Source of the DNA: Methylotenera mobilis JLW8
Lineage (GTDB): Bacteria; Pseudomonadota; Gammaproteobacteria; Burkholderiales; Methylophilaceae
Direction of reading: 5' to 3'
Assembly: GCF_000023705.1 (NCBI RefSeq)
Contig: NC_012968.1
Location: 1,054,001 to 1,118,000, forward strand
Length of the DNA: 64,000 nt
The translations under genes and the position numbers were made by a program. The notes under the pieces are model-generated. The model was not told the DNA's origin and ran no database searches. It saw nothing but the letters and a program-made list of their open reading frames with translations. This document shows, piece by piece, positions 1-64,000 of this stretch; position 1 is the stretch's first letter; every line of letters starts with the position of its first letter.

Positions 1-1584
1 GTGGATGTAGCGTTTTTGTGTTTGATATGTGCTAATTTTATCTTCAATCAACTGGCTAACACGCTCTAAGTCAGCCTCTAAATCATCAGGGAACGTGATT
101 TCCTGGAACGTGAGCTGCATCAGCTCCTCACTACTATAGCCAACAATATTGCACAAAGCTTGATTGACTCGAGTGAATCTACCCTCTAGTGACACAATAG
201 CCATGCCAATCGGAGCGTACTCAATAATGTCATTAAAACTTTTTTCTCTGGTTTTCAATGCATTCTCAACCGTCTTTTGTGAGGTAATATCTTGAAACGC
301 GCCAATCAGGCTAGTCGCCTTGCCGTCACGCATGATGGCTGAGCCTTGGGTACGCACCCAAATGTGCTTGCCTTTGGCTGTGGTGAACGGTAACTCCATA
401 TCCCATGGCATACCTGTCTGGGTTGCTTGATCAATCGTAGCTTCCAGCTCGCGCCGGGATTCTGGTGGATAAAACGTCATGGCCTGTTCAAGTGACGGTA
501 ATTGTGGGGGATCTAGCTCATGGATGCGAAATACCTCTGTCGTCCAATGTTTAATCTGCATGCTGGCAATATCAAACTCCCATCCGCCGACTTTCGCTAA
601 CTCTCCGGTACGCTCCAATATTCCGGCCATATAACTTGTTTCTTGTTCCGCTTGCTTGCGCAGGCTAATGTCATGCGCAACACCGAGATAGCCAAATAAT
701 TCACCTGTGTTGTCGTACATTGGGGTGACAGTTAAGCTGACAGGTAACGATGTGCCATTTTTGCGAATATACGTCCACTCACGAGTTTCAGATTTTCTTT
801 GTAACGCTTGGGATATAAAAACATAAAAACTGGTTTCTATCGGTTTATTTAAAATGTGACTCAGCTCATGAGCGCGTTGATGCATTTCTTTTACATCATG
901 AAATATAGCCGGTGTTTTTAGGCCAACCACTTCATCTGCTGTATAACCTAGCATGCTTTCAGAGCCCCGACTAAAGCTAGTAATTAATCCATTAAGATCG
1001 GTTGAAATGATTGATTCGTCTGTACTAGATAGTAGCGTGTTCAGAAACGTTGTTTTATCAAATAGCGCTGCACTCATTTCTTGCAGTTTCTGGTACTGGA
1101 TGCGCGCTTCGATTAATGCTTCTACTAAGCGACCAAGTTTCTTAAGTGAGTGGCGCTGTTCTTCAGATAACTCGCGCGCCTTTTGGTCTATCACACAGAG
1201 CGTCCCAAGCGCATAATTGACGCTACTAACGAGTGGAATCCCAGCATAAAAACGTATATTAGGATTGCCAGTTACTAAAGGGTTGTCGATAAATCTATCG
1301 TCATCTAAAGCATTGGGTATTTCAAATATGTCATTTCCTAGAATGGCGTGCCCGCAAAATGAAATTTCTCTAGGGGTTTCAGTAGCGGTTAATCCAACTT
1401 TGCTCTTGAACCATTGGCGACTTTCATCAAGCAGCGTAATGATAGCAATCGGTGTTTTGCAGATTTCTGATGCAAGAGTAGCTAGATCATCGAAGCTTTG
1501 TTCTGGTAAAGAATCGAGAATGTTGAGATTCTTGAGAAACTCAAGACGACTAACTTCGTTGTGTGGGAGGCTAGGAGTTTTCAA
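1..1584 (-). CDS. GAF/PAS multi-domain signalling protein, 3' part outside window
   Basis: The minus strand is open from 1584 to the window edge (528 codons), so the C-terminus and any output domain (histidine kinase, GGDEF or EAL) are not visible. Residues about 9-150 read as a GAF domain (ILDSLPEQSFDDL, then QWFKSKVGL). PAS/PAC units follow at about 189-310 (DESIISTDLNG, ending near YLGVAHDI), 320-440 (VGGWEFD, then LIGAFQDIT) and from about 445 (APIGMAIVSLEGRFTRVNQ). A further PAC begins at the edge. No ATG lies near the N-terminus. The only common start before the GAF domain is TTG at 1584, which leaves eight residues ahead of it. Rare ATT starts cannot be excluded. It is probably a cytoplasmic redox, light or ligand sensor, since no membrane segment is seen. 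The ligand is unknown. Confidence 0.85.
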   Translation of the reverse strand, partial: MKTPSLPHNEVSRLEFLKNLNILDSLPEQSFDDLATLASEICKTPIAIITLLDESRQWFKSKVGLTATETPREISFCGHAILGNDIFEIPNALDDDRFIDNPLVTGNPNIRFYAGIPLVSSVNYALGTLCVIDQKARELSEEQRHSLKKLGRLVEALIEARIQYQKLQEMSAALFDKTTFLNTLLSSTDESIISTDLNGLITSFSRGSESMLGYTADEVVGLKTPAIFHDVKEMHQRAHELSHILNKPIETSFYVFISQALQRKSETREWTYIRKNGTSLPVSLTVTPMYDNTGELFGYLGVAHDISLRKQAEQETSYMAGILERTGELAKVGGWEFDIASMQIKHWTTEVFRIHELDPPQLPSLEQAMTFYPPESRRELEATIDQATQTGMPWDMELPFTTAKGKHIWVRTQGSAIMRDGKATSLIGAFQDITSQKTVENALKTREKSFNDIIEYAPIGMAIVSLEGRFTRVNQALCNIVGYSSEELMQLTFQEITFPDDLEADLERVSQLIEDKISTYQTQKRYIH

Positions 1585-1637
1585 GTTATCGTAGCTTCTA
1601 ATGTATGTGATTAAATCAATGAATAAATCTCATTTTC

Positions 1638-1667
1638 ATCTTACCTAAAATATTTATTGATTGCCAA
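1638..1667 (-). promoter_or_regulatory. Predicted sigma70 promoter for the PAS sensor gene
   Basis: On the minus strand TTGGCA (1667-1662) is followed after 18 nt by TAAGAT (1643-1638). Transcription would begin near 1631, about 47 nt before the TTG start at 1584. This fits the TTG choice. Read by eye only. Confidence 0.45.
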
Positions 1668-1886
1668 TCGTAAATATTACTTTAATTTTTCCAGGTGATT
1701 AAATGTGTGCTAACTATTTGTTTTGTAGTTAAATTTATCTTTTATTCAACTTTGTTTTAAAGTGAGGTGTCTAGATAATACAGTGATAAATCATCTCAAA
1801 AACTATCTCAAATTGAGTGAAAGCTGGATGTTTTGTTTTAAGCTGGGTCATGTGTTTGCTTGTTCTAAGCATTTGCAAGTCATTTA

Positions 1887-1915
1887 TTGGTTTGGCAAGC
1901 CTTTTCTGCGATAAT
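1887..1915 (+). promoter_or_regulatory. Predicted sigma70 promoter for ppnP
   Basis: TTGGTT (1887-1892), a 17-nt spacer and GATAAT (1910-1915) match the -35/-10 consensus well. The start would be near 1922, leaving a leader of about 26 nt before the ATG at 1948. Confidence 0.55.
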
Positions 1916-1947
1916 AGTGTTTTGATTTTTTCTGAAAGCTAAAGCAA

Positions 1948-2259
1948 ATGGCGCAATTTGATAATGTCAGTGTTAAAAAGAAAGCTAACGTTTATTTTGA
2001 TGGCAAGTGCGTTAGTCACACGGTTATGTTCCCAAATGGAACACGCAGTACGATTGGTGTTATTTTTCCTAGCACACTTACATTTAATACAGCCGCTCCA
2101 GAGTTGATGGAAATTAATGCCGGTGTATGTAAAGTGCGCTTGCAAGGTGAAGATGACTGGAAAACATACAGCGCAGGTGAAAAATTCACTGTGCCAGGTA
2201 ACTCATCATTTGATATCGAAACAGTGGAAACATTAGATTACGTTTGTCACTTTGAGTAA
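1948..2259 (+). CDS. ppnP: Pyrimidine/purine nucleoside phosphorylase (YaiE/DUF1255)
   Basis: This 103-residue protein matches the full length of the PpnP family of small cupin-fold enzymes. Known members phosphorolyse uridine, adenosine, guanosine and other nucleosides to base plus ribose-1-phosphate in the cytosol. Family features seen are the [12 protein letters not shown] opening, [19 protein letters not shown] in the cupin barrel and the C-terminal YVCHFE. It is probably monocistronic, with its own promoter just upstream. The start is the first ATG and gives the usual family N-terminus (MAQFDNVSV). Substrate range cannot be read from sequence. Confidence 0.9.
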
Positions 2260-2298
2260 TGATTATGTGTTGTAGGTGGCTGATGGAGTTGCCTGCAA

Positions 2299-2340
2299 TT
2301 GGTTTGGCCATCTTGGTTTGACCATCTTGGTTTGACCTAA
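2299..2340. repeat. Three tandem 14-bp units upstream of yajQ
   Basis: Units TTGGTTTGGCCATC (2299-2312), TTGGTTTGACCATC (2313-2326) and TTGGTTTGACCTAA (2327-2340) follow head to tail with one to three differences. They lie 40 nt before the yajQ start, in the spacer after ppnP. They look like recent slippage. Effect on yajQ expression is unknown. Confidence 0.8.
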
Positions 2341-2383
2341 TCTTAGTTAGAAGTTTGGTTAGAAAATATATTTAGGAATATAT

Positions 2384-2878
2384 ATGCCTTCATTTGATAT
2401 TTCTTCAGAAGTCGATATGGTTGCTTTGAAGAATGCGATTGATACCGCAGGTAAGCAAATTACCAATCGCTATGATTTTAAAGGCAGCTCAGCTAAGGTT
2501 GAGCTGAACGAAAAAGATAGCGTGATTACCTTGTTTGGCGACAATGACTTTCAGCTCGACCAGGTTAAAGATATTCTGTTGCCAGCGATGGAAAAGAAAG
2601 AGCCTGATTCATCTAAACGCTTGGATCATAAAGATGTCCAAAAAATATCGGGCAATAAGGTGAAGCAGGAGATGAAAATCCGCGCTGGTATTGATAGTGA
2701 TTTAGCTAAGCGTATCACCAAGCTGATTAAGGACTCAGGCATGAAGGTGCAAGCGAGTATTCAGGGTGATACCGTACGTGTTAATGGTGCTAAGCGAGAT
2801 ATCCTGCAAGACGCGATTGCATTTGTGAAGAAGAGTGTGACGGATTTTCCGTTGCAGTTTGGTAATTTTAGGGATTAA
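2384..2878 (+). CDS. yajQ: YajQ family nucleotide-binding protein
   Basis: The 164 residues match the YajQ family (two RRM-like ferredoxin folds) along the full length: MPSFDISSEVDMVALKNAID at the start, NRYDFKGS near residue 27 and the terminal DFPLQFGNFRD. In Xanthomonas a member binds cyclic di-GMP and works with a transcription factor; others bind tRNA or nucleotides, so the ligand here is uncertain. AGGA lies upstream of the ATG. The nearest upstream gene is ppnP, separated by 124 nt that carry a three-unit 14-bp repeat. leuC starts 41 nt downstream, so read-through is possible. Confidence 0.92.
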   Translation: MPSFDISSEVDMVALKNAIDTAGKQITNRYDFKGSSAKVELNEKDSVITLFGDNDFQLDQVKDILLPAMEKKEPDSSKRLDHKDVQKISGNKVKQEMKIRAGIDSDLAKRITKLIKDSGMKVQASIQGDTVRVNGAKRDILQDAIAFVKKSVTDFPLQFGNFRD

Positions 2879-2919
2879 GTAAGTGCAGTATTGACTGGCG
2901 AACTTAAAAGCAGAGAACT

Positions 2920-4332
2920 ATGGCAAAAACGTTATACGACAAATTGTTTGATTCCCACGTTGTGACCGAGGAAAACGGCACAGCGCTCATTTATATTGAC
3001 CGTCATTTGGTGCACGAAGTGACTAGTCCGCAAGCGTTTGAGGGGCTGCGTTTGGCAGGGCGTAAGCCTTGGCGCATTTCTTCTATCGTAGCTACGGCAG
3101 ACCACAACACGCCAACCAATGGCTGGGAAAAAGGCCTGGCTGGCATTGCAGATCCGGTGGCACGTTTGCAGATAGAAACCTTGAGCGACAACATTCGCGA
3201 GTTTGGCGCAAAAGCTTACTTCCCGTTCATGGATGCTCGTCAAGGCATCGTACATGTGGTTGGACCTGAGCAGGGCGCTACCTTACCGGGTATGACTGTG
3301 GTGTGCGGTGACTCGCATACCAGTACGCATGGTGCGTTTGGTGCATTGGCGCATGGTATCGGTACCTCAGAAGTTGAGCATGTGATGGCTACCCAATGTC
3401 TGGTGCAAAAGAAGTCTAAAACCATGCAAGTGGTAGTGAATGGCACTTTAGGTAAAGGCGTCACGGCTAAGGATGTTGCACTGGCGATTATTGGTAAAAC
3501 CGGTACCGCGGGTGGTAATGGCTTTGCGATTGAGTTTGCAGGCTCCGTGATTCGCAATATGAGCATGGAAGGTCGCATGACCTTGTGCAATATGGCGATT
3601 GAGGCAGGCGCACGCGCCGGCATGGTGGCAGTAGATAATACAACTATTGAGTATGTGAAAGGCCGACCATTTGCACCTAAAGCGGAGCAATGGGATGCGG
3701 CTGTTGCTTACTGGAGTACCTTGCACAGTGATGAAGGTGCCAAATTCGATACAGTAATTACAGTAGCCGCAGAAGAGATTCAGCCACAAGTGACTTGGGG
3801 TACTTCACCAGAGATGGTGGTTGGTATTGACGGAAAAGTGCCTAGCTTAGACATGGCTAAAAACGATGTGCAACGTCATGATTGGGAGCGTGCCTATGCT
3901 TACATGGGCTTAATTCCTAACACGCCAATCAATGAAATTAGCATTGATAAAGTGTTTATTGGCTCTTGCACCAATTCACGTATTGAAGATTTACGCGCAG
4001 CGGCAGCGGTTGCTAAAGGCAAACGCATTGCACCTAATGTGAAATTGGCATTGGTGGTGCCGGGCTCTGGTTTGGTAAAAGCACAAGCTGAGCAAGAAGG
4101 CTTGGATAAGATTTTTACTGAAGCCGGTTTTGAGTGGCGCGAGCCTGGTTGCTCTATGTGTTTAGCCATGAATGCTGACCGTTTGGCATCTGGTGAGCGC
4201 TGTGCGTCAACCAGCAACCGTAATTTTGAGGGACGTCAAGGGCAGGGGGGACGTACGCATTTGGTTAGTCCTGAAATGGCGGCGGCAGCTGCGGTTGCCG
4301 GTCATTTTGTTGACGTAAGAGATTTAAGTTAA
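2920..4332 (+). CDS. leuC: 3-isopropylmalate dehydratase large subunit
   Basis: LeuC with LeuD interconverts 2- and 3-isopropylmalate in leucine synthesis, using a [4Fe-4S] cluster in the cytosol. The 470 residues are the normal bacterial length. Cluster cysteines are visible as C350 in [15 protein letters not shown] and C411/C414 in [22 protein letters not shown] near residue 128 is the conserved aconitase-family motif. It is the first gene of a leuC-lipoprotein-leuD-leuB-asd run, with 22 nt to the small lipoprotein gene. leuA is not in the window, which is common in betaproteobacteria. Confidence 0.97.
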
Positions 4333-4354
4333 CTTTATTAAAGGGTAAAAATAA

Positions 4355-4474
4355 ATGAAAAAACTATTCTTCTTTGTGATGATCGCAGCCGTGTTATCAG
4401 CTTGCAATACCGTAGCCGGTATTGGCAAGGATCTGGAAAAAGGCGGCGAAGCGATTCAGAAGTCAGCAAACTAA
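4355..4474 (+). CDS. Entericidin-like small lipoprotein
   Basis: A 39-codon gene between leuC and leuD. It has a lysine start (MKKLFFF), a hydrophobic stretch and the lipobox LSAC with Cys17. A short mature part follows, ending GGEAIQKSAN. The pattern NTVAGIGKDLEKGGEAI is typical of the EcnA/EcnB entericidin family of tiny lipoproteins. The product should be lipidated and membrane-anchored. Its function in this setting is unknown; E. coli entericidins are described as an antidote/toxin pair, and no second copy is seen here. AAGGG lies 9 nt before the ATG. Small entericidin genes at this point of the leu operon occur in other betaproteobacteria. Confidence 0.88.
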   Translation: MKKLFFFVMIAAVLSACNTVAGIGKDLEKGGEAIQKSAN

Positions 4475-4574
4475 GATCAGAAATTAAGCAATACCTGGTT
4501 AATTAGTGCTTCATTGAGTAGGTAGGGCGCTAAAGTATTTAGCCAGATTATTAACCAAAATTTAAGAAAATATC

Positions 4575-5213
4575 ATGCAAGCTTTTACGCAATTGAATGG
4601 ATTGGTCGCACCATTAGACCGTGCTAATGTGGATACGGATGCGATTATTCCTAAACAGTTTTTGAAATCGATCAAACGTAGTGGTTTTGGTCCTAACGCA
4701 TTTGATGAGTGGCGCTATTTAGACCAAGGCGAGCCAGGTATGGATAATAGCAAGCGTCCATTAAACCCTGATTTTGTGCTGAATCAGCCACGCTATCAAG
4801 GTGCGAGCGTATTGTTAACGCGTGAAAACTTTGGCTGTGGCTCTAGCCGTGAGCACGCGCCATGGGCCTTGGAGGATTACGGTTTTAAAGTCATCCTTGC
4901 TTCAAGCTTTGCCGATATTTTCTTTAATAACTGCTTCAAAAATGGCATGTTACCTATCGTGTTGAGCGCCGATGTGATTGATGTCTTGTTCAATCAAGTG
5001 TCTGCCAATGAAGGTTACAAGCTTGATGTCAATTTAGAAGCGCAAACCATTACGACTCCTGCGGGTGAGTCATATGCATTTGAAGTAGATGCTTTCCGTA
5101 AGCACTGCTTGTTAAATGGTTTGGATGACATCGGTTTAACCATGCAGCATCAGGATAAGATTAAGGCATTTGAGCTTAAGCATCAGCAATCTCAACCTTG
5201 GCTTTTTAACTGA
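4575..5213 (+). CDS. leuD: 3-isopropylmalate dehydratase small subunit
   Basis: LeuD supplies the swivelling domain that completes the isopropylmalate isomerase active site with LeuC. The 212 residues are the usual length. The N-terminal [16 protein letters not shown] and the [13 protein letters not shown] motif near residues 90-102 are diagnostic. The gene follows the entericidin-like ORF by 100 nt and precedes leuB by 125 nt, so the leu genes are probably co-transcribed. Confidence 0.97.
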
Positions 5214-5229
5214 GGTACCTGCGGCTAAG

Positions 5230-5249
5230 GCAATCGCTAAGCCGATTGC
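5230..5249 (+). other. Short hairpin between leuD and leuB
   Basis: GCAATCG (5230-5236) and CGATTGC (5243-5249) form a 7-bp stem with a 6-nt loop. No strong U-tract follows, so it is more likely an mRNA-processing or pausing element than a full terminator. Confidence 0.4.
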
Positions 5250-5338
5250 TTTAAAGTTGTGGTGCATCAGCCGCTTTTATTCAAATCGCGATAATTCGAA
5301 TTTAGTATAGTCAACATTAAGCTTAAGAAAGTATTTTC

Positions 5339-6394
5339 ATGAAAATAGCAGTATTGCCAGGTGATGGTATTGGTCCAGAAATCGTTGCACAAGCGGTTAA
5401 AGTATTAAACGCACTTGATTTAGATATCAGCATGACTGAAGCACCAATTGGTGGTGCCGGTTATGAAGCAGCTGGTGATCCGTTACCTGATGCAACGCTA
5501 AAGTTAGCTAAAGAAGCAGATGCGGTGTTGCTAGGTGCTGTTGGTGATTGGAAATACGACAAACTAGAGCGCCATTTACGTCCGGAGCGCGGTTTGTTGC
5601 GCATTCGTAAAGAGCTAAATTTATTTGCTAACTTGCGCCCAGCTTTGCTTTACCCAGAGCTTGCTTCAGCATCTACATTGAAGCCGGAAGTGGTTTCTGG
5701 TTTAGATATCATGATCGTGCGTGAGTTAACTGGCGATATCTACTTTGGTCAGCCACGCGGCATTTCTAAATTAGAAAACGGTGAACGCGAAGGCGTAAAT
5801 ACCATGCGCTATAACGAATCAGAGATTCGCCGCATTGGCCGCGTAGCGTTTGATATTGCGATGAAGCGCAATAAAAAAGTATGTTCAGTAGATAAAGCTA
5901 ACGTGTTGGAAGCGACTGAATTGTGGCGCCAAGTGATGATTGAGCTGTCTGTAGAGTACCCAGAAGTTGAGCTTAGTCACATGTATGTAGATAACGCGGC
6001 GATGCAATTGATTCGCGCACCTAAACAGTTTGATGTGATGGTAACTGGTAATATCTTTGGCGATATCTTGTCTGATGAAGCCTCTATGCTGACCGGTTCT
6101 ATCGGTATGTTGCCATCTGCCTCTTTAGATGAAAACAATAAGGGTATGTATGAGCCTAGTCACGGTTCAGCACCTGATATCGCGGGTAAAGACATTGCTA
6201 ACCCATTGGCGACCATACTTTCCGTTGCCATGATGCTGCGTTACACATTCAATGATGAAGCCAATGCGCAACGTGTTGAAAATGCCGTGAAAAAAGCGTT
6301 GGCACAAGGTTACAGAACAGCTGATATTTGGACTGAAGGTTCAAACAAAGTGGGTTGTAATGCCATGGGTGATGCCGTAGTTGCTGCGCTGTAA
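5339..6394 (+). CDS. leuB: 3-isopropylmalate dehydrogenase
   Basis: LeuB oxidatively decarboxylates 3-isopropylmalate to 2-ketoisocaproate with NAD+. The 351 residues match the family. GDGIGPEI at the N-terminus, the arginine-rich substrate segment [13 protein letters not shown], the [10 protein letters not shown] loop, KANVLEAT and the [13 protein letters not shown] cofactor motif are all present in order. It is the last leucine gene of the cluster; asd follows after a hairpin-containing spacer. Confidence 0.97.
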
Positions 6395-6406
6395 TTTTGA
6401 CTTAAG

Positions 6407-6433
6407 GAAGCCGGGCGTCAGAAATCCGGCTTC
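6407..6433 (+). other. Hairpin in the leuB-asd spacer
   Basis: GAAGCCGG (6407-6414) pairs with CCGGCTTC (6426-6433) across an 11-nt loop. No U-run follows, so it may be a mRNA-stability element or a weak transcription stop before asd. Confidence 0.45.
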
Positions 6434-6575
6434 AGTGCGTAACTGGTTTAAGTGACTTAGTGGTTGCAGCAATCCCAGTGTTTAAAGTAATTCAGCATTG
6501 GCAGTAATTAGGGTTTATTATTTGATAACCTGCTGATTTTTCAGCAACAGTTAATTATTAAAAGTGGAAAATAAA

Positions 6576-7688
6576 ATGCTTAAAGTAGGTTTTGTAGGCT
6601 GGCGTGGCATGGTTGGGTCCGTTTTGATGCAACGCATGTTAGAAGAAAATGACTTTGCACTCATTGAGCCGCAATTTTTCACCACCTCACAAGTAGGCGG
6701 CAAAGGCCCAAATGTAGGTAAAGATACGCCGGCATTACTGGATGCTAAAGATATTAATGCACTGAAAGCTATGGATGCTATCGTGTCTTGCCAAGGTGGC
6801 GACTACACAACTGAGGTATTTCCACAGTTGCGCGCAGCTGGCTGGAATGGTCACTGGATTGATGCTGCATCTACATTGCGCATGGAAAAAGATGCAGTAA
6901 TCGTGCTCGACCCGGTGAATATGCATGTTATCCAAGATGCTTATGCACAAGGCACTAAAAACTGGGTGGGTGGTAACTGTACAGTTTCATTGATGCTAAT
7001 GGCTTTAAATGGCTTGTTTAAAGCTGACTTGGTTGAGTGGGCTACTTCTATGACATATCAGGCGGCTTCAGGTGCTGGTGCACAAAATATGCGCGAGCTG
7101 CTGAATCAAATGGGCGAGGCGCACCGTGTAGCCAGTAGTTTTTTAAAAGACCCTGCATCTGCAATTTTAGATATTGATAGAGAAGTTGCCGGTACATTAC
7201 GTGATGAGCGTTTTCCTACTGCGCATTTTGGTGTGCCTTTAGCTGGTAGCTTAATCCCTTGGATTGACAAAGACCTGGGCAATGGCCAAAGTAAAGAAGA
7301 GTGGAAAGGGGGCGTAGAGACCAATAAGATTCTGGGTCGCGAAGCTAATCCTGTGCTGATTGATGGTTTGTGTGTGCGTATTGGTGCAATGCGCTGTCAC
7401 AGCCAAGCGCTGACCATCAAACTTAAAAAAGATGTGCCATTAGATGAAATCAGCCAGATGTTGGCAGAGGCCAATCAATGGGCAAAAGTTGTGCCTAATG
7501 AGCGTGAAGCAAGCATGCGTGAGTTAACGCCAGCAGCGGTAACAGGTACGCTAATCACCCCAGTGGGTAGATTGCGCAAACTTAATATGGGTAATGATTA
7601 TCTGTCAGCGTTTACTGTAGGTGATCAATTGCTGTGGGGCGCTGCTGAACCATTACGTCGTATGTTGCGGATTTTAATAGAAAAATAA
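6576..7688 (+). CDS. asd: Aspartate-semialdehyde dehydrogenase
   Basis: Asd reduces aspartyl-4-phosphate to aspartate semialdehyde with NADPH, the branch point to lysine/diaminopimelate, threonine and methionine. The protein is 370 residues, close to the E. coli enzyme. [17 protein letters not shown] is the nucleotide-binding N-terminus. The catalytic cysteine falls at C135 in GGNCTVSL, the same number as in E. coli. An upstream in-frame GTG at 6564 exists, but ATG 6576 gives the family N-terminus and has GGAAA about 8 nt ahead. The gene lies between leuB and fimV, as in pseudomonads. Confidence 0.96.
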
Positions 7689-7690
7689 AT

Positions 7691-7713
7691 CAATCCAGAG
7701 CAAATCTGGATTG
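7691..7713 (+). other. Hairpin just after asd
   Basis: CAATCCAGA (7691-7699) and TCTGGATTG (7705-7713) form a perfect 9-bp stem with a 5-nt loop, starting 3 nt after the asd stop. There is no U-tract. It is probably a 3'-end processing or stability hairpin, or a weak terminator. Confidence 0.5.
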
Positions 7714-7840
7714 TGAAAATGGCTGACAAAATATCGCTACCTGATTGCGGCTATACATAATGTGCATTATGAGCTTGCATACCTAACTATTTGATGTTAT
7801 TTTCATATTGCAAATATTTAGTACGTTTAAAGGTAGCGAT

Positions 7841-10800
7841 GTGCATAAATCAAAAATAAAGCAAATTTCGTTAGCGGTCTGCATGGCATTTATGCCTATC
7901 GTTGGCTATACAGCAGGCTTGGGGAAACTAAATGTTAATTCAGGTCTGGGTGAGCCATTAAAAGCAGAGGTTGAGCTTCTATCTGCGACGCCAGAAGAGC
8001 TTTCCACCTTGACCGCAGCAATCGCTTCCGAAGAAGCTTATAACGTGCAGGGGATTACACGTTTAGGCATCCACAGCAACATCAGAGTTGATGTCGCTAA
8101 GAGCGATACTGGCGCACCAATCTTGAGGATACGCTCCAACACGCCTATCAATGACCCGTACCTAGATATGTTGATCCAAGTGGACTGGGCATCAGGCCGC
8201 TTACTACGTGAATATACGCTTTTACTTGATCCGCCTGAGTATAAGCAGGCAAGCAATACCGCTTCTGACTTTGCGCCGGTTACCAGACCTAGCATTAATG
8301 CTGCTAGCGCTTCCAGAGATGTCGGTACAGCTAAACCTTTAGCGCGCAGTGCTAAAAAATCACAAAAGAAAAATGTCAATGCAGCAGCTAAACAGGAAGA
8401 GGCTGCGCCAGTAGATGCTGAGCAAAAAGAGGCCGGTGCTGCTGAGTTGACTACCAAGCGTGGTGATACCTTGGCTGCAATCGCGCAGAAAATGCAGGTT
8501 GAAGGTGTTAGCTTAGATCAAATGCTGGTTGGCCTGTTTGAAAACAATAAGTCTGCCTTTGCCAACGCAAACATGAACCAGCTTAAAGTTGGGCAAATCA
8601 TTAAAGCGCCTTCTGTTGAAAAACTCACAGCAATCGATACAAAACAAGCAAAACAAGCCTTAAAAGTACACGCTTCTAACTGGAACGCTTACCGTAACTC
8701 ACTTGCTGGCAATGTAAAAACTGCAGTAGCCGCAGAAGAGAGTGAACCAAAGCAGTCCGCGTCAGGGAAAATTGCTTCGGCTGAAGATAAGTCAGCGCCA
8801 GTTAAGCCTGGCGTGCAGGATGTGGTTAAACTTTCTGCAGGCGATAAAAGTGTAGGGAATGGTCAGAAGCCGGGTGGCGCAGAGGCTGATGCCAAAGTGA
8901 CCGCTTTGCAAGAAGAGGCTATCGCGCGTGAAAAAGCACTAAAAGAGTCGCAGTCACGTGCTGCCGCATTAGAAAAACAAATTGAAGATATGCAAAAGTT
9001 ATTGGCGCTGAAGAATCAGACCATGACTGATTTGCAAAAAAATGCAGAAGCTACACCAGCGCCGTCTGCGGCTAAACCAGTGCCGGCTGAATCTACAGCA
9101 AAAGTAGAGCCTGAGGCAAAGGCTGAACCTGCAGCCAAAGTAGAGCCTCCAAAACCACCGCCAGCTAAGCCGGTGGTTAAAGCACCGCCACCTCCTGTCG
9201 TTAATCCCGCACCAGAGCCATCTTTCTTTGAAAGCCTGCTTGAGGGGCTTGATATTAAACTATTGGGTGGAACCTCTGCTCTGGTTATGTTGGGTGCTGG
9301 TTGGTTATTCCTGCGTAATAAACGCAGAAAAGAGTTGGATAGCTTCGAACGCGGTATTCTGACCTCTGGTGGTTTGCGTGCAAATACCGTGTTTGGTAAT
9401 ACAACGGGTAATTCAAGCACATCTGATACGTCTTTCTTAACAGACTTCGCGCAAAGTGCTGATGGCAGCATGATTGATACGAATGACGTTGACCCTATTG
9501 CCGAGGCTGAAGTCTATATGGCTTACGGTCGTGATGCACAGGCTGAAGAGATTCTTAAAGATGCGATTGTTAAAGAGCCTAAACGTTATGAGTTGCACCT
9601 GAAACTACTAGAAATGTATGCAGGCCGTAATGACGTTTCTGCATTTGAGGCTGTGGCAGGTGAGTTATATACCACCTTAGGTGCAGATGATCCAACTTGG
9701 ACAAAAGTTGCCGAGATGGGTAGTAAGCTGGAACCCGATAATCCACTGTATAAACTGGCTGGTGTTGCTGCTGTGGCTTCTGTCGCTGCGGTTTCAAGTT
9801 CTGCTGTTTCAGCTTCGCTCAACGATAGTAGTGCCGCCGAGAGTGAATTGTTCTCATCGCAAGATGTTAGTCTAGACTTTTCTTTAGATGATGTTTCTGA
9901 ACCTGCTACTACATATAAAGCTGAAGTGCCAACGGCTGATCCACTTGCATTGGATATGTTGGCATCAGAAACAGAAGCATTCGATAGCAAGCTGAGCCCA
10001 AGCTCCGCTGTGATGGAAAGCTTTGCTTCAGTACAAGAAGCGGATAATAGTCTGGAGTTTGATTTGGGCGTTGCTGAGCCTGAGCCATCTGCAGTTGCGG
10101 CTGAAGAGCTTGTTATTGCAGACGATAGTGATGCGGCTTTGACCAATAATAATCTAAGTGCTGATGATAATTTATTAGAATTTAGCATGGGCACTGATGA
10201 TAGTGCTGACCTGGCTGTAGTTGAACCTGAAATGGTCGTGCCAGAGTTCATCGAGCCAAAGGCAGTAGACCCAGCTAGTGCTGAGCTGGAAGCTAAAGCA
10301 AATGACATGGCTTCTTTTGAAGTGCCGTCATTCTTGGATACTGCTCCCAATATTGAGTTTGCCAATGATCTAGCACCAAGTGATTTAGTAGCTGGTGATG
10401 ACTTAACATCAGCTAGTATGCCAAGCGTGGCAGATACTACTGGTTTTGAATTTTCGATTGAAGAACCTGTGGCTATTGAGATTCCAGATACGCCTATGGA
10501 GATTTCATTTAACACGCCGTTAGATTTGGACAAGGCCGAAGATGTAGATTTCAGTAGCTTGCTGCAGCCTGATAGCGCAGCAGTTAATGGTGCAGTTCAA
10601 GAGCCTGTAGTTGAAGATATCAACTTTGATTTCTCATTAGATAGCGAGTTAGATGCGCCCGCAACAATTGAGGCCAAAGAGCCGACTAATGAGCTTGCGT
10701 CCAATGATTTTGATTTTTCGGCGATTAGTTTAGATTTAGGTGAAGATGCGTTATCTGAATCAGCCGATGACTTAACGCTAACAGCGCCTGCGTCTAGTGC

Positions 10801-10957
10801 TTCAGAGAACCAAGATGTTGATATTAAACTGGATTTAGTTGCAGCTTATATTGATATGGATGATAAAGAAGGTGCGCGCGAATTGCTCGAAGAAGTGTTG
10901 AAAGAGGGCGGTCCTCAGCAAAAATCACGTGCTGAGCATTTGCTAGCTAGCTTGTAA
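7841..10957 (+). CDS. fimV: FimV-type polar peptidoglycan-binding protein
   Basis: FimV is an inner-membrane hub that organises type IV pili, polar localisation and, in Pseudomonas, cAMP signalling. Order seen: a signal peptide-like N-terminus (to about residue 26, GYTAG); the FimV N-terminal domain (GLGKLNVNSGLGEPLKAEVEL); a LysM-like segment near 204-265 (RGDTLAAIAQKMQ, LKVGQIIKAP); a coiled coil near 352-403; a Pro/Ala/Lys-rich linker; one membrane helix near 475-494; a TPR-like stretch near 550-620; a long acidic repetitive region; and the C-terminal FimV domain (LDLVAAYIDMDDKEGARELL) near 990-1038. GTG 7841 is preferred to an in-frame TTG at 7808 because AAAGG lies about 8 nt before it and it yields a compact signal peptide. 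Confidence 0.93.
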   Translation: MHKSKIKQISLAVCMAFMPIVGYTAGLGKLNVNSGLGEPLKAEVELLSATPEELSTLTAAIASEEAYNVQGITRLGIHSNIRVDVAKSDTGAPILRIRSNTPINDPYLDMLIQVDWASGRLLREYTLLLDPPEYKQASNTASDFAPVTRPSINAASASRDVGTAKPLARSAKKSQKKNVNAAAKQEEAAPVDAEQKEAGAAELTTKRGDTLAAIAQKMQVEGVSLDQMLVGLFENNKSAFANANMNQLKVGQIIKAPSVEKLTAIDTKQAKQALKVHASNWNAYRNSLAGNVKTAVAAEESEPKQSASGKIASAEDKSAPVKPGVQDVVKLSAGDKSVGNGQKPGGAEADAKVTALQEEAIAREKALKESQSRAAALEKQIEDMQKLLALKNQTMTDLQKNAEATPAPSAAKPVPAESTAKVEPEAKAEPAAKVEPPKPPPAKPVVKAPPPPVVNPAPEPSFFESLLEGLDIKLLGGTSALVMLGAGWLFLRNKRRKELDSFERGILTSGGLRANTVFGNTTGNSSTSDTSFLTDFAQSADGSMIDTNDVDPIAEAEVYMAYGRDAQAEEILKDAIVKEPKRYELHLKLLEMYAGRNDVSAFEAVAGELYTTLGADDPTWTKVAEMGSKLEPDNPLYKLAGVAAVASVAAVSSSAVSASLNDSSAAESELFSSQDVSLDFSLDDVSEPATTYKAEVPTADPLALDMLASETEAFDSKLSPSSAVMESFASVQEADNSLEFDLGVAEPEPSAVAAEELVIADDSDAALTNNNLSADDNLLEFSMGTDDSADLAVVEPEMVVPEFIEPKAVDPASAELEAKANDMASFEVPSFLDTAPNIEFANDLAPSDLVAGDDLTSASMPSVADTTGFEFSIEEPVAIEIPDTPMEISFNTPLDLDKAEDVDFSSLLQPDSAAVNGAVQEPVVEDINFDFSLDSELDAPATIEAKEPTNELASNDFDFSAISLDLGEDALSESADDLTLTAPASSASENQDVDIKLDLVAAYIDMDDKEGARELLEEVLKEGGPQQKSRAEHLLASL

Positions 10958-10966
10958 TGACCACTT

Positions 10967-11004
10967 GAACAAAAAGGCCGAGCTTATGCTCGGCCTTTTT
11001 GTTC
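10967..11004 (+). terminator. Intrinsic terminator after fimV
   Basis: A near-perfect 17-bp stem (10967-10983 with 10988-11004) has a TTAT loop, core GGCCGAGC/GCTCGGCC, and A-tract/T-tract flanks. It starts 9 nt after the fimV stop and would work in either direction. Confidence 0.9.
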
Positions 11005-11135
11005 ATTGAAGCCATTGTTGTAACCGTCGTGCTTAAATTGCAGTAGCTTTGTGGGTGAGCTAAATGTTTTGAATCTTATATGGACTGCTGATGTAGGCCG
11101 ATAGTAAATTAAACCCTGACTGACATTTATTGAGT

Positions 11136-11765
11136 ATGCATCCCTTCGTTAAGGTATTATTGCTTTTTTTACTGCTGTTACTTGCTGGCGTTGTAGATGC
11201 ACAGCGATTAATTGTATTGTCGCTAGTGCTTTGTGTGTTAGCACTTAAGCTGCAGTACAAAGGTTTTTTGGCTAGTATGCGGCGTATGCGCTGGTTTTTT
11301 TTCTCAATTTTTCTGATTTATGCATTTGGTACGCCAGGAGAATTGCTTCCTCAATTTCCAATCAGCATTGCGCCTAGCTTTGAAGGCCTGCAGTTGGGGT
11401 TGCTGCAAATTTCACGTTTGGTGATTGCGTTAGCCGCACTTAGCGTACTGCTCGCCACTTTGGCTAAAACAGAGCTAATGCTAGCCTTGCATATGCTGCT
11501 AAAGCCCTTGGGTTATTTAGGTTTGGATGTTGAGCGGTTTTCAGTGCGCTTGTTGCTTACCTTGAATTATGTTGATGAGTTTGCAAGCAAGGCTAAATCT
11601 GGTTTTCGCTTTCGTCACCTTAACGAAATTGATCGCGAGTTAGAGGTTATGCCTACTTTTGATGCTGTAAGTCTCGAGCAGAGGTCTTTTAGTCTGGCCG
11701 ATAAAGTTGCTGTGGTGCTGATGTTGTTTATTTTGATGGTAATGATTGCAATGAGGTTTGTGTGA
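11136..11765 (+). CDS. EcfT/CbiQ-like transmembrane protein (orphan)
   Basis: About 209 hydrophobic residues with 4-5 membrane segments resemble the T component of energy-coupling factor transporters (CbiQ/EcfT). The cytoplasmic coupling region has a degenerate A-R-G-like signature (SGFRFRHLNEIDRELEVM). No ATPase (A) or substrate-binding (S) gene is adjacent, so it is an orphan or has lost transport function. The start is ATG 11136; a TTG six bases upstream is possible. Its stop overlaps the truA GTG by 4 nt, so the two are probably translationally coupled. The family assignment is moderate and the substrate unknown. Confidence 0.7.
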   Translation: MHPFVKVLLLFLLLLLAGVVDAQRLIVLSLVLCVLALKLQYKGFLASMRRMRWFFFSIFLIYAFGTPGELLPQFPISIAPSFEGLQLGLLQISRLVIALAALSVLLATLAKTELMLALHMLLKPLGYLGLDVERFSVRLLLTLNYVDEFASKAKSGFRFRHLNEIDRELEVMPTFDAVSLEQRSFSLADKVAVVLMLFILMVMIAMRFV

Positions 11766-12547
11766 AAATTGCTTTAGGGGTGTCTTACGATGGTTCACTG
11801 TATTGCGGTTGGCAGAGCCAGCCGTCTGCTTGCGGCGTGCAGGATGCGCTAGAGTCTGCGCTGCAAGATGTCGCGCAGCATGCGGTGAGGGTGCATGCTG
11901 CAGGTAGAACTGATACCGGGGTACATGCCTTGGGGCAAATTGTACATTTTGAAACGGATGCCAAGCGCCCACTATCGGCCTGGGTTCGTGGCGTTAACGC
12001 GCATCTGCCAGCAACTATACGTGTGGAGTGGGCGCATGCTGTGGATGATGATTTTCATGCTAGATTTTCTGCATTTAGCAGAAGTTATCAGTATTTGCTG
12101 TATAACGCGCCAGTAGCCTCTGCGCTGATGGCTGATAAGGCAGGGTGGTTTCATTTACCTTTAGATTATGCGGCGATGTCCGAGGCAGCCAGCTATTTGA
12201 TAGGCGAGCATGATTTTACTGCCTTCCGCGCCTCTGAGTGCCAGGCAAAAACTGCGATCAGGCATATGTCTCAGGCTGGGGTGGTGCAGTCTGGCCAGTT
12301 CTTTTTGTTTAACTTTTCGGCTAATGCATTTTTACAGCATCAAGTGCGCAATATGGTGGGCGCGTTAATCTATATAGGCAAAGGCAAGTACCCGCCAGCC
12401 TACATGCGAGAGTTGTTGCAAGGCAAAGATCGCACCTTATCACCGCCCACATTTTCGCCCAATGGCTTGTATTTAACCGATGTTGGCTATGATGCAAAAT
12501 GGGGGCTACCGAAAAATATGCAGCCTGGTTTGAAATTATTGGTTTAG
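11762..12547 (+). CDS. truA: tRNA pseudouridine(38-40) synthase TruA
   Basis: TruA isomerises uridines 38-40 in the anticodon arm of many tRNAs. The 261 residues match the family. The catalytic aspartate is D51 in AGRTDTGVHALGQ, and YDGSLYCGWQ and FLQHQVRNMVGALI are further conserved blocks. It starts with GTG, overlapping the preceding membrane-protein gene by 4 nt. trpF follows after 77 nt with its own ribosome-binding site. The fimV-truA-trpF order is shared with pseudomonads. Confidence 0.96.
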   Translation: MKIALGVSYDGSLYCGWQSQPSACGVQDALESALQDVAQHAVRVHAAGRTDTGVHALGQIVHFETDAKRPLSAWVRGVNAHLPATIRVEWAHAVDDDFHARFSAFSRSYQYLLYNAPVASALMADKAGWFHLPLDYAAMSEAASYLIGEHDFTAFRASECQAKTAIRHMSQAGVVQSGQFFLFNFSANAFLQHQVRNMVGALIYIGKGKYPPAYMRELLQGKDRTLSPPTFSPNGLYLTDVGYDAKWGLPKNMQPGLKLLV

Positions 12548-12624
12548 CGTTACAATGCTGTACGTTTACTTTATGCTGAATAAAGTCTAGTCATTTTGGG
12601 GCGTGCAAGTTTAAGGATACGGTT

Positions 12625-13239
12625 TTGAGAGTCAGAGTAAAAATCTGTGGTATTACCAGGGTGGAAGATGCCTTATCTGCAGTAGAGCAGGGTGCAGATG
12701 CCATTGGCTTGGTTTTTTATGCACCTAGCCCTCGCGCAGTTTCTATCGAGCAAGCAGCGGCTATTGCACAGCAGATACCTGCTTTCGTGAGTGTGGTGGG
12801 TTTGTTTGTAAATGCTGAAGAGAGCTTTGTGAAAGAAGTGACCTCACGTGTGGCTTTGGACTTGCTGCAATTTCACGGAGACGAAACGCCAGAGCAGTGC
12901 GCGCGCTATGGCTTACCTTTTATCAAGGCAGTTCGCGTTAAGTCAGACACAAATTTGGTACAATGTGCGAAAGATTATGCTGCATCAAGAGCTCTATTGT
13001 TAGATACCTATACAGAAGGTGTCGCCGGTGGCACCGGTCATGTGTTTGATTGGGGTTTAATCCCGCCGGGCTTAGATAAGCCTGTTATATTGGCGGGCGG
13101 ATTAACTGCAGATAATGTGGCTGCGGCGATTAGGCAAGTTATGCCATATGCAGTGGATGTGAGCGGCGGTGTGGAAGCATCAAAAGGAATTAAAGATGCA
13201 GCAAAAATTGCTGCATTTATGCAACAAGTCTATTTGTAA
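12625..13239 (+). CDS. trpF: Phosphoribosylanthranilate isomerase
   Basis: TrpF converts N-(5-phosphoribosyl)anthranilate to the 1-deoxyribulose isomer in tryptophan synthesis (TIM barrel). The 204 residues are typical. The N-terminal [11 protein letters not shown] carries the catalytic cysteine, and the phosphate-binding strands [12 protein letters not shown] and [16 protein letters not shown] are clear. Translation appears to start at TTG 12625: AAGGA lies about 8 nt upstream and the family N-terminus begins right there, with no ATG in reach. trpB follows 89 nt later. Confidence 0.95.
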
Positions 13240-13328
13240 TTGAACCCTATTAATAGTTTTAAATCTGTTTGTATTTTAATCTATTTGTAATTTGAATGGA
13301 TTGCAGTGAGTTTAAGTGGAGATTGAAT

Positions 13329-14531
13329 ATGCAGCTTTATGATATGCCAGATGCACGTGGACATTTTGGACAGTTCGGTGGTACTTTTGTCGCAGAAACT
13401 TTGGTGGAAGCACTTGATGAGCTGCGTGTGATGTATGAAAAATACCGTCATGACCCTGAGTTCTTGGCTGAGTATGCATATGACTTGAAACATTTTGTTG
13501 GCCGTCCCAGCCCAATTTATCATGCAAAACGCTTGTCTGATCAAGTTGGTGGTGCGCAAATTTACTTGAAGCGCGAAGACTTAAACCACACGGGTGCGCA
13601 CAAAATTAATAATACGATAGGCCAAGCACTGTTAGCTAAGCGCATGGGTAAGCCTAGAGTGATTGCTGAAACTGGTGCTGGCCAGCATGGCGTGGCTACT
13701 GCAACCATTGCAGCGCGCTTGGGTTTGGAATGTGTGGTCTATATGGGTAGCGAAGACGTGAAACGTCAGGCACCTAATGTTTATAGAATGAAATTGTTAG
13801 GCGCGACCGTTGTGCCAGTCGAGAGTGGTTCTAAAACGCTTAAAGACGCACTGAATGAAGCCATGCGTGACTGGGTAACTAACATTCATAATACTTTCTA
13901 CATCATCGGTACCGTGGCTGGCCCACATCCATACCCAATGATGGTGCGTGATTTCCAAGCGGTGATTGGTATAGAGGCTAAAGAGCAAATGCTGGAAATG
14001 GCAGGGCGCCAGCCTGATGCTGTCGTGGCTTGTGTAGGTGGCGGCTCAAATGCGATGGGTATATTCTACCCGTACATTGACGTACCTAATGTGCGATTGA
14101 TTGGTGTGGAAGCTGCGGGTCACGGTATTGAAACCGGCATGCATGCGGCGCCGCTTACTGCTAACAGTCCAGTGGGTGTGTTACATGGCAACCGTACTTA
14201 CCTGATGCAAGACAGAGACGGTCAGATTATTGAAACGCATTCTATTTCAGCCGGTTTGGATTACCCAGGCGTTGGCCCTGAGCATGCATGGTTGAAAGAT
14301 ATTAAACGCGCAGAATACGTGGCGATTACTGATGATGAAGCCATGGCAGCATTCCATAACCTATGCCGTACTGAAGGTATTATTCCTGCATTAGAGTCTA
14401 GCCATGCACTCGCATATGGGCAAAAATTGGCTAAAACCATGAGCAAAGATCAGATTGTGTTGGTTAACCTGTCTGGCCGTGGTGATAAAGATATTAATAC
14501 CGTTGCTAAGCTGGCAAATATCACTTTATAA
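13329..14531 (+). CDS. trpB: Tryptophan synthase beta chain
   Basis: TrpB condenses indole with serine using PLP and forms an alpha2-beta2 complex with TrpA. The PLP lysine is K92 in HTGAHKINN, and the phosphate-binding loop reads [13 protein letters not shown] 13329 is chosen over an in-frame ATG at 13296: GGAG lies 7 nt ahead and it yields the family start [18 protein letters not shown] and 400 residues. A 16-bp near-repeat (TCTATTTGTAATTGAA and a one-base-longer copy) flanks the trpF-trpB spacer at 13229 and 13279. The trpF-trpB-trpA-accD order is usual in betaproteobacteria. Confidence 0.97.
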
Positions 14532-14553
14532 ATAAACGTTAAGACTCAGGGTG

Positions 14554-14627
14554 TTAGTGGGGCTCGTTAAATTATTGTGCATGCAGGGCCGTATCACAAC
14601 CCTGCCAGTCCAGTTAACGCTCACTAA
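14554..14627 (+). promoter_or_regulatory. Structured spacer between trpB and trpA
   Basis: The 141-nt spacer can fold into an outer stem (TTAGTG 14554-14559 and CGTTAA 14565-14570 with TTAACG 14614-14619 and CACTAA 14622-14627). It encloses an inner hairpin, GCAGGG (14583-14588) with CCCTGC (14600-14605). No U-tract or short Trp-rich leader ORF is seen, so classical attenuation is not supported. An mRNA-processing, stability or protein-binding element is possible. Confidence 0.45.
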
Positions 14628-14672
14628 GTTCTGATTTTAAAATTAACTCACTAGTAAAACATTAAGCTCACT

Positions 14673-15473
14673 ATGTCACGAATTCAAACAACTTTTGCTA
14701 CATTAAAACAGCAAGGCAAAACAGCCTTGATCCCTTACATTACGGCTGGAGATCCACATCCTAAACACACCGTTAATTTAATGCACACATTGGTTAAAAA
14801 CGGCGCCGATATGATTGAGTTAGGTGTGCCTTTTTCAGACCCGATGGCTGATGGCCCGGTAATTCAACGTGCGAGCGAGCGCGCATTGGTGCATAAAGTG
14901 GGTTTAACCTCAGTGCTGGATATGGTGAAAGAGTTTCGTAAAACCGATCAGGTTACACCGATTGTGTTGATGGGCTACGCCAACCCGATTGAAGCAATTG
15001 GTGCGACAGTATTTGCCGACAGAGCTAAGGCTGCTGATGTTGATGGTGTGATTACGGTTGATTACCCACCTGAGGAGTGTGTGGGTTTTGTGCAAGAGCT
15101 ACGTGCACGTGATATTGACCCTGTATTTTTATTGTCGCCAACAACCGAGCCTAAGCGTGTGGAGCTTATCGTTAATCAGGCAAGTGGTTTTGTGTATTAT
15201 GTGTCGCTTAAAGGCGTTACCGGCGCCGCGAATCTGGATATCGTAGAGGTTTCTGCACGTGTGGCATCGATTCGTCAGCAAACTAAACTGCCGGTAGGCG
15301 TGGGTTTTGGTATTCGTGATGCAGCGACGGCTAAGGCCACTGCTGCAATCGCTGATGCAGTGGTGGTAGGTAGCCGTATGGTGCTGGAGATTGAAGCTTC
15401 TAACGATGATAATTTGTTAGACAATGTTGCTGCATTGATGCAAGAGTTAAAAACCGCAGTTGATGCTGCGTAA
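14673..15473 (+). CDS. trpA: Tryptophan synthase alpha chain
   Basis: TrpA cleaves indole-3-glycerol phosphate to indole, which is channelled to TrpB. The 266 residues match the family. [11 protein letters not shown] near residue 20, the catalytic [17 protein letters not shown] (Glu near 50, Asp near 61) and the phosphate-binding GFGIRDAAT are present. accD starts 19 nt downstream, so trpA and accD are probably co-transcribed. Confidence 0.97.
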
Positions 15474-15492
15474 TTGTTAAAGGGAATATGCA

Positions 15493-16356
15493 ATGGGTTG
15501 GTTAAATAAATTACCGCAAAAAATTCAACGTGTGGTTGGTGCTGACAAGAAAACAGTGCCAGAAGGACTTTGGAGCAAGTGTTCATCATGCCAGTCTGTA
15601 CTCTACCGTAAAGATTTGGAAGACAATGCAGAAGTGTGCCCTAAGTGTGGTTACCACAACCGTATTGGCGCACGTGCACGTTTAGCACAACTGTTAGACG
15701 CTGAAGGGCAATTTGAAATTGGTGCCAATGTGCAACCAATCGACCCGCTAAAATTCAAAGATAGTAAGAGCTACGCAGACCGTATCAAAGAGTCACAAAA
15801 AGCGATCAATGAAAAAGACGCACTTATCGTGATGCAAGGCAGCATTAAGTCTGTGCCTGCGGTAGTTGCAGTATTTGAGTTCAAGTACATGGGCGGTTCT
15901 ATGGGCTCTGTGGTTGGCGAGCGTTTTGCGCGTGGTGTGCAAACGGCAATTGATAACAAAATGGCATTTATTTGTATTTCTGCCAGTGGCGGTGCTCGTA
16001 TGCAAGAGGGCTTGCTGTCGCTGATGCAGATGGCGAAAACCAGTGCAGCATTAACGCAATTAAGCAAAGCCGGCTTACCCTATATCTCAGTACTGACTGA
16101 CCCGACCATGGGCGGTGTTTCTGCCAGCTTTGCCATGTTGGGCGATGTAATTGTGGCTGAGCCGCAAGCGTTGATTGGCTTTGCTGGCCCACGTGTGATT
16201 GAGCAAACCGTACGTGAAACATTGCCAGATGGTTTCCAACGTGCAGAGTTCCTGCTAGAACATGGCGCGATTGATTTGATTATTGATCGCCGTGAAATGC
16301 GCAATCGTTTGGCTACACTGTTAGCTAACTTGATGCGTTTGCCAGCAGTAGCTTAA
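15493..16356 (+). CDS. accD: Acetyl-CoA carboxylase carboxyltransferase beta subunit
   Basis: AccD with AccA transfers the carboxyl group from carboxybiotin to acetyl-CoA, giving malonyl-CoA for fatty acid synthesis. The 287 residues are usual. The N-terminal zinc ribbon has C30, C33, C49 and C52. The carboxyltransferase core shows [15 protein letters not shown] and [16 protein letters not shown]. The gene sits between trpA and folC, a conserved order. Confidence 0.97.
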
Positions 16357-16451
16357 TGCGGATTTTGTTGTAACTTGAATCTTTTGCTGTAACTTTAGAA
16401 TATAAAGATGACTTTTTTGGGGCTGACTTTAAATGCATAAAGGCTTGTTGC

Positions 16452-17828
16452 ATGTCTAATGGCTTTTCACTGGAGGCGCCACCCAAAGATTTATCAGCTT
16501 GGTTAACATACATTGAGCAATTACACCCGAGTGCCATCGAAATGGGCTTGGGTCGTATTAAAACGGTTGCTGATAGATTGGCGCTCAAGCCAACATTCAA
16601 GATTATTACCGTAGCCGGCACGAATGGTAAGGGCTCAACTTGTACCATGCTGTCTCAGATTTATCAGCATGCGGGTTATCGAGTGGGTTGCTACACATCA
16701 CCGCACATTTTGCGTTATAACGAGCGTGTTCAGGTCAACGGCCAAGAGGCTAGCGATGCATCTTTATGCGCCGCATTCGCAGCAGTAGAAGCGGCAAGGC
16801 TGGGTACTGCAAACCAAAGTTTTGCAATATCACTTACTTATTTTGAAATAGGGACCCTGGCAGCTGTATGGCATTTTGTACAGACCGGAGTAGATGTTGC
16901 GGTGCTGGAAATCGGGTTGGGCGGCAGGCTGGATGCGGTCAATGCCTTTGAGCCGGATTGTACTATTGTGACCAACGTAGATTTAGATCACCAAGACCTG
17001 TTAGGCGATACGCGTGAACTGATCGGCTATGAAAAAGCCGGTGTGTATCGTGCATCAATCCCAGCCATTTGTGGGGATATTAATCCACCCAGTACGTTAA
17101 TTGCCTACGCTAAAGAAGTGAAAGCTGATTTAAAATGTGTGCAGCATGAATTTGGCTATGAGTTAGCCGATGCTGGCTGGTACTATTTAAACAACCAGCA
17201 GCGCGTCTACCATTTGCCTATTCCGGCCTTAAAAGGTCAATATCAACTCACAAATGCAGCATGTGCAATCACTGCTGTCACCGCATTGCAATCAGTATTG
17301 CCAGTCGCGCTTGAGTCTATTGTAAAGGCGATGCAAGAGATTAAGCTGATGGGCAGATTTTATACGGATGAACGCTTCCCATGGTTGATTTTTGATGTTG
17401 CCCATAATCCGCATGCCGCAGTGGCTTTGGCCGAGAATCTAAAATCACTCAAATCTTTAACTAGCAATAAGAGCGGTGAGCCCGTACGTATTCTTTCGGT
17501 ATTCTCAATGCTGGCAGATAAAGATATCAAAGGCGTGGTTGAGATATTGAAGGGTGAAGTTGATACTTGGTATGTGGCTCCGATTGAGCATGCTAGGGGT
17601 ACCAGTGTTAAAGCCTTGGTTACGGCAATTCATGAAGTAATCCCCGATGCGTCGGTGAAAACTTTTGCTAGTTTGGCAGATGCTTATACTCAGGCTTATC
17701 TGGATAGAGAAAGCTGTATAGAACAGCACGAAAATGATAAAATCGTCGCGTTCGGTTCGTTTTTCACGGTTTCTAGCGTGATGCAATATTTAAATGAACA
17801 TGTCAACACCCCCTTAAGGAAGCAGTGA
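16452..17828 (+). CDS. folC: Bifunctional folylpolyglutamate/dihydrofolate synthase
   Basis: FolC adds glutamate to dihydropteroate and extends folate polyglutamate tails with ATP. The Mur-ligase P-loop is ITVAGTNGKGST near residues 54-65. YTSPHILRYNERVQVNG, LEIGLGGRLDAVNAF and FDVAHNPHA are further family blocks. The 458 residues are slightly longer than the E. coli enzyme. Its stop overlaps the start of the SPOR-domain gene, so the two should be translationally coupled. Confidence 0.95.
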   Translation: MSNGFSLEAPPKDLSAWLTYIEQLHPSAIEMGLGRIKTVADRLALKPTFKIITVAGTNGKGSTCTMLSQIYQHAGYRVGCYTSPHILRYNERVQVNGQEASDASLCAAFAAVEAARLGTANQSFAISLTYFEIGTLAAVWHFVQTGVDVAVLEIGLGGRLDAVNAFEPDCTIVTNVDLDHQDLLGDTRELIGYEKAGVYRASIPAICGDINPPSTLIAYAKEVKADLKCVQHEFGYELADAGWYYLNNQQRVYHLPIPALKGQYQLTNAACAITAVTALQSVLPVALESIVKAMQEIKLMGRFYTDERFPWLIFDVAHNPHAAVALAENLKSLKSLTSNKSGEPVRILSVFSMLADKDIKGVVEILKGEVDTWYVAPIEHARGTSVKALVTAIHEVIPDASVKTFASLADAYTQAYLDRESCIEQHENDKIVAFGSFFTVSSVMQYLNEHVNTPLRKQ

Positions 17829-18619
17829 TGTCCGTAGATTTGCAAGTGGATCAAGCATTAATACTCAAAAAAAGAGCGCGCAGGCGCTTAGTGGGTGCAA
17901 TCGCACTTGTACTGTTGATGATTATTATATTGCCGCAGATCTTGCAAGATCGTTCTGCGTTGACTAAGCCTGAGCCTATCAAGATTACGATGCCTGAGGT
18001 GACGCATGAGCAAACTTCATTGCAAAATGAGTCATCAGTAGCTAGTCAGCCTGTGATCGACCAGGCGGTAGCTTCTACGCAAAATGACGCGGAAGCTGAG
18101 CTGATAGATACCCCTAATGTGGAAAATATCGCCGCGATTAAAGAAGCAGAAGCGAAAGAGCTGGAGCGCAAAAAAGTCTTAGCAAAAGCAGCAGAGGCCA
18201 AGGCGGCTGAAATTAAAGTAGCAGAAGCTAAAGCTGCAGAAGTGAAAGTCGAGCCAGTTGTTGTGCCTAAGCCTGAAATCAAGAAATCTGAGCCGGCAAA
18301 GGTTGTGAAGCCAGTCGAAAAAGCTACACCTGAAGTCACTACGACCCCATCTAAAGCCGCCGAGGAAAAATCGGCAGCTAAGTCAGCTTCTAATTTTACG
18401 GTGCAGGTTGGCGTGTATTCTGATGCTGCAAATGTAAAACGCTTACAGGATCAGCTTAAACAAGCCGGTTTTGCAACCACGACTGAAAAAACCACTACGC
18501 CTAAAGGTGAGGCGCTACGCCTTAAAGCAGGTAAGTTTACATCTCGTCAGGACGCGATGAACGCGTTAGCGAAGATAAAAGAGATTGGCTTGCCCGGTAT
18601 TGTGATCAGTAATGATTAA
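17828..18619 (+). CDS. SPOR-domain membrane protein (DedD-like)
   Basis: The protein is about 263 residues. It has a cytoplasmic N-terminus, one membrane helix near residues 21-40 (LVGAIALVLLMIIILPQIL), a long Ala/Lys/Glu-rich periplasmic linker and a C-terminal SPOR domain (FTVQVGVYSDAANVKRL onward). SPOR domains bind glycan strands lacking stem peptides at the septum, and E. coli DedD in the same folC-dedD-cvpA-purF context is a divisome protein. ATG 17828 is used: AAGGAAG lies 6-7 nt upstream and it overlaps the folC stop by one base. GTG 17825 is an alternative. Confidence 0.88.
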   Translation: MSVDLQVDQALILKKRARRRLVGAIALVLLMIIILPQILQDRSALTKPEPIKITMPEVTHEQTSLQNESSVASQPVIDQAVASTQNDAEAELIDTPNVENIAAIKEAEAKELERKKVLAKAAEAKAAEIKVAEAKAAEVKVEPVVVPKPEIKKSEPAKVVKPVEKATPEVTTTPSKAAEEKSAAKSASNFTVQVGVYSDAANVKRLQDQLKQAGFATTTEKTTTPKGEALRLKAGKFTSRQDAMNALAKIKEIGLPGIVISND

Positions 18620-18694
18620 ATTGGTCCAACATTGTTCAATATATTATTCACTAGTAGGTGCAATGTGTTTTGATAGCGCTGGTAGAGACTTGAA

Positions 18695-19186
18695 ATGACG
18701 ATTTTTGACTACATTGTATTAAGTATAATAGGTTTATCAGTAATATTAAGCGTCATGCGCGGCATGGTGAGAGAAGTGATTGCGATTGTTGGCTTGGTTG
18801 CAGCGTTTTACGTCGGCGTTACTTATACCAATCAATTGTTGCCGATGATGCCGATGGATATTCCGAATGACGCGTTGCGTGTGCTTGCGGCTTTCTTGGT
18901 ACTGTTTTTAGCAACCATATTGCTGGCGACATTGCTTGGTATCGCGTTATCTGCAATTTTTAAAAAGGCTGGCTTAGGCTGGTTGAATCGATTTTTAGGG
19001 GCTTTGTTTGGCGTGGCCCGCGGCTTGCTTATCGTGTGCGTTATTGTCTTTTTGGCAGGGTTGACGGATATTCCTAAAGACCCTAGGTGGCGCAATGCAA
19101 TGTTTAGCGCACCGATAGAAGCATTAGTAGTTAACTTGTTGCCTTGGGTGCCTGAGGGCATCGCGAAGCACGTTAAATACGACTAG
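18695..19186 (+). CDS. cvpA: CvpA family membrane protein
   Basis: The 163 residues with about four membrane helices match CvpA (FDYIVLSIIGLSVILSVMRG at the N-terminus, LGALFGVARGLLIVCVIV later). CvpA is linked to colicin V production, envelope homeostasis and purine-operon context; its molecular role is unsettled. purF starts 29 nt downstream, as in E. coli. Confidence 0.93.
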   Translation: MTIFDYIVLSIIGLSVILSVMRGMVREVIAIVGLVAAFYVGVTYTNQLLPMMPMDIPNDALRVLAAFLVLFLATILLATLLGIALSAIFKKAGLGWLNRFLGALFGVARGLLIVCVIVFLAGLTDIPKDPRWRNAMFSAPIEALVVNLLPWVPEGIAKHVKYD

Positions 19187-19215
19187 AATTATCATTTATA
19201 TAGAAGGCTCGACAC

Positions 19216-20751
19216 ATGTGTGGAATTATAGGGATTGTAGGTAAGAACCCAGTTAATCAGTTGTTGTACGATGGTTTACTAGTGCTTCAGCATAGAGGAC
19301 AGGATGCTGCTGGGATTGTGACCTGTGATGGTAATACCTTCTTTATGCATAAAAATAACGGGTTGGTAAAAGATGTGTTTCAAACCCGCCATATGCGTAG
19401 CCTAGTTGGTAATGCCGGTATTGCACATGTGCGCTACCCAACCGCTGGCTCATCAAATGCGGCTGAAGCGCAGCCGTTTTATGTGAACTCTCCATTTGGT
19501 ATCGTGCTGGGTCATAACGGTAACTTGACCAATTCAGAGCAATTAAAATCCGAGATGTTCCGTCAGGATTTACGCCATATCAATACTAGTTCAGACTCGG
19601 AAGTATTGCTTAACGTGCTGGCGCATGAAATTGAAAAAACATCACGTAACGCAGTGTTGAACACTGATATGGCATTCGATGCGGTAGCTGGCGTGCACAA
19701 GCGCTGTAAAGGTGCATATGCCGTGGTGGCGATGATCGCTAATTTTGGTTTGCTTGCGTTCCGCGATCCGAACGGTATTCGTCCGTTAGTAATCGGTAAG
19801 AGCGAAACAGATAAAGGCACCGAGTACATGGTGGCTTCTGAAAGCGTGGCTTTGGATGTATTAGGTTTCGAATTTTTGCGCGATGTAGAGCCAGGTGAAG
19901 CAGTATTTATTGATTTGGAAGGTAACTTCTACTCACGCCAATGTTCTGATGAAGCAAAATTAAACCCATGTATTTTTGAGTATGTGTACCTAGCTCGTCC
20001 AGATTCAGTGATTGATGGCGTGTCTGTGTATCAAACCCGTTTGGATATGGGCAAAAGCCTAGCAGAGAAAATCAAGCGTGAATGGGCTGATAAGAAGATT
20101 GATGTGGTCATTCCAATTCCTGATACTAGCCGTCCTAGCGCGCTGCAAGTTGGTTTAGCCTTGGGTTTGGATTACCGTGAAGGCTTTATCAAAAACCGTT
20201 ACATTGGCCGCACCTTTATTATGCCGGGTCAGGCGCTACGTAAAAAATCAGTACGCCAAAAACTAAACCCGATTGGTATTGAGTTTAAAGGCAAAAATGT
20301 TTTGCTGGTAGATGACTCTATCGTACGCGGTACCACCTCACAACAAATTGTGCAGATGGCACGTGACGCTGGTGCAACCAAAGTGTACTTTGCTTCAGCC
20401 GCGCCTCCGGTACGTTTCCCTAACGTATACGGCATTGATATGCCTAGCCGTGATGAGTTATTAGCTACAGGTCGCACCGATGAAGAAATCTGTAAAGAAA
20501 TTGGTGCGGATGCGCTTATCTATCAAGATCTTGATGCGCTAGTTGAGGATATCAAGTTAAGCAATCCAAAAATCAAAGCGTTTGATTGCTCATGTTTTGA
20601 TGGTAAATATGTGACTGGCGATATCAGTGAAGCGTATTTATCAAAAATCGAATCTGCACGTGGTGATGGCCAGAAAAATGCTAAACCGGCAAATTCAAGC
20701 ACGCAATTAGATTTGAATTTAATCAACGCGCATGCGCTTGAGGTAGACTGA
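19216..20751 (+). CDS. purF: Amidophosphoribosyltransferase
   Basis: PurF makes 5-phosphoribosylamine from PRPP and glutamine, the first committed purine step. The Ntn-hydrolase nucleophile is Cys2 (MCGIIGIVG), exposed after Met removal with no propeptide. The PRPP-binding loop is [15 protein letters not shown] near residues 361-375. The 511 residues are normal. Hairpin 20758-20778 lies just after the stop, then the promoter and riboswitch of metZ. Confidence 0.97.
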
Positions 20752-20757
20752 AGTGTT

Positions 20758-20778
20758 GCCTAGTCTGGGGTACTAGGC
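20758..20778 (+). other. Hairpin after purF
   Basis: GCCTAGT (20758-20764) pairs with ACTAGGC (20772-20778) around a 7-nt loop, six bases after the purF stop. Only a weak T content follows, so it is a possible weak terminator or 3'-end hairpin. Confidence 0.4.
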
Positions 20779-20816
20779 TAGGTTACTTGGAATGCATGTT
20801 TGCTCAGGTTTAACGC

Positions 20817-20845
20817 TTGACTGGGTTTGAACTTAGGGCTAACAT
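20817..20845 (+). promoter_or_regulatory. Predicted sigma70 promoter for the metZ leader
   Basis: TTGACT (20817-20822), a 17-nt spacer and TAACAT (20840-20845) form a good sigma70 promoter. Transcription would begin near 20851-20852, at the 5' edge of riboswitch stem P1. That coincidence supports both calls. Confidence 0.6.
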
Positions 20846-20850
20846 GAAAT

Positions 20851-20928
20851 TGCGCTGATTTGAGTTTGCCAACATTAATCAAGGCCACACTCAGCTTGCG
20901 GGCGCGTTATAAACACAGCTAAAGCGAG
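20851..20928 (+). promoter_or_regulatory. SAM-II (SAM-alpha) riboswitch aptamer upstream of metZ
   Basis: P1 pairs TGCGC (20851-20855) with GCGCG (20902-20906). After the P1 5' strand comes the conserved GATTTG (20857-20862). After the 3' strand come TTATAAACA (20907-20915) and GCTAAA (20918-20923), in the order known for SAM-II. The pseudoknot helix pairs CTTGC (20895-20899) with GCGAG (20924-20928). Loop L1 carries an extra hairpin (GAGT and GCC in 20862-20870 with GGC and ACTC in 20883-20892). The element lies 105 nt before metZ, the gene class this riboswitch controls. The consensus is recalled from known examples, not searched. Confidence 0.85.
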
Positions 20929-20937
20929 TACACAAAG

Positions 20938-20973
20938 AACCCGTTTTAGCGCAATGCTTAAGCGGGTTTTTTT
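20938..20973 (+). terminator. Riboswitch-controlled intrinsic terminator in the metZ leader
   Basis: AACCCGTTTTAGC (20938-20950) pairs with GCTTAAGCGGGTT (20956-20968) with one G-U pair, one T-T mismatch and a five-base loop; a T-run follows. It starts 10 nt after the SAM-II aptamer and ends about 60 nt before metZ. Bases 20946-20953 or beyond are complementary to the P1 5' strand (20851-20858), giving a mutually exclusive antiterminator. Confidence 0.85.
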
Positions 20974-21032
20974 ATGGCGCAAAAAAATGGCGTTGACTAA
21001 AAGTAGCTGTAATCAAGAATTTAGAGGTAATG

Positions 21033-22223
21033 ATGAATAATAATTTACAATTTCACCCAGAAACACTTAGTGTGCGTGCCGGTAGCGAATCAACGCCATA
21101 TGGAGAGAACTCCGAAGCGATGTTCTTGAACTCTAGCTTTAGGTTTGAAAGTGCAGCGCAAGCAGCTGCTCGATTTGGTGGTACAGAACCCGGCAATATC
21201 TATTCACGCTTCACCAACCCTACCGTCACTATGTTTCAGAACAAGTTGGCGGCCTTAGAGGGCGCAGAGCAGTGCGTGGCAACTTCTAGCGGTATGTCTG
21301 CCATTCTGGCGTGCGTCATGGGCTTATGCTCTGCAGGCGATCACATTGTGGCTTCACGCAGCATTTTTGGTACTAGTGTGCAGTTGTTTGGCAATATCCT
21401 GAAACGGTGGGGTCTGGATGTTACCTTCGTGTCGCTCACAGATGCGAGCGAGTGGCAAGCAGCAGCTACGGCCAAAACCAAGCTGTTTTTTGTGGAAACA
21501 CCTTCTAACCCGTTAACTGAAGTATGCGATATACGTTTGTTGGCTGATATAGCGCATCAGGCTGGCGCACATCTAGTGGTAGATAATTGCTTTTGCACGC
21601 CAGCGATACAGCGCCCATTAGCATTGGGTGCTGATATCGTGATTCACTCAGCCACTAAATATATCGATGGGCAGGGTAGGTGCTTGGGTGGTGCGGTGTT
21701 GGGCTCTAAGGTCTTGATGGAGCCGGTATACGCTTTCTTGCGTACGGCAGGTGTGACCATGAGTGCGTTTAATGCCTGGGTGTTTTTAAAGGGCTTAGAG
21801 ACATTGCATGTGCGCATGGAGGCGCATGCTAGAAATGCTTTGGCATTAGCAACCTGGTTGGAATCGCAGCCGCAGGTGAGCCGTGTGCATTACCCAGGGC
21901 TGAAGTCTCACCCACAGCATGCGCTCGCCATGAGTCAGCAGTTGAGTGGCGCTGGGATTGTGACCTTTGAAGTGAAGTCAAGTGCAGGTAAAACGGCACA
22001 AGAGTCCGCATGGGCTTTAATTGATTCTACCCAATTAATCTCCATTACTGCGAACTTGGGTGATGCGAAAAGTACCATTACGCATCCGGCAACCACCACA
22101 CATAGCCGTGTAACCGCAGAGGCACGTGCAGCTGCTGGCATTAGTGATGGTTTGGTGCGTATCGCAGTGGGGCTTGAGCATATTGAGGATTTAAAAGCAG
22201 ATTTGGCGCTATTAACGCGCTAA
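21033..22223 (+). CDS. metZ: O-succinylhomoserine sulfhydrylase
   Basis: MetZ makes homocysteine directly from an O-acylhomoserine and sulfide with PLP, bypassing cystathionine. It is a Cys/Met-metabolism PLP enzyme. SVRAGSESTPYGENSEAMFL is the MetZ-type N-terminus, and YSRFTNPTVTMFQNKLAALEG and the PLP lysine in HSATKYIDGQGR (near residue 209) are clear. The 396-residue length fits. ATG 21033 is preferred to the adjacent ATG 21030 because GAGG at 21024-21027 is then 5 nt away. Expression should fall when SAM is plentiful, through the upstream SAM-II riboswitch. Acyl specificity (succinyl versus acetyl) is inferred from the family. Confidence 0.93.
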   Translation: MNNNLQFHPETLSVRAGSESTPYGENSEAMFLNSSFRFESAAQAAARFGGTEPGNIYSRFTNPTVTMFQNKLAALEGAEQCVATSSGMSAILACVMGLCSAGDHIVASRSIFGTSVQLFGNILKRWGLDVTFVSLTDASEWQAAATAKTKLFFVETPSNPLTEVCDIRLLADIAHQAGAHLVVDNCFCTPAIQRPLALGADIVIHSATKYIDGQGRCLGGAVLGSKVLMEPVYAFLRTAGVTMSAFNAWVFLKGLETLHVRMEAHARNALALATWLESQPQVSRVHYPGLKSHPQHALAMSQQLSGAGIVTFEVKSSAGKTAQESAWALIDSTQLISITANLGDAKSTITHPATTTHSRVTAEARAAAGISDGLVRIAVGLEHIEDLKADLALLTR

Positions 22224-22272
22224 ATGCTGGCCAGTTTGATGTACGTCATGAGCAGCAATGTTTAATTGAGTT

Positions 22273-22303
22273 AAAAAGACAACCTTAGGGTTGTCTTTTT
22301 TTT
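22273..22303 (+). terminator. Intrinsic terminator after metZ
   Basis: AAAAAGACAACC pairs with GGTTGTCTTTTT around a TTAG loop and runs into further Ts. This is a textbook rho-independent stop about 50 nt after metZ. Confidence 0.92.
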
Positions 22304-22377
22304 AATTAGCATTCTGCGCATTGTGCTGTGATTAAGTGATGCGCAGTTTTGATTTGTCGTTAAAAGGTTAGCAAAAC

Positions 22378-23151
22378 GTGGCATCAGAATTATTTAATAA
22401 CGGTAAGCACATCTGTGTGAAATTCAGTGACCTGTCAGACACTGATTCATCGGATGAAGCAGTGCAATCCAACCAGTTTTTGATTGTTAATGACGGTCAT
22501 GGCGCGCTGATTGACCCCGGCGGTAATATGACCTATAGCGCGCTGGTCATGGGGATGGGTAAATATTTTCACTTTCGCAAGCTGGATTATATTTTAGCCT
22601 CGCATCAGGATCCGGATATCGTTGCATCCATCAATAAATGGCTGGTCGGCACTGAATGTAAGGTGCTTGCGCCCGCAATTTGGGAGCGCTTTTTGCCGCA
22701 CTTTTGCAGTGTGGGTAATACCAAAAACCGCATTATCGGCATTCCTGATCGCGGGGTGAATATCACCTTGGGTAGCGCCACCATCAAGGCGATACCTGCA
22801 CACTTTCTTCACTCCGAAGGCAATTTTCAGTTTTACGATGTGACCAGCAAGATTCTGTTTTCTGGCGATTTAGGCGCGTCACTGGTACACCATGACCTTG
22901 CCGTTGAACCGGTTACTGATTTTGATGCACATTTACCTACTATGTTGCCGTTTCACCGCCGCTATATGACATCCAACAAAGCTTGTCGCCTGTGGGCTGC
23001 CATGGTGCGTAATTTGGAGATCGAGTCTATAGTGCCGCAACATGGCCGCTCCTTTGTGGGCAAGGCCATGGTCAATCAGTTTATTGATTGGGTTGATAAT
23101 CTACAGTGCGGGATAGATTTGATGACGCAAGAGAACTATTGTGTGCCTTAG
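22378..23151 (+). CDS. ODP-type (flavodiiron-like) metallo-beta-lactamase-fold protein
   Basis: The 257 residues match the oxygen-binding diiron protein (ODP) branch of the flavodiiron family, with no flavodoxin domain. Candidate metal ligands are H76, D78 and D80 in SHQDPDI, H145 (or H142) in AHFLHSEGNF, D164 in SGDLGAS and H222 in PQHGRSF. Asp at 78 takes the place of the usual glutamate and Ile 81 that of the next histidine. Known ODPs bind O2 in chemotaxis or oxygen sensing; others are O2/NO reductases. The start is GTG 22378, with AAAGG about 14 nt upstream, so it may be weakly translated. The gene is flanked by terminators/spacers, not in an operon. The function is inferred. Confidence 0.75.
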   Translation: MASELFNNGKHICVKFSDLSDTDSSDEAVQSNQFLIVNDGHGALIDPGGNMTYSALVMGMGKYFHFRKLDYILASHQDPDIVASINKWLVGTECKVLAPAIWERFLPHFCSVGNTKNRIIGIPDRGVNITLGSATIKAIPAHFLHSEGNFQFYDVTSKILFSGDLGASLVHHDLAVEPVTDFDAHLPTMLPFHRRYMTSNKACRLWAAMVRNLEIESIVPQHGRSFVGKAMVNQFIDWVDNLQCGIDLMTQENYCVP

Positions 23152-23572
23152 AACGTGCCTCAAGGCGTGCATTGCTTTGCGCAGCAGGCTATATCGTCAT
23201 TTATGATATGAAATTTATCACATAAGCTGTATGTCCTAGCGTTTAGATTGGCAGTAAATATCTTACTGTTGTGCATGCTTCAGTTGCTCGTAAGTTTTAC
23301 CCGTTAGCAAGTGGTGACGGCTATAAAAGTTACTTAAACATCATTAGGTGAGCAAGGCACTGCATGCAGGTATTTTGGGCGGTCTGCTACGCTGTTCTAT
23401 ATAGGCAAGGCACAATGTTTCTGTGTTTGCCGTTTTATTCGCTCTGCACAATATTTACCCCTCATTTTCAGGCTTGAAAAACTATGTTAAAAGTATGGTT
23501 ACAAGCGTTATTTTGCGCGCTAATCATGCTAAAATTTGCCTCGTATAAAAACCATTATAAGACAGTAAAAAT
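23152..23572. other. 421-bp spacer upstream of gyrA
   Basis: No ORF, tRNA or clear terminator is seen. The spacer contains the palindrome CTGCATGCAG near 23362, a short direct repeat GCAAGGCAC (two copies about 50 bp apart) and AT-rich sequence close to gyrA. A gyrA promoter must lie here, but I could not place a convincing -35/-10 pair. Confidence 0.5.
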
Positions 23573-26161
23573 ATGGATCAATTCGCTAAAGAAACCCTCC
23601 CCATCAGTCTAGAAGATGAAATGCGCCGCTCTTACCTTGATTACGCAATGAGCGTAATCGTTGGTCGTGCGTTACCTGATGTTCGGGATGGTTTGAAGCC
23701 TGTGCATAGACGCGTTCTGTATGCGATGCATGAACTGTCTAACGATTACAATAAACCATACAAAAAATCAGCACGTATCGTTGGTGATGTTATCGGTAAG
23801 TATCACCCTCATGGCGATACTGCGGTTTATGACACCATCGTTCGTATGGCGCAGGATTTCTCATTGCGCTACATGCTGGTGGATGGTCAGGGTAACTTTG
23901 GTTCAGTGGATGGCGATAACGCGGCAGCGATGCGTTATACGGAAATCCGTATGGCTAAAATTGCACACGAGCTGTTAGCCGATATTGACAAAGAAACCGT
24001 AGATTTTGGCCCTAACTATGATGGTTCTGAGCATGAGCCATTAATCATGCCAGCTCGAATTCCTAACCTGCTGATTAACGGCAGTTCGGGTATTGCGGTA
24101 GGTATGGCCACCAACATTCCGCCACACAATCTGAACGAAGTATTAGATGCCTGTTTTTCACTGCTTAAAAATCCGGAGACAACAGTCGAGGAGTTAATTG
24201 AGCTGGTACCTGCGCCGGACTTCCCAACTGCGGGCATTATTTACGGCACTGTGGGTGTTAAAGAGGGCTATCGCACAGGTCGTGGCCGTGTGGTGATGCG
24301 TGGTCGCACCCACTTTGAAGATATGGATAAAGGCGGTCGTCAATCCATCATCATTGATGAACTGCCATACCAAGTGAACAAGAAAACGCTGATTGAGAAA
24401 ATCGCGGAGCTTGTAAACGAGAAAAAAATCGAAGGCATTTCTGATTTGCGTGACGAGTCTGATAAATCAGGCATGCGCGTGGTGATTGAGCTGAAACGTG
24501 GCGAGATTCCAGATGTTGTGTTGAATAATCTGTATAAACAGACTCAGCTGCAAGACACGTTTGGTATGAATATGGTGGCCTTGCTGGATGGTCAGCCGCG
24601 CTTGCTGAACCTGAAGCAGATGTTAGAAGCGTTTTTACGCCACCGTCGTGAGGTTGTGACACGTAGAACTGTGTTCGAGTTGCGTAAAGCACGCGAGCGC
24701 GGCCATGTGCTGGAAGGTCTAGCTGTTGCATTGGCTAACGTAGACGAAATGATTGCCATCATTAAAGCTGCGCCAACACCACCAGAAGCCAAAAAAGACT
24801 TGATGGCTAAATCTTGGCAGTCACCAGTAGTGGAAGAGATGTTGAAACGTGCTGCGATGGAAGCTGCACGCCCAGAAGGCTTGGCTGTGAATTTTGGCTT
24901 GACGCCTAACGGCTACAAATTAAGCGATGTACAAGCGCAGGAAATTCTGCAAATGCGTCTGCAACGCTTGACTGGTCTAGAACAAGATAAAATCGTTAAC
25001 GAATACAAAGAAGTCATGGATGTGATTGCAGACTTGCTGGATATTCTAGCAACAGCTGCCCGCGTGACTGCGATTATTACAGATGAGTTGACTGAGATCA
25101 GAAGGCAGTTTGGTGATAAGCGCCGCAGTGAAATCGTTGAAAATGCGCAAGATTTATCTCTAGAGGATTTAATCGCACCACAAGATGTCGTGGTGACCTT
25201 GTCACACACTGGTTACATTAAATCTCAGCCTTTAGATGAGTATCGTGCACAAAAACGCGGTGGACGTGGTAAGCAGGCTGCTGCAACAAAAGAAGATGAC
25301 TTTATCGATAAAATGTTCGTAGCGAACACGCACGATTACATTTTATGCTTCTCAAACCGTGGTCGAGTTTACTGGCTTAAAGTGTATGAGGTACCACAAG
25401 GCAGCCGTACTAGCCGTGGTAAGCCTATTGTTAACTTATTCCCGCTGGAAGAAAACGAAAAAATCAACGCGATTCTGTCTGTGAAGAGCTTTGATGAAAA
25501 TCACTTTATTTTCATGGCAACATCACTAGGTACTGTGAAGAAAACAGCTTTGACCGAATTTGCTAACCCACGTAGATCCGGCATTATTGCGATTAACCTG
25601 GATGAAGGCGATTACCTGATCGGCGCTGAAATCACTAACGGCAGTAATGATGTGGTGCTGGTTTCTAACGGCGGTAAAGCCGTATGGTTTGATGAAGATG
25701 AAGTACGCCAAATGGGCCGCGCAACTCGTGGCGTACGTGGCATGAAGCTTGCCGAAGACCAGCAAGTTCTATCGCTACTGATTGCATCTAATGATCAGCA
25801 AACGGTAATGGTGGCAACTGAAAACGGCTATGGTAAACGTACCGTACTGGCAGATTTCCGTCGTTCAGGCCGTGGTACCCAAGGTGTAAAAGCGATTGCA
25901 GTTAGCGAGCGTAACGGTCTGGTGGTGGCAGCCAAGTTGGTGAGCGATGAAGATGAAATTATGCTGATTACCACAGGTGGCGTATTGATTCGCACACGTG
26001 TCAGCGAGATTCGTGAGCTAGGCCGCGCAACGCAAGGTGTTACCCTGATTAATCTAGGTGAGGGTGAAAAACTCTCAGGCATCGAAAAAATTGTAGAAAC
26101 CGATGACGAAGAAGATGGTGAAACCGAAGCTGATAACGAAGTTGGTGGTGAAATCGAATAG
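23573..26161 (+). CDS. gyrA: DNA gyrase subunit A
   Basis: GyrA is the breakage-reunion subunit of DNA gyrase, which introduces negative supercoils. Tyr122 in [10 protein letters not shown] is the catalytic residue, numbered as in E. coli. The quinolone-resistance segment reads [10 protein letters not shown], with Thr83 and Asp87; Thr at 83 is natural in several genera and is not proof of resistance. The C-terminal beta-pinwheel has a GyrA-box-like QKRGGRGK, and the tail is acidic. The 862 residues are normal. serC follows 90 nt downstream, as in pseudomonads. Confidence 0.97.
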
Positions 26162-26251
26162 CGCTTGGGAATTGGCTAGTGTGTACCTAACTTAGCTAAT
26201 TAAATTAATTACTTAATTTTCAATAATATTTTTTGATTTAGAACTTAATTG

Positions 26252-27328
26252 ATGACTACAATTTATAACTTTTCTGCAGGTCCTGCAGTATTACCCAAGC
26301 CGGTTTTAGAGCGTGCTCAAGCCGAAATGCTTGATTGGCATGGTTCAGGCATGAGTGTGATGGAAATGTCACACCGTGGTAAAGAATTTACCAGTATTTT
26401 GGCTAAAACTGAGGCGGATTTACGCAAGCTGCTGGATGTGCCGAACAATTATAAAGTGCTGTTTTTACAGGGTGGTGCCATTGCAGAAAATGCAATCATC
26501 CCGATGAACCTGTTAAACGGTGGTGCGGCAGATTACGTGGTGACCGGCTCATGGTCCAAACGCAGTGTGGAAGACGCTAATGCCTATGGCAAAATCAATG
26601 TGGTCGCTAGTAGCGAAGCTGACGGCTTCACTCATGTGCCTGCGTTTTCAACTTGGAAGCTCAATAAAGACGCAGCTTATTTACATATCTGTACCAATGA
26701 AACCATCAATGGCGTAGAGTTTGATGGCCTACCAGATGCCGGTGATGTACCGATTGTGGCAGATATGTCATCACATATCCTGTCACGCCCGATTGATGTG
26801 AGCAAGTATGGTGTGATTTACGGTGGCGCACAAAAAAACATAGGCCCGGCCGGACTGTGTATTGTGATTGTGCGTGAAGATTTATTAGACCGCGCATCAC
26901 CGTTAACACCAGCCGTGTTTAACTGGAAAACTCAGTCTGAAAATCAATCGATGATTAACACACCACCAACCTATGGCATTTACATTGCAGGTTTAGTGTT
27001 TGAGTGGTTGTTAGAGCAGGGCGGTGTAAGCGCAATTGAGCAGGTGAATATTCAAAAAGCTAATTTGCTTTATGACTACATTGATAGCACTGATTTTTAT
27101 ATCAATAACATCGCACTGCATAATCGCTCACGCATGAATATTCCATTTTTCTTGGCGGATGAATCATTAAATGATGCCTTCTTGAAGGGTGCAGAGGCGA
27201 AAGGTTTGCTACAGCTAAAAGGGCACCGGATGGTGGGCGGTATGCGCGCCTCAATTTATAATGCAATGCCAATTGAGGGTGTGCAGGCATTGGTAAGCTA
27301 TATGCAGGAATTTGAAAAAGCGCACTAA
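26252..27328 (+). CDS. serC: Phosphoserine aminotransferase
   Basis: SerC makes 3-phosphoserine from 3-phosphohydroxypyruvate and glutamate with PLP, and also serves pyridoxine synthesis. [22 protein letters not shown] and the PLP-lysine segment [13 protein letters not shown] match the family. ATG 26252 is used; a TTG codon directly before it also reads in frame. The protein has 358 residues. pheA begins 2 nt after the stop, so the two are tightly coupled. In serine-cycle methylotrophs serine enzymes are central, but this segment shows no serine-cycle genes. Confidence 0.96.
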
Positions 27329-27330
27329 AT

Positions 27331-28428
27331 ATGTCTAAAGAACAATTATCCAGCCTGCTAAAGCAACATCGTGATCAAATTGATGCAATTGATGAACAGA
27401 TACTGAAACTTGCCAACGCGCGTGCAAATCACGCGCGCCATATTGGTGAGCTTAAAGATGATGGTGTGATTTACCGTCCTGAACGCGAGGCACAGGTTTT
27501 AAGACGCCTAATGGAGCTGAACGATGGGCCGCTACCAGCTGAATCTGTCACCAACATTTTTCGTAGCATCATGTCGAATTGCCGTGCGCTAGAAAAAGAG
27601 CTTACTGTCGCTTTTTTAGGTCCACTTGGTACTTACAGTGAAGAGGCTGCACTCAAGCAGTTTGGTGAAGGTAAGCATGCGGTTGTTTGCGGCTCTATTG
27701 ATGAGGTGTTCCGTACCGTAGAGTCTGGCCAGGCTGATTATGGCGTGGTGCCGGTAGAAAACTCAAACGAAGGTGCGGTTGGTTTAACCTTAGATTTGTT
27801 GTTAAGTAGCCCACTTAAAATTTGCGGTGAAGTTACTATTCCTATTCATCACTGTTTACTGTCAAAGCAGACTGATCTACAGCAAATATCGCATGTGTTT
27901 TCGCATTCGCAGTCTTTAGCGCAGTGCCATGAGTGGCTAAATAAAATGCTGCCAAGAGCCGAGCGTGAGCCGGTCACCAGCAATGCACGTGCAGCACAGA
28001 TGATTCATGATTTGATTGCGGCAGATGGTACTTTTGCGGCAGCGATTGCGAGCAAACGAGCGGCTGAACTGTTCAATTTAAATATTCTTGCCGAAAATAT
28101 TGAAGATGACCCTAAAAACACTACACGATTTTTAGTATTGTCTGCGCATGATGTAGCGCCATCTGGTGAGGATAAAACCTCTTTTGTCACCGCGACCAAA
28201 AATCAGCCAGGGGCGATTTTAGGACTATTAGAGCCATTGGCTAAGCATAATGTCAGCATGACCAAACTGGAGTCCAGACCAGCTAAAGGCGGCATGTGGG
28301 AGTATGTATTCTATGTGGATATCGAAGGGCATGTGCAAGATGCCAATGTCGCTTCAGCGCTAGAAGAAGTCACGGCCAAGGCCTCTTATCTTAAGTTATT
28401 AGGCTCTTACCCGCAGGCAGTGGTTTAG
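27331..28428 (+). CDS. pheA: Bifunctional chorismate mutase/prephenate dehydratase
   Basis: The N-terminal chorismate mutase (AroQ-type helices, residues about 8-90: IDAIDEQILKLANARA, YRPEREAQVLRRL) is fused to prephenate dehydratase (about 93-270: FLGPLGTYSEEAALKQFG, and NTTRFLVL near its end) and an ACT domain (about 285-360: KTSFVTATKNQPGAI, LTKLESRPAKGGMWEY-type). It makes phenylpyruvate and should be feedback-inhibited by phenylalanine through the ACT motif ESRP. It starts two bases after serC. The 365 residues match the P-protein length. Confidence 0.96.
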   Translation: MSKEQLSSLLKQHRDQIDAIDEQILKLANARANHARHIGELKDDGVIYRPEREAQVLRRLMELNDGPLPAESVTNIFRSIMSNCRALEKELTVAFLGPLGTYSEEAALKQFGEGKHAVVCGSIDEVFRTVESGQADYGVVPVENSNEGAVGLTLDLLLSSPLKICGEVTIPIHHCLLSKQTDLQQISHVFSHSQSLAQCHEWLNKMLPRAEREPVTSNARAAQMIHDLIAADGTFAAAIASKRAAELFNLNILAENIEDDPKNTTRFLVLSAHDVAPSGEDKTSFVTATKNQPGAILGLLEPLAKHNVSMTKLESRPAKGGMWEYVFYVDIEGHVQDANVASALEEVTAKASYLKLLGSYPQAVV

Positions 28429-28666
28429 CTCTGCTTGGCTTAATGGCATTAAATCGCGTGATATTGCGGAGTTTAATGCAAAAATACCTGCATGATGATG
28501 TATTTAGCATGCAGATATTGACTTGCTGTTAATCATTAAACAACAAGTTGCAGGTCATTCTCTGCACTTGTTAACTTGGCAGTTCGTGAATGATCTTTTC
28601 TTGTCTTCTTTGCTTTAACTTTCTATATCCAATCTAAACCTTAACTTAATCTATCTAAATCACATC

Positions 28667-29761
28667 ATGAGCATACAAGCACCTCAACATATCCAGAAAA
28701 TCGCACCATATCAAGGTGGTAAGCCAATTACCGAGCTTGCGCGTGAAATGAATCTAAACGTTGAAGATATTGTGAAACTGGCTTCCAATGAAAACCCCCT
28801 AGGCATCAGCCCTAAAGCGGATTATGCGATTCAGGAAGCAATTTTGGGTATTGCTAGATATCCGGATGGCAATAGCTTTGCCTTACGTGAAGCCGTTAGT
28901 CATAAATTTAGCGTTGCTCCTGAGCAGATAGTGTTTGGCAATGGCTCTAATGATATTTTAGAGTTGGTGGCGCGTGCATATTTAACTAGCGATAGCGAAG
29001 TTATTTACTCGCAACATGCTTTTGCGGTGTACCCATTAGTGACCCAAGCCATGGGCGCTAAGGGGGTAGTGGTACCTGCAAAAGATTTTGGCCATGATTT
29101 ATCTGCCATGCTGGCCGCTGTAACTGATAAAACAAGTTTGATTTTTATCGCTAACCCCAATAATCCAACCGGTACCTTGTTAACGAAAGATGCTTTGTAT
29201 GCATTCTTGCAACAAGTGCCACAGCATGTACTGGTGGTGCTGGATGAAGCCTATGATGAATACTTGTCTGCTGAACATAAGTCTGAAGCCATAGCCTGGC
29301 TGAAAGAGTTTGAAAACTTGGTTATTTCACGCACTTTCTCCAAAGCGTATGGTTTGGCTGGTTTGCGCATAGGGTTTGGTTTGTGCCACACCCAAGTGGC
29401 AGATATGATGAATCGTGTACGCCAGCCTTTTAATGTGAATAGTGTGGCGCAAGCTGCAGCCGTGGCTTCATTAGCGGATGATGACTTCGTTGAGCGCAGT
29501 TATGCCTTGAACCAGGCTGGTATGGCGCAACTGAAGCAGGGCTTTGAGCAGCTGGGTCTGACTTATATTCCATCTTTTGCCAACTTCATTAGCGTTAAAG
29601 TATGGGATGCTGCAGCGATTAATCAAAAGTTGTTACAGAACGGCGTGATTGTTAGGCCTGTGGCTAATTATGAAATGCCTGAGTACCTGCGAGTGAGTAT
29701 AGGACTGTTCTCAGAGAACGCGAAGTTTTTAGAGGTGTTGACTAAAATATTGAAGTCCTAA
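28667..29761 (+). CDS. hisC: Histidinol-phosphate aminotransferase
   Basis: HisC is a fold-I PLP aminotransferase that converts imidazole-acetol phosphate to histidinol phosphate, and often also transaminates aromatic keto acids. LASNENPLG, NPNNPTGTLL, LDEAYDEYL and the PLP lysine in SRTFSKAYGLAGLRIG are conserved. The 364 residues are usual. The gyrA-serC-pheA-hisC order matches pseudomonads, where this copy serves phenylalanine/tyrosine synthesis, so an aromatic role is plausible. It is separated from pheA by 238 nt containing CTGCATG/CATGCAG hairpin arms, so it may have its own promoter. Confidence 0.95.
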   Translation: MSIQAPQHIQKIAPYQGGKPITELAREMNLNVEDIVKLASNENPLGISPKADYAIQEAILGIARYPDGNSFALREAVSHKFSVAPEQIVFGNGSNDILELVARAYLTSDSEVIYSQHAFAVYPLVTQAMGAKGVVVPAKDFGHDLSAMLAAVTDKTSLIFIANPNNPTGTLLTKDALYAFLQQVPQHVLVVLDEAYDEYLSAEHKSEAIAWLKEFENLVISRTFSKAYGLAGLRIGFGLCHTQVADMMNRVRQPFNVNSVAQAAAVASLADDDFVERSYALNQAGMAQLKQGFEQLGLTYIPSFANFISVKVWDAAAINQKLLQNGVIVRPVANYEMPEYLRVSIGLFSENAKFLEVLTKILKS

Positions 29762-29832
29762 ATATTGGGATCAGCAATATTAAAGACTTAAGCCAGTACG
29801 CGCCTCTGCATCATGAATTTACTTAGTAGATA

Positions 29833-29861
29833 TTGGGTAAGTTTGCAGTGTTATCTATATT
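29833..29861 (+). promoter_or_regulatory. Predicted pqqA promoter
   Basis: TTGGGT (29833-29838), exactly 17 nt, then TATATT (29856-29861) matches the sigma70 consensus. Transcription would start near 29868, giving a leader of about 70 nt to the pqqA ATG. Confidence 0.55.
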
Positions 29862-29938
29862 AATTAGGGCGCAGAATGCTTCTCACGTTACAGCGAGATA
29901 CGCGTAGCGAATTAACTAAATTTTAAAAGGATATTATT

Positions 29939-30010
29939 ATGTGGACAACACCAGCAGCTACTGAAATGCGTTTTGGCTTTGAAGTAACAATGTACGTAAT
30001 GAACAAGTAA
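29939..30010 (+). CDS. pqqA: PQQ precursor peptide PqqA
   Basis: A 23-residue ribosomal peptide whose Glu15 and Tyr19 (EVTMY) are cross-linked by PqqE to form the PQQ backbone. It starts MWTTPAATEMRFGFEVTMY, the standard PqqA sequence, and ends in a lysine. AAAAGGA lies 8 nt before the ATG. A promoter upstream and a terminator 20 nt downstream suggest a short abundant transcript, with read-through into pqqB. Only one pqqA copy is present. Confidence 0.98.
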   Translation: MWTTPAATEMRFGFEVTMYVMNK

Positions 30011-30030
30011 TTATTGTTCACGTAATATTA

Positions 30031-30060
30031 AAAAAGGCTGCCGAGAGACAGCCTTTTTTT
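30031..30060 (+). terminator. Intrinsic terminator between pqqA and pqqB
   Basis: AAAAAGGCTG pairs with CAGCCTTTTT across the 8-nt loop CCGAGAGA, followed by Ts. It should stop much of the transcript after pqqA and so raise precursor level over the enzymes. Confidence 0.88.
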
Positions 30061-30175
30061 GTAAAAGAATGCGTTTTATTAAGCTTATGTCATTTTTTTA
30101 CAAAAGAATCGTGATGTTTTAACAACACATTTTTTAATGATAAAAATTTTAATTTAAATAGAAATGTAGAGATTC

Positions 30176-31093
30176 ATGCATATACACGTATTAGGGGCTG
30201 GTGCTGGGGGTGGTTTTCCACAGTGGAATTGTAATTGTTTTAACTGTGATGGTTTACGTAAAGGCACAATCAAAGCAACCAAGCGTACACAGTCATCCAT
30301 TTGCGTCAGCGGTGATGGTGTGAACTGGGTTCTGTTTAATGCTTCTCCAGATGTGTTGCAACAGATTCAAGACTTTGCACCGTTACAGCCAGGTCGCGCA
30401 GTAAGAGATACCGGTATTCAGGCGATTGTGCTGATTGATGCGCAAATTGACCATACAACCGGCCTGTTTATGTTGCGTGAAGGCAAAGTAAAACGCGAAA
30501 TTTACTGTACTGATATGGTGTACGGTGATTTAACCTCAGGTAATCAGATTTTAAACATCCTCGGCCACTACTGCGGCGTTAATCATCACAATGTTCCGAT
30601 TGATGGTAAAACCAGCTTCACCATCCCGAATGTGCCTAACTTGAAATTCACAGCCGTTGCACTAAAGAGTGCGGCGCCTCCTTATTCACCTCATCGCAAT
30701 GACCCACATCCTGGCGACACGATTGGTGTGCTGATCGAAGAGATCAGCTCAGGCAAAAAATGCTGGTACTCGCCAGGTCTGGGTGAGATCGAGCCACACC
30801 TGCCAGAGCTAATGAATCAGGCAGACTGCATTATGGTGGATGGTACGTTCTGGACCGATACCGAGATGCTGGATCTAGGCTTGATGACTAAGACTGCGCG
30901 CAGTATCGGTCACAATCCTCAGTTTGGTAAAGGCGGCATGATTGAAGAGTTAGATAAATTTGGTGATGTAAGAAAAGTGTTGATTCATATCAACAACACC
31001 AATCCGATTTTACGTGAAGATTCAGCCGAGCGCGCTGTGTTGAATGAACACAAGATTGAAGTGGCCTATGATGGCATGGATATTATTTTGTAA
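30176..31093 (+). CDS. pqqB: PQQ biosynthesis protein PqqB
   Basis: PqqB is a metallo-beta-lactamase-fold enzyme that acts on the cross-linked PQQ precursor, reported to hydroxylate its tyrosine. The family start MHIHVLGAGAGGGFPQWNCNC is present, and the 305 residues match. IDAQIDHTTGLFMLREGK carries the degenerate metal motif. The 115-nt gap from pqqA contains AT-rich sequence with two near-repeats (TTTTTTTGTAAAAGAAT and TTTTTTTACAAAAGAAT). pqqC follows. Confidence 0.97.
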   Translation: MHIHVLGAGAGGGFPQWNCNCFNCDGLRKGTIKATKRTQSSICVSGDGVNWVLFNASPDVLQQIQDFAPLQPGRAVRDTGIQAIVLIDAQIDHTTGLFMLREGKVKREIYCTDMVYGDLTSGNQILNILGHYCGVNHHNVPIDGKTSFTIPNVPNLKFTAVALKSAAPPYSPHRNDPHPGDTIGVLIEEISSGKKCWYSPGLGEIEPHLPELMNQADCIMVDGTFWTDTEMLDLGLMTKTARSIGHNPQFGKGGMIEELDKFGDVRKVLIHINNTNPILREDSAERAVLNEHKIEVAYDGMDIIL

Positions 31094-31215
31094 GAATGCA
31101 AAGTGCTTAGACGCTTTTATGCACAAGGGTATGCGCTTACGCAACCCTTGGTAATCAGAACTTAAATAGAAGCGTCTTTGTTGGTTTGATCACTTTAAAA
31201 TATTTGGAGAATAAA

Positions 31216-31980
31216 ATGGCTGAAAAATTGGCACCCTGGTCTAGAGAAGAGTTCGAAGCTAAGCTACGTGAGAAAGGTAAAGGCTATCATATCTATCACC
31301 CAATCCACGTGTTGATGTATGAAGGCAAACTGACACAACAGCAAATGCAGGCATGGGTAGCAAATCGCTATTATTATCAAATTGCGATTCCAATGAAAGA
31401 CGCAGCTATTTTATCTAACTGTCCAGATCGTGAAATACGTCGTGGCTGGATTCAACGTATTTTTGACCATGACGGTAGCGGCGCAATTGCAGAGGGTGGC
31501 GAAGGCGGCATTGAAGCGTGGATTCATCTAGGTGCAGCAGTGGGTTTAAGCCGTGAAGATGTTACCTCATTAAAACTAGTGGCGCCTGGTACTAAGTTTG
31601 CTGTAGACGCCTATATTAACTTTGCAAAACAACGCTCATGGCAGGAGTCAGTTTGTTCTAGTCTGACAGAGTTATTTGCTCCACATATTCATCAGCAGCG
31701 CATAGATTCATGGCCTTCAATGTACCCGTGGATTAACGCAGAAGGTATGCAGTACTTTAAGAATAGATTGACGCAAGCGCGTCGCGACGTTGAGCAAGGC
31801 TTGCAAGTGACGCTAGATTACTTCAGCCAAAGCCGTGAAATGCAAATGCGTGCCTTGGAAATACTGCAATTCAAACTGGATGTGTTGTGGGTGATGGCTG
31901 ATGCGATTATGCTGCAATCAGCAGACATTAAGGTTGAGGGCCGTGATTATCTGCGCCAACCGGTGATGAACGTAAGCTAG
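31216..31980 (+). CDS. pqqC: Pyrroloquinoline-quinone synthase PqqC
   Basis: PqqC catalyses the final ring closure and eight-electron oxidation to PQQ with O2 and no metal. The 254 residues have the helical heme-oxygenase-like fold; [32 protein letters not shown] and RIFDHDGSG are typical. ATG 31216 is preferred to an in-frame TTG at 31186 because GGAG lies 6-7 nt ahead and it gives the family N-terminus. It is separated from pqqD by only 7 nt. Confidence 0.97.
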
Positions 31981-31987
31981 AAAGCAA

Positions 31988-32272
31988 ATGATGGATAACA
32001 AGATACAAGACAGCGATATTTACACACTTGCCATGCACCACCGTTTTCAGTGGGAAGAGGCACAAAATAGCTATGTGATACTTTTCCCTGAAGGCATGGT
32101 CAAACTACACGGCGGTGCTGGTGAAGTGATTAAACGTCTAAATGGTAAGGCAACTGTAGGCGATGTGGTGGCAGATTTAGAAGCCACATTTCCGGATGCT
32201 GAAAACATCGAAAAAGATATTATTGGTATGTTTGAGCTAGCGTTAAGCAAAGCTTGGATACGCAAAGCTTAA
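31988..32272 (+). CDS. pqqD: PQQ biosynthesis chaperone PqqD
   Basis: A 94-residue winged-helix RiPP recognition element that binds the PqqA peptide and presents it to PqqE. The pattern YVILFPEGMVKLHGGAGEVIKRL and FPDAENIEKDIIGM matches the family. Two consecutive ATGs (31988, 31991) are possible starts. It lies between pqqC and pqqE as a separate gene, not fused to either. Confidence 0.96.
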   Translation: MMDNKIQDSDIYTLAMHHRFQWEEAQNSYVILFPEGMVKLHGGAGEVIKRLNGKATVGDVVADLEATFPDAENIEKDIIGMFELALSKAWIRKA

Positions 32273-32292
32273 ATTAATTTAGGAGTAGCAAA

Positions 32293-33528
32293 ATGACACA
32301 AGCGTCTTTAGGTGAGTCAGTGGTACAAAAGACCATCCATGCCACTCATGCTCAAAATAATGGGGTTGCAGCCAGCGTTACGCAAACGCAGCCGCTATGG
32401 CTGTTAGCAGAGGTGACGTATCGCTGCCCTTTGCATTGTGCATTTTGCTATAACCCTACTGATTACGACAAACATACGCAAAATGAGCTCACTACAGAGC
32501 AATGGATACAGGCCTTGCGAGACGCGCGCAAATTAGGCGCGATACAGTTGGGGATATCCGGTGGCGAGCCGTTGCTACGCGATGATATTGAAGAGATCGT
32601 TGTTGAGGCCAGAAAACTTGGTTATTACAGTAATTTAATTACTTCTGGTGTAGGGTTGACTGAAAAGCGCATCCAGGCTTTTAAAGAGGGTGGTTTGGAT
32701 CACATTCAGTTATCTATGCATGATATTACTGAAGAAATTAATAACTTTATTACCAATACTAAAACGTTTGAGCTGAAGAAAAAAGTGGCAGCCATGATTA
32801 AAGGTCATGGCTATCCAATGGTGCTGAACGTGGTGATTCATCGCTATAACATTGGCCATATGAAAGAAATTTTAGAGATGGCTGATGCGCTGGGCGCAGA
32901 ATACATTGAACTGGCTAATACGCAATATTATGGCTGGTCTTTGGTGAATCGTAGCCAATTAATGCCTACTAGAGAGCAGGTAGAAGAGGCCGAGCGTATC
33001 ACCAATGAGTTCAGGGAAAAATCTGGCAGCAAGATGAAGATTTTCTTTGTGGTGCCAGATTACTTCTCAGATCGCCCTAAAAAATGTATGAATGGCTGGG
33101 GCGAGGTGTTTATGATTGTGACTGCCAATGGTGATGTACTACCTTGCCATTCAGCGCGCGTATTGCCGAATATGAAGTTTCCCAACGTTAAAGATACCGA
33201 TTTGGGCTGGAGCTGGAAAGATTCACCAGCGTTTAACAAATACCGTGGTGACAGCTGGATGAAAGAGCCATGCCGTAGCTGCGACGAAAAAGAAAATGAT
33301 CTAGGCGGCTGCCGTTGCCAGACATTCTTGCTCACCGGCGATGCGGAAGCTGCTGACCCAGTGTGCAGCAAGTCACCGCACCACCATTTGATCGAGCAGG
33401 CGATTTTAGATGCAAGAAACCCTGCCATTGCAGCGCAGCCTATTGTGTTTAGAAATGATAAAAACTCTAAGCGCATTATTGCTGGTGAGCTTAAAGACCG
33501 CGTAGGTGAGTTACATGCCTTGCCATAA
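32293..33528 (+). CDS. pqqE: PqqA peptide cyclase PqqE (radical SAM)
   Basis: PqqE forms the Glu-Tyr C-C cross-link in PqqA. The radical-SAM [4Fe-4S] cysteines are C45, C49 and C52 (CPLHCAFC), followed by GISGGEPLLRDD. The C-terminal SPASM region holds CMNGWGE, LPCHSARVLP, CRSCDEKENDLGGCRCQ and DPVC. The 411 residues are slightly longer than most because of an N-terminal extension of about 34 residues. An AGGAG ribosome site lies before the ATG. A separate strong terminator follows at 33596. No pqqF-type protease gene is adjacent, so the peptidase must lie elsewhere. Confidence 0.97.
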   Translation: MTQASLGESVVQKTIHATHAQNNGVAASVTQTQPLWLLAEVTYRCPLHCAFCYNPTDYDKHTQNELTTEQWIQALRDARKLGAIQLGISGGEPLLRDDIEEIVVEARKLGYYSNLITSGVGLTEKRIQAFKEGGLDHIQLSMHDITEEINNFITNTKTFELKKKVAAMIKGHGYPMVLNVVIHRYNIGHMKEILEMADALGAEYIELANTQYYGWSLVNRSQLMPTREQVEEAERITNEFREKSGSKMKIFFVVPDYFSDRPKKCMNGWGEVFMIVTANGDVLPCHSARVLPNMKFPNVKDTDLGWSWKDSPAFNKYRGDSWMKEPCRSCDEKENDLGGCRCQTFLLTGDAEAADPVCSKSPHHHLIEQAILDARNPAIAAQPIVFRNDKNSKRIIAGELKDRVGELHALP

Positions 33529-33595
33529 TACGCTTTAGGGACTTAAGCCCTTGCATCTCGCAGGTGCGTTAATCGCGTTATTGTGATTTAATCTA

Positions 33596-33631
33596 AACGC
33601 GCTACTGTAATCAAACAGTAGCGCGTTTTTT
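33596..33631 (+). terminator. Intrinsic terminator after pqqE
   Basis: AACGCGCTACTGT and ACAGTAGCGCGTT form a perfect 13-bp stem around a 6-nt loop and run into Ts. It ends the pqq transcript before the transporter gene. Confidence 0.93.
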
Positions 33632-33666
33632 ATTGCCAGTTACTATATTTTATTGAAAGTTCTACC

Positions 33667-34854
33667 TTGAAGCATCAGTCATCTCCATTGTTACTGTCGT
33701 TCGTACTGGCCGGTCTCGCGGCGCTTGCCCCATTTGCAATTGATACCTACCTACCTGCGTTTCCAGTCCTAGAGCGTGAACTGCATGGCACTTCATTAGC
33801 GTTGCAGCAAAGCCTGACCTTTTATTTACTGCCATATGCGCTGATGACGCTATGGCACGGCGCAATTTCAGATTCAATAGGGCGTATCACGACCATTAAG
33901 TGGGGGTTAGGCATTTTTGTTATCGCCTCCATTGGTTGTGCCTTTGCACCCAATGTAGAAATGCTATGGTTCTTCCGTGCGCTACAAGGCCTGTCTGGCG
34001 GTGCTGGCAACGTGGTGGCTAGGGCTATGGTGCGAGATCTGTTTGAGGGGCCACAGGCGCAGCGTGTAATGGCCACGGTACAAATGCTGTTTGGGATTGC
34101 TCCAGCAGTTGCCCCGATCATAGGTGGCTTGCTGCTTGGCATTCATTGGCAGGCTATCTTTGTGTTTTTGGCCTTGTATGCGGCGGTAAGTTTGTGGGCG
34201 GCCGTTAAGTATCTACCTGAAACCATGCCGCTAGAAAAGCGTTTGCCGCTATCCGCCAAGCAAGTGGTTAAGGATTATCGAGCGATTTTCAGCGATAAAG
34301 AGTTTAATTACGTGGTGTTTGCCGTTGGAGCAAATTTTGCGGGCTTCTTTCTTTACGTATTAGCAAGCCCAGTATTTTTGGTGAAGCATTTGGGCTTATC
34401 TGAGCACCAGTTTGCCTATATGTTTGTGCCTACCGTCTGTGGCATGGTGATCGGCTCATACTTGGCAAAGCGCGCAGCTGGCAAATACGCGCAAGGCAAA
34501 GTACTTAAAGTTGCCTATATTTGGATGACGGTAATGGCCGCACTCAATATTGGTGTTTGCTTATACTTACCTACGCAGGTTATCTACAATATTGCACCTG
34601 TAGCACTCTTTAACATAGGCATGGCTTTGGCTATGCCTATACTTTCTTTAGCTGCCTTGGAGCGTCACCCTAAAATCCGCGGCACTGCCGCATCTGGCCA
34701 GGCCTTTATACAGATGCTGTTATCTACGGTATCTGCCGGTTTGATCGTGCCTATTGTTTGGTACGCACCATCTGGGCTTGCGTTTGGCATGATGGCTTAC
34801 CTAGTGCTCAGCTGGCTGATGATATACAGAAGTAAATTATGGACTGCAAAGTAA
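33667..34854 (+). CDS. Bcr/CflA family drug-resistance MFS transporter
   Basis: A 395-residue major-facilitator protein with about 12 membrane helices. The N-terminal LAPFAIDTYLPAFP in helix 1 is the hallmark of the Bcr/CflA subfamily (bicyclomycin, sulfonamide, chloramphenicol or cysteine export). The motif DSIGR follows helix 2 and RALQGLSGGAGNVVARAMVRD lies between helices 4 and 5. It starts with TTG (33667), since no ATG is close; GAAAG lies about 9 nt before it. Neighbours are the pqq terminator upstream and DoxX downstream. The substrate cannot be told from sequence. Confidence 0.88.
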   Translation: MKHQSSPLLLSFVLAGLAALAPFAIDTYLPAFPVLERELHGTSLALQQSLTFYLLPYALMTLWHGAISDSIGRITTIKWGLGIFVIASIGCAFAPNVEMLWFFRALQGLSGGAGNVVARAMVRDLFEGPQAQRVMATVQMLFGIAPAVAPIIGGLLLGIHWQAIFVFLALYAAVSLWAAVKYLPETMPLEKRLPLSAKQVVKDYRAIFSDKEFNYVVFAVGANFAGFFLYVLASPVFLVKHLGLSEHQFAYMFVPTVCGMVIGSYLAKRAAGKYAQGKVLKVAYIWMTVMAALNIGVCLYLPTQVIYNIAPVALFNIGMALAMPILSLAALERHPKIRGTAASGQAFIQMLLSTVSAGLIVPIVWYAPSGLAFGMMAYLVLSWLMIYRSKLWTAK

Positions 34855-34921
34855 ATAAGTAGTACAAAGTGAACACATTGGTATTAACTCGATTCATTTA
34901 AATTAATAAAAAGGAGCGGTC

Positions 34922-35329
34922 ATGTTAAATACGCAAAGCTGTGAAAAATGGACACCTTATGTTTTAGGTTTACTGCGAATCATTGTGGGATTTCTGTTCT
35001 TGCAGCATGGTTCTGCCAAGCTTTTAGGTATGCCGCATATTGCGATGTTTGATGGCTTGCAGTTGATGTCGCTTATGGGGCTGGCAGGGATATTGGAACT
35101 AGGTGGTGGCGTATTGATACTAATAGGCTTATTTACAAGGCCAGTGGCGTTTATTCTTTCTGGTCAAATGGCTGCGGCGTATTTTATGGCACATGCACCT
35201 GGCGGCTTCTTGCCGATCTTAAATCAAGGTGAATTGGCAGTATTGTACAGCTTTGTATTTTTATACTTTGCGTTTGCGGGCGCTGGTAAATTAAGCGTAG
35301 ATAGCATGTGCTGTAAAAAGTCTCACTAG
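34922..35329 (+). CDS. DoxX family membrane protein
   Basis: The 135 residues with four predicted membrane helices match DoxX: GLLRIIVGFLFLQHGSAKL, LELGGGVLILIGLFTRP and a last helix ending at GAGKLSVDS. The family includes subunits of terminal oxidases and redox-linked membrane proteins; the role here is not known. AGGAG lies upstream of the ATG. The gene is convergent with the YgjP-like gene and a long inverted repeat sits between them. Confidence 0.88.
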   Translation: MLNTQSCEKWTPYVLGLLRIIVGFLFLQHGSAKLLGMPHIAMFDGLQLMSLMGLAGILELGGGVLILIGLFTRPVAFILSGQMAAAYFMAHAPGGFLPILNQGELAVLYSFVFLYFAFAGAGKLSVDSMCCKKSH

Positions 35330-35346
35330 TCCAAAAATCTCTTTAT

Positions 35347-35388
35347 CCGAATCCGCTAAAACTTCTTTAGTCATAAAAGCGGATTCGG
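35347..35388. terminator. Inverted repeat between convergent genes
   Basis: CCGAATCCGCT (35347-35357) is exactly complementary to AGCGGATTCGG (35378-35388), with a 20-nt loop. It lies between the convergent DoxX and peptidase genes. No T-run follows, so stopping is likely but not of classic form. Confidence 0.6.
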
Positions 35389-35394
35389 CAATGA

Positions 35395-35904
35395 TTACTC
35401 AGAGCCATCTGTTGCTTCATTTTTCCAGAGCAGGTATACGCGGCAATCAAATTCAAGCTGATGATAATTAGGCTCCATGTGCTGACACAGTTGGTAAAAC
35501 GCCTTGTCATGATCACGCTCTTTTAAGTGTGCCAATTCATGCACAACAATCATACGTAGAAACTCAGCAGGGGACTGCTTAAAAAAGGATGAAATCCTGA
35601 TTTCTTTTTTAGCCTTGAGCTTGACACCCTGCACGCGAGAGATTGCGGTGTTTAGGCCTAGTGCATGGTGTTCTATGCCTAGTTTACTGTCGTAATGTAC
35701 TTTATCTAATGGCGGTGCATTACGTATAAAGGCCTGCTTAATTTCATTGCTGTATTGGTAGAGGGCTTTGTCGGTCTGTATGCTGTGCTGTTGTGGGTAG
35801 CGTTGCTTGATGTATTCGCCAAGCAAACCCTGTGCTTGCATTTGCCTGATTTTATCTTGCAGGGTCGGTGAGTAGTGTTGGAGAAATTTTAATGGTGTGG
35901 TCAT
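35395..35904 (-). CDS. YgjP-like zinc metallopeptidase domain protein
   Basis: About 169 residues with the motif HELAHLKERDHDKAFY (HExxH plus a downstream histidine region), as in the YgjP/WLM family of small cytosolic zinc peptidases. The C-terminal DCRVYLLW is a typical ending. ATG 35904 is used; an in-frame GTG just before it is an alternative. It is transcribed towards the DoxX gene and separated by an inverted repeat. The substrate is unknown. Confidence 0.8.
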   Translation of the reverse strand: MTTPLKFLQHYSPTLQDKIRQMQAQGLLGEYIKQRYPQQHSIQTDKALYQYSNEIKQAFIRNAPPLDKVHYDSKLGIEHHALGLNTAISRVQGVKLKAKKEIRISSFFKQSPAEFLRMIVVHELAHLKERDHDKAFYQLCQHMEPNYHQLEFDCRVYLLWKNEATDGSE

Positions 35905-36004
35905 CACAGTGGCTTAGGTATTTTAACCATTCTATCCCTGATAAATGCTTACTAGACGTTAGCACCCAGAGAATCAGTACCCTGAAGTAGTCAGCACATA
36001 AAGA

Positions 36005-36028
36005 AAAGGAGGCATGTGCCTCCTTTTA
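36005..36028. terminator. Bidirectional hairpin downstream of fdxA
   Basis: AAAAGGAGGCA and TGCCTCCTTTT form a perfect 11-bp stem around TG. Ts follow on both strands, so it can end fdxA on the minus strand. Confidence 0.8.
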
Positions 36029-36062
36029 ATTTTTGACGCGTCTATTTAGCGCAATCTAGAGG

Positions 36063-36386
36063 TTATTCAACCAATAAACTACGTTTGTTTGGCGCGCCAT
36101 TCATAGCTTCTGCATCTGGCAGAGCTTCTTTACGTGCGGTAATGGTTGGCCATACCTGTGCCAAGCGGGCGTTCAACGCAATATACTCTTGTTGATCTGC
36201 CGGCACATCATCTTCGGCAAAGATGGCTTCCGCTGGACATTCCGCAACGCATAGTGTGCAGTCGATACATTCGTCTGGGTTAATTGCCAGGAAGTTAGGG
36301 CCTTCTACAAAGCAATCAACTGGGCAAACATCTACACAGTCAGTGAATTTACATTGAATACAGTTTTCGGTAACGACGTAAGTCAT
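36063..36386 (-). CDS. fdxA: 7Fe-type ferredoxin FdxA
   Basis: The 107-residue protein carries two ferredoxin motifs: C9..C12..C17..C21P and [13 protein letters not shown], as in Azotobacter-type FdxA with one [3Fe-4S] and one [4Fe-4S] cluster, plus the usual C-terminal extension. [13 protein letters not shown] is the family start. It lies downstream of the cys operon on the same strand, with 111 nt between, so it could supply electrons to sulfite reductase. That is inference; FdxA is also used elsewhere. Confidence 0.94.
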
Positions 36387-36497
36387 TTTTATAGTCCTTT
36401 ACAGCTTAAAAGCTAAAACGTTATTTTATTAGAAATTCTATTAGTTTGCGATGACTAATTCTATCTAGCCACCGCCGTAACGGTGACTATGCAGAAC

Positions 36498-37772
36498 TTA
36501 AACAATCATCCCTGCGCCAACGGTGTTATTGGTTGACTCATCAATAATGATGAATGCGCCGGTAGCACGATTGTTTTTATAGCTGTCAATCATCAATGGT
36601 TGCGCTAATTTAAAGCTAATACGCGCAATGTCATTCATTTTCAGCTCAGTCGTCGCTTGCTGCTCTAGCGTGTTGACATCTACTTTGTAACTGATAGCAC
36701 CCACTTTAGCTTTAGACTCACGCGTGGTGTGACGAACGATATACGTACGCGCTGTAGACATTGGCGTTTCTGATAGCCAGCAAACAAAAGCCTCTACTTG
36801 TTTTACCGGTTCAATGGTTTCTGTGCTCTTCACAATCATGTCACCACGTGAAGTGTCGATTTCATCCTCTAGTAGCAGGGTAACACTTTGCTCTGTCGAT
36901 GCTGACTGCAGTTGCTCTGCGCCAAGCTGAATAGCTTTTACTTTAGAAGTATAGCCATTTGGCAATACGGTCACTGCATCACCAACTGCAATTTCACCAG
37001 ATTCGATGCGGCCCATGAAACCACGGAAGTCATGTAACTCTGGGTTGTCAGAAGCATGTGGGCGGCATACGAACTGCACAGGGAATCGGAACGCTTCAGA
37101 TTGCTCGGTATGTGCTGCTGGTGCTTTTTCCAGCATCTCAAGCAATGTTTCACCTTGGTACCAAGACATATTGTCTAAACGGTCAACCAACATGTCGCCA
37201 TTCAATGCAGACATTGGAATAAAGCGGATGTCCCTAGCGGCGGCTAAGCCAAGCTCAGTAGCAAACGCAGTGTAGTCGGCACAAATCTTGTCGAAAGTTG
37301 CTTGGTCATAATTCACCAGGTCCATTTTGTTTACAGCTACCACAATGTGTGGAATGCCTACTAAATGAGCTAAGTAACTATGGCGGCGAGTTTGCGTGAG
37401 TACGCCTCTACGTGCATCAATCAAAATGATGGCAAGGTTAGCAGTCGATGCTGCCGTTACCATGTTACGTGTGTATTGTTCGTGGCCTGGTGCATCAGCA
37501 ATAATATATTTGCGTGTGCCAGTGCTGAAATAACGGTAAGCAACGTCGATGGTAATGCCTTGCTCACGCTCAGCTTGTAAGCCATCGGTCAGCAATGAAA
37601 GGTCAACTGCTTCCATGCCGCGCTTTTTAGAGGTATTTGAAATTTGTGTCAGCGTATCAGCCAAAATGGTTTTGGTGTCGTATAGCAAACGGCCAATCAG
37701 CGTACTTTTGCCGTCATCTACGCTACCGCAGGTCATAAAGCGTAAGAGTGAGTCGTTGTGTTGTGTAGTCAT
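36498..37772 (-). CDS. cysN: Sulfate adenylyltransferase subunit 1 (GTPase)
   Basis: CysN is the EF-Tu-like GTPase that drives ATP sulfurylase (CysD) to make APS from sulfate. The P-loop GSVDDGKST near residue 17, DAPGHEQYTRNM and NKMDLV are the GTPase motifs. ATG 37772 gives 424 residues and the family start MTTQHNDSLLRFMTCG. An in-frame GTG at 37838 would add 22 residues. The gene is last of the operon and shows no fused APS-kinase domain (no CysC part). Confidence 0.95.
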   Translation of the reverse strand: MTTQHNDSLLRFMTCGSVDDGKSTLIGRLLYDTKTILADTLTQISNTSKKRGMEAVDLSLLTDGLQAEREQGITIDVAYRYFSTGTRKYIIADAPGHEQYTRNMVTAASTANLAIILIDARRGVLTQTRRHSYLAHLVGIPHIVVAVNKMDLVNYDQATFDKICADYTAFATELGLAAARDIRFIPMSALNGDMLVDRLDNMSWYQGETLLEMLEKAPAAHTEQSEAFRFPVQFVCRPHASDNPELHDFRGFMGRIESGEIAVGDAVTVLPNGYTSKVKAIQLGAEQLQSASTEQSVTLLLEDEIDTSRGDMIVKSTETIEPVKQVEAFVCWLSETPMSTARTYIVRHTTRESKAKVGAISYKVDVNTLEQQATTELKMNDIARISFKLAQPLMIDSYKNNRATGAFIIIDESTNNTVGAGMIV

Positions 37773-37854
37773 AAGTTTAGTTTTCAAATTATCAAAAATG
37801 CTAGATAAAGCAGGTTGTTGAATTATTTTTTCAATCACCTGTTAGGTTGCATTT

Positions 37855-38787
37855 TTAGAAATATCCCTCTTTTTTACGTTGCTCCATTGAAGCGTCTGAA
37901 GTTTGGTCGTCCAGACGTGTCGCACCGCGCTCAGTAATCGTGGTGGTGGCAGTTTCAATCACAATTTTGCTTACATTATCAGCATCTGAAAGTACAGGTG
38001 CGGTACATGTAATGTCACCTACAGTTCTGAAACGCACTTGCATGTTGATTACTTCTTCACCAGCTTTAGGCTGGTTAATGATTTCGCCGTTAGCAAGTGG
38101 CACGTTTGCTGGCATCATGGCACCGCCGCGCATAATGATGTCGCGCTGGTGTGAAAAGTAGATGCTCGGTAAGCCTAGGTTTTCACGCTCGATATACTGC
38201 CATACATCCATTTCTGTCCAGTTAGAAATAGGGAAGGCACGGATGTTTTCACCTTTATGTGAACGTGCGTTGTACAGGTTCCACAATTCAGGACGTTGGT
38301 TTTTCGGATCCCATTGGCCAAACTCGTCACGGAAACTCATGATACGTTCTTTGGCACGTGCTTTTTCTTCATCGCGACGTGCGCCACCGATGCAGCAGTC
38401 AAAGCCGAACTCTTCAATCGCTTCCAGTAAGGTTACAGATTGGTGTTTGTTACGTGGTTCGTCTGGTGATTTTAATACCACGGTACCGCGTTTCATTGAG
38501 TCTTCAACAGAACGCACGATTAGGCGCTCGCCTAACTCTGCAGCACGTTGGTCACGGAAATCCAGCACTTCTTGATAGTTGTGGCCGGTATCAATATGCA
38601 TGAGTGGAAATGGAAACTTACCAGGGCGGAATGCTTTTTCTGCCAAACGCAAAATACATAGTGAATCTTTGCCACCTGAGAATAATAGTACAGGGTTGCT
38701 ACATTGCCCCGCGACCTCGCGCAGAATGTAAATGGCCTCAGACTCTAGCCAGTCTAAATGAGATAAAGGTTGTTTAGTCGTTGTCAT
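37855..38787 (-). CDS. cysD: Sulfate adenylyltransferase subunit 2
   Basis: CysD is the catalytic ATP-sulfurylase subunit of the PP-loop family; the motif LFSGGKDSLCILRL lies near residues 38-51. HIDTGHNYQEVLDFRD and the C-terminal SERKKEGYF-like tail (DASMEQRKKEGYF) match. ATG 38787 gives 310 residues; the upstream TTG 38802 is less likely. It lies between cysH and cysN on the minus strand. Confidence 0.96.
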   Translation of the reverse strand: MTTTKQPLSHLDWLESEAIYILREVAGQCSNPVLLFSGGKDSLCILRLAEKAFRPGKFPFPLMHIDTGHNYQEVLDFRDQRAAELGERLIVRSVEDSMKRGTVVLKSPDEPRNKHQSVTLLEAIEEFGFDCCIGGARRDEEKARAKERIMSFRDEFGQWDPKNQRPELWNLYNARSHKGENIRAFPISNWTEMDVWQYIERENLGLPSIYFSHQRDIIMRGGAMMPANVPLANGEIINQPKAGEEVINMQVRFRTVGDITCTAPVLSDADNVSKIVIETATTTITERGATRLDDQTSDASMEQRKKEGYF

Positions 38788-38851
38788 ATTCTTAGGTTTC
38801 AAAAATCAAAAGTACTACTTAATACTGGATACGTTGCAGCGTTTTATAAAA

Positions 38852-39631
38852 TCACTTCTTTACGTGTAATCCGCATTCTTTGCTGTTGGGGTCTTCCCAC
38901 CACCAGCGACCGGCGCGCACATCTTCGCCCATAGCAATTGCGCGCGTACATGGTGCGCAACCTATGCTTGGGTAAAATTGGTCGTGCAGTTTGTTGTATG
39001 GCACATCAAACATACGGATGTATGCCCATACTTCTTTTTCAGTCCAGTTGCTGAGTGGGTTAAATTTTTCCAGCTGGTTGCCGCTATCAAACTCACGGAA
39101 GGGCAGGTTGACGCGCGTGGTAGATTGCTCTGCACGCATACCGGTAACCCATGCTTTTTTATCTTTTAAAGCACGTTGCAATGGCTCTACTTTGCGCATA
39201 AAGCAGCACGCTTTGCGCAAATCTATAGATTCGTAGAATGCATTGATGCCGTTGGTTCTTACATAGCTTTCTACCGCATCAGACTGCGGGAAAAAGATTT
39301 TAAGCTTGGTGTTGTACGTTTGCTCTGTTTTAGCAATTAAATCGTAGGTTTCAACCGGCAGACGGCCAGTGTCTAGCGAGAAAATCTCAATTGCAATTTT
39401 TTGGCGTTGAATGATGTCGGTTAACACCATATCTTCTGCGCCAAAGCTATTAGCAAAGGTGACTTCATTTGCGCCAAACTCATTGGCTGCGCTGCTCAGT
39501 AAGGCGAGGACTTCGTCCGCCTTTTGTTTAACGCTTGCTACCAACTCATCCGTCAGTGTTGGTCTGGTCGCAGGGTTGTTGGCGCTAGGTTTTAACATTA
39601 CTACCTGGCCTAAATCTACATCCGTAGTCAT
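38852..39631 (-). CDS. cysH: Phospho/adenylylsulfate reductase CysH (Fe-S type)
   Basis: CysH reduces activated sulfate to sulfite. Cysteine pairs KACC and GCAPC are those of [4Fe-4S]-containing APS reductases. The C-terminal ECGLH has the catalytic cysteine, and SLDTGRLPVETYDLI is the PP-loop-family segment. The 259 residues fit. Since no cysC (APS kinase) gene is present, APS rather than PAPS is the likely substrate. It starts at ATG 39631, immediately after the DUF934 gene. Confidence 0.93.
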   Translation of the reverse strand: MTTDVDLGQVVMLKPSANNPATRPTLTDELVASVKQKADEVLALLSSAANEFGANEVTFANSFGAEDMVLTDIIQRQKIAIEIFSLDTGRLPVETYDLIAKTEQTYNTKLKIFFPQSDAVESYVRTNGINAFYESIDLRKACCFMRKVEPLQRALKDKKAWVTGMRAEQSTTRVNLPFREFDSGNQLEKFNPLSNWTEKEVWAYIRMFDVPYNKLHDQFYPSIGCAPCTRAIAMGEDVRAGRWWWEDPNSKECGLHVKK

Positions 39632-40249
39632 TTATGCGCCTCTGTTATAACGCTTAAACACTGGGCGAGGTTCATCAACCGCACCTTGGTATGGTTTAGT
39701 GAAATCGCTCAAGCTGGCAATCGCTTCCTGTGCAGAGCGGTCAGCACGCACTAAGTAGCTGGTAAAGCCGCTGCGTTTTAAGAAAAACAATTGGTCACGT
39801 AATACGTCGCCAAACGCACGTAGCTCATTTTTAAAGCCAAAGCGTGTGCGTAGCAGGTTGCCTAATGAGAAAATACGACCATCAGCAAAACGCTCTACAA
39901 AAATCGCGATGATAGGTAACACGTTTAAGTCGGCTTGTTTTTGTGTCAGGTTTTCAAGCAGTTCATGCGTTGCTAACCAAACGCCGATTTCACCTTGTGC
40001 AATACGGTCTTTAATTTCGTTATTGCGAGCAACGAATACGCTTAAAGGCAAAATGATTTTGCCAGTTGCCGGAATCACTGTGTCGGCAATCTGCGCCTCA
40101 GTCACAGTAGCTTCACCAGTAAGTTTAAATAACACCACTTTACCGGCTTGTTTGCGCTCTTCTACTTGCGTCGCTGGCAACTGAACTAGTGTCCAGTCAT
40201 CAGCTACTATGCTAGCCACGCCATTGTTTAGTTTGATTAAATTACTCAT
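39632..40249 (-). CDS. DUF934 protein of the sulfite-reductase operon
   Basis: The 205 residues match the DUF934 family, which in beta/gammaproteobacteria sits between cysI and cysH and is thought to assist sulfite reduction. Its biochemical role is not established. RFADGRIFSLGNLLRTRFGF and the ending PRPVFKRYNRGA are visible family blocks. The ATG overlaps the cysI stop by 4 nt and cysH follows directly, so it is part of the operon. Confidence 0.85.
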   Translation of the reverse strand: MSNLIKLNNGVASIVADDWTLVQLPATQVEERKQAGKVVLFKLTGEATVTEAQIADTVIPATGKIILPLSVFVARNNEIKDRIAQGEIGVWLATHELLENLTQKQADLNVLPIIAIFVERFADGRIFSLGNLLRTRFGFKNELRAFGDVLRDQLFFLKRSGFTSYLVRADRSAQEAIASLSDFTKPYQGAVDEPRPVFKRYNRGA

Positions 40250-41913
40250 GCTGCAACCTCATTTTTTGCATAGACATGTGCCTTGAATGGGGCAACGCCC
40301 AAGCGACGCACAGTGTCAATAAATCTTTCTTCAGGTGTACGTTCTTGAATGTAAACCTCAATTAGTTTTTGCACTACACCAGGCATTTCTTCTGCTGAGA
40401 ATGAAGGCCCGATCACGGTGCCAAGACTTGCATCGTTGCCTTGTTTGCCGCCAATAGAGACTTGATACCACTCAGAACCATCTTTATCTACGCCAAGAAT
40501 ACCAATATGGCCTACATGGTGGTGACCGCAAGCATTCATACAACCTGAAATGTTGAGCTCCATCTCACCGATGTCGTGCAGGTAGTCCAAATCATCAAAT
40601 TGCATTTGAATCGCTTTAGCGATAGGAATGCTCTTCGCGTTTGCCAGTGAGCAGAAGTCACCGCCTGGGCAGCAGATAATGTCTGTGAGTAAGCCAATGT
40701 TAGGGCTTGCCAAACCATTGGCACGTGCTTTTTCCCATAATGCAAACAGGTCGCTTAATTTAACATCGGCCAGAATTAGGTTTTGCTCATGAGATGAACG
40801 TAACTCACTAAAGCTGTATTCATCAGCGAGGTCTGCTACCGTCCACATTTGCTCAGAGCTAATGTCGCCAGGGGCTTGACCATGTGGTTTGAGTGAAAGC
40901 GTTACTGCACGGTACCCCGCTTGCTTATGTGGGTGTACGCAACGTTTCACCCATGCTGCAAATGCAGGGTTGCTGGCAACTGCTGTATCAAAGCCGGCGT
41001 TATGTGCAGGTACGTTCTCATACGGCATCACGTCAAAGTGCTGCGCCACGCGTGCTAACTCAGCTTCGGTAATCGTGTTTTCTGTATCCTTAATGTGCGC
41101 CCATTCAGCGTCCACTTGTTTACGGAACTCATCAATGCCTAAAGCTTTCACTAAAATCTTGATACGCGCTTTGTAGATATTGTCGCGACGGCCATGCAGG
41201 TTGTACACACGGATAATCGCTTCGCAATAGGTAAGGGCGTGTTGCCACTCCAGATGCTCGCGTATCACGGTGCCCAAGATTGGTGTACGGCCTAAGCCAC
41301 CGCCAACCCATACTTTGATGGCCACTTGGTTATTGCTGTCACGGTAGAACTCAAGGCCGATATCGTGCGCTTGCACTAATGCACGGTCGTTTTTAGTACC
41401 AGAAACTGCAATTTTGAATTTACGTGGCAATAAAGCAAACTCAGGATGGAACGTGCTCCATTGGCGCATGATTTCTGCAATCGCGCGTGGGTCGATGACT
41501 TCATCCGGTGCAACGCCTACGAACTGGTCGGTAGTAATGTTACGGATGCAGTTACCAGAGGTTTGAATCGCATGCATTTCAACCGTGGCTAGATCTGCCA
41601 AGATTTCAGGCACGTCTTCTAGTTTTGGCCAGTTTAATTGCAGGTTCTGACGGGTACTGAAGTGGCCGTAGCCTTTGTCGTATTTCTTAGAAATGTCGCC
41701 TAGTTTGCGCAGTTGTGCGCTAGATAACATGCCGTAAGGCACGGCAATGCGAAGCATTGGTGCCTGACGTTGAATATATAAGCCATTTTGAAGGCGTAGT
41801 GGGCGGAACTCGTCTTCTGATAGTTCGCCTGCCAAGTAGCGGCGAGTTTGGTCGCGGTATTGGGCAACGCGTTCATCAACAATCTGTTGATCTATTTCAT
41901 CATATTTATACAT
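40246..41913 (-). CDS. cysI: Sulfite reductase hemoprotein beta-component CysI
   Basis: CysI holds siroheme and a [4Fe-4S] cluster and reduces sulfite to sulfide. Cluster cysteines appear in CCPGGDFCSLAN and GCMNACGHHHVGHIGI. FSTRQNLQLNWPK is a substrate/siroheme arginine region. It has 555 residues. No cysJ flavoprotein is adjacent, so electrons probably come from ferredoxin rather than an NADPH subunit. The gene follows the TSUP gene by 27 nt on the minus strand. Confidence 0.94.
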   Translation of the reverse strand: MYKYDEIDQQIVDERVAQYRDQTRRYLAGELSEDEFRPLRLQNGLYIQRQAPMLRIAVPYGMLSSAQLRKLGDISKKYDKGYGHFSTRQNLQLNWPKLEDVPEILADLATVEMHAIQTSGNCIRNITTDQFVGVAPDEVIDPRAIAEIMRQWSTFHPEFALLPRKFKIAVSGTKNDRALVQAHDIGLEFYRDSNNQVAIKVWVGGGLGRTPILGTVIREHLEWQHALTYCEAIIRVYNLHGRRDNIYKARIKILVKALGIDEFRKQVDAEWAHIKDTENTITEAELARVAQHFDVMPYENVPAHNAGFDTAVASNPAFAAWVKRCVHPHKQAGYRAVTLSLKPHGQAPGDISSEQMWTVADLADEYSFSELRSSHEQNLILADVKLSDLFALWEKARANGLASPNIGLLTDIICCPGGDFCSLANAKSIPIAKAIQMQFDDLDYLHDIGEMELNISGCMNACGHHHVGHIGILGVDKDGSEWYQVSIGGKQGNDASLGTVIGPSFSAEEMPGVVQKLIEVYIQERTPEERFIDTVRRLGVAPFKAHVYAKNEVAA

Positions 41914-41940
41914 ATAGTGCTTTTTAAACTAACCTTTAAA

Positions 41941-42735
41941 TTAAACTAAAACGAATTTCAAACCAATCACTAGTAGTAACGTGGCTAAAATTAGGCGTAA
42001 TGTTTTTTCTGGAATTTTTACACTCAAGTGGCTACCGACCCATATTCCAGGTAGAGATCCGATGAGCAATGTGCCTAACAGTTCAAAGTTGACATGTCCA
42101 AGCGTCCAATGACCGAAGCCAGCAACCGCCGTTAACGGGATTGCATGCGCTAAATCAGTACCTACTACTTTGAGCGTGCTCATCTTAGGATAAAGGAAGA
42201 GCAGTGCCAGTGTGCCAAGCACACCTGCACCTACTGAAGAAATTGTAACTAGCGCACCCAGTATTATGCCAGTAAATATGGTTGCTGGGATTTGAATTTT
42301 ATCAAAACGACCACTACTAATGATAGTATCTTCGATTTCGCGCATTTTCTTACGCGTTAGGTAGCTGCGGATGATCAAAGCTACCGCAGTTAAAATCAGC
42401 GCAACGCCCAAAGTGTGGGTGATGATGCCGGAAATATCTTTTTCAATTTGGATAAGGTGTTTAATCACAAAAATGGTGATTACCGCAGAAGGTAAACTAC
42501 CTGTTGCCATCCATCCTACTACTCGCCAGTCCACAGATTTATGCGTATTGTGATGCACAAACACACCGCCTGTTTTGGTAATGGCGGCATATAGTAAGTC
42601 TGTACCTACCGCCACTGTTGCTTTAAAACCAAATAAAAAAACCAGCAATGGTGTCATTAATGAACCGCCGCCTACACCTGTGACGCCAACAAGCAGGCCT
42701 ACAGCAAAGCCTGATATTACATAACCAAATTCCAT
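41941..42735 (-). CDS. TSUP (TauE/SafE) sulfite/sulfur-compound exporter-like permease
   Basis: A 264-residue membrane protein with about eight helices. It carries two TauE/SafE half motifs (VGVTGVGGGSLMTPLLV and ISSVGAGVLGTLALLF, each with the glycine-rich turn). Family members transport sulfite, sulfoacetate or related anions. As the first gene of the cys operon it may export excess sulfite or import a sulfur source; direction is not shown by sequence. Its promoter lies in the divergent region with the CysB-type gene. Confidence 0.88.
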   Translation of the reverse strand: MEFGYVISGFAVGLLVGVTGVGGGSLMTPLLVFLFGFKATVAVGTDLLYAAITKTGGVFVHHNTHKSVDWRVVGWMATGSLPSAVITIFVIKHLIQIEKDISGIITHTLGVALILTAVALIIRSYLTRKKMREIEDTIISSGRFDKIQIPATIFTGIILGALVTISSVGAGVLGTLALLFLYPKMSTLKVVGTDLAHAIPLTAVAGFGHWTLGHVNFELLGTLLIGSLPGIWVGSHLSVKIPEKTLRLILATLLLVIGLKFVLV

Positions 42736-42927
42736 GTGGAGTATCCGTTATTAGTTAACTAAATTTAGACGCGCACTATAACAGTATGTAGTTAACTTTT
42801 TTAAGAATATGTTATTCTATGGATATATCGTTTAGTTATATAAAAGATGCGCGTTTGTATGCGTTGATAATGTAAGCGGTGCGCTTGAAATATCTTGTTA
42901 ATAGATTATTTAGAAGAAGCTAATCTC
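42736..42927. promoter_or_regulatory. Divergent control region of the cys operon and CysB-type gene
   Basis: The spacer holds the 12-bp palindrome TTAGTTAACTAA (42751-42762) and a second TAGTTAACT (42789-42797), 37 bp apart. It also holds the inverted repeat AGAATA-TGT-TATTCT (42804-42818). On the minus strand TATAGT near 42775 is a -10-like box with a poor -35, as expected for an activator-dependent promoter. These are candidate CysB-family binding sites; no experimental consensus match was tested. Confidence 0.5.
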
Positions 42928-43854
42928 ATGAAGTTACATCAGTTACGTTATTTGCATGAAGTCGTAAAGCAGGGCTTGAATATTACCAGCGCTGCCGATG
43001 CTTTGTATACCTCGCAACCCGGAGTAAGTAAGCAAATTCAGTTGATTGAGGAAGAGCTTGGTCTGCAGATATTTAAACGCAATGGCAAGCGCTTAACGGG
43101 TTTAACGGTACCTGGTCAGCAGATTGTGATGCTGGCAGACAAAGTGATGCGCGATATTGAAAATATCAAGCGTGTCGGTGATGAGTTTAGTGATGTAGAG
43201 ACCGGTACTTTAACCATTGCCACCACGCATACGCAGGCGCGCTATAAGCTGCCCGCGGCGGTCAAAGCCTTTATGACCAATTATCCGCGTGTGAAGCTAA
43301 ATATTCACCAAGGTAACCCTAGCCAAGTGGCTGAGCAAGTGGAGAGCGGCGAGGCGGATATTGGGATTGCGACTGAGTCTATCAGCGAGCGCGAAAGCTT
43401 GTTATGCTTGCCTTGTTACCATTGGAATCGCTGCGTTGTGGTGCCGCCTGGCCACCCATTGTTGGACGATGTGCCTTTGACCTTGGAAAAGCTAGCGAAG
43501 TACCCGCTGATTACCTATGACTTTGCATTTACTGGCGGTACGTTGGTGTCTAAGACTTTTACCGATGCAGGCTTAACGCCGAATGTTGTGCTTACCGCGA
43601 TTGACGCGGATGTGATCAAGACATATGTCAGCTTGGGACTAGGGGTGGGCTTGCTTGCTAATATGGCGTATGACGCTGAGCGTGATACGCATCTAGCCAA
43701 AATTGACGTTGATCATTTATTTGCCGATAGCACGACCTACTTAGGCGTGCGTAAAGATGCATTTTTACGTGGCTATATGTATGGTTTTATTGAACTGATT
43801 GCGCCGCATTTTAACCGTGCGGCGGTTAATCAGGCACTTAAAATCGCTGATTAA
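42928..43854 (+). CDS. CysB/Cbl-type LysR-family regulator
   Basis: A 308-residue LysR regulator. The N-terminal helix-turn-helix (LNITSAADALYTSQPGVSKQI) and a CysB-like opening MKLHQLRYLHEVVKQ are clear. The effector domain contains TTHTQARYKLPAAVKAF, characteristic of CysB/Cbl, which sense acetylserine or sulfate/APS. ATG 42928 is chosen: GAAGAAG lies upstream and it restores the family N-terminus. A TTG at 42895 would add 11 residues. It is divergent from the sulfate operon, so it should activate it. CysB and Cbl cannot be separated here. Confidence 0.92.
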   Translation: MKLHQLRYLHEVVKQGLNITSAADALYTSQPGVSKQIQLIEEELGLQIFKRNGKRLTGLTVPGQQIVMLADKVMRDIENIKRVGDEFSDVETGTLTIATTHTQARYKLPAAVKAFMTNYPRVKLNIHQGNPSQVAEQVESGEADIGIATESISERESLLCLPCYHWNRCVVVPPGHPLLDDVPLTLEKLAKYPLITYDFAFTGGTLVSKTFTDAGLTPNVVLTAIDADVIKTYVSLGLGVGLLANMAYDAERDTHLAKIDVDHLFADSTTYLGVRKDAFLRGYMYGFIELIAPHFNRAAVNQALKIAD

Positions 43855-43888
43855 CAGATTGCTGATTAATTTAGATTAGGTGGTCACC

Positions 43889-44476
43889 ATGTTTATGCTG
43901 AGCGCGAGACGTATGTTGCACCAAAGTTATTGTGCTGTGTTTTTTCTTAGTCTGGGCATGGTTGCCTGCAGTTTTAACCAGCCCAACCTAACGCGCAAAG
44001 ATAATGCCTTGATTGGCCAAGTGCGGCCCGGCATGCCAGCTATTGACCCTACTAATGCTATTTATGAGCTTCCGGTTAACGCTAATGTGAGTTACAAGGA
44101 TGTGGTTGAGAGCTTAAAAAGCGTTTCTGAAGGCATGAATTTTGTAAATCCAGCTAACTTCCCGATTGGTGAGCATTTGAAGCTACGTGGTGTTGATCCG
44201 CAAGGTATTAAAGAAGTGCGCTCATTTTGCAACCTGAGCATGGGTACCGAGATTATTTTGGATCATCCCGAATTTTTGGTGTTTGCGCCTTGTCGAGTGG
44301 CGATTTATGAAAAGCTTGATCAAGATAATAAGCTCAGGCTTTATATTGCCCTAGATCGCCCCACCTTTGATTTAAAGAACATTAAGCATCCAACTGAACG
44401 TGCGAAAAAATCTGCACAGGAACTAGAAACCAAGTTGCTTGAAATCATGGATAGGGCGCGCAAAGGCGACTTTTAA
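43889..44476 (+). CDS. DUF302-type putative lipoprotein
   Basis: About 195 residues. The N-terminus is a signal peptide ending MVAC (possible lipobox, Cys near residue 27). The mature part has a DUF302-like block (VESLKSVSEGMNFVNPANFP, then ILDHPEFLVFAPCRVAIYE). ATG 43889 is preferred because AGGTGG lies five bases upstream. DUF302 proteins are of unknown function. It follows the CysB-type gene by 34 nt but shows no obvious sulfur link. Confidence 0.65.
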   Translation: MFMLSARRMLHQSYCAVFFLSLGMVACSFNQPNLTRKDNALIGQVRPGMPAIDPTNAIYELPVNANVSYKDVVESLKSVSEGMNFVNPANFPIGEHLKLRGVDPQGIKEVRSFCNLSMGTEIILDHPEFLVFAPCRVAIYEKLDQDNKLRLYIALDRPTFDLKNIKHPTERAKKSAQELETKLLEIMDRARKGDF

Positions 44477-44573
44477 TCTGCTTGTTCCGTAAAAACTGAC
44501 TGTGCTGTAAAACAGCCTGTTATTACTATCACTATTTATTAACGTTTATTACTAAGATTTAGGTAATCAATTC

Positions 44574-46022
44574 ATGGCTAACCCCATTTTAATTGCAAAG
44601 AATAATGAAATTTCCAGCGTAATTTTGCCAAGAATGGCAAACCGTCATGGCTTGATTGCTGGCGCAACGGGCACTGGCAAAACTGTCACATTACAGACGC
44701 TGGCAGAAGGTTTCTCAAAAAATGGTGTGCCAGTATTTATGGCCGATGTGAAGGGTGATTTGTCAGGTATGTCTCAGCAGGGTGGCGGTAACGCCCGTGT
44801 AGAGGCTAGGGTGCAGCAATTGGCGCTTTCTGATTTTAGCTATGCCAAGTGCCCGGTTACTTTTTGGGATATGTTTGGTGAAAAAGGGCATCCGGTTCGC
44901 ACCACCATTGCCGAAATGGGGCCTTTGCTACTGGCGCGTTTACTCAATTTAAACGAGGTACAGGCCGGTGTGCTTAACGCCGTATTTAAAATTGCCGATG
45001 ATAAAGGCTGGTTACTGCTGGATTTGAAAGATTTGCGTGCCATGATGCAGCATGCCTCTGAGAACTCAGCAGAATATCAAGCCTCATACGGTAATATTTC
45101 TGCGGCAAGCGTGGGCGCAGTGCAGCGTGCATTGCTACAGCTGGAGACGCAAGGCGCTGATATGCTGTTTGGTGAGCCTGCGCTTAATTTAGATGACTTG
45201 ATGCAGACCGATGAGCGGGGACATGGCGTCGTTAATATCTTGATGAGTGACAAGCTGTTTAACTCACCGCGTATTTATGCAACCTTGCTGTTGTGGCTGC
45301 TGTCCGAACTGTTTGAAAAGCTTCCAGAGGCTGGTGATTTAGATAAACCAAAACTCGTCTTCTTTTTTGATGAAGCACACTTGTTATTTAATGATGCGCC
45401 AGCGGTACTGCTTGAAAAAATTGAACAGGTCGTACGCTTGATTCGTTCAAAAGGGGTAGGCGTGTATTTTGTGAGCCAAAACCCACTGGATATTCCTGAT
45501 GCGGTGTTAGGGCAATTAGGCAACCGTGTGCAGCATGCCTTGCGCGCCTTTACGCCACGTGACCAAAAAGCCGTGAAATCTGCGGCAACTACCTTTAGAG
45601 TTAATCCTAAATTAGATGTGGAAAGTGTGATTACAGAGCTTGGAGTGGGCGAGGCGCTGGTTTCATTCTTGGATGATAAGGGCATTCCGACACCGGTGGA
45701 GCGCACCTTTGTCTGCCCGCCAGGTAGCCGTGTTGGCCCGGCAACCGATGCTGAACGTGCAGAGACAATCCGTACATCAATCCTGAGTAATGTTTACGAA
45801 AAACAGGTAGATCGCGAATCTGCTTATGAGATTTTAAACGCGCAAGTGGCTACGGCTGCAGAGGATGATGCAATAGAAACCGCAGGCAAGAAAGAGGCGG
45901 TAAGCCTTGCCGAGAGCGTGTTTGCAACGGCTGCTAAAAGTGCCGCACGCGCAATAGGCTCACAATTGGGCAGGCAAATCATTCGTGGTATTTTAGGTAG
46001 TATTTTAGGCGGACGTAAGTAG
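44574..46022 (+). CDS. HerA-like DUF853 ATPase (YjgR family)
   Basis: A 482-residue P-loop ATPase. Walker A is GATGTGKT near residues 31-38, and [10 protein letters not shown] near 263-272 is a Walker B segment. [12 protein letters not shown] and [19 protein letters not shown] are typical of the DUF853/YjgR group. The HerA-like fold suggests a DNA or membrane-associated motor, but the function is not known. The C-terminal half is Ala-rich with a glycine-ended tail ([15 protein letters not shown]). The following gene starts right after its stop. Confidence 0.85.
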
Positions 46023-46595
46023 TTGCAGATATTAATAGAAACTGGGTTTGCTGAGCAAACCATTACTAAGTCACGTTTTATTGCCATGGTGGTGCCGTGT
46101 ACTTCGGAGCGAGAAGTTGGTATGGCCTTACGCGCTTTTGCGGCTAAACATCCAACTGCGCATCATTTGGCTTATGCGTTCAGACTGAAAACGGAGGATG
46201 GTATCGTGCAGCGCTTTTCTGATGCTGGCGAGCCCTCTGGCACGGCTGGCATGCCGGTGTTAAAGCTGCTAGAGGGGCGCAACCTGATTAATGCTTGTGT
46301 AGGCGTTATTCGCTATTATGGTGGCATTAATCTAGGCACTGGCGGCTTGGCGCGCGCTTATGGTGGTACAGCAAAGCTGGCGCTGGATGCTACTAAAGTG
46401 GCAGATTATGTAGAAATGAAGGCTGTGAAGCTGACCATTGCTTATAATCAAATGGATTATGTTACAAAAGCATTATCAAAATGTAATGGTGGTATCTTAG
46501 ATAAAGCTTTTAATGAGAATATAGATTTGATTGTCTCAATTCCGGCGGCCGATGTTGCTGATTTTGTGAATAGGTTCTCGATTAAAAGCTATTAA
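46023..46595 (+). CDS. YigZ/IMPACT family protein
   Basis: A 190-residue protein with the UPF0029/IMPACT N-terminal domain: HHLAYAFRL, FSDAGEPSGTAGMPVL and VIRYYGGINLGTGGLARAY. The C-terminal domain is DUF1949-like. E. coli YigZ is of uncertain function, with suggested nucleotide or translation-related binding. It starts with TTG 46023 directly after the preceding stop; no closer ATG is present, so the ribosome-binding site is weak and translational coupling is likely. Confidence 0.9.
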   Translation: MQILIETGFAEQTITKSRFIAMVVPCTSEREVGMALRAFAAKHPTAHHLAYAFRLKTEDGIVQRFSDAGEPSGTAGMPVLKLLEGRNLINACVGVIRYYGGINLGTGGLARAYGGTAKLALDATKVADYVEMKAVKLTIAYNQMDYVTKALSKCNGGILDKAFNENIDLIVSIPAADVADFVNRFSIKSY

Positions 46596-46676
46596 TAAAC
46601 AGTTGGTTACTAATGACTGACTGTTATTTAACCAGTGTTTTAACTGGTATATTGAAGTGATTTATATAAGGTAACT

Positions 46677-47720
46677 ATGGCTAATAAAACACAGAAATCA
46701 TCAGTGGCCCAAGCAACCAGCTATGATATTGCAGCTTGGCTGCTAACTGGGTTTGCCTTGTTGTTTGTGCTTAAGCTTAGCTTGTTACCTGCACTGTTAG
46801 CGGGTTTGCTGGTGTATCAGCTGGTACACATGCTCACGCCGTATATCTCACGTAAGTTTCCAAGCAAGCGCCAAAATAACTACTCTAAATTTTGGGCGGT
46901 AGGTATTTTAGTGTTTTTTATTGTGAGTTTGTTATCACTGGCTGGTGCCGGGTTAACTGCCTTTTTGCGCTCTGATGCCGGCAGCCTAACCGTGCTGCTA
47001 GCTAAAATGGCGCAAATATTAGAAGACTCCAAAAAAATATTACCGAGTTGGCTGCTGATGCATTTACCGGCAGATGCCTTAACATTTAAAGAAATGTTAA
47101 CCACATGGCTACGTACGCATGCCGGTGAGTTGCAAGTGGTGGGAAAAGAAGCAGGGCGTGTTACTGCGCATATTTTGATCGGGATGATTATTGGCGGCAT
47201 GCTGGCCCTGCGAGAGGCGGTGACTGTGGAGCATTTTAAACCGTTTGCCGGTGCGCTTTACATGCGCTGTGCACTGTTGAGCGATGCTTTCAAACGAGTG
47301 GTTTTTGCGCAAATACGCATCTCTGCTATCAATACGTTCTTCACGGGCATTTATCTAGCAGTGGTCTTACCTTTGATGGGTATCCATTTGCCTTTAGTCA
47401 AAACCATGATTGCGATTACTTTTGTGGTGGGCTTGATTCCGGTGATTGGTAACCTGATTTCTAACGCCGTAATCGTGGTGGTGAGTTTAAGCCAAACGTT
47501 GGCGGTGGCGCTGGGCTCTTTACTTTACTTGGTGGTGATTCATAAGTTTGAGTATTTTTTGAACGCGCGCATCGTGGGCGGCCAAATTCGTGCCAACGCA
47601 TGGGAGCTGCTAATCGCCATGCTGTGTATGGAGGCTGCTTTTGGCCTGATAGGGATTGTGGCTGCACCTATTTACTATGCTTACGTTAAAGCCGAGCTAC
47701 GTGTGCGTGATTTGATATAA
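46677..47720 (+). CDS. AI-2E family transporter
   Basis: The 347 residues form about seven to eight membrane helices and match the AI-2E (PerM/TqsA/YdiK) family, whose members export small signals or act as ion permeases. LLVYQLVHMLTP near the N-terminus and the C-terminal block VKTMIAITFVVGLIPVIGNLISN are family hallmarks. The spacer on to the ppk2 gene on the other strand is 201 nt. The substrate is unknown. Confidence 0.88.
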   Translation: MANKTQKSSVAQATSYDIAAWLLTGFALLFVLKLSLLPALLAGLLVYQLVHMLTPYISRKFPSKRQNNYSKFWAVGILVFFIVSLLSLAGAGLTAFLRSDAGSLTVLLAKMAQILEDSKKILPSWLLMHLPADALTFKEMLTTWLRTHAGELQVVGKEAGRVTAHILIGMIIGGMLALREAVTVEHFKPFAGALYMRCALLSDAFKRVVFAQIRISAINTFFTGIYLAVVLPLMGIHLPLVKTMIAITFVVGLIPVIGNLISNAVIVVVSLSQTLAVALGSLLYLVVIHKFEYFLNARIVGGQIRANAWELLIAMLCMEAAFGLIGIVAAPIYYAYVKAELRVRDLI

Positions 47721-47921
47721 CCGTAACTTATATTGTTGATGCTCTTAATCTTTAAGTTCGGTATGATTTTTCCAGCTAATTAACCCCTAAGTTCATTAGT
47801 TTTGGCGTTAATTAGCTTTCACGCTTAATCAATTATTGAGCCTCTAAATTATTCCGAACCCTAGTTTTTCGAACTTTTTTTGAATCCCAGTTTCTGTCTA
47901 TCAAGTCTTCAAGGCGGTAGC

Positions 47922-49097
47922 TTAGAGAATAATATGATTATGTTCACCACGTTCATACACAATGTGGGCGCGTCCTACCAGTAGTGGGTCTAAACTACCA
48001 ATTGCCTCAAGGTCTTTATTGGCGTAGGGGAGTTTGTGTAGCACATAACGCATGGCATTGAGGCGGGCACGTTTTTTACAGTCAGACTTGATGACAGTCC
48101 AAGGAGAGTCTGCGGTATCTGTGTGAAAAAACATGGCTTCTTTGGCCTTGGTGTAATCATCCCATTTATCAAGTGACGCTAAATCAATTGGGCTAAGCTT
48201 CCATTGTTTCAGTGGGTGCATTTCGCGCTCTTTAAAGCGTCTGCGCTGTTCTGAGCGGCTCACTGAGAACCAGAATTTAATGACATGAATACCACATCTT
48301 GTGAGGTTGCGTTCAAAATCTGGGGCTTGGCGCATAAACTCAAGATATTCATCGTTGTTACAAAAGCCCATGACGCGTTCAACACCTGCACGGTTGTACC
48401 AAGAGCGGTCAAACAACACGATTTCACCTGCGGTAGGTAGTTGCGAAACATAGCGTTGAAAATACCATTGTCCACGTTCAACCTCACTCGGTTTTTCAAG
48501 GGCAACTACACGTGCACCACGTGGATTCAAGTGCTCCATGAAGCGTCGAATAGTACCGCCTTTGCCAGCAGCATCGCGACCCTCAAATAAAATGACGACA
48601 CGTTGGCCTGTTTCTTTAACCCATGCTTGCAGTTTTAACAGCTCAACTTGCAGGCGATATTTTTGCTTCTCATAAGATTTGCGTGATAGCAGATTTTGAT
48701 AAGGATAACCTCCATCGCGCCAGTCTTTAGCAAGAGCTTGGTCGTTACGTATCCTTGATTTGATCGTTTTACTATTTTTAATCACTGTGAGCGCTTTACT
48801 CAACGCTGCGGCATCGTCTGGAGAGGCACCTTTGAGGATAGTATGTAATGCCTCAGGCAACATTGATAGATCATTGCTGGAAATGCGCTGAATAATATCT
48901 TGCACAGCTTCGATTTTAGAGCCTTGTGCAGCCTGTATCTTTTCACTCACTGCAAAGTTTTCAATCCCGCTCACGGTGGTATTGGGGGTGATATCACCTG
49001 ATGATACTTTACGCTGCTTTTGTGTGTTGCTAACAGACTCAGCCACTGACTCTTGTAAAGTGCCCAAAGGCTTCTTAACTTTTTGTTTTGTTGCCAT
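47922..49097 (-). CDS. ppk2: Polyphosphate kinase 2 family protein (PPK2)
   Basis: A 391-residue PPK2 kinase that transfers phosphate between polyphosphate and nucleotides. Walker A is FEGRDAAGKGGTIRR near residues 170-184. DRSWYNRAGVERVMGF is the lid/substrate block, and KQWKLSPIDLASLDKWDDYT is near the end. An N-terminal extension of about 110 residues, charged and serine-rich, precedes the kinase domain. Direction (ADP or GDP, AMP) cannot be read from sequence. It starts at ATG 49097. Confidence 0.93.
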   Translation of the reverse strand: MATKQKVKKPLGTLQESVAESVSNTQKQRKVSSGDITPNTTVSGIENFAVSEKIQAAQGSKIEAVQDIIQRISSNDLSMLPEALHTILKGASPDDAAALSKALTVIKNSKTIKSRIRNDQALAKDWRDGGYPYQNLLSRKSYEKQKYRLQVELLKLQAWVKETGQRVVILFEGRDAAGKGGTIRRFMEHLNPRGARVVALEKPSEVERGQWYFQRYVSQLPTAGEIVLFDRSWYNRAGVERVMGFCNNDEYLEFMRQAPDFERNLTRCGIHVIKFWFSVSRSEQRRRFKEREMHPLKQWKLSPIDLASLDKWDDYTKAKEAMFFHTDTADSPWTVIKSDCKKRARLNAMRYVLHKLPYANKDLEAIGSLDPLLVGRAHIVYERGEHNHIIL

Positions 49098-49172
49098 AAA
49101 ACCGTCTCCGACAATGCTTTGATTGTATTTTTATCCTTGCACAATCAGATGTCAAATGCTCTACTCAACAAA

Positions 49173-49208
49173 AACCACTTTGTTTGATAATTCTCAAACA
49201 AAGTGGTT
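49173..49208 (-). terminator. Intrinsic terminator after the M48 gene
   Basis: AACCACTTTGTTTGA (49173-49187) is complementary to TCAAACAAAGTGGTT (49194-49208). On the minus strand the stem is followed by a T-rich run, so it ends the operon that stops at 49233. Confidence 0.85.
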
Positions 49209-49232
49209 GAATTTAGGTGAGTAGAATATAAG

Positions 49233-50186
49233 TTACGGTAATAAATAAAACCGATTCTCTAAGGTTTTGCCATTAGTGACCTTGTCCAATTGCGTACCCA
49301 CAGACTCGCTTAATGCCGTGAGTCTTTCATCTGGGTGTGGATGCGTTTTAAATAATAGGGCAACACTGGCATCGCTACTGCTGGATTGTCCCAGTGTTTG
49401 TAGTACATCAGTCAAACCATATGGGTCGTAACCCGCACGTGTTGCATAGCTTAAGCCTAATCGGTCGGCTTCATATTCGGCAGATTTATCCAGGCTGCGC
49501 GCACTGATTTCAGCGCCGCTGCCAATGGCTTTGCTCACAAGGGCATTGTCTTTGGCATATTTGTCACTTAACAAGCCGGCACCCATGCTAAGTAGTTGCT
49601 GTTTTTGCAGTACCTTGAGCTGGTGTTTTTTAACCACATGCGCAATCTCATGCCCTAATACGCCGGCAAGTTGCGCTTCATTCTGCAGTTTTTTATACAA
49701 GCCTTTGGTCAGCATAATGTAGCCACCAGGTGCGGCAAAGGCATTCAAATCGTCACTCTCGATTACGCCAAAACGCCAAGGTAGCTCTGGACGCTCCGAT
49801 TGCGATGCAACCCAGCGCCCAACAGAATTAACATATTTTTGCAGTGCAGCATCTTTAACCAAGGGCGCTGCACCTAGCAAGTTGCCAGCTATTTCTCGAC
49901 CCAAGCTAATTTCTTCTGTGGTACTTGGGTTTTTCCAGTTAAAAGCTGCCGGTTCGCTGGTTGTCGCACTGCTTGATTTTGCACTGTCAGCATTGCTATC
50001 GGCTGGCGTAGCTTGATTGCCCGTTTGTTGACCAATTTCTTTTTCTACCGCGTCTTTAAGTGCGCCTTTAATATCAAAAGCTGCAGTTTGCAGGCTGGCT
50101 AGCCCTAGTGCTGACGCAAGCAGGGTAGAGATGAGGCGGCGTTTATGTGTGGACATGATGTTGCTCAATGTTGAGTTGGGGTTCAT
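49233..50186 (-). CDS. M48 family metalloprotease, exported
   Basis: A 317-residue zinc protease with HEIAHVVKKHQ near residue 178. The third-ligand region reads SAEYEADRLGL, and PHPDERL is near the C-terminus. The signal sequence runs from about residue 11 (MSTHKRRLISTLLASALG) to TAAFD. The first ATG (50186) overlaps the upstream gene by 4 nt; a second ATG at 50156 begins the signal peptide. The family includes BepA/LoiP-like periplasmic proteases that check outer-membrane proteins. It is the last gene of the CHASE2-SH3-M48 operon. Confidence 0.88.
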   Translation of the reverse strand: MNPNSTLSNIMSTHKRRLISTLLASALGLASLQTAAFDIKGALKDAVEKEIGQQTGNQATPADSNADSAKSSSATTSEPAAFNWKNPSTTEEISLGREIAGNLLGAAPLVKDAALQKYVNSVGRWVASQSERPELPWRFGVIESDDLNAFAAPGGYIMLTKGLYKKLQNEAQLAGVLGHEIAHVVKKHQLKVLQKQQLLSMGAGLLSDKYAKDNALVSKAIGSGAEISARSLDKSAEYEADRLGLSYATRAGYDPYGLTDVLQTLGQSSSSDASVALLFKTHPHPDERLTALSESVGTQLDKVTNGKTLENRFYLLP

Positions 50187-50701
50187 TGCGTACCGCCTTT
50201 CACTTCTTTTAGGTTCTTAAATGCAATGCTGTTTAAATTGCCAGCTTTGGCAAAGGCACGCCCCTTGTCTGCACTTAGTGTATAGCTTTCCATGGTTTTA
50301 ACTTCTTCTTCATTAAATTTGGCGGCTTTTAATTCTTGCTCGCTCAGGCCGCGTACACCGGTAGTGGACACCACTTGGCCAGTGCCAGCGCGTCCACTGG
50401 CCACAGCCAGCACACCTGCTGCTTGATTACTCTTGGTAGCTGTGCCGCGCTTAACTGAAAGCAGGCGCACCCAGCCTGAACCTTTTGCAGCTTTCACTTG
50501 CAGCCATGCGCCTTGTTTCTTGATGATTTCTAAATTTTCACCACGTGCAAAGCTACCGGTCACTTTGGCGTCAGCAAATGGTTCGTTACGTAGGCTATCA
50601 TTCTTGAGTGCGCTGCCTTTTTCGGCAGCGACACTGATACCGGCATAAAGTAACGGCACTAAACTACTTAGGAGAAGTGCTTGTTTTAAGTAATGTTTCA
50701 T
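50183..50701 (-). CDS. Exported SH3-domain protein
   Basis: A 172-residue protein with a signal peptide (residues 1-25, ending SVAA) and a bacterial SH3 domain (residues about 40-85: DAKVTGSFARGENLEIIKKQ, ending GWVRLLSV). Such domains bind peptidoglycan or other peptides. The C-terminal half (ELKAAKFNEEEVKTMESYTL) is helix-like and of unknown function. It overlaps the M48 gene start by 4 nt and sits in an operon with the CHASE2 gene upstream. The domain call is from motif shape only. Confidence 0.75.
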   Translation of the reverse strand: MKHYLKQALLLSSLVPLLYAGISVAAEKGSALKNDSLRNEPFADAKVTGSFARGENLEIIKKQGAWLQVKAAKGSGWVRLLSVKRGTATKSNQAAGVLAVASGRAGTGQVVSTTGVRGLSEQELKAAKFNEEEVKTMESYTLSADKGRAFAKAGNLNSIAFKNLKEVKGGTQ

Positions 50702-50724
50702 TGGTTTTTACCTTCTTAAAGTAA

Positions 50725-52410
50725 TTAACTTGCTTCTAAAATATCTAACTTGATAATGGCTTGCGCAAACAAGCCGCGCCATTGATTTGCCATAGGTTTT
50801 TCTGTATTTAATGTGCCGCTATGCAGCGTATAACGCGCAGTTGTGTCTTCAGGAATACCTGTGCCTTGTATCAGTTGGTTCAGCTGCGTGCCCAACTGCG
50901 TTGCTTCTTGCGTAGCTTTGCTTGCCTCTGCTTCATTGTCATGCGCATAAGCCCAGCTGACGATAATCATGTCGCTAAATAGCCCCCATATACCACTTTG
51001 CGTGCCTTTTAAAATTTCCACAGTTGCGTGTCGCTGAGTCTGTTGCTCAATTTTGTACTGTAATTTTTTGAGCAGACTGTCGCTTAATGGTTCTCGTGTT
51101 TCAAACATTATCGGCATGAGTAAGATAGCCGCCCCTTTTTTACCTGACTCTACATCATTGGCCAGTAAGCGTTGCATCGCTCTATCGTTTGCCAATGCAT
51201 ATATCTTGGCTACACTGAAATACAACACTGCCCAAGTAATCGGGCCGGTTAAGTCTAGATAGGTGTTAGTGAAGTTAATCGCTAGATAAGATAGCGTAAT
51301 CAGGATGATCTGGCTGCTACTAAAAACGCGCGTGACTTTATCGCGATCTATATTGCGGAAAAATGCCAGTGCAGTGAGCCAGACTAAGGTCAAGCTCATT
51401 AGGATGTACGGTGTCTTGCCACGCCATACCTTCAAGTAATCATCGTGTTTAATGTTATCGATAGCCGTTGCTAATATCTCTACGCCAGGATGCGCTTTAG
51501 CCATGGCCGTGGCTTTCAGGTCAAATAGCGATGGTGCAGTAGACCCGATAATCACTATTTTGTCTTTAAACTCATTGGCTGGGCGCTTTTTCACTTTGCT
51601 AGCCATGTCGGTATAAACATCGCTAAAGGTAGCAAATTGATAAGTGAAAGGCTTGCCGCGCCAGTTGATTAGCATGTTTTGCGGCAGGTCAGCAGCGTTA
51701 GCTTTCGTGAAGTTCGCCACGGCAAGGGGCAGAGACGGCAATATCCAGCCGCTTTCATCATGCCATAGTTTGTACTCGCGCACGATGCCGTCTTTATCTG
51801 GGTAAATATTGTGTGTGCCTAAGTGCTCAGAGTTCAGCGCAGCTTCTAAATGCGGTAAAACAATTGCAATCGGTTTAGCCGTATTACTCTGGTCTGCACC
51901 TGTACGCTTAATGCCTGGGATCATATTCGGCGTAATCTGGCTTAATTGGTCACTTTCCTCTGCCAGACGCAGCATAGGGAAGAATGTGTTTTGTGTACCC
52001 GCAATCACTTCGTTAAAGTAAGCATCACTGTCTGGATTGTAAATGTCAGGGTCGCTAAACAGAATATCAAACACCACGGCTTTAGGTTGCTGCGCTTCGA
52101 TATTCTCTAAAAACTCACCCAATACCTGCCTAGGCCAAGGCCAGCGGCCATACTCAGCAGACATAGCGCTTAAAGAGGCTTCGTTGATATCCACAATCAC
52201 AATATCCGCGTCTGGTTTCGGCACGATGATTCGGTTCTTTACCATCATGTCAAACGCGCGGTCGCGCATGTTCTCACCTACATGAAACACGCTGGCATCT
52301 AGTAAAACTAACACGGTGAGCAGAGCGCTCAAATATAAATAAAAGTTGTTATGCAGTCTGCGTGTGATATTTGCCAGTTGCTGGTTTAGCATTAATTTGA
52401 GTTTAAGCAC
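50725..52410 (-). CDS. CHASE2-domain membrane protein with unrecognised output
   Basis: The 561 residues have a first membrane helix near 24-42 and a periplasmic CHASE2 sensor domain about 43-330 (VIVDINEASLSAMSAEYGRWPW, VFDILFSDPD, IVIIGSTAPSLFDLKATAM). Three helices follow near 335-405. The C-terminal part of about 150 residues (AAILLMPIMFETREPLSD onward) is not a cyclase, kinase, GGDEF or EAL domain that I recognise. It starts with GTG 52410 (AGG about 6-7 nt before); ATG 52392 is an alternative. It leads an operon with the SH3 and M48 genes, so it may sense envelope conditions. Confidence 0.82.
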   Translation of the reverse strand: MLKLKLMLNQQLANITRRLHNNFYLYLSALLTVLVLLDASVFHVGENMRDRAFDMMVKNRIIVPKPDADIVIVDINEASLSAMSAEYGRWPWPRQVLGEFLENIEAQQPKAVVFDILFSDPDIYNPDSDAYFNEVIAGTQNTFFPMLRLAEESDQLSQITPNMIPGIKRTGADQSNTAKPIAIVLPHLEAALNSEHLGTHNIYPDKDGIVREYKLWHDESGWILPSLPLAVANFTKANAADLPQNMLINWRGKPFTYQFATFSDVYTDMASKVKKRPANEFKDKIVIIGSTAPSLFDLKATAMAKAHPGVEILATAIDNIKHDDYLKVWRGKTPYILMSLTLVWLTALAFFRNIDRDKVTRVFSSSQIILITLSYLAINFTNTYLDLTGPITWAVLYFSVAKIYALANDRAMQRLLANDVESGKKGAAILLMPIMFETREPLSDSLLKKLQYKIEQQTQRHATVEILKGTQSGIWGLFSDMIIVSWAYAHDNEAEASKATQEATQLGTQLNQLIQGTGIPEDTTARYTLHSGTLNTEKPMANQWRGLFAQAIIKLDILEAS

Positions 52411-52567
52411 GATAAGCCTAACGAGAGTGATAACAGGCTTAAGTTTGGCATAATCTTTATTATTTTAAAAATGCTCTTTCTAAATTTTTTATAGATTACT
52501 GCTTTTGCACAGAACTATCTCCAGTAAGTTTGTATCACCACCCGCATCAATGCGGCGAATTTATACA

Positions 52568-52593
52568 GATGCTAAACAAGCATCGGGTATAAT
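52568..52593 (+). promoter_or_regulatory. Inverted repeat and -10 box upstream of rmuC
   Basis: TATAAT (52588-52593) lies only 7 nt before the rmuC ATG. GATGCT-AAACA-AGCATC (52568-52584) sits just upstream where a -35 would be. If used, the transcript would be nearly leaderless and the repeat could act as an operator. No good -35 is visible. Confidence 0.3.
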
Positions 52594-52600
52594 TTAGCTT

Positions 52601-53920
52601 ATGGTACAAATCATTATATTAATTACTGCCTTTGTTATTCTTGTGTTGCTGCTATTGCAGATGTGGCGAGAAAGCAAGACTGACCGGAACTTGCTGATAT
52701 TGCAGCAGCTTGAGGAGAAGCATCGCGCCATGCTGTTGGATTTTAACGATGGCCTCAACAAGCTTGGTGATCGGTTAAGTAGCGCAACCAACGAAACCAG
52801 CGAGCGCTTGCGTGCCAGTGTGGCAACAGAGTTGCAAGCCACACGTGATGCCATGCAAGCCTTGCAGCTAGCGCAAAGTAATAGCCTAGCTCAAACACGT
52901 GAAACCGTATTAGAAAAACTGCACACCACACTAGCCGAGCAGGGCAAGGCAGAGCAGGAGTTGATTCAGTCAACGATGCGCAATGCAACTTTGCAGCTTA
53001 CAGCAAGCATTGAAGGGTTGACCAAGTCTGTGGATGGTCGCCTGGAGTTAATTGGCGGCAAGGTTTCTGAGCGTCTAGATGAAGGGTTTAAAAAGACGAA
53101 TCAGACCTTTATGGATGTGATGGCGCGCCTCGCGACCATTGATGAAGCACAGAAGAAAATCGATGGCTTAACCACCAATGTGGTGAGCTTGCAGGAGCTG
53201 TTGGGTGATAAACGCTCGCGTGGCGCTTTTGGTGAAGTGCAATTGGAGGCGTTGGTTCGCAACGTGTTGCCCGTTGGTTCCTTTGCGATGCAACACACCT
53301 TTGAAAATGGCACCCGTGCCGACTGCGCATTATTTTTACCTGAGCCAACAGGCGTGGTAGCGGTGGATAGCAAGTTTCCACTGGAAAATTACCACCGCAT
53401 GCTGGATAACAAGTTGAGCGAAGCTGAAAAACTGATTGCAGAAAAACAGTTCAAATTAGATGTGAAGAAGCATGTAGATGACATTGCAGCTAAGTACATT
53501 ATTTCTAATGTCACGTCTGATGGTGCGGTTATGTTTATTCCGGCAGAGGCGGTGTTTGCTGAGTTGCATGCATACCACGCTGATGTGATTACTTATGCGA
53601 TGAATAAGCGGGTTTGGGTGGTTTCACCAACCACCTTAATGGCCGTGCTGAATACAGCCAGAGCTGTGTTAAAAGATGTTGAAACGCGTAAACAAGTACA
53701 CGTGATTAAGGAAGAGTTAGGCAAGCTCAGTAAGGATTTTGGACGTTTTGACCTGCGTATGAAAAAGCTGGCAGACAATATTCGCATGGCGCATGAAAAT
53801 GCACAGGACGTGCATATTTCCAGCCAGAAAATCTCACAGAGATTTGCGCAGATTGAGCGTGTAGAATTAACAAAAAGCACACCAGATTTGCTAGATTTAA
53901 TTGATGATAAAGAAGATTAA
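52601..53920 (+). CDS. rmuC: DNA recombination protein RmuC
   Basis: RmuC limits DNA inversion and recombination at replication forks; it is membrane-anchored with a nuclease-like fold. An N-terminal helix (IIILITAFVILVLLLLQMW) is followed by a coiled coil to about residue 170. The core is QELLGDKRSRGAFGEVQLE, VAVDSKFPLENY and VMFIPAEAVFAELHAY. The 439 residues are usual. moaD begins 17 nt downstream. Confidence 0.92.
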   Translation: MVQIIILITAFVILVLLLLQMWRESKTDRNLLILQQLEEKHRAMLLDFNDGLNKLGDRLSSATNETSERLRASVATELQATRDAMQALQLAQSNSLAQTRETVLEKLHTTLAEQGKAEQELIQSTMRNATLQLTASIEGLTKSVDGRLELIGGKVSERLDEGFKKTNQTFMDVMARLATIDEAQKKIDGLTTNVVSLQELLGDKRSRGAFGEVQLEALVRNVLPVGSFAMQHTFENGTRADCALFLPEPTGVVAVDSKFPLENYHRMLDNKLSEAEKLIAEKQFKLDVKKHVDDIAAKYIISNVTSDGAVMFIPAEAVFAELHAYHADVITYAMNKRVWVVSPTTLMAVLNTARAVLKDVETRKQVHVIKEELGKLSKDFGRFDLRMKKLADNIRMAHENAQDVHISSQKISQRFAQIERVELTKSTPDLLDLIDDKED

Positions 53921-53937
53921 CTAAACTAAGTAACCAA

Positions 53938-54195
53938 ATGAAAATTAAATTATTTTATTTTGCAAGATTGAAGGAAACGCTTAAGTATTCTACGGAAGAT
54001 TTAGAGCTGCCAGACGACTCTTTGACCATTTTGAAGTTGAAGGCGGTGCTCGCCAAACGTGGTGATGTTTGGGGGCAAATGCTAATGGGTAAACTGAAGG
54101 TGCGTGCAGCCATCAACCATGAGCTTGTTGACGATATGGCCGTTATTAATGACGGTGATGAGGTAGCGTTTTTCCCACCAGTGACAGGTGGTTAG
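53938..54195 (+). CDS. moaD: Molybdopterin synthase small subunit MoaD
   Basis: An 85-residue ubiquitin-like sulfur carrier that ends in the required Gly-Gly (FFPPVTGG). Its C-terminal thiocarboxylate gives sulfur for the dithiolene of molybdopterin. MKIKLFYFARLKETL is the typical start. moaE follows after 31 nt. Molybdenum cofactor genes are expected in methylotrophs for formate dehydrogenase and nitrate reductase. Confidence 0.95.
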   Translation: MKIKLFYFARLKETLKYSTEDLELPDDSLTILKLKAVLAKRGDVWGQMLMGKLKVRAAINHELVDDMAVINDGDEVAFFPPVTGG

Positions 54196-54226
54196 TGCGC
54201 TTGTTTGATACTAATGCGGTAACACT

Positions 54227-54685
54227 ATGACAGTAAGAGTACAGACAGCAGATTTTGATATAGGCGCTGAGATCAATCAGTTGCGTCAAGCACGTAAAAA
54301 TGTTGGCGCAGTGGTGAGTTTTGTTGGCTTAGTGCGCGATTTAAACGATGGTGATACGGTTTCACAGCTCACACTTGAGCATTATCCTGGTATGACCGAG
54401 AAATCACTGGCTGCCATTATCGAGCAGGCCAAAAATCGCTGGAGTATCATGGATGCCTTGATCGTGCATCGAGTTGGTACGCTACAGCCTAGCGATCAAA
54501 TTGTACTGGTTATCGTAACGAGTGCACATCGTGGTGATGCGTTCTCGGCTTGTGAATTTATGATGGACTACCTCAAAACAGAAGCACCATTCTGGAAAAA
54601 AGAAGCAAATTCAACTGGCGAGCACTGGATCGAAGCAAAATCCGCAGACGATACGGCGCGTGATCGTTGGAATATAGAAAAATAA
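54227..54685 (+). CDS. moaE: Molybdopterin synthase large subunit MoaE
   Basis: MoaE is the catalytic partner of MoaD, making molybdopterin from cyclic pyranopterin monophosphate. The 152 residues have GAVVSFVGLVRDLNDG, LEHYPGM and the catalytic-lysine region KTEAPFWKKE. The downstream Lon-like gene starts one base after its stop, so the genes form an operon. Confidence 0.96.
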   Translation: MTVRVQTADFDIGAEINQLRQARKNVGAVVSFVGLVRDLNDGDTVSQLTLEHYPGMTEKSLAAIIEQAKNRWSIMDALIVHRVGTLQPSDQIVLVIVTSAHRGDAFSACEFMMDYLKTEAPFWKKEANSTGEHWIEAKSADDTARDRWNIEK

Positions 54686-54686
54686 T

Positions 54687-56795
54687 ATGCAAAAAATACT
54701 AACCCCTCAAGAGTTAACCCTTAATGTTGCAAGGCAACAATTTAACTTTGCTGATACGTCAGCGCTGATTGCTGAAGCGCCTGATAGTGCGCAGTATCAA
54801 GCATGGGTGGCGCAAGCCGAGGCAAAAAAGGCAGCAGAATTTGGCTTAAGCATACAGCAGACCGGATTTAATTTGCTGGCTTTAGGCGAGCCTGGTTCGG
54901 GTAGAACCACGTTAATGCTAAGCGTGATGCATGAAGCCGCCAAAAAGTGGCCGGCAGCCTGTGATTTAGTTGCGCTGTATCAGTTTGAAGCAAGCGGTAA
55001 GCCTTTGTTTATTAAACTACCTGCTGGTGCAGGCACGCAGCTTAAACAGGCGTTGGATACGTTTGTGCGCGTTTTTGCCAAAGAGCTTGCCAGTTTGCTA
55101 GATGCTAAAGTGCAGCAAAACTCTATCACACCGTTGCAGACCTTTATAGATGAGCAGTTAAATACGGTTAAAGCTAGTTTGACACTGATTGAGCCTGACA
55201 AAATACCTGCACATTATTTTAGTACACTACAAAAAGATATATTAGAAACGCTGGAAACGTGGCAACCGACAACAGGTCCTGAAGGTGAGAGTAATCTTGA
55301 GGCTCTCATGTCCGAGAGTTTTTTTGGCCGCTACCGTGCCAATGTGCTGGTCGAGCACCATGCTACACAGCATGCGCCAGTCCTTTATGATAACGACCCT
55401 AGCTTACAGTCTTTGTTTGGCGGCATAGAAGGTGCCAGCGAAGCCAGCAATATCCCAGACTTTATGCGTTTACGCGCAGGTAATCTGATGCGCGCGGATG
55501 GCGGCACATTGTTGCTGCACCTGCGCGACATTCTTGCTGATGAGCAAAATGGTGCACATATACTGGAAAAGCTACATCGCTTCCTGCGTAATGGCACCTT
55601 ACAGATAGAAGACTTGAGCAGCAGTAGCAATCAAGGTAGTAGCCTGATTAGTGCACAAGCGGCCATTCCGGTTTCAGTGAAAATTGTGTTGATCACTACG
55701 CGTGAAGATTATTACGAGTTGCTAGGCGTTAAACCTGATTTCTTTGATTACTTCCCCATTAAGATCGAGTTTGCAGACCAAGTAAAAGCTAGTGCTGAGA
55801 ATTATGCTGCATATGCGTCTTTTATTGCACATAAGTGCCAGCAACATCACTGCCGCCACGTGACAGCTGACGCTGTTGCTGCCTTGTTGCAGGCGATGCA
55901 TCGCTTGATTGAAGATCAAACTAGATTGAGTACCAAGTTTGCAGTGCTAGAAAAATTACTGTTAGAGAGCGCAGCTGCAGCCAGCTTGCGTGGCGCTGAG
56001 TTAGTCACTATAGAGGATGTTAAGTCTGCGATTCAGCGTAAATATGCGCGCCATAGCTACATTGAGGCGCATATGCGAGACTCTATCGTAGATAAAGAGT
56101 TAATCATCAGTGTGCATGGTGATTGCATTGGTCAAATTAATGGCCTAACGCATATTGATCTATCTGAAGCTAGCTTTGGATCGCCAGTACGCATCTCCGC
56201 GAATTGTTATCCAGGTAGTCGTGGTGTGCTGACAATAGACCGTGAAGTGAAGATGAGCGGGCCGACCCATGATAAAGGCGTGATGATTTTACAAAGCTGG
56301 TTGCACACTAATTTTGCACATTTAAACCCACTCAACCTCACAGCCTCACTCGTGTTTGAGCAAGAGTACAGCGGTGTGGATGGTGACTCTGCCTCCTGTG
56401 CTGAATTGTTTGCGCTGCTCTCATCACTCGCACAAGTACCAATCAAACAAGGTATTGCGGTGACAGGAGCAATGAACCAGCATGGTGAAGTGCTGCCAGT
56501 TGGTGGGCTGAATGAAAAGATTGAGGGGTATTTCCGAGTCTGCAAGGAAATAGGTCTGGATGGCAACCAAGGCGTACTGATGCCTGAGCGTAATATGCGT
56601 CATCTCATGCTGAGCGATGAAGTGATTCAAGCTGTTGAGCAAGGGCAGTTTCACATTGCTACGATGAATAATGTAGCTGATGGCATTCAGTACCTTACCG
56701 GACATTCGCTGCAGTCAGTAAATGTAATGGCAGAAGTGGTACTTAAAGATTTTAAAATAATCCTGGAAACTAACTTCCCTAAGCGACCAGCTTAG
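54687..56795 (+). CDS. Lon-like AAA protease with S16 peptidase domain
   Basis: A 702-residue AAA protease. Walker A is GEPGSGRTT near residues 72-80. A further AAA part holds RADGGTLLLHLRDIL. The C-terminal S16 domain has Ser568 in VDGDSASCAE and Lys611 in LNEKIEGYF, 43 residues apart as in Lon. It lacks the N-terminal LAN domain of LonA and shows no obvious membrane helices, so it belongs to the smaller Lon-related group (Lon-2/LonC-like). It sits in a moaD-moaE-lon-hslR run; a role in molybdenum metabolism is not known. Confidence 0.87.
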   Translation: MQKILTPQELTLNVARQQFNFADTSALIAEAPDSAQYQAWVAQAEAKKAAEFGLSIQQTGFNLLALGEPGSGRTTLMLSVMHEAAKKWPAACDLVALYQFEASGKPLFIKLPAGAGTQLKQALDTFVRVFAKELASLLDAKVQQNSITPLQTFIDEQLNTVKASLTLIEPDKIPAHYFSTLQKDILETLETWQPTTGPEGESNLEALMSESFFGRYRANVLVEHHATQHAPVLYDNDPSLQSLFGGIEGASEASNIPDFMRLRAGNLMRADGGTLLLHLRDILADEQNGAHILEKLHRFLRNGTLQIEDLSSSSNQGSSLISAQAAIPVSVKIVLITTREDYYELLGVKPDFFDYFPIKIEFADQVKASAENYAAYASFIAHKCQQHHCRHVTADAVAALLQAMHRLIEDQTRLSTKFAVLEKLLLESAAAASLRGAELVTIEDVKSAIQRKYARHSYIEAHMRDSIVDKELIISVHGDCIGQINGLTHIDLSEASFGSPVRISANCYPGSRGVLTIDREVKMSGPTHDKGVMILQSWLHTNFAHLNPLNLTASLVFEQEYSGVDGDSASCAELFALLSSLAQVPIKQGIAVTGAMNQHGEVLPVGGLNEKIEGYFRVCKEIGLDGNQGVLMPERNMRHLMLSDEVIQAVEQGQFHIATMNNVADGIQYLTGHSLQSVNVMAEVVLKDFKIILETNFPKRPA

Positions 56796-56808
56796 GTCTG
56801 GATTGAAA

Positions 56809-57207
56809 ATGGCAAGCGAAGCAGACAGCAAATGCCGGCTAGATAAATGGCTATGGGCCGCACGTTTTTTCAAAACACGTAGCCTTGCTACTACGGCAAT
56901 AGATACTGGCAAAGTACACGTAGATGGCGACCGGGTAAAACCAGCAAAAGAAGTGCATATTGGCCAAACCATCCATATCCGTAACCGTGATTTCGAGATT
57001 GAAGTTACGGTACAAGCGCTTTCAAATGTACGTAAAGGCGCGCCTGAGGCCGCGCTGCTGTACACAGAAACACCAGCTAGCATTAGCAAGCGCGAAAATG
57101 CAAAACTCACTGGCGAGCATGACTTTGCACAGCGAGATAGAGGCGCGGGGCGACCGACCAAACGGCAGCTGAGGGATATTAAGAAGTTTACTGGTGGGGC
57201 TTACTAG
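56809..57207 (+). CDS. hslR: Ribosome-associated heat-shock protein Hsp15 (S4 domain)
   Basis: A 132-residue S4-domain RNA-binding protein. CRLDKWLWAARFFKTRSLA begins the S4 fold, and VHVDGDRVKPAKEVHIGQ follows. E. coli Hsp15 binds 50S subunits stalled with nascent peptidyl-tRNA after heat shock. The basic tail DRGAGRPTKRQLRDIKKF matches. ATG 56809 is used; an in-frame TTG lies two codons upstream. It starts 13 nt after the Lon-like gene. Confidence 0.93.
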   Translation: MASEADSKCRLDKWLWAARFFKTRSLATTAIDTGKVHVDGDRVKPAKEVHIGQTIHIRNRDFEIEVTVQALSNVRKGAPEAALLYTETPASISKRENAKLTGEHDFAQRDRGAGRPTKRQLRDIKKFTGGAY

Positions 57208-57270
57208 CATCGTGCACCTTTCAGGTATATACGTAACATTAATTTAGACACTTGATAGTGCTTTCCTAAT

Positions 57271-58722
57271 ATGGCTTCTAAAAAAATAAGCATCGACTCT
57301 TTGATAAAAACCACGGATGTACGTTTTGGTACAAGTGGTTTACGTGGTTTAGTTGAGCAAATGAGTGATGAGCTTTGTTATGCATATGTTTCGGCATTTT
57401 TGAGAGCGGTCGCTGGTGATGCAGCATCGGATAAAAGAGTGGTGTTAGGGCATGATTTGCGACCTAGTAGTCCTCGTATAGCGAGTGCATGCGCCAAAGC
57501 TATCATCGACTCGGGTAGGGAGGTTATGTATGCTGGTGAGTTGCCTACACCGGCACTTGCTTCATACGCTTATGAATATCAATTGCCGGCTGTGGTCGTA
57601 ACTGGTAGCCATATCCCTTTCAATCGCAATGGTATTAAATTCTACAAAGCAACAGGAGAGATATCCAAATTAGATGAGCTACTGATACAGCAAGCCTCTG
57701 TAGATTTGCCAGATACTGGCACAAGTTTACCAAACAGCTCGGTTGTGCGAAATGCATCAGTTAAGTTGCACTACTTAAAGCGGTATATAGATTTCTTCGA
57801 AAGCTTTAAGATTGCTGGTATGCGTGTTGCGATATACGAGCATTCAAGTGTTGCAAGAGACATTTTGCGTGAAATACTAGAAGCATTAGGGGCTACGGTG
57901 ATTTCACTGGGGCGTAGTGAAGAGTTTGTGCCAATTGATACAGAAGCCGTTAGGCCAGAAGATGTTTTGCAGGCGCAGCAATGGGCAAAGGAGTATAGCT
58001 TTGATGCGATCATTTCTACTGATGGTGATGCAGATAGACCATTAATTGGTGATGAGCATGGTAACTGGTTACGTGGAGACGTTGTTGGTGTTTTATGTGC
58101 AAAATTTTTATCGGCAGAGACTGTCGTCACCCCGGTGAGTAGTAATACTCTCACAGAGAAATCAGAATGGTTTAAGCAAGTTATCCGCACCAAAATAGGT
58201 TCACCCTATGTCATAGAAGCTATGCAGTCATTGCCTAAGAGTAAAAATGTCGTTGGTTTTGAGGCTAATGGAGGCTTTTTGCTTGGTACTAACGTTATTT
58301 TGAATAATAGTGTTTTAAATGCGCTCCCAACGCGCGATGCCGTTCTTCCTGTTTTAGCGCTACTTTCCTTATCAAAGCAAAATCAGAAGCCTATTTCTGC
58401 GCTTGTTGGTTTGTTACCAAATCGATATACAGCGAGTGACCGATTGCAAAATTTCTCTACAGAGCTCAGCTCACAACTAATCAGTACATTAAATCAAGAC
58501 AGTGTATTTTTGTTTAAGCTAATACCGTCAGATTTAGGCCAGGTAGTGTCAATAGATCATACTGATGGTTATAGAGTTATATTAGATGGTGGAGATATTA
58601 TCCATTTTCGTCCATCAGGTAATGCACCAGAGTTGCGTTGTTATGTCGAATCTGACACGCAAGAAAAAGCGCAGCATTTGTGCAAGGTGTGTTTATCTAA
58701 CCTCAAACGCATATATTCTTAA
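57271..58722 (+). CDS. manB: Phosphomannomutase of the polysaccharide locus
   Basis: A 483-residue phosphohexomutase. RFGTSGLRGL is the N-terminal block. The catalytic serine loop is TGSHIPFNRNGIKFY, a form seen in polysaccharide-type phosphomannomutases instead of TASHNP. The metal loop is DGDADRPL near residues 253-260, and RPSGNAPELRCY near 451 binds the sugar phosphate. It converts mannose-6-P to mannose-1-P, feeding ManC just downstream. It starts the polysaccharide segment. Glucose specificity cannot be excluded. Confidence 0.88.
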   Translation: MASKKISIDSLIKTTDVRFGTSGLRGLVEQMSDELCYAYVSAFLRAVAGDAASDKRVVLGHDLRPSSPRIASACAKAIIDSGREVMYAGELPTPALASYAYEYQLPAVVVTGSHIPFNRNGIKFYKATGEISKLDELLIQQASVDLPDTGTSLPNSSVVRNASVKLHYLKRYIDFFESFKIAGMRVAIYEHSSVARDILREILEALGATVISLGRSEEFVPIDTEAVRPEDVLQAQQWAKEYSFDAIISTDGDADRPLIGDEHGNWLRGDVVGVLCAKFLSAETVVTPVSSNTLTEKSEWFKQVIRTKIGSPYVIEAMQSLPKSKNVVGFEANGGFLLGTNVILNNSVLNALPTRDAVLPVLALLSLSKQNQKPISALVGLLPNRYTASDRLQNFSTELSSQLISTLNQDSVFLFKLIPSDLGQVVSIDHTDGYRVILDGGDIIHFRPSGNAPELRCYVESDTQEKAQHLCKVCLSNLKRIYS

Positions 58723-58854
58723 ATAATGCTTTTGCTCGAATGGCGTTATCTAAACTGTCATTTTGATTGATAGAAAGCAGTTATTGCCATCAGATAAATA
58801 TCTCTTAATATGCACCATTAAATTATCATGAAGCATCTTTTGCTGATAAAATTG

Positions 58855-58871
58855 CGTTCATTGAATGAACG
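58855..58871. promoter_or_regulatory. Palindromic operator candidate at the MarR-type gene
   Basis: CGTTCATT-G-AATGAACG is a perfect 8-bp-arm palindrome (58855-58862 and 58864-58871), suited to a dimeric HTH protein. It overlaps a possible ATG at 58865 and lies 17 nt before ATG 58889. TTATCA (58823-58828) and TAAAAT (58847-58852) just upstream form a -35/-10-like pair with 18-nt spacing. Confidence 0.5.
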
Positions 58872-58888
58872 GACTTCTGCTTATTAAT

Positions 58889-59257
58889 ATGCTAACTGAC
58901 GAATACAAGTACAAAATACTTAAATTAGTAGCCGCTAACTCTGAAACTAGTCAACGAGAGCTGTCAAAAGCTCTAGGTATTAGTTTGGGGAAAACCAATT
59001 ATTGCCTTCAAGCGCTTATTGAAAAAGGTATGCTTAAGGTAAGTAATTTTAAAAATAGCAAAAACAAGCTGGCTTACATGTATTTGCTAACTCCAAAGGG
59101 GATTGAAGAAAAGTCAGCGATAACACTCGCTTTTCTTAAAGCAAAAATTAAAGAATATGAAATGCTTGATGCTGAAATAAAGTCATTATCACAAGAAGTA
59201 AATGCAGATATTATGCCTTTAGCACTTAATTTAAACATAGTAGATAACGCGAAATAG
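58889..59257 (+). CDS. MarR-family EPS-associated transcriptional regulator
   Basis: About 122 residues. A winged-helix MarR-like domain runs from the start (QRELSKALGISLGKTNYCLQALIEKGMLK), followed by a wing (YMYLLTPKGIEEK) and a C-terminal helix. The short form matches the EPS-associated MarR group found near extracellular polysaccharide genes. The start is uncertain: ATG 58889 begins with the family-like MLTDEYKYKIL, while ATG 58865 would add eight residues and would lie in the palindrome. It sits between manB and manC in the polysaccharide cluster. Confidence 0.8.
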   Translation: MLTDEYKYKILKLVAANSETSQRELSKALGISLGKTNYCLQALIEKGMLKVSNFKNSKNKLAYMYLLTPKGIEEKSAITLAFLKAKIKEYEMLDAEIKSLSQEVNADIMPLALNLNIVDNAK

Positions 59258-59269
59258 CCCTTTCTTCTA

Positions 59270-60739
59270 ATGAACAAAACACCTATTAATATTACTCCTG
59301 TGATTCTTTGTGGAGGATCCGGTACAAGATTATGGCCGCTATCACGCACTGGGTTCCCTAAACAGTTTCTAGTGCTTTCTGGTACTAACAGTCTATTTCA
59401 GCAAGCTACCAATCGCTTAAGTCAGTTATCTGCTGCTGATATTGCAGTTGGAGAGACTTTAATTGTTACCAATGAAGCGCATCGCTTTTTAGTGCTCGAC
59501 CAGTTGCGAGAGCTTTCTCAAGTGTCAGCCAGCTTATTGCTTGAGCCAGTAGGGCGCAATACAGCTCCTGCGCTAACGTTGGCAGCATTGCAGGCAGTCG
59601 CAAATGGCGATGATCCTATTCTTGTTGTTACGCCAGCTGATCAAACCGTGCAAAATGAAGAGGCATTTACCACAACACTCCAAAATAGTATTCGTGTGGC
59701 AACAACTGGTGCAATCGTAATTTTAGGGATTCAGCCAAATAAGCCTGAAACTGGCTTTGGTTATATCAGGCGTGAGGGTGCTGCAGGATTGCACAATGAG
59801 TACAACGTAGCACAGTTTGCCGAAAAACCTGATTATGAAACTGCACAAGCCTACTTCGCATCTGGTGATTACACTTGGAATAGCGGCATGTTTGTGGTTC
59901 GTGCTAGCGTGTGGCTCAAAGCATTGCAGCACTTTAGACTAGATATATTTGAATCTACTTCAAATTCTTTTGTAAATAGTGTTCGAGATAACCTATTTGT
60001 GCGCCCTGATGCTGCTTTGTTTGCCAATGTAGCGAGCGAATCTGTTGATTACGCCGTGATGGAGAAGTGTCCGGGCTCTAAGTTCCAGATTAAGATGGTG
60101 CCGCTTGATGCTGGCTGGAATGATCTTGGTGCATGGGATGCTGTTTGGCAAGTAGGTGAGCAAGATGCTAATGGAAATGTATCTAATGGCGACACGATAA
60201 TTGAAAACACAAACAACACGTTGATTAATGCAAGCCATCGACTGGTCAGCACCGTAGGTGTTAGCAATTTAGTAATTGTTGAGACCGCTGATGCAGTATT
60301 GGTTGCTGACCGAAGCATGAGTCAGGGCGTGAAAAAGATTGTGAGTCAGCTGGAGTTGCAAAAAAGAGAAGAGCGTGTGTTGCATCGCAAAGTATCTAGA
60401 CCGTGGGGTTGGTATGACACCATAGATGTAGGTGAGCGATTTAAAGTTAAGCGCATACAGGTCAGTCCTGGCGCTAGCCTGAGCTTACAGAAGCATACCA
60501 AGCGAGCTGAGCATTGGGTTGTAGTAACCGGAACTGCAGAAGTAACCTGTGGTGATAAAGTGATTACGCTTCATGAAAACGAGTCAACTTATATTCCATT
60601 AGGTGAAACGCATCGTTTGGCTAATGCTGGTGCAGTTCCGCTTGAGATTGTTGAAGTTCAGTCAGGTAGTTATTTGGGTGAGGATGATATAATTCGTTTT
60701 GAAGACACTTACGGTAGAATTGAAGAAGGAAAAGCATGA
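59270..60739 (+). CDS. manC: Mannose-1-phosphate guanylyltransferase/mannose-6-phosphate isomerase
   Basis: ManC forms GDP-mannose from mannose-1-P and GTP and isomerises fructose-6-P. The GTP-binding loop is [14 protein letters not shown] near residues 14-27, [16 protein letters not shown] ([16 protein letters not shown]) follows, and [10 protein letters not shown] is near 183. The C-terminal isomerase cupin has RPWGWYD and the [19 protein letters not shown] metal block. The 489 residues fit the bifunctional enzyme. Its stop overlaps the gmd start by 4 nt. Confidence 0.96.
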
Positions 60740-61821
60740 CTAAAGTTGCATTGATCACAGGTGTTACTGGGCAAGATGGCGCTTATTTGGCTGAGTTTTT
60801 ATTGAAAAAAGGCTATGAGGTGCATGGTGTTAAACGTCGCAGTTCTTTATTTAACACAGCTAGAATTGATCATCTATTTCATGATGTACACGAAAAGGGT
60901 TTGCCTTTCTTTTTACATCATGGAGACATGACAGACTCATCTAGCTTGACTCATATTATCCAAAAAGTACAGCCAGACGAAATTTATAATTTGGCAGCAC
61001 AAAGTCACGTTGCTGTTTCATTTGAAGAGCCGGAGTACACCGCAAACTCTGATGCATTGGGAGCGCTTCGCATTTTAGAAGCTATTCGTATTCTTGGCCT
61101 TCAAAACAAAACACGTTTTTATCAAGCATCTACCTCTGAGCTCTATGGTTTAGTTCAGGAAACACCGCAAAAAGAAACTACGCCATTTTATCCTCGCAGC
61201 CCTTATGCAGTTGCTAAACTCTATGCTTATTGGATTACGATTAACTACCGGGAGGCTTATGGTATATATGCCTGTAATGGGATTTTGTTCAATCATGAAT
61301 CTCCTATTCGCGGTGAGACTTTTGTAACTAGGAAAATCACGCGTGCCTTGGCACGTATCAAACTTGGCCTTCAAGAATGCCTGTATTTGGGTAATATGAA
61401 TGCGCTGCGTGATTGGGGGCATGCAAAAGACTATGTAGAAATGCAATGGCTGATGCTGCAACAAGAGCAGCCAGAAGACTTTGTAATTGCAACAGGGGTG
61501 CAATATAGCGTGCGCGATTTCGTTAATGCAGCTGCCAAAGAGCTTGGCATGGCAATTGCATGGAAAGGTGAAGGCGTTGATGAAAAAGGGTACGATGCAT
61601 CCGGTAAATGCATTGTTGCTGTAGATTCGCGCTACTTCCGTCCAACAGAAGTGGAAACCTTGCTTGGTGATGCCAGCAAAGCAAAAAATAAACTAGGCTG
61701 GGTACCAAAAATCAGTTTTGATGAGCTTGTCAGCGAAATGGTAAGAGAAGACCTGAAAAGCGCTGAGAGAGATGAGCTTGTTAAGCGCCACGGTTATTCT
61801 GCTTTCAATTACCACGAATAA
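60736..61821 (+). CDS. gmd: GDP-mannose 4,6-dehydratase
   Basis: Gmd converts GDP-mannose to GDP-4-keto-6-deoxymannose. The NADP-binding [19 protein letters not shown] is at the N-terminus, the catalytic STSELYG follows, and the [11 protein letters not shown]yr-Lys pair is present. [20 protein letters not shown] and [19 protein letters not shown] match the family. The 361 residues are slightly short of some homologues. It is the branch enzyme to fucose, perosamine or colitose, and the downstream genes point to colitose. Confidence 0.97.
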
Positions 61822-61829
61822 AAATAGCA

Positions 61830-62759
61830 ATGACTGAAAAAGTTTTATTAACTGGCGCCCGCGGCATGGTGGGTAAAAACATACTGGAGCATCCATCTAG
61901 TACAAAATGGCAGTTCCTTACGCCTTCAAGCACTGAGCTCGACCTTACTATATATGCTGATGTAGAGGCATATATAGCACTGTATCAGCCGGATTTCATC
62001 ATACACGCGGCTGGACGGGTAGGCGGGATCCAGGCTAATATTGCAGCTCCTGTAGACTTTCTGATAGACAACCTTGATATGGGGCGTAATGTGGTGATGG
62101 CTGCGCAGAGAAACGGCGTCAAGCGCCTGATCAATCTAAGCAGTTCCTGCATGTATCCACGAAATATATCCACTCCGCTTACAGAAGATATGATTCTGAC
62201 TGGTGAGTTGGAGCCAACCAACGAAGGTTATGCGCTTGCAAAAATCGCTACCATGCGCTTGTGCCAATATATAGCAAAACAAGATGCTAGTTTCCAATAT
62301 AAGACTTTGATTCCATGTAACTTGTATGGGCGTCATGATAAGTTCTTACCTCAGCATTCACACTTGATTCCGGCAATCATTCATAAGACGTATCAAGCAA
62401 TGATTAACAACGAGCCTCAAGTGGAAATATGGGGTGATGGTACTGCTAGAAGGGAGTTTATGTATGCTGGCGATCTTGCTAGTGCTGTTATCCGTGCTTT
62501 GGAGCATTTTGATACCTTGCCAAATCTCATGAATGTTGGCCTGGGGCAAGACTATACAATCAATGAATACTATCAAGCGGTTGCCGCGGTAATAGGTTAC
62601 CAAGGCAGTTTTACACACAATCTGAGCAAACCTGTCGGTATGGCACGCAAGTTAGTAGACGTTCAGCAGCAATCCTTATGGGGCTGGTCGGCTAATAATA
62701 GCTTGACCGATGGTATTAAGCAGTCCTACGAATTTTATTTGAAAGAGTATTTACAATGA
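61830..62759 (+). CDS. colC: GDP-4-keto-6-deoxy sugar epimerase/reductase, ColC-type
   Basis: A 309-residue SDR protein of the GDP-fucose synthase (Fcl/WcaG) fold. The NADP-binding LLTGARGMVG is at the N-terminus, catalytic SSSCMYP and YALAKIA follow, and WGDGTARREFMY lies later. The pattern resembles GDP-L-colitose synthase (ColC: TPSSTELDL, GRVGGIQANI, VGMARKLVDV), not the E. coli Fcl type, as far as memory allows. It overlaps the ColD-type gene by 4 nt, which fits the colitose pathway. GDP-L-fucose synthase remains the alternative. Confidence 0.78.
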   Translation: MTEKVLLTGARGMVGKNILEHPSSTKWQFLTPSSTELDLTIYADVEAYIALYQPDFIIHAAGRVGGIQANIAAPVDFLIDNLDMGRNVVMAAQRNGVKRLINLSSSCMYPRNISTPLTEDMILTGELEPTNEGYALAKIATMRLCQYIAKQDASFQYKTLIPCNLYGRHDKFLPQHSHLIPAIIHKTYQAMINNEPQVEIWGDGTARREFMYAGDLASAVIRALEHFDTLPNLMNVGLGQDYTINEYYQAVAAVIGYQGSFTHNLSKPVGMARKLVDVQQQSLWGWSANNSLTDGIKQSYEFYLKEYLQ

Positions 62760-63946
62760 GTCCAAGATTCCCTCTCGCCACAACCACGTGGGATCAAGCA
62801 GAAATTAATGCCATGCATCGTGTAATCGATTCTGGCATGTATACCATGGGCAAACACGTGCAAGAATGCGAGCAATCTTTTGCACACTATATCGGTAGCA
62901 AGTACTGTGTAATGGTGAATTCAGGCTCATCTGCTAACTTATTGATGGTAGGTGCATTGTTTTATACAAAAAATGGCGCGTTGAAATTGGAAAGGGGCGA
63001 TGAAGTCATTGTGCCGGCTGTCTCTTGGAGCACAACTTATTATCCGCTTTATCAATATGGGTTAAAGATCAAATTTGTAGATATTGACTTGAATACTCTG
63101 AACTATGATTTTGATCAATTAGAAAAATCAGTTACTGATAAAACCAAAGCGATCATGGTAGTCAATCTGTTAGGCAATCCTAATGATTTTTCGCGTATTA
63201 ATCAGATTATCGATGGGCGCAATATCACATTGATCGAAGATAACTGCGAATCAATGGGCGCTACCTTCCAAGGTAAGAAAGCCGGCACTTTTGGGGTGAT
63301 GGGGACTTTCAGCTCATTTTTCAGCCACCATATCTCCACAATGGAAGGCGGCTTCATTGTTACGGACGATGAAGAGCTTTACCAAATATTGCTTTCACTC
63401 CGTGCACATGGCTGGACGCGTAATTTGCCTAAACATAACCTAGTATGTGGTGAAAAAAGTGATGACCCATTTGAAGAGTCTTTCAGGTTTGTGTTGCCTG
63501 GCTATAACGTGCGTCCAATAGAAATGGAAGGTGCGCTTGGCATAGAGCAAATCAAGAAGCTGCCTGGATTTATTGCATCTCGCCAAGAAAATGGCAAACG
63601 ATTTGTTGTTGAGATGAAAGACCATCCTGATATATTGATTCAACAGGAGATAGGTGAAAGCAGCTGGTTTGGGTTTAGTTTGGTAATTCGTCCAGGCTCT
63701 AAACTCACTCGTAAGGAATTGGTTAAAAAGCTCAATGACGCTGGTTTTGAGTGTAGGCCCATTGTTGCAGGAAACTTCGCCAAGAACGAAGTCGTAAAAT
63801 ACTTTGACTCTGAAACGCCATTTGCTCTGAAAAATGCAGAGCATATTGATAATAACGGATTGTTTATAGGTAATCATCATTACTCATTAAATGATGCATT
63901 TGTACATTTGAGAAGTGCATTAAATAATATGAAAGAAAGCGTTTAA
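62756..63946 (+). CDS. colD: GDP-4-keto-6-deoxymannose 3-dehydratase, ColD-type
   Basis: A 396-residue DegT/AHBA-family PLP protein. The Schiff-base lysine is replaced by histidine: SSFFSHHISTMEGG has H192 at the place where aminotransferases have Lys (usually SFHxxKN). This substitution is the mark of ColD and the related RfbH group, which remove the C3 hydroxyl instead of adding an amine. LIEDNCESMGATFQGK keeps the PLP-binding Asp. It would make GDP-4-keto-3,6-dideoxymannose for colitose. It overlaps the preceding gene by 4 nt. The lysine loss is seen directly; colitose as product is inference. Confidence 0.88.
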   Translation: MSPRFPLATTTWDQAEINAMHRVIDSGMYTMGKHVQECEQSFAHYIGSKYCVMVNSGSSANLLMVGALFYTKNGALKLERGDEVIVPAVSWSTTYYPLYQYGLKIKFVDIDLNTLNYDFDQLEKSVTDKTKAIMVVNLLGNPNDFSRINQIIDGRNITLIEDNCESMGATFQGKKAGTFGVMGTFSSFFSHHISTMEGGFIVTDDEELYQILLSLRAHGWTRNLPKHNLVCGEKSDDPFEESFRFVLPGYNVRPIEMEGALGIEQIKKLPGFIASRQENGKRFVVEMKDHPDILIQQEIGESSWFGFSLVIRPGSKLTRKELVKKLNDAGFECRPIVAGNFAKNEVVKYFDSETPFALKNAEHIDNNGLFIGNHHYSLNDAFVHLRSALNNMKESV

Positions 63947-63952
63947 ATTAGT

Positions 63953-64000
63953 ATGAGTCAAACAGATTACTCATCACAGCAAATAACTGTAATTTCAGCA
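63953..64000 (+). CDS. Start of a polysaccharide-locus gene, cut by window edge
   Basis: A start codon at 63953 opens 16 codons (MSQTDYSSQQITVISA) that run off the right edge. It lies 6 nt after the ColD-type gene, so it continues the cluster. Too short to name; a glycosyltransferase would fit the position but is not shown. Confidence 0.6.
   Translation, partial: MSQTDYSSQQITVISA

Follow-up and report, generated by a model that had tools for sequence, protein, structure and literature searches.

The metZ leader of Methylotenera mobilis JLW8 is, as judged by sequence comparison with its relatives, very probably a SAM-II riboswitch, and it likely switches metZ off by transcription attenuation. 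The leader occupies positions 20817-20985 (+ strand), upstream of metZ, in the 64,000-nt stretch of DNA analyzed here (contig NC_012968.1, positions 1,054,001-1,118,000 of the forward strand; hereafter, the window). We infer both the binding of SAM and the direction of the switch; an OFF switch by attenuation, put forward in a first-pass annotation of this DNA, appears probable from a conserved terminator and a conserved antiterminator complementarity.

In the mechanism we favor, transcription would start at the base that opens P1. At low SAM, GCUAAAGCG (20918-20926) would pair with CGUUUUAGC (20942-20950), a part of the terminator's upstream arm; P1 may remain formed alongside, and RNA polymerase would proceed into metZ. 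The 20918-20926 strand would otherwise belong to the SAM pocket and the pseudoknot; with SAM bound, the pseudoknot (P2a and P2b) would capture this strand, the hairpin at 20937-20969 would form, and transcription would end.

Assignment to the SAM-II class

The target gene, metZ (21030-22223, + strand, 397 aa), encodes an O-succinylhomoserine sulfhydrylase according to two NCBIfam models over cut-off (NF006003, 683.4 bits against a cut-off of 522; TIGR01325, 562.6 bits against 510), in agreement with its first-pass name, and a probable ribosome binding site, AGAGG, can be read off the sequence at 21023-21027 (+ strand). The open reading frame upstream of the leader is presumably purF. Directly 3′ of it lies a perfect short inverted repeat (GCCTAGT..ACTAGGC, 20758-20778) without a T run. 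Among 145 leaders, the downstream open reading frame matched the MetZ of the window by BLASTP in 119, three of them at 32-36% identity. Four representative open reading frames behind other leaders were compared with NCBIfam; two scored above cut-off (MetX and MetK) and two below it (MetN and a MetH fragment). Outside the class, the SAM-II leaders of L163-L165 precede an ABC-transporter ATPase gene that is MetN-like but below cut-off.

An Rfam search of the 64-kb window returned no RNA family at gathering score. Under relaxed settings, model positions 1-79 of SAM_alpha (RF00521) match the leader in the right place and on the right strand (20842-20939, +), with E = 0.036 for a 309-nt query; the covariance-model check suggested in the first-pass annotation gives a match, but its 19.1 bits lie below the Rfam gathering cut-off of 36. 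Because this score is weak on its own, the case was built on relatives, two of which (L002 and L107) reach 38.4 and 37.2 bits with the same model. Other weak Rfam matches on the leader (RAGATH-11, mir-4178, snoR116, P9, Trp_leader, STnc370 and CLRN1-AS1) were regarded as chance. The SAM-II long loops model (RF01726) gave 17 matches in the genome at E 0.8-9.7 but none at the leader even at E 10, and identity with that family was dropped; RF01726 shares with the leader, by name, a SAM-II variant with long loops, but it is given for Bacteroidetes and marine sequences (Weinberg 2010, PMC2864571).

The leader is widespread among relatives. By blastn, 20840-20985 found a match in 45 of the 52 genomes from the window's genus and in 123 of the 150 (22 of 24 genera) from its family, partial matches at L056-L058 being omitted from display, and no match was found among plasmid records. 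At E 0.001, RF00521 matched 10 of 61 relatives, two of them over cut-off, and none of the 37 in the window's genus. We relied on a model, R1, made from an alignment (A1) of 53 of the order's 100 distinct aptamers. Within the order, R1 had matches in 292 of 399 genomes, representing 130 of 159 genera; the genome of the window has only one. For 24 genomes from other families searched with both models, 10 of which had contributed sequences to R1, matches came from R1 in 19 and from RF00521 in 10, two over cut-off. This suggests that the curated SAM_alpha model overlooks many members of one order.

Beyond the order, a survey of 398 genomes of the phylum gave R1 matches in 76 and RF00521 matches in 83, of which 69 were over cut-off. 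No sequence from another class went into R1, and it recovered all 30 loci of other classes (L184-L213) that RF00521 had above cut-off, each at the corresponding place and with E between 1.7e-6 and 5e-4 in 92 kb. Counted by eye, other classes hold 48 R1 matches, 38 that coincide with RF00521 matches and 10 that do not, and in some of their genomes (e.g., G571) the two types occur side by side. Because R1 and RF00521 recover common loci, we regard them as describing a single family that contains two types, the canonical one and one frequent in this order. Reciprocal models thus point to common descent with canonical SAM-II, RF00521 reaching the window locus only below its cut-off, and the class named in the first-pass annotation holds.

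The host range is not without precedent. SAM-II was published in a beta-proteobacterium in 2005 (Corbino 2005, PMC1273637), was reported with terminators in beta-Proteobacteria in 2007 (PMC2258182), and beta-Proteobacteria are listed among its usual hosts (PMC2704228). With SAM_alpha as described in the 2005 paper (PMC1273637), the leader shares P1, a pseudoknot, the GATTTG and GCTAAA strands, a promoter a few nucleotides before P1, methionine genes, and a downstream terminator, which many SAM_alpha elements have. It differs in its sub-threshold score, in a long insert in loop L1, and in P2b, which is CUC-A-GC:GCGAG in the leader and CCGGCC:GGCCGG in SAM_alpha.

Predicted start site and aptamer

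The putative promoter (20817-20845, + strand, scoring 9/12) has a -35 element, TTGACT, at 20817-20822, a 17-nt spacer, and a -10 element, TAACAT, at 20840-20845. A scan of a 321-nt stretch found two such sites against 0.7 expected; across leaders, such a promoter is present in 116 of 148 distinct sequences (0 of 148 at a control anchor), and the gap between the -10 element and P1 (GCGC) is 6 or 7 nt in 94 of those 116. Because this gap is conserved, transcription should start at or adjoining G20852, which leaves 20849-20851 probably untranscribed. We place the +1 at G20852, the first base of P1, so that the first-pass prediction of a start at the 5′ edge of P1 agrees with the spacing. Corbino 2005 (PMC1273637) puts the start of transcription a few nucleotides 5′ of P1. 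Between the terminator and metZ, at 20993-21020, is another promoter-like site (TTGACT, 16 nt, AAGAAT), which could drive metZ past the switch.

P1 pairs GCGCT (20852-20856, + strand) with GGCGC (20901-20905, + strand) through G20852-C20905, C20853-G20904, G20854-C20903, C20855-G20902 and U20856-G20901. Its register had been given as 20851-20855 with 20902-20906; the inner pairs of that helix stand, and its outer pair, U20851-G20906, is probably upstream of the +1. Covariation was read from an alignment (A3) of 86 loci hand-picked for spread, with 93 rows, seven of which come from the second copy at a tandem locus. Over its 92 distinct rows, two-sided changes occur at each of the five P1 pairs, and paired cells make up 99.8%, in an alignment that was fitted to P1; in the unfitted alignment of the order (53 sequences), two of the five pairs show two-sided changes. 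The two conserved strands named at the outset are where they had been placed. GATTTG (20857-20862, + strand), a conserved strand of loop L1, lies in a GATTTGA that is invariant in the 53 sequences, as is GCTAAAG, which contains GCTAAA (20918-20923). The canonical rows keep both strands too, with one exception in 17 (L194, with CATTTG). The GCTAAA core and the following GCGAG (20918-20928, + strand) supply the 3′ strands of P2a and P2b, and 20918-20926 doubles as the 5′ strand of the proposed antiterminator.

The pseudoknot probably comprises P2b, in which CTC-A-GC (20890-20895, + strand, with A20893 bulged) pairs with 20924-20928, and P2a, in which GC (20898-20899, + strand) pairs with 20918-20919. 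P2a is invariant and 100% paired, and because it is invariant it shows no covariation; it agrees with a short helix that Barrick and Breaker had predicted (PMC2258182). The pseudoknot was in no model; P2b shows two-sided changes in three of five pairs, with 80.4% of cells paired (92 rows), so that the compensatory changes among relatives that would speak for the fold are found in both P1 and P2b. The helix favored in the first-pass annotation, 20895-20899 with 20924-20928, shows them in one of five pairs, with 76.9% of cells paired (92 rows), and shows none in the 53 sequences; it was given up for P2b. On the alignment of the order only, paired cells are 95.1% for the abandoned helix and 93.6% for the P2b register, and one row, L160 (CTTGC:GCAAG), is a counter-example that fits the abandoned helix better. 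Read in 17 canonical rows, the outer three pairs of P2b keep the register in 6, are shifted by one base in 9 and suffer a deletion in 2 (CCGGCC:GGCCGG and CCGGTC:GACCGG are examples of the canonical register), and the inner two pairs, which are unformed in most of these rows, are a feature of this order's type.

The long L1 insert of the leader (30 nt, 20863-20892, + strand) lies between GATTTG and AGCTTGC and can form a weak hairpin. Counting duplicates, inserts in the window's family measure 5-41 nt, with 70 of 107 matches at 27-41 nt, and elsewhere 148 of 169 measure 4-9 nt and 21 are longer. Among 25 distinct 29-nt inserts, the AGT and ACT ends never vary; at one inner pair, 14 have A-T, 10 have G-C and 1 is unpaired. 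In lowest-energy folds of the leader, UUGAGU (20860-20865) pairs with ACUCAG (20889-20894). Stability is another matter: over 48 inserts compared with shuffles, the mean z was -0.49 and only 6 of the 48 had 5 or fewer of 100 shuffles as stable. A stable hairpin as a general feature was rejected on these figures, the hairpin not being generally stabler than shuffles, and we claim a weak one, on the basis of its pairing pattern. A long, hairpin-capable L1 insert such as that of the window's family seems to be new.

Terminator and proposed antiterminator

The predicted intrinsic terminator (20937-20973, + strand) consists of a hairpin at 20937-20969 (-16.5 kcal/mol) and a T run at 20967-20973, essentially where it had been placed before (20938-20973), and a terminator scan of the leader listed no terminator. 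Leaders were collected with a motif pattern among the loci as far as L183; 161 leaders reduced to 148 distinct ones, of which 141 had a hairpin of -8 kcal/mol or lower before a T-rich stretch and could be scored. The proposed antiterminator pairs GCTAAAGCG (20918-20926), in the aptamer, with CGTTTTAGC (20942-20950, + strand), which is also in the 5′ arm of the terminator.

In much of the family, the 5′ arm of the terminator is more conserved than its partner. The comparison was restricted to terminators with CCCG..CGGG (37 in the genus, 47 in other genera of the family, 34 in other families). Of the 47 distinct terminators from the family's other genera, 41 read TTTTRGC in the 5′ arm, whose entropies are 0-0.75 bits as compared to 1.03-1.73 bits in the mirrored 3′ arm. 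In the window's genus, where 31 of 37 have TTTTRGC, the asymmetry is confined to the first four positions, and at positions five and six the 3′ arm is the more conserved. In other families, 6 of 34 have TTTTRGC and there is no clear asymmetry. We consider the asymmetry between the arms a stronger argument for an antiterminator than the shuffle scores given below. In L172 and L176, an additional base in the aptamer strand (GCTAAAGAC) is answered by an additional T in the terminator arm, and L170 is alike; all three belong to one family, f49, and L174, of f49 too, shows no better fit to its own terminator. Among 24 variant leaders printed out, only four (L010, L170, L172 and L176) are clearly a better fit to their own terminator than almost any other leader is.

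This conservation bears on the alternative that the SAM-II aptamer has no functional antiterminator, the terminator being constitutive or leaky, the switch acting via RNA stability or translation, or the product being mainly a small RNA. In its favor, in Sinorhizobium meliloti a validated terminator follows the metA SAM-II aptamer and SAM was not predicted to affect it, and both SAM-II leaders give sRNAs (PMC9373788). For the present leader we judge this unlikely: within the family, the 5′ arm stays complementary to the aptamer strand while the 3′ arm drifts, and, with about 100 nt between the aptamer and the start codon, an overlap involving the ribosome binding site is not apparent.

Somewhat different is the proposal, made in the first-pass annotation, that switching goes through P1, with an antiterminator formed by 20849-20858 (which contains the P1 5′ strand) and 20946-20955. 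Its 10-pair complementarity in the window (L012) is real and is equaled by no shuffle, and its bare duplex is the stronger of the two (-12.6 kcal/mol, or -10.7 from the +1, as compared to -10.0 for 20918-20926 with 20942-20950). However, the first three bases of the pairing precede the likely +1, and the pairing is rarely conserved: at least 8 contiguous pairs are found in 10 of 141 leaders and at least 6 in 23, whereas the aptamer strand and the terminator arm (as a rule CGTTTTRGC) make at least 8 in 98 and at least 6 in 120. Among 46 dereplicated leaders, the numbers with at least 8 and at least 6 pairs are 21 and 27 for the 20918-20926 pairing and 1 and 7 for the 20849-20858 pairing; among the 24 of these outside the family, they are 6 and 10 as compared to 0 and 4. 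Shuffled arms often scored as high: p was at most 0.05 in only 90 of 141 leaders (20 of 46 dereplicated) for the former and in 14 (3) for the latter.

Folding points the same way. In equilibrium, lowest-energy folds of the growing transcript from 20852, taken every 3 nt and computed for RNA without pseudoknot and without ligand, P1 is kept together with all 9 antiterminator pairs at 3′ ends 20950-20965, and the terminator replaces the antiterminator from 3′ end 20968; the view that the antiterminator must exclude P1 is not supported by these folds. The 20849-20858 pairing was absent from all sampled lowest-energy folds, and its transcribed part, when forced, cost 1.6-3.3 kcal/mol relative to the fold containing the 20918-20926 antiterminator. 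We hold switching through P1 to be quite improbable, and the better-supported candidate for the conserved antiterminator is 20918-20926 with 20942-20950, which would compete with the pseudoknot and not with P1. A terminator and a mutually exclusive antiterminator that uses an aptamer strand are thus indicated by sequence and folding, strongly in the family and more weakly outside it. That the same fold serves another ligand, such as SAH or another SAM derivative, has nothing direct in its favor beyond the published precedent of a spermidine sensor that is a close variant of one SAM aptamer (PMC10853860), and with GATTTGA and GCTAAAG invariant in 53 sequences and the identified genes being those of methionine and SAM synthesis, it is very improbable.

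Two named RNAs and neighboring elements

Two RNAs that have been named independently appear to be the element described here. In a scan with Rfam models, Leyn 2014 (PMC4239095) recorded SAM_alpha only in Rhizobiales and Rhodobacterales and called a metXZ element new. That element, like ours, lies 5′ of metX or metZ, in taxa that include three Methylophilales, and has a pseudoknot formed from six conserved regions plus a terminator, with a terminator-antiterminator mechanism proposed; it differs in the antiterminator strands put forward and in having terminators stated to be unconserved in sequence. From its taxa, genes and architecture, we conclude that the metXZ element appears to be the SAM-II element.

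The second is RF02424, the Bp2_287 sRNA of Khoo 2012 (PMC3521395), for which a cis-acting element for methionine metabolism was suggested; it likewise lies upstream of methionine genes, a figure legend naming purF, metZ and metX. It differs from SAM-II in being classed as an sRNA and in having an Rfam model on the opposite strand. On the leader, RF02424 weakly matches 20890-20958 of the window on the minus strand. At E 0.001 it matches 56 of 300 genomes of the order, at 60 places, three of them over cut-off. All of the best 30 of these 60 matches (L333-L362, including the three over cut-off) overlap an R1 match on the opposite strand, strands having been compared by eye and the R1 match being partial in L335 and L362. 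By reading, L333 is a SAM-II leader before a MetZ-like start. RF02424 thus appears, by its sequence matches, to be the SAM-II element in antisense. The S. meliloti metZ SAM-II (Scheuer 2022, PMC9373788) shares with our leader the gene name and a predicted SAM-dependent terminator, but its host is alphaproteobacterial.

A literature search, with most subscription journals outside its coverage, found no paper equating the metXZ element with SAM-II, no paper containing the term RF02424, and no such report for Methylophilaceae riboswitches or long-loop SAM-II. Recognition of the metXZ element and RF02424 as the SAM-II element seems new and, if true, would place two independently named orphan RNAs, one a beta-proteobacterial element and the other an sRNA family of Rfam, in a single riboswitch class. 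It would also give these attenuators a concrete antiterminator, which differs from that of Leyn 2014 and from that of the first-pass annotation.

A more ambitious reading, which we offer tentatively and would sooner bet against as a whole, combines this identity with a three-part switch, suggested by the bases that the L1 hairpin and P2b use in common. In the window's family, the L1 hairpin would mask most of the pseudoknot 5′ strand together with a portion of the SAM pocket, the SAM-free state would be held by two competing helices (the L1 hairpin and the antiterminator), both of which SAM must displace, and the metXZ element and RF02424 would be this same riboswitch, with RF02424 recorded on the wrong strand.

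In several leaders, a second SAM-II-like aptamer lies ∼100-170 nt downstream on the same strand (L002, L009, L107, L158, L162, L167, L168, L231, L241, L266, L267, L280, L292, L339, L340, L348 and L360), after the terminator wherever the sequence was read. As 44 tandem SAM-II doublets were reported in 2022 (PMC9481103), tandem arrangement was dropped as a novelty. L170 and L172 also carry a manganese riboswitch (RF00080, over cut-off; 617-803 and 692-874, respectively), which is oriented like the SAM-II leader and lies ∼0.6-0.7 kb before it.
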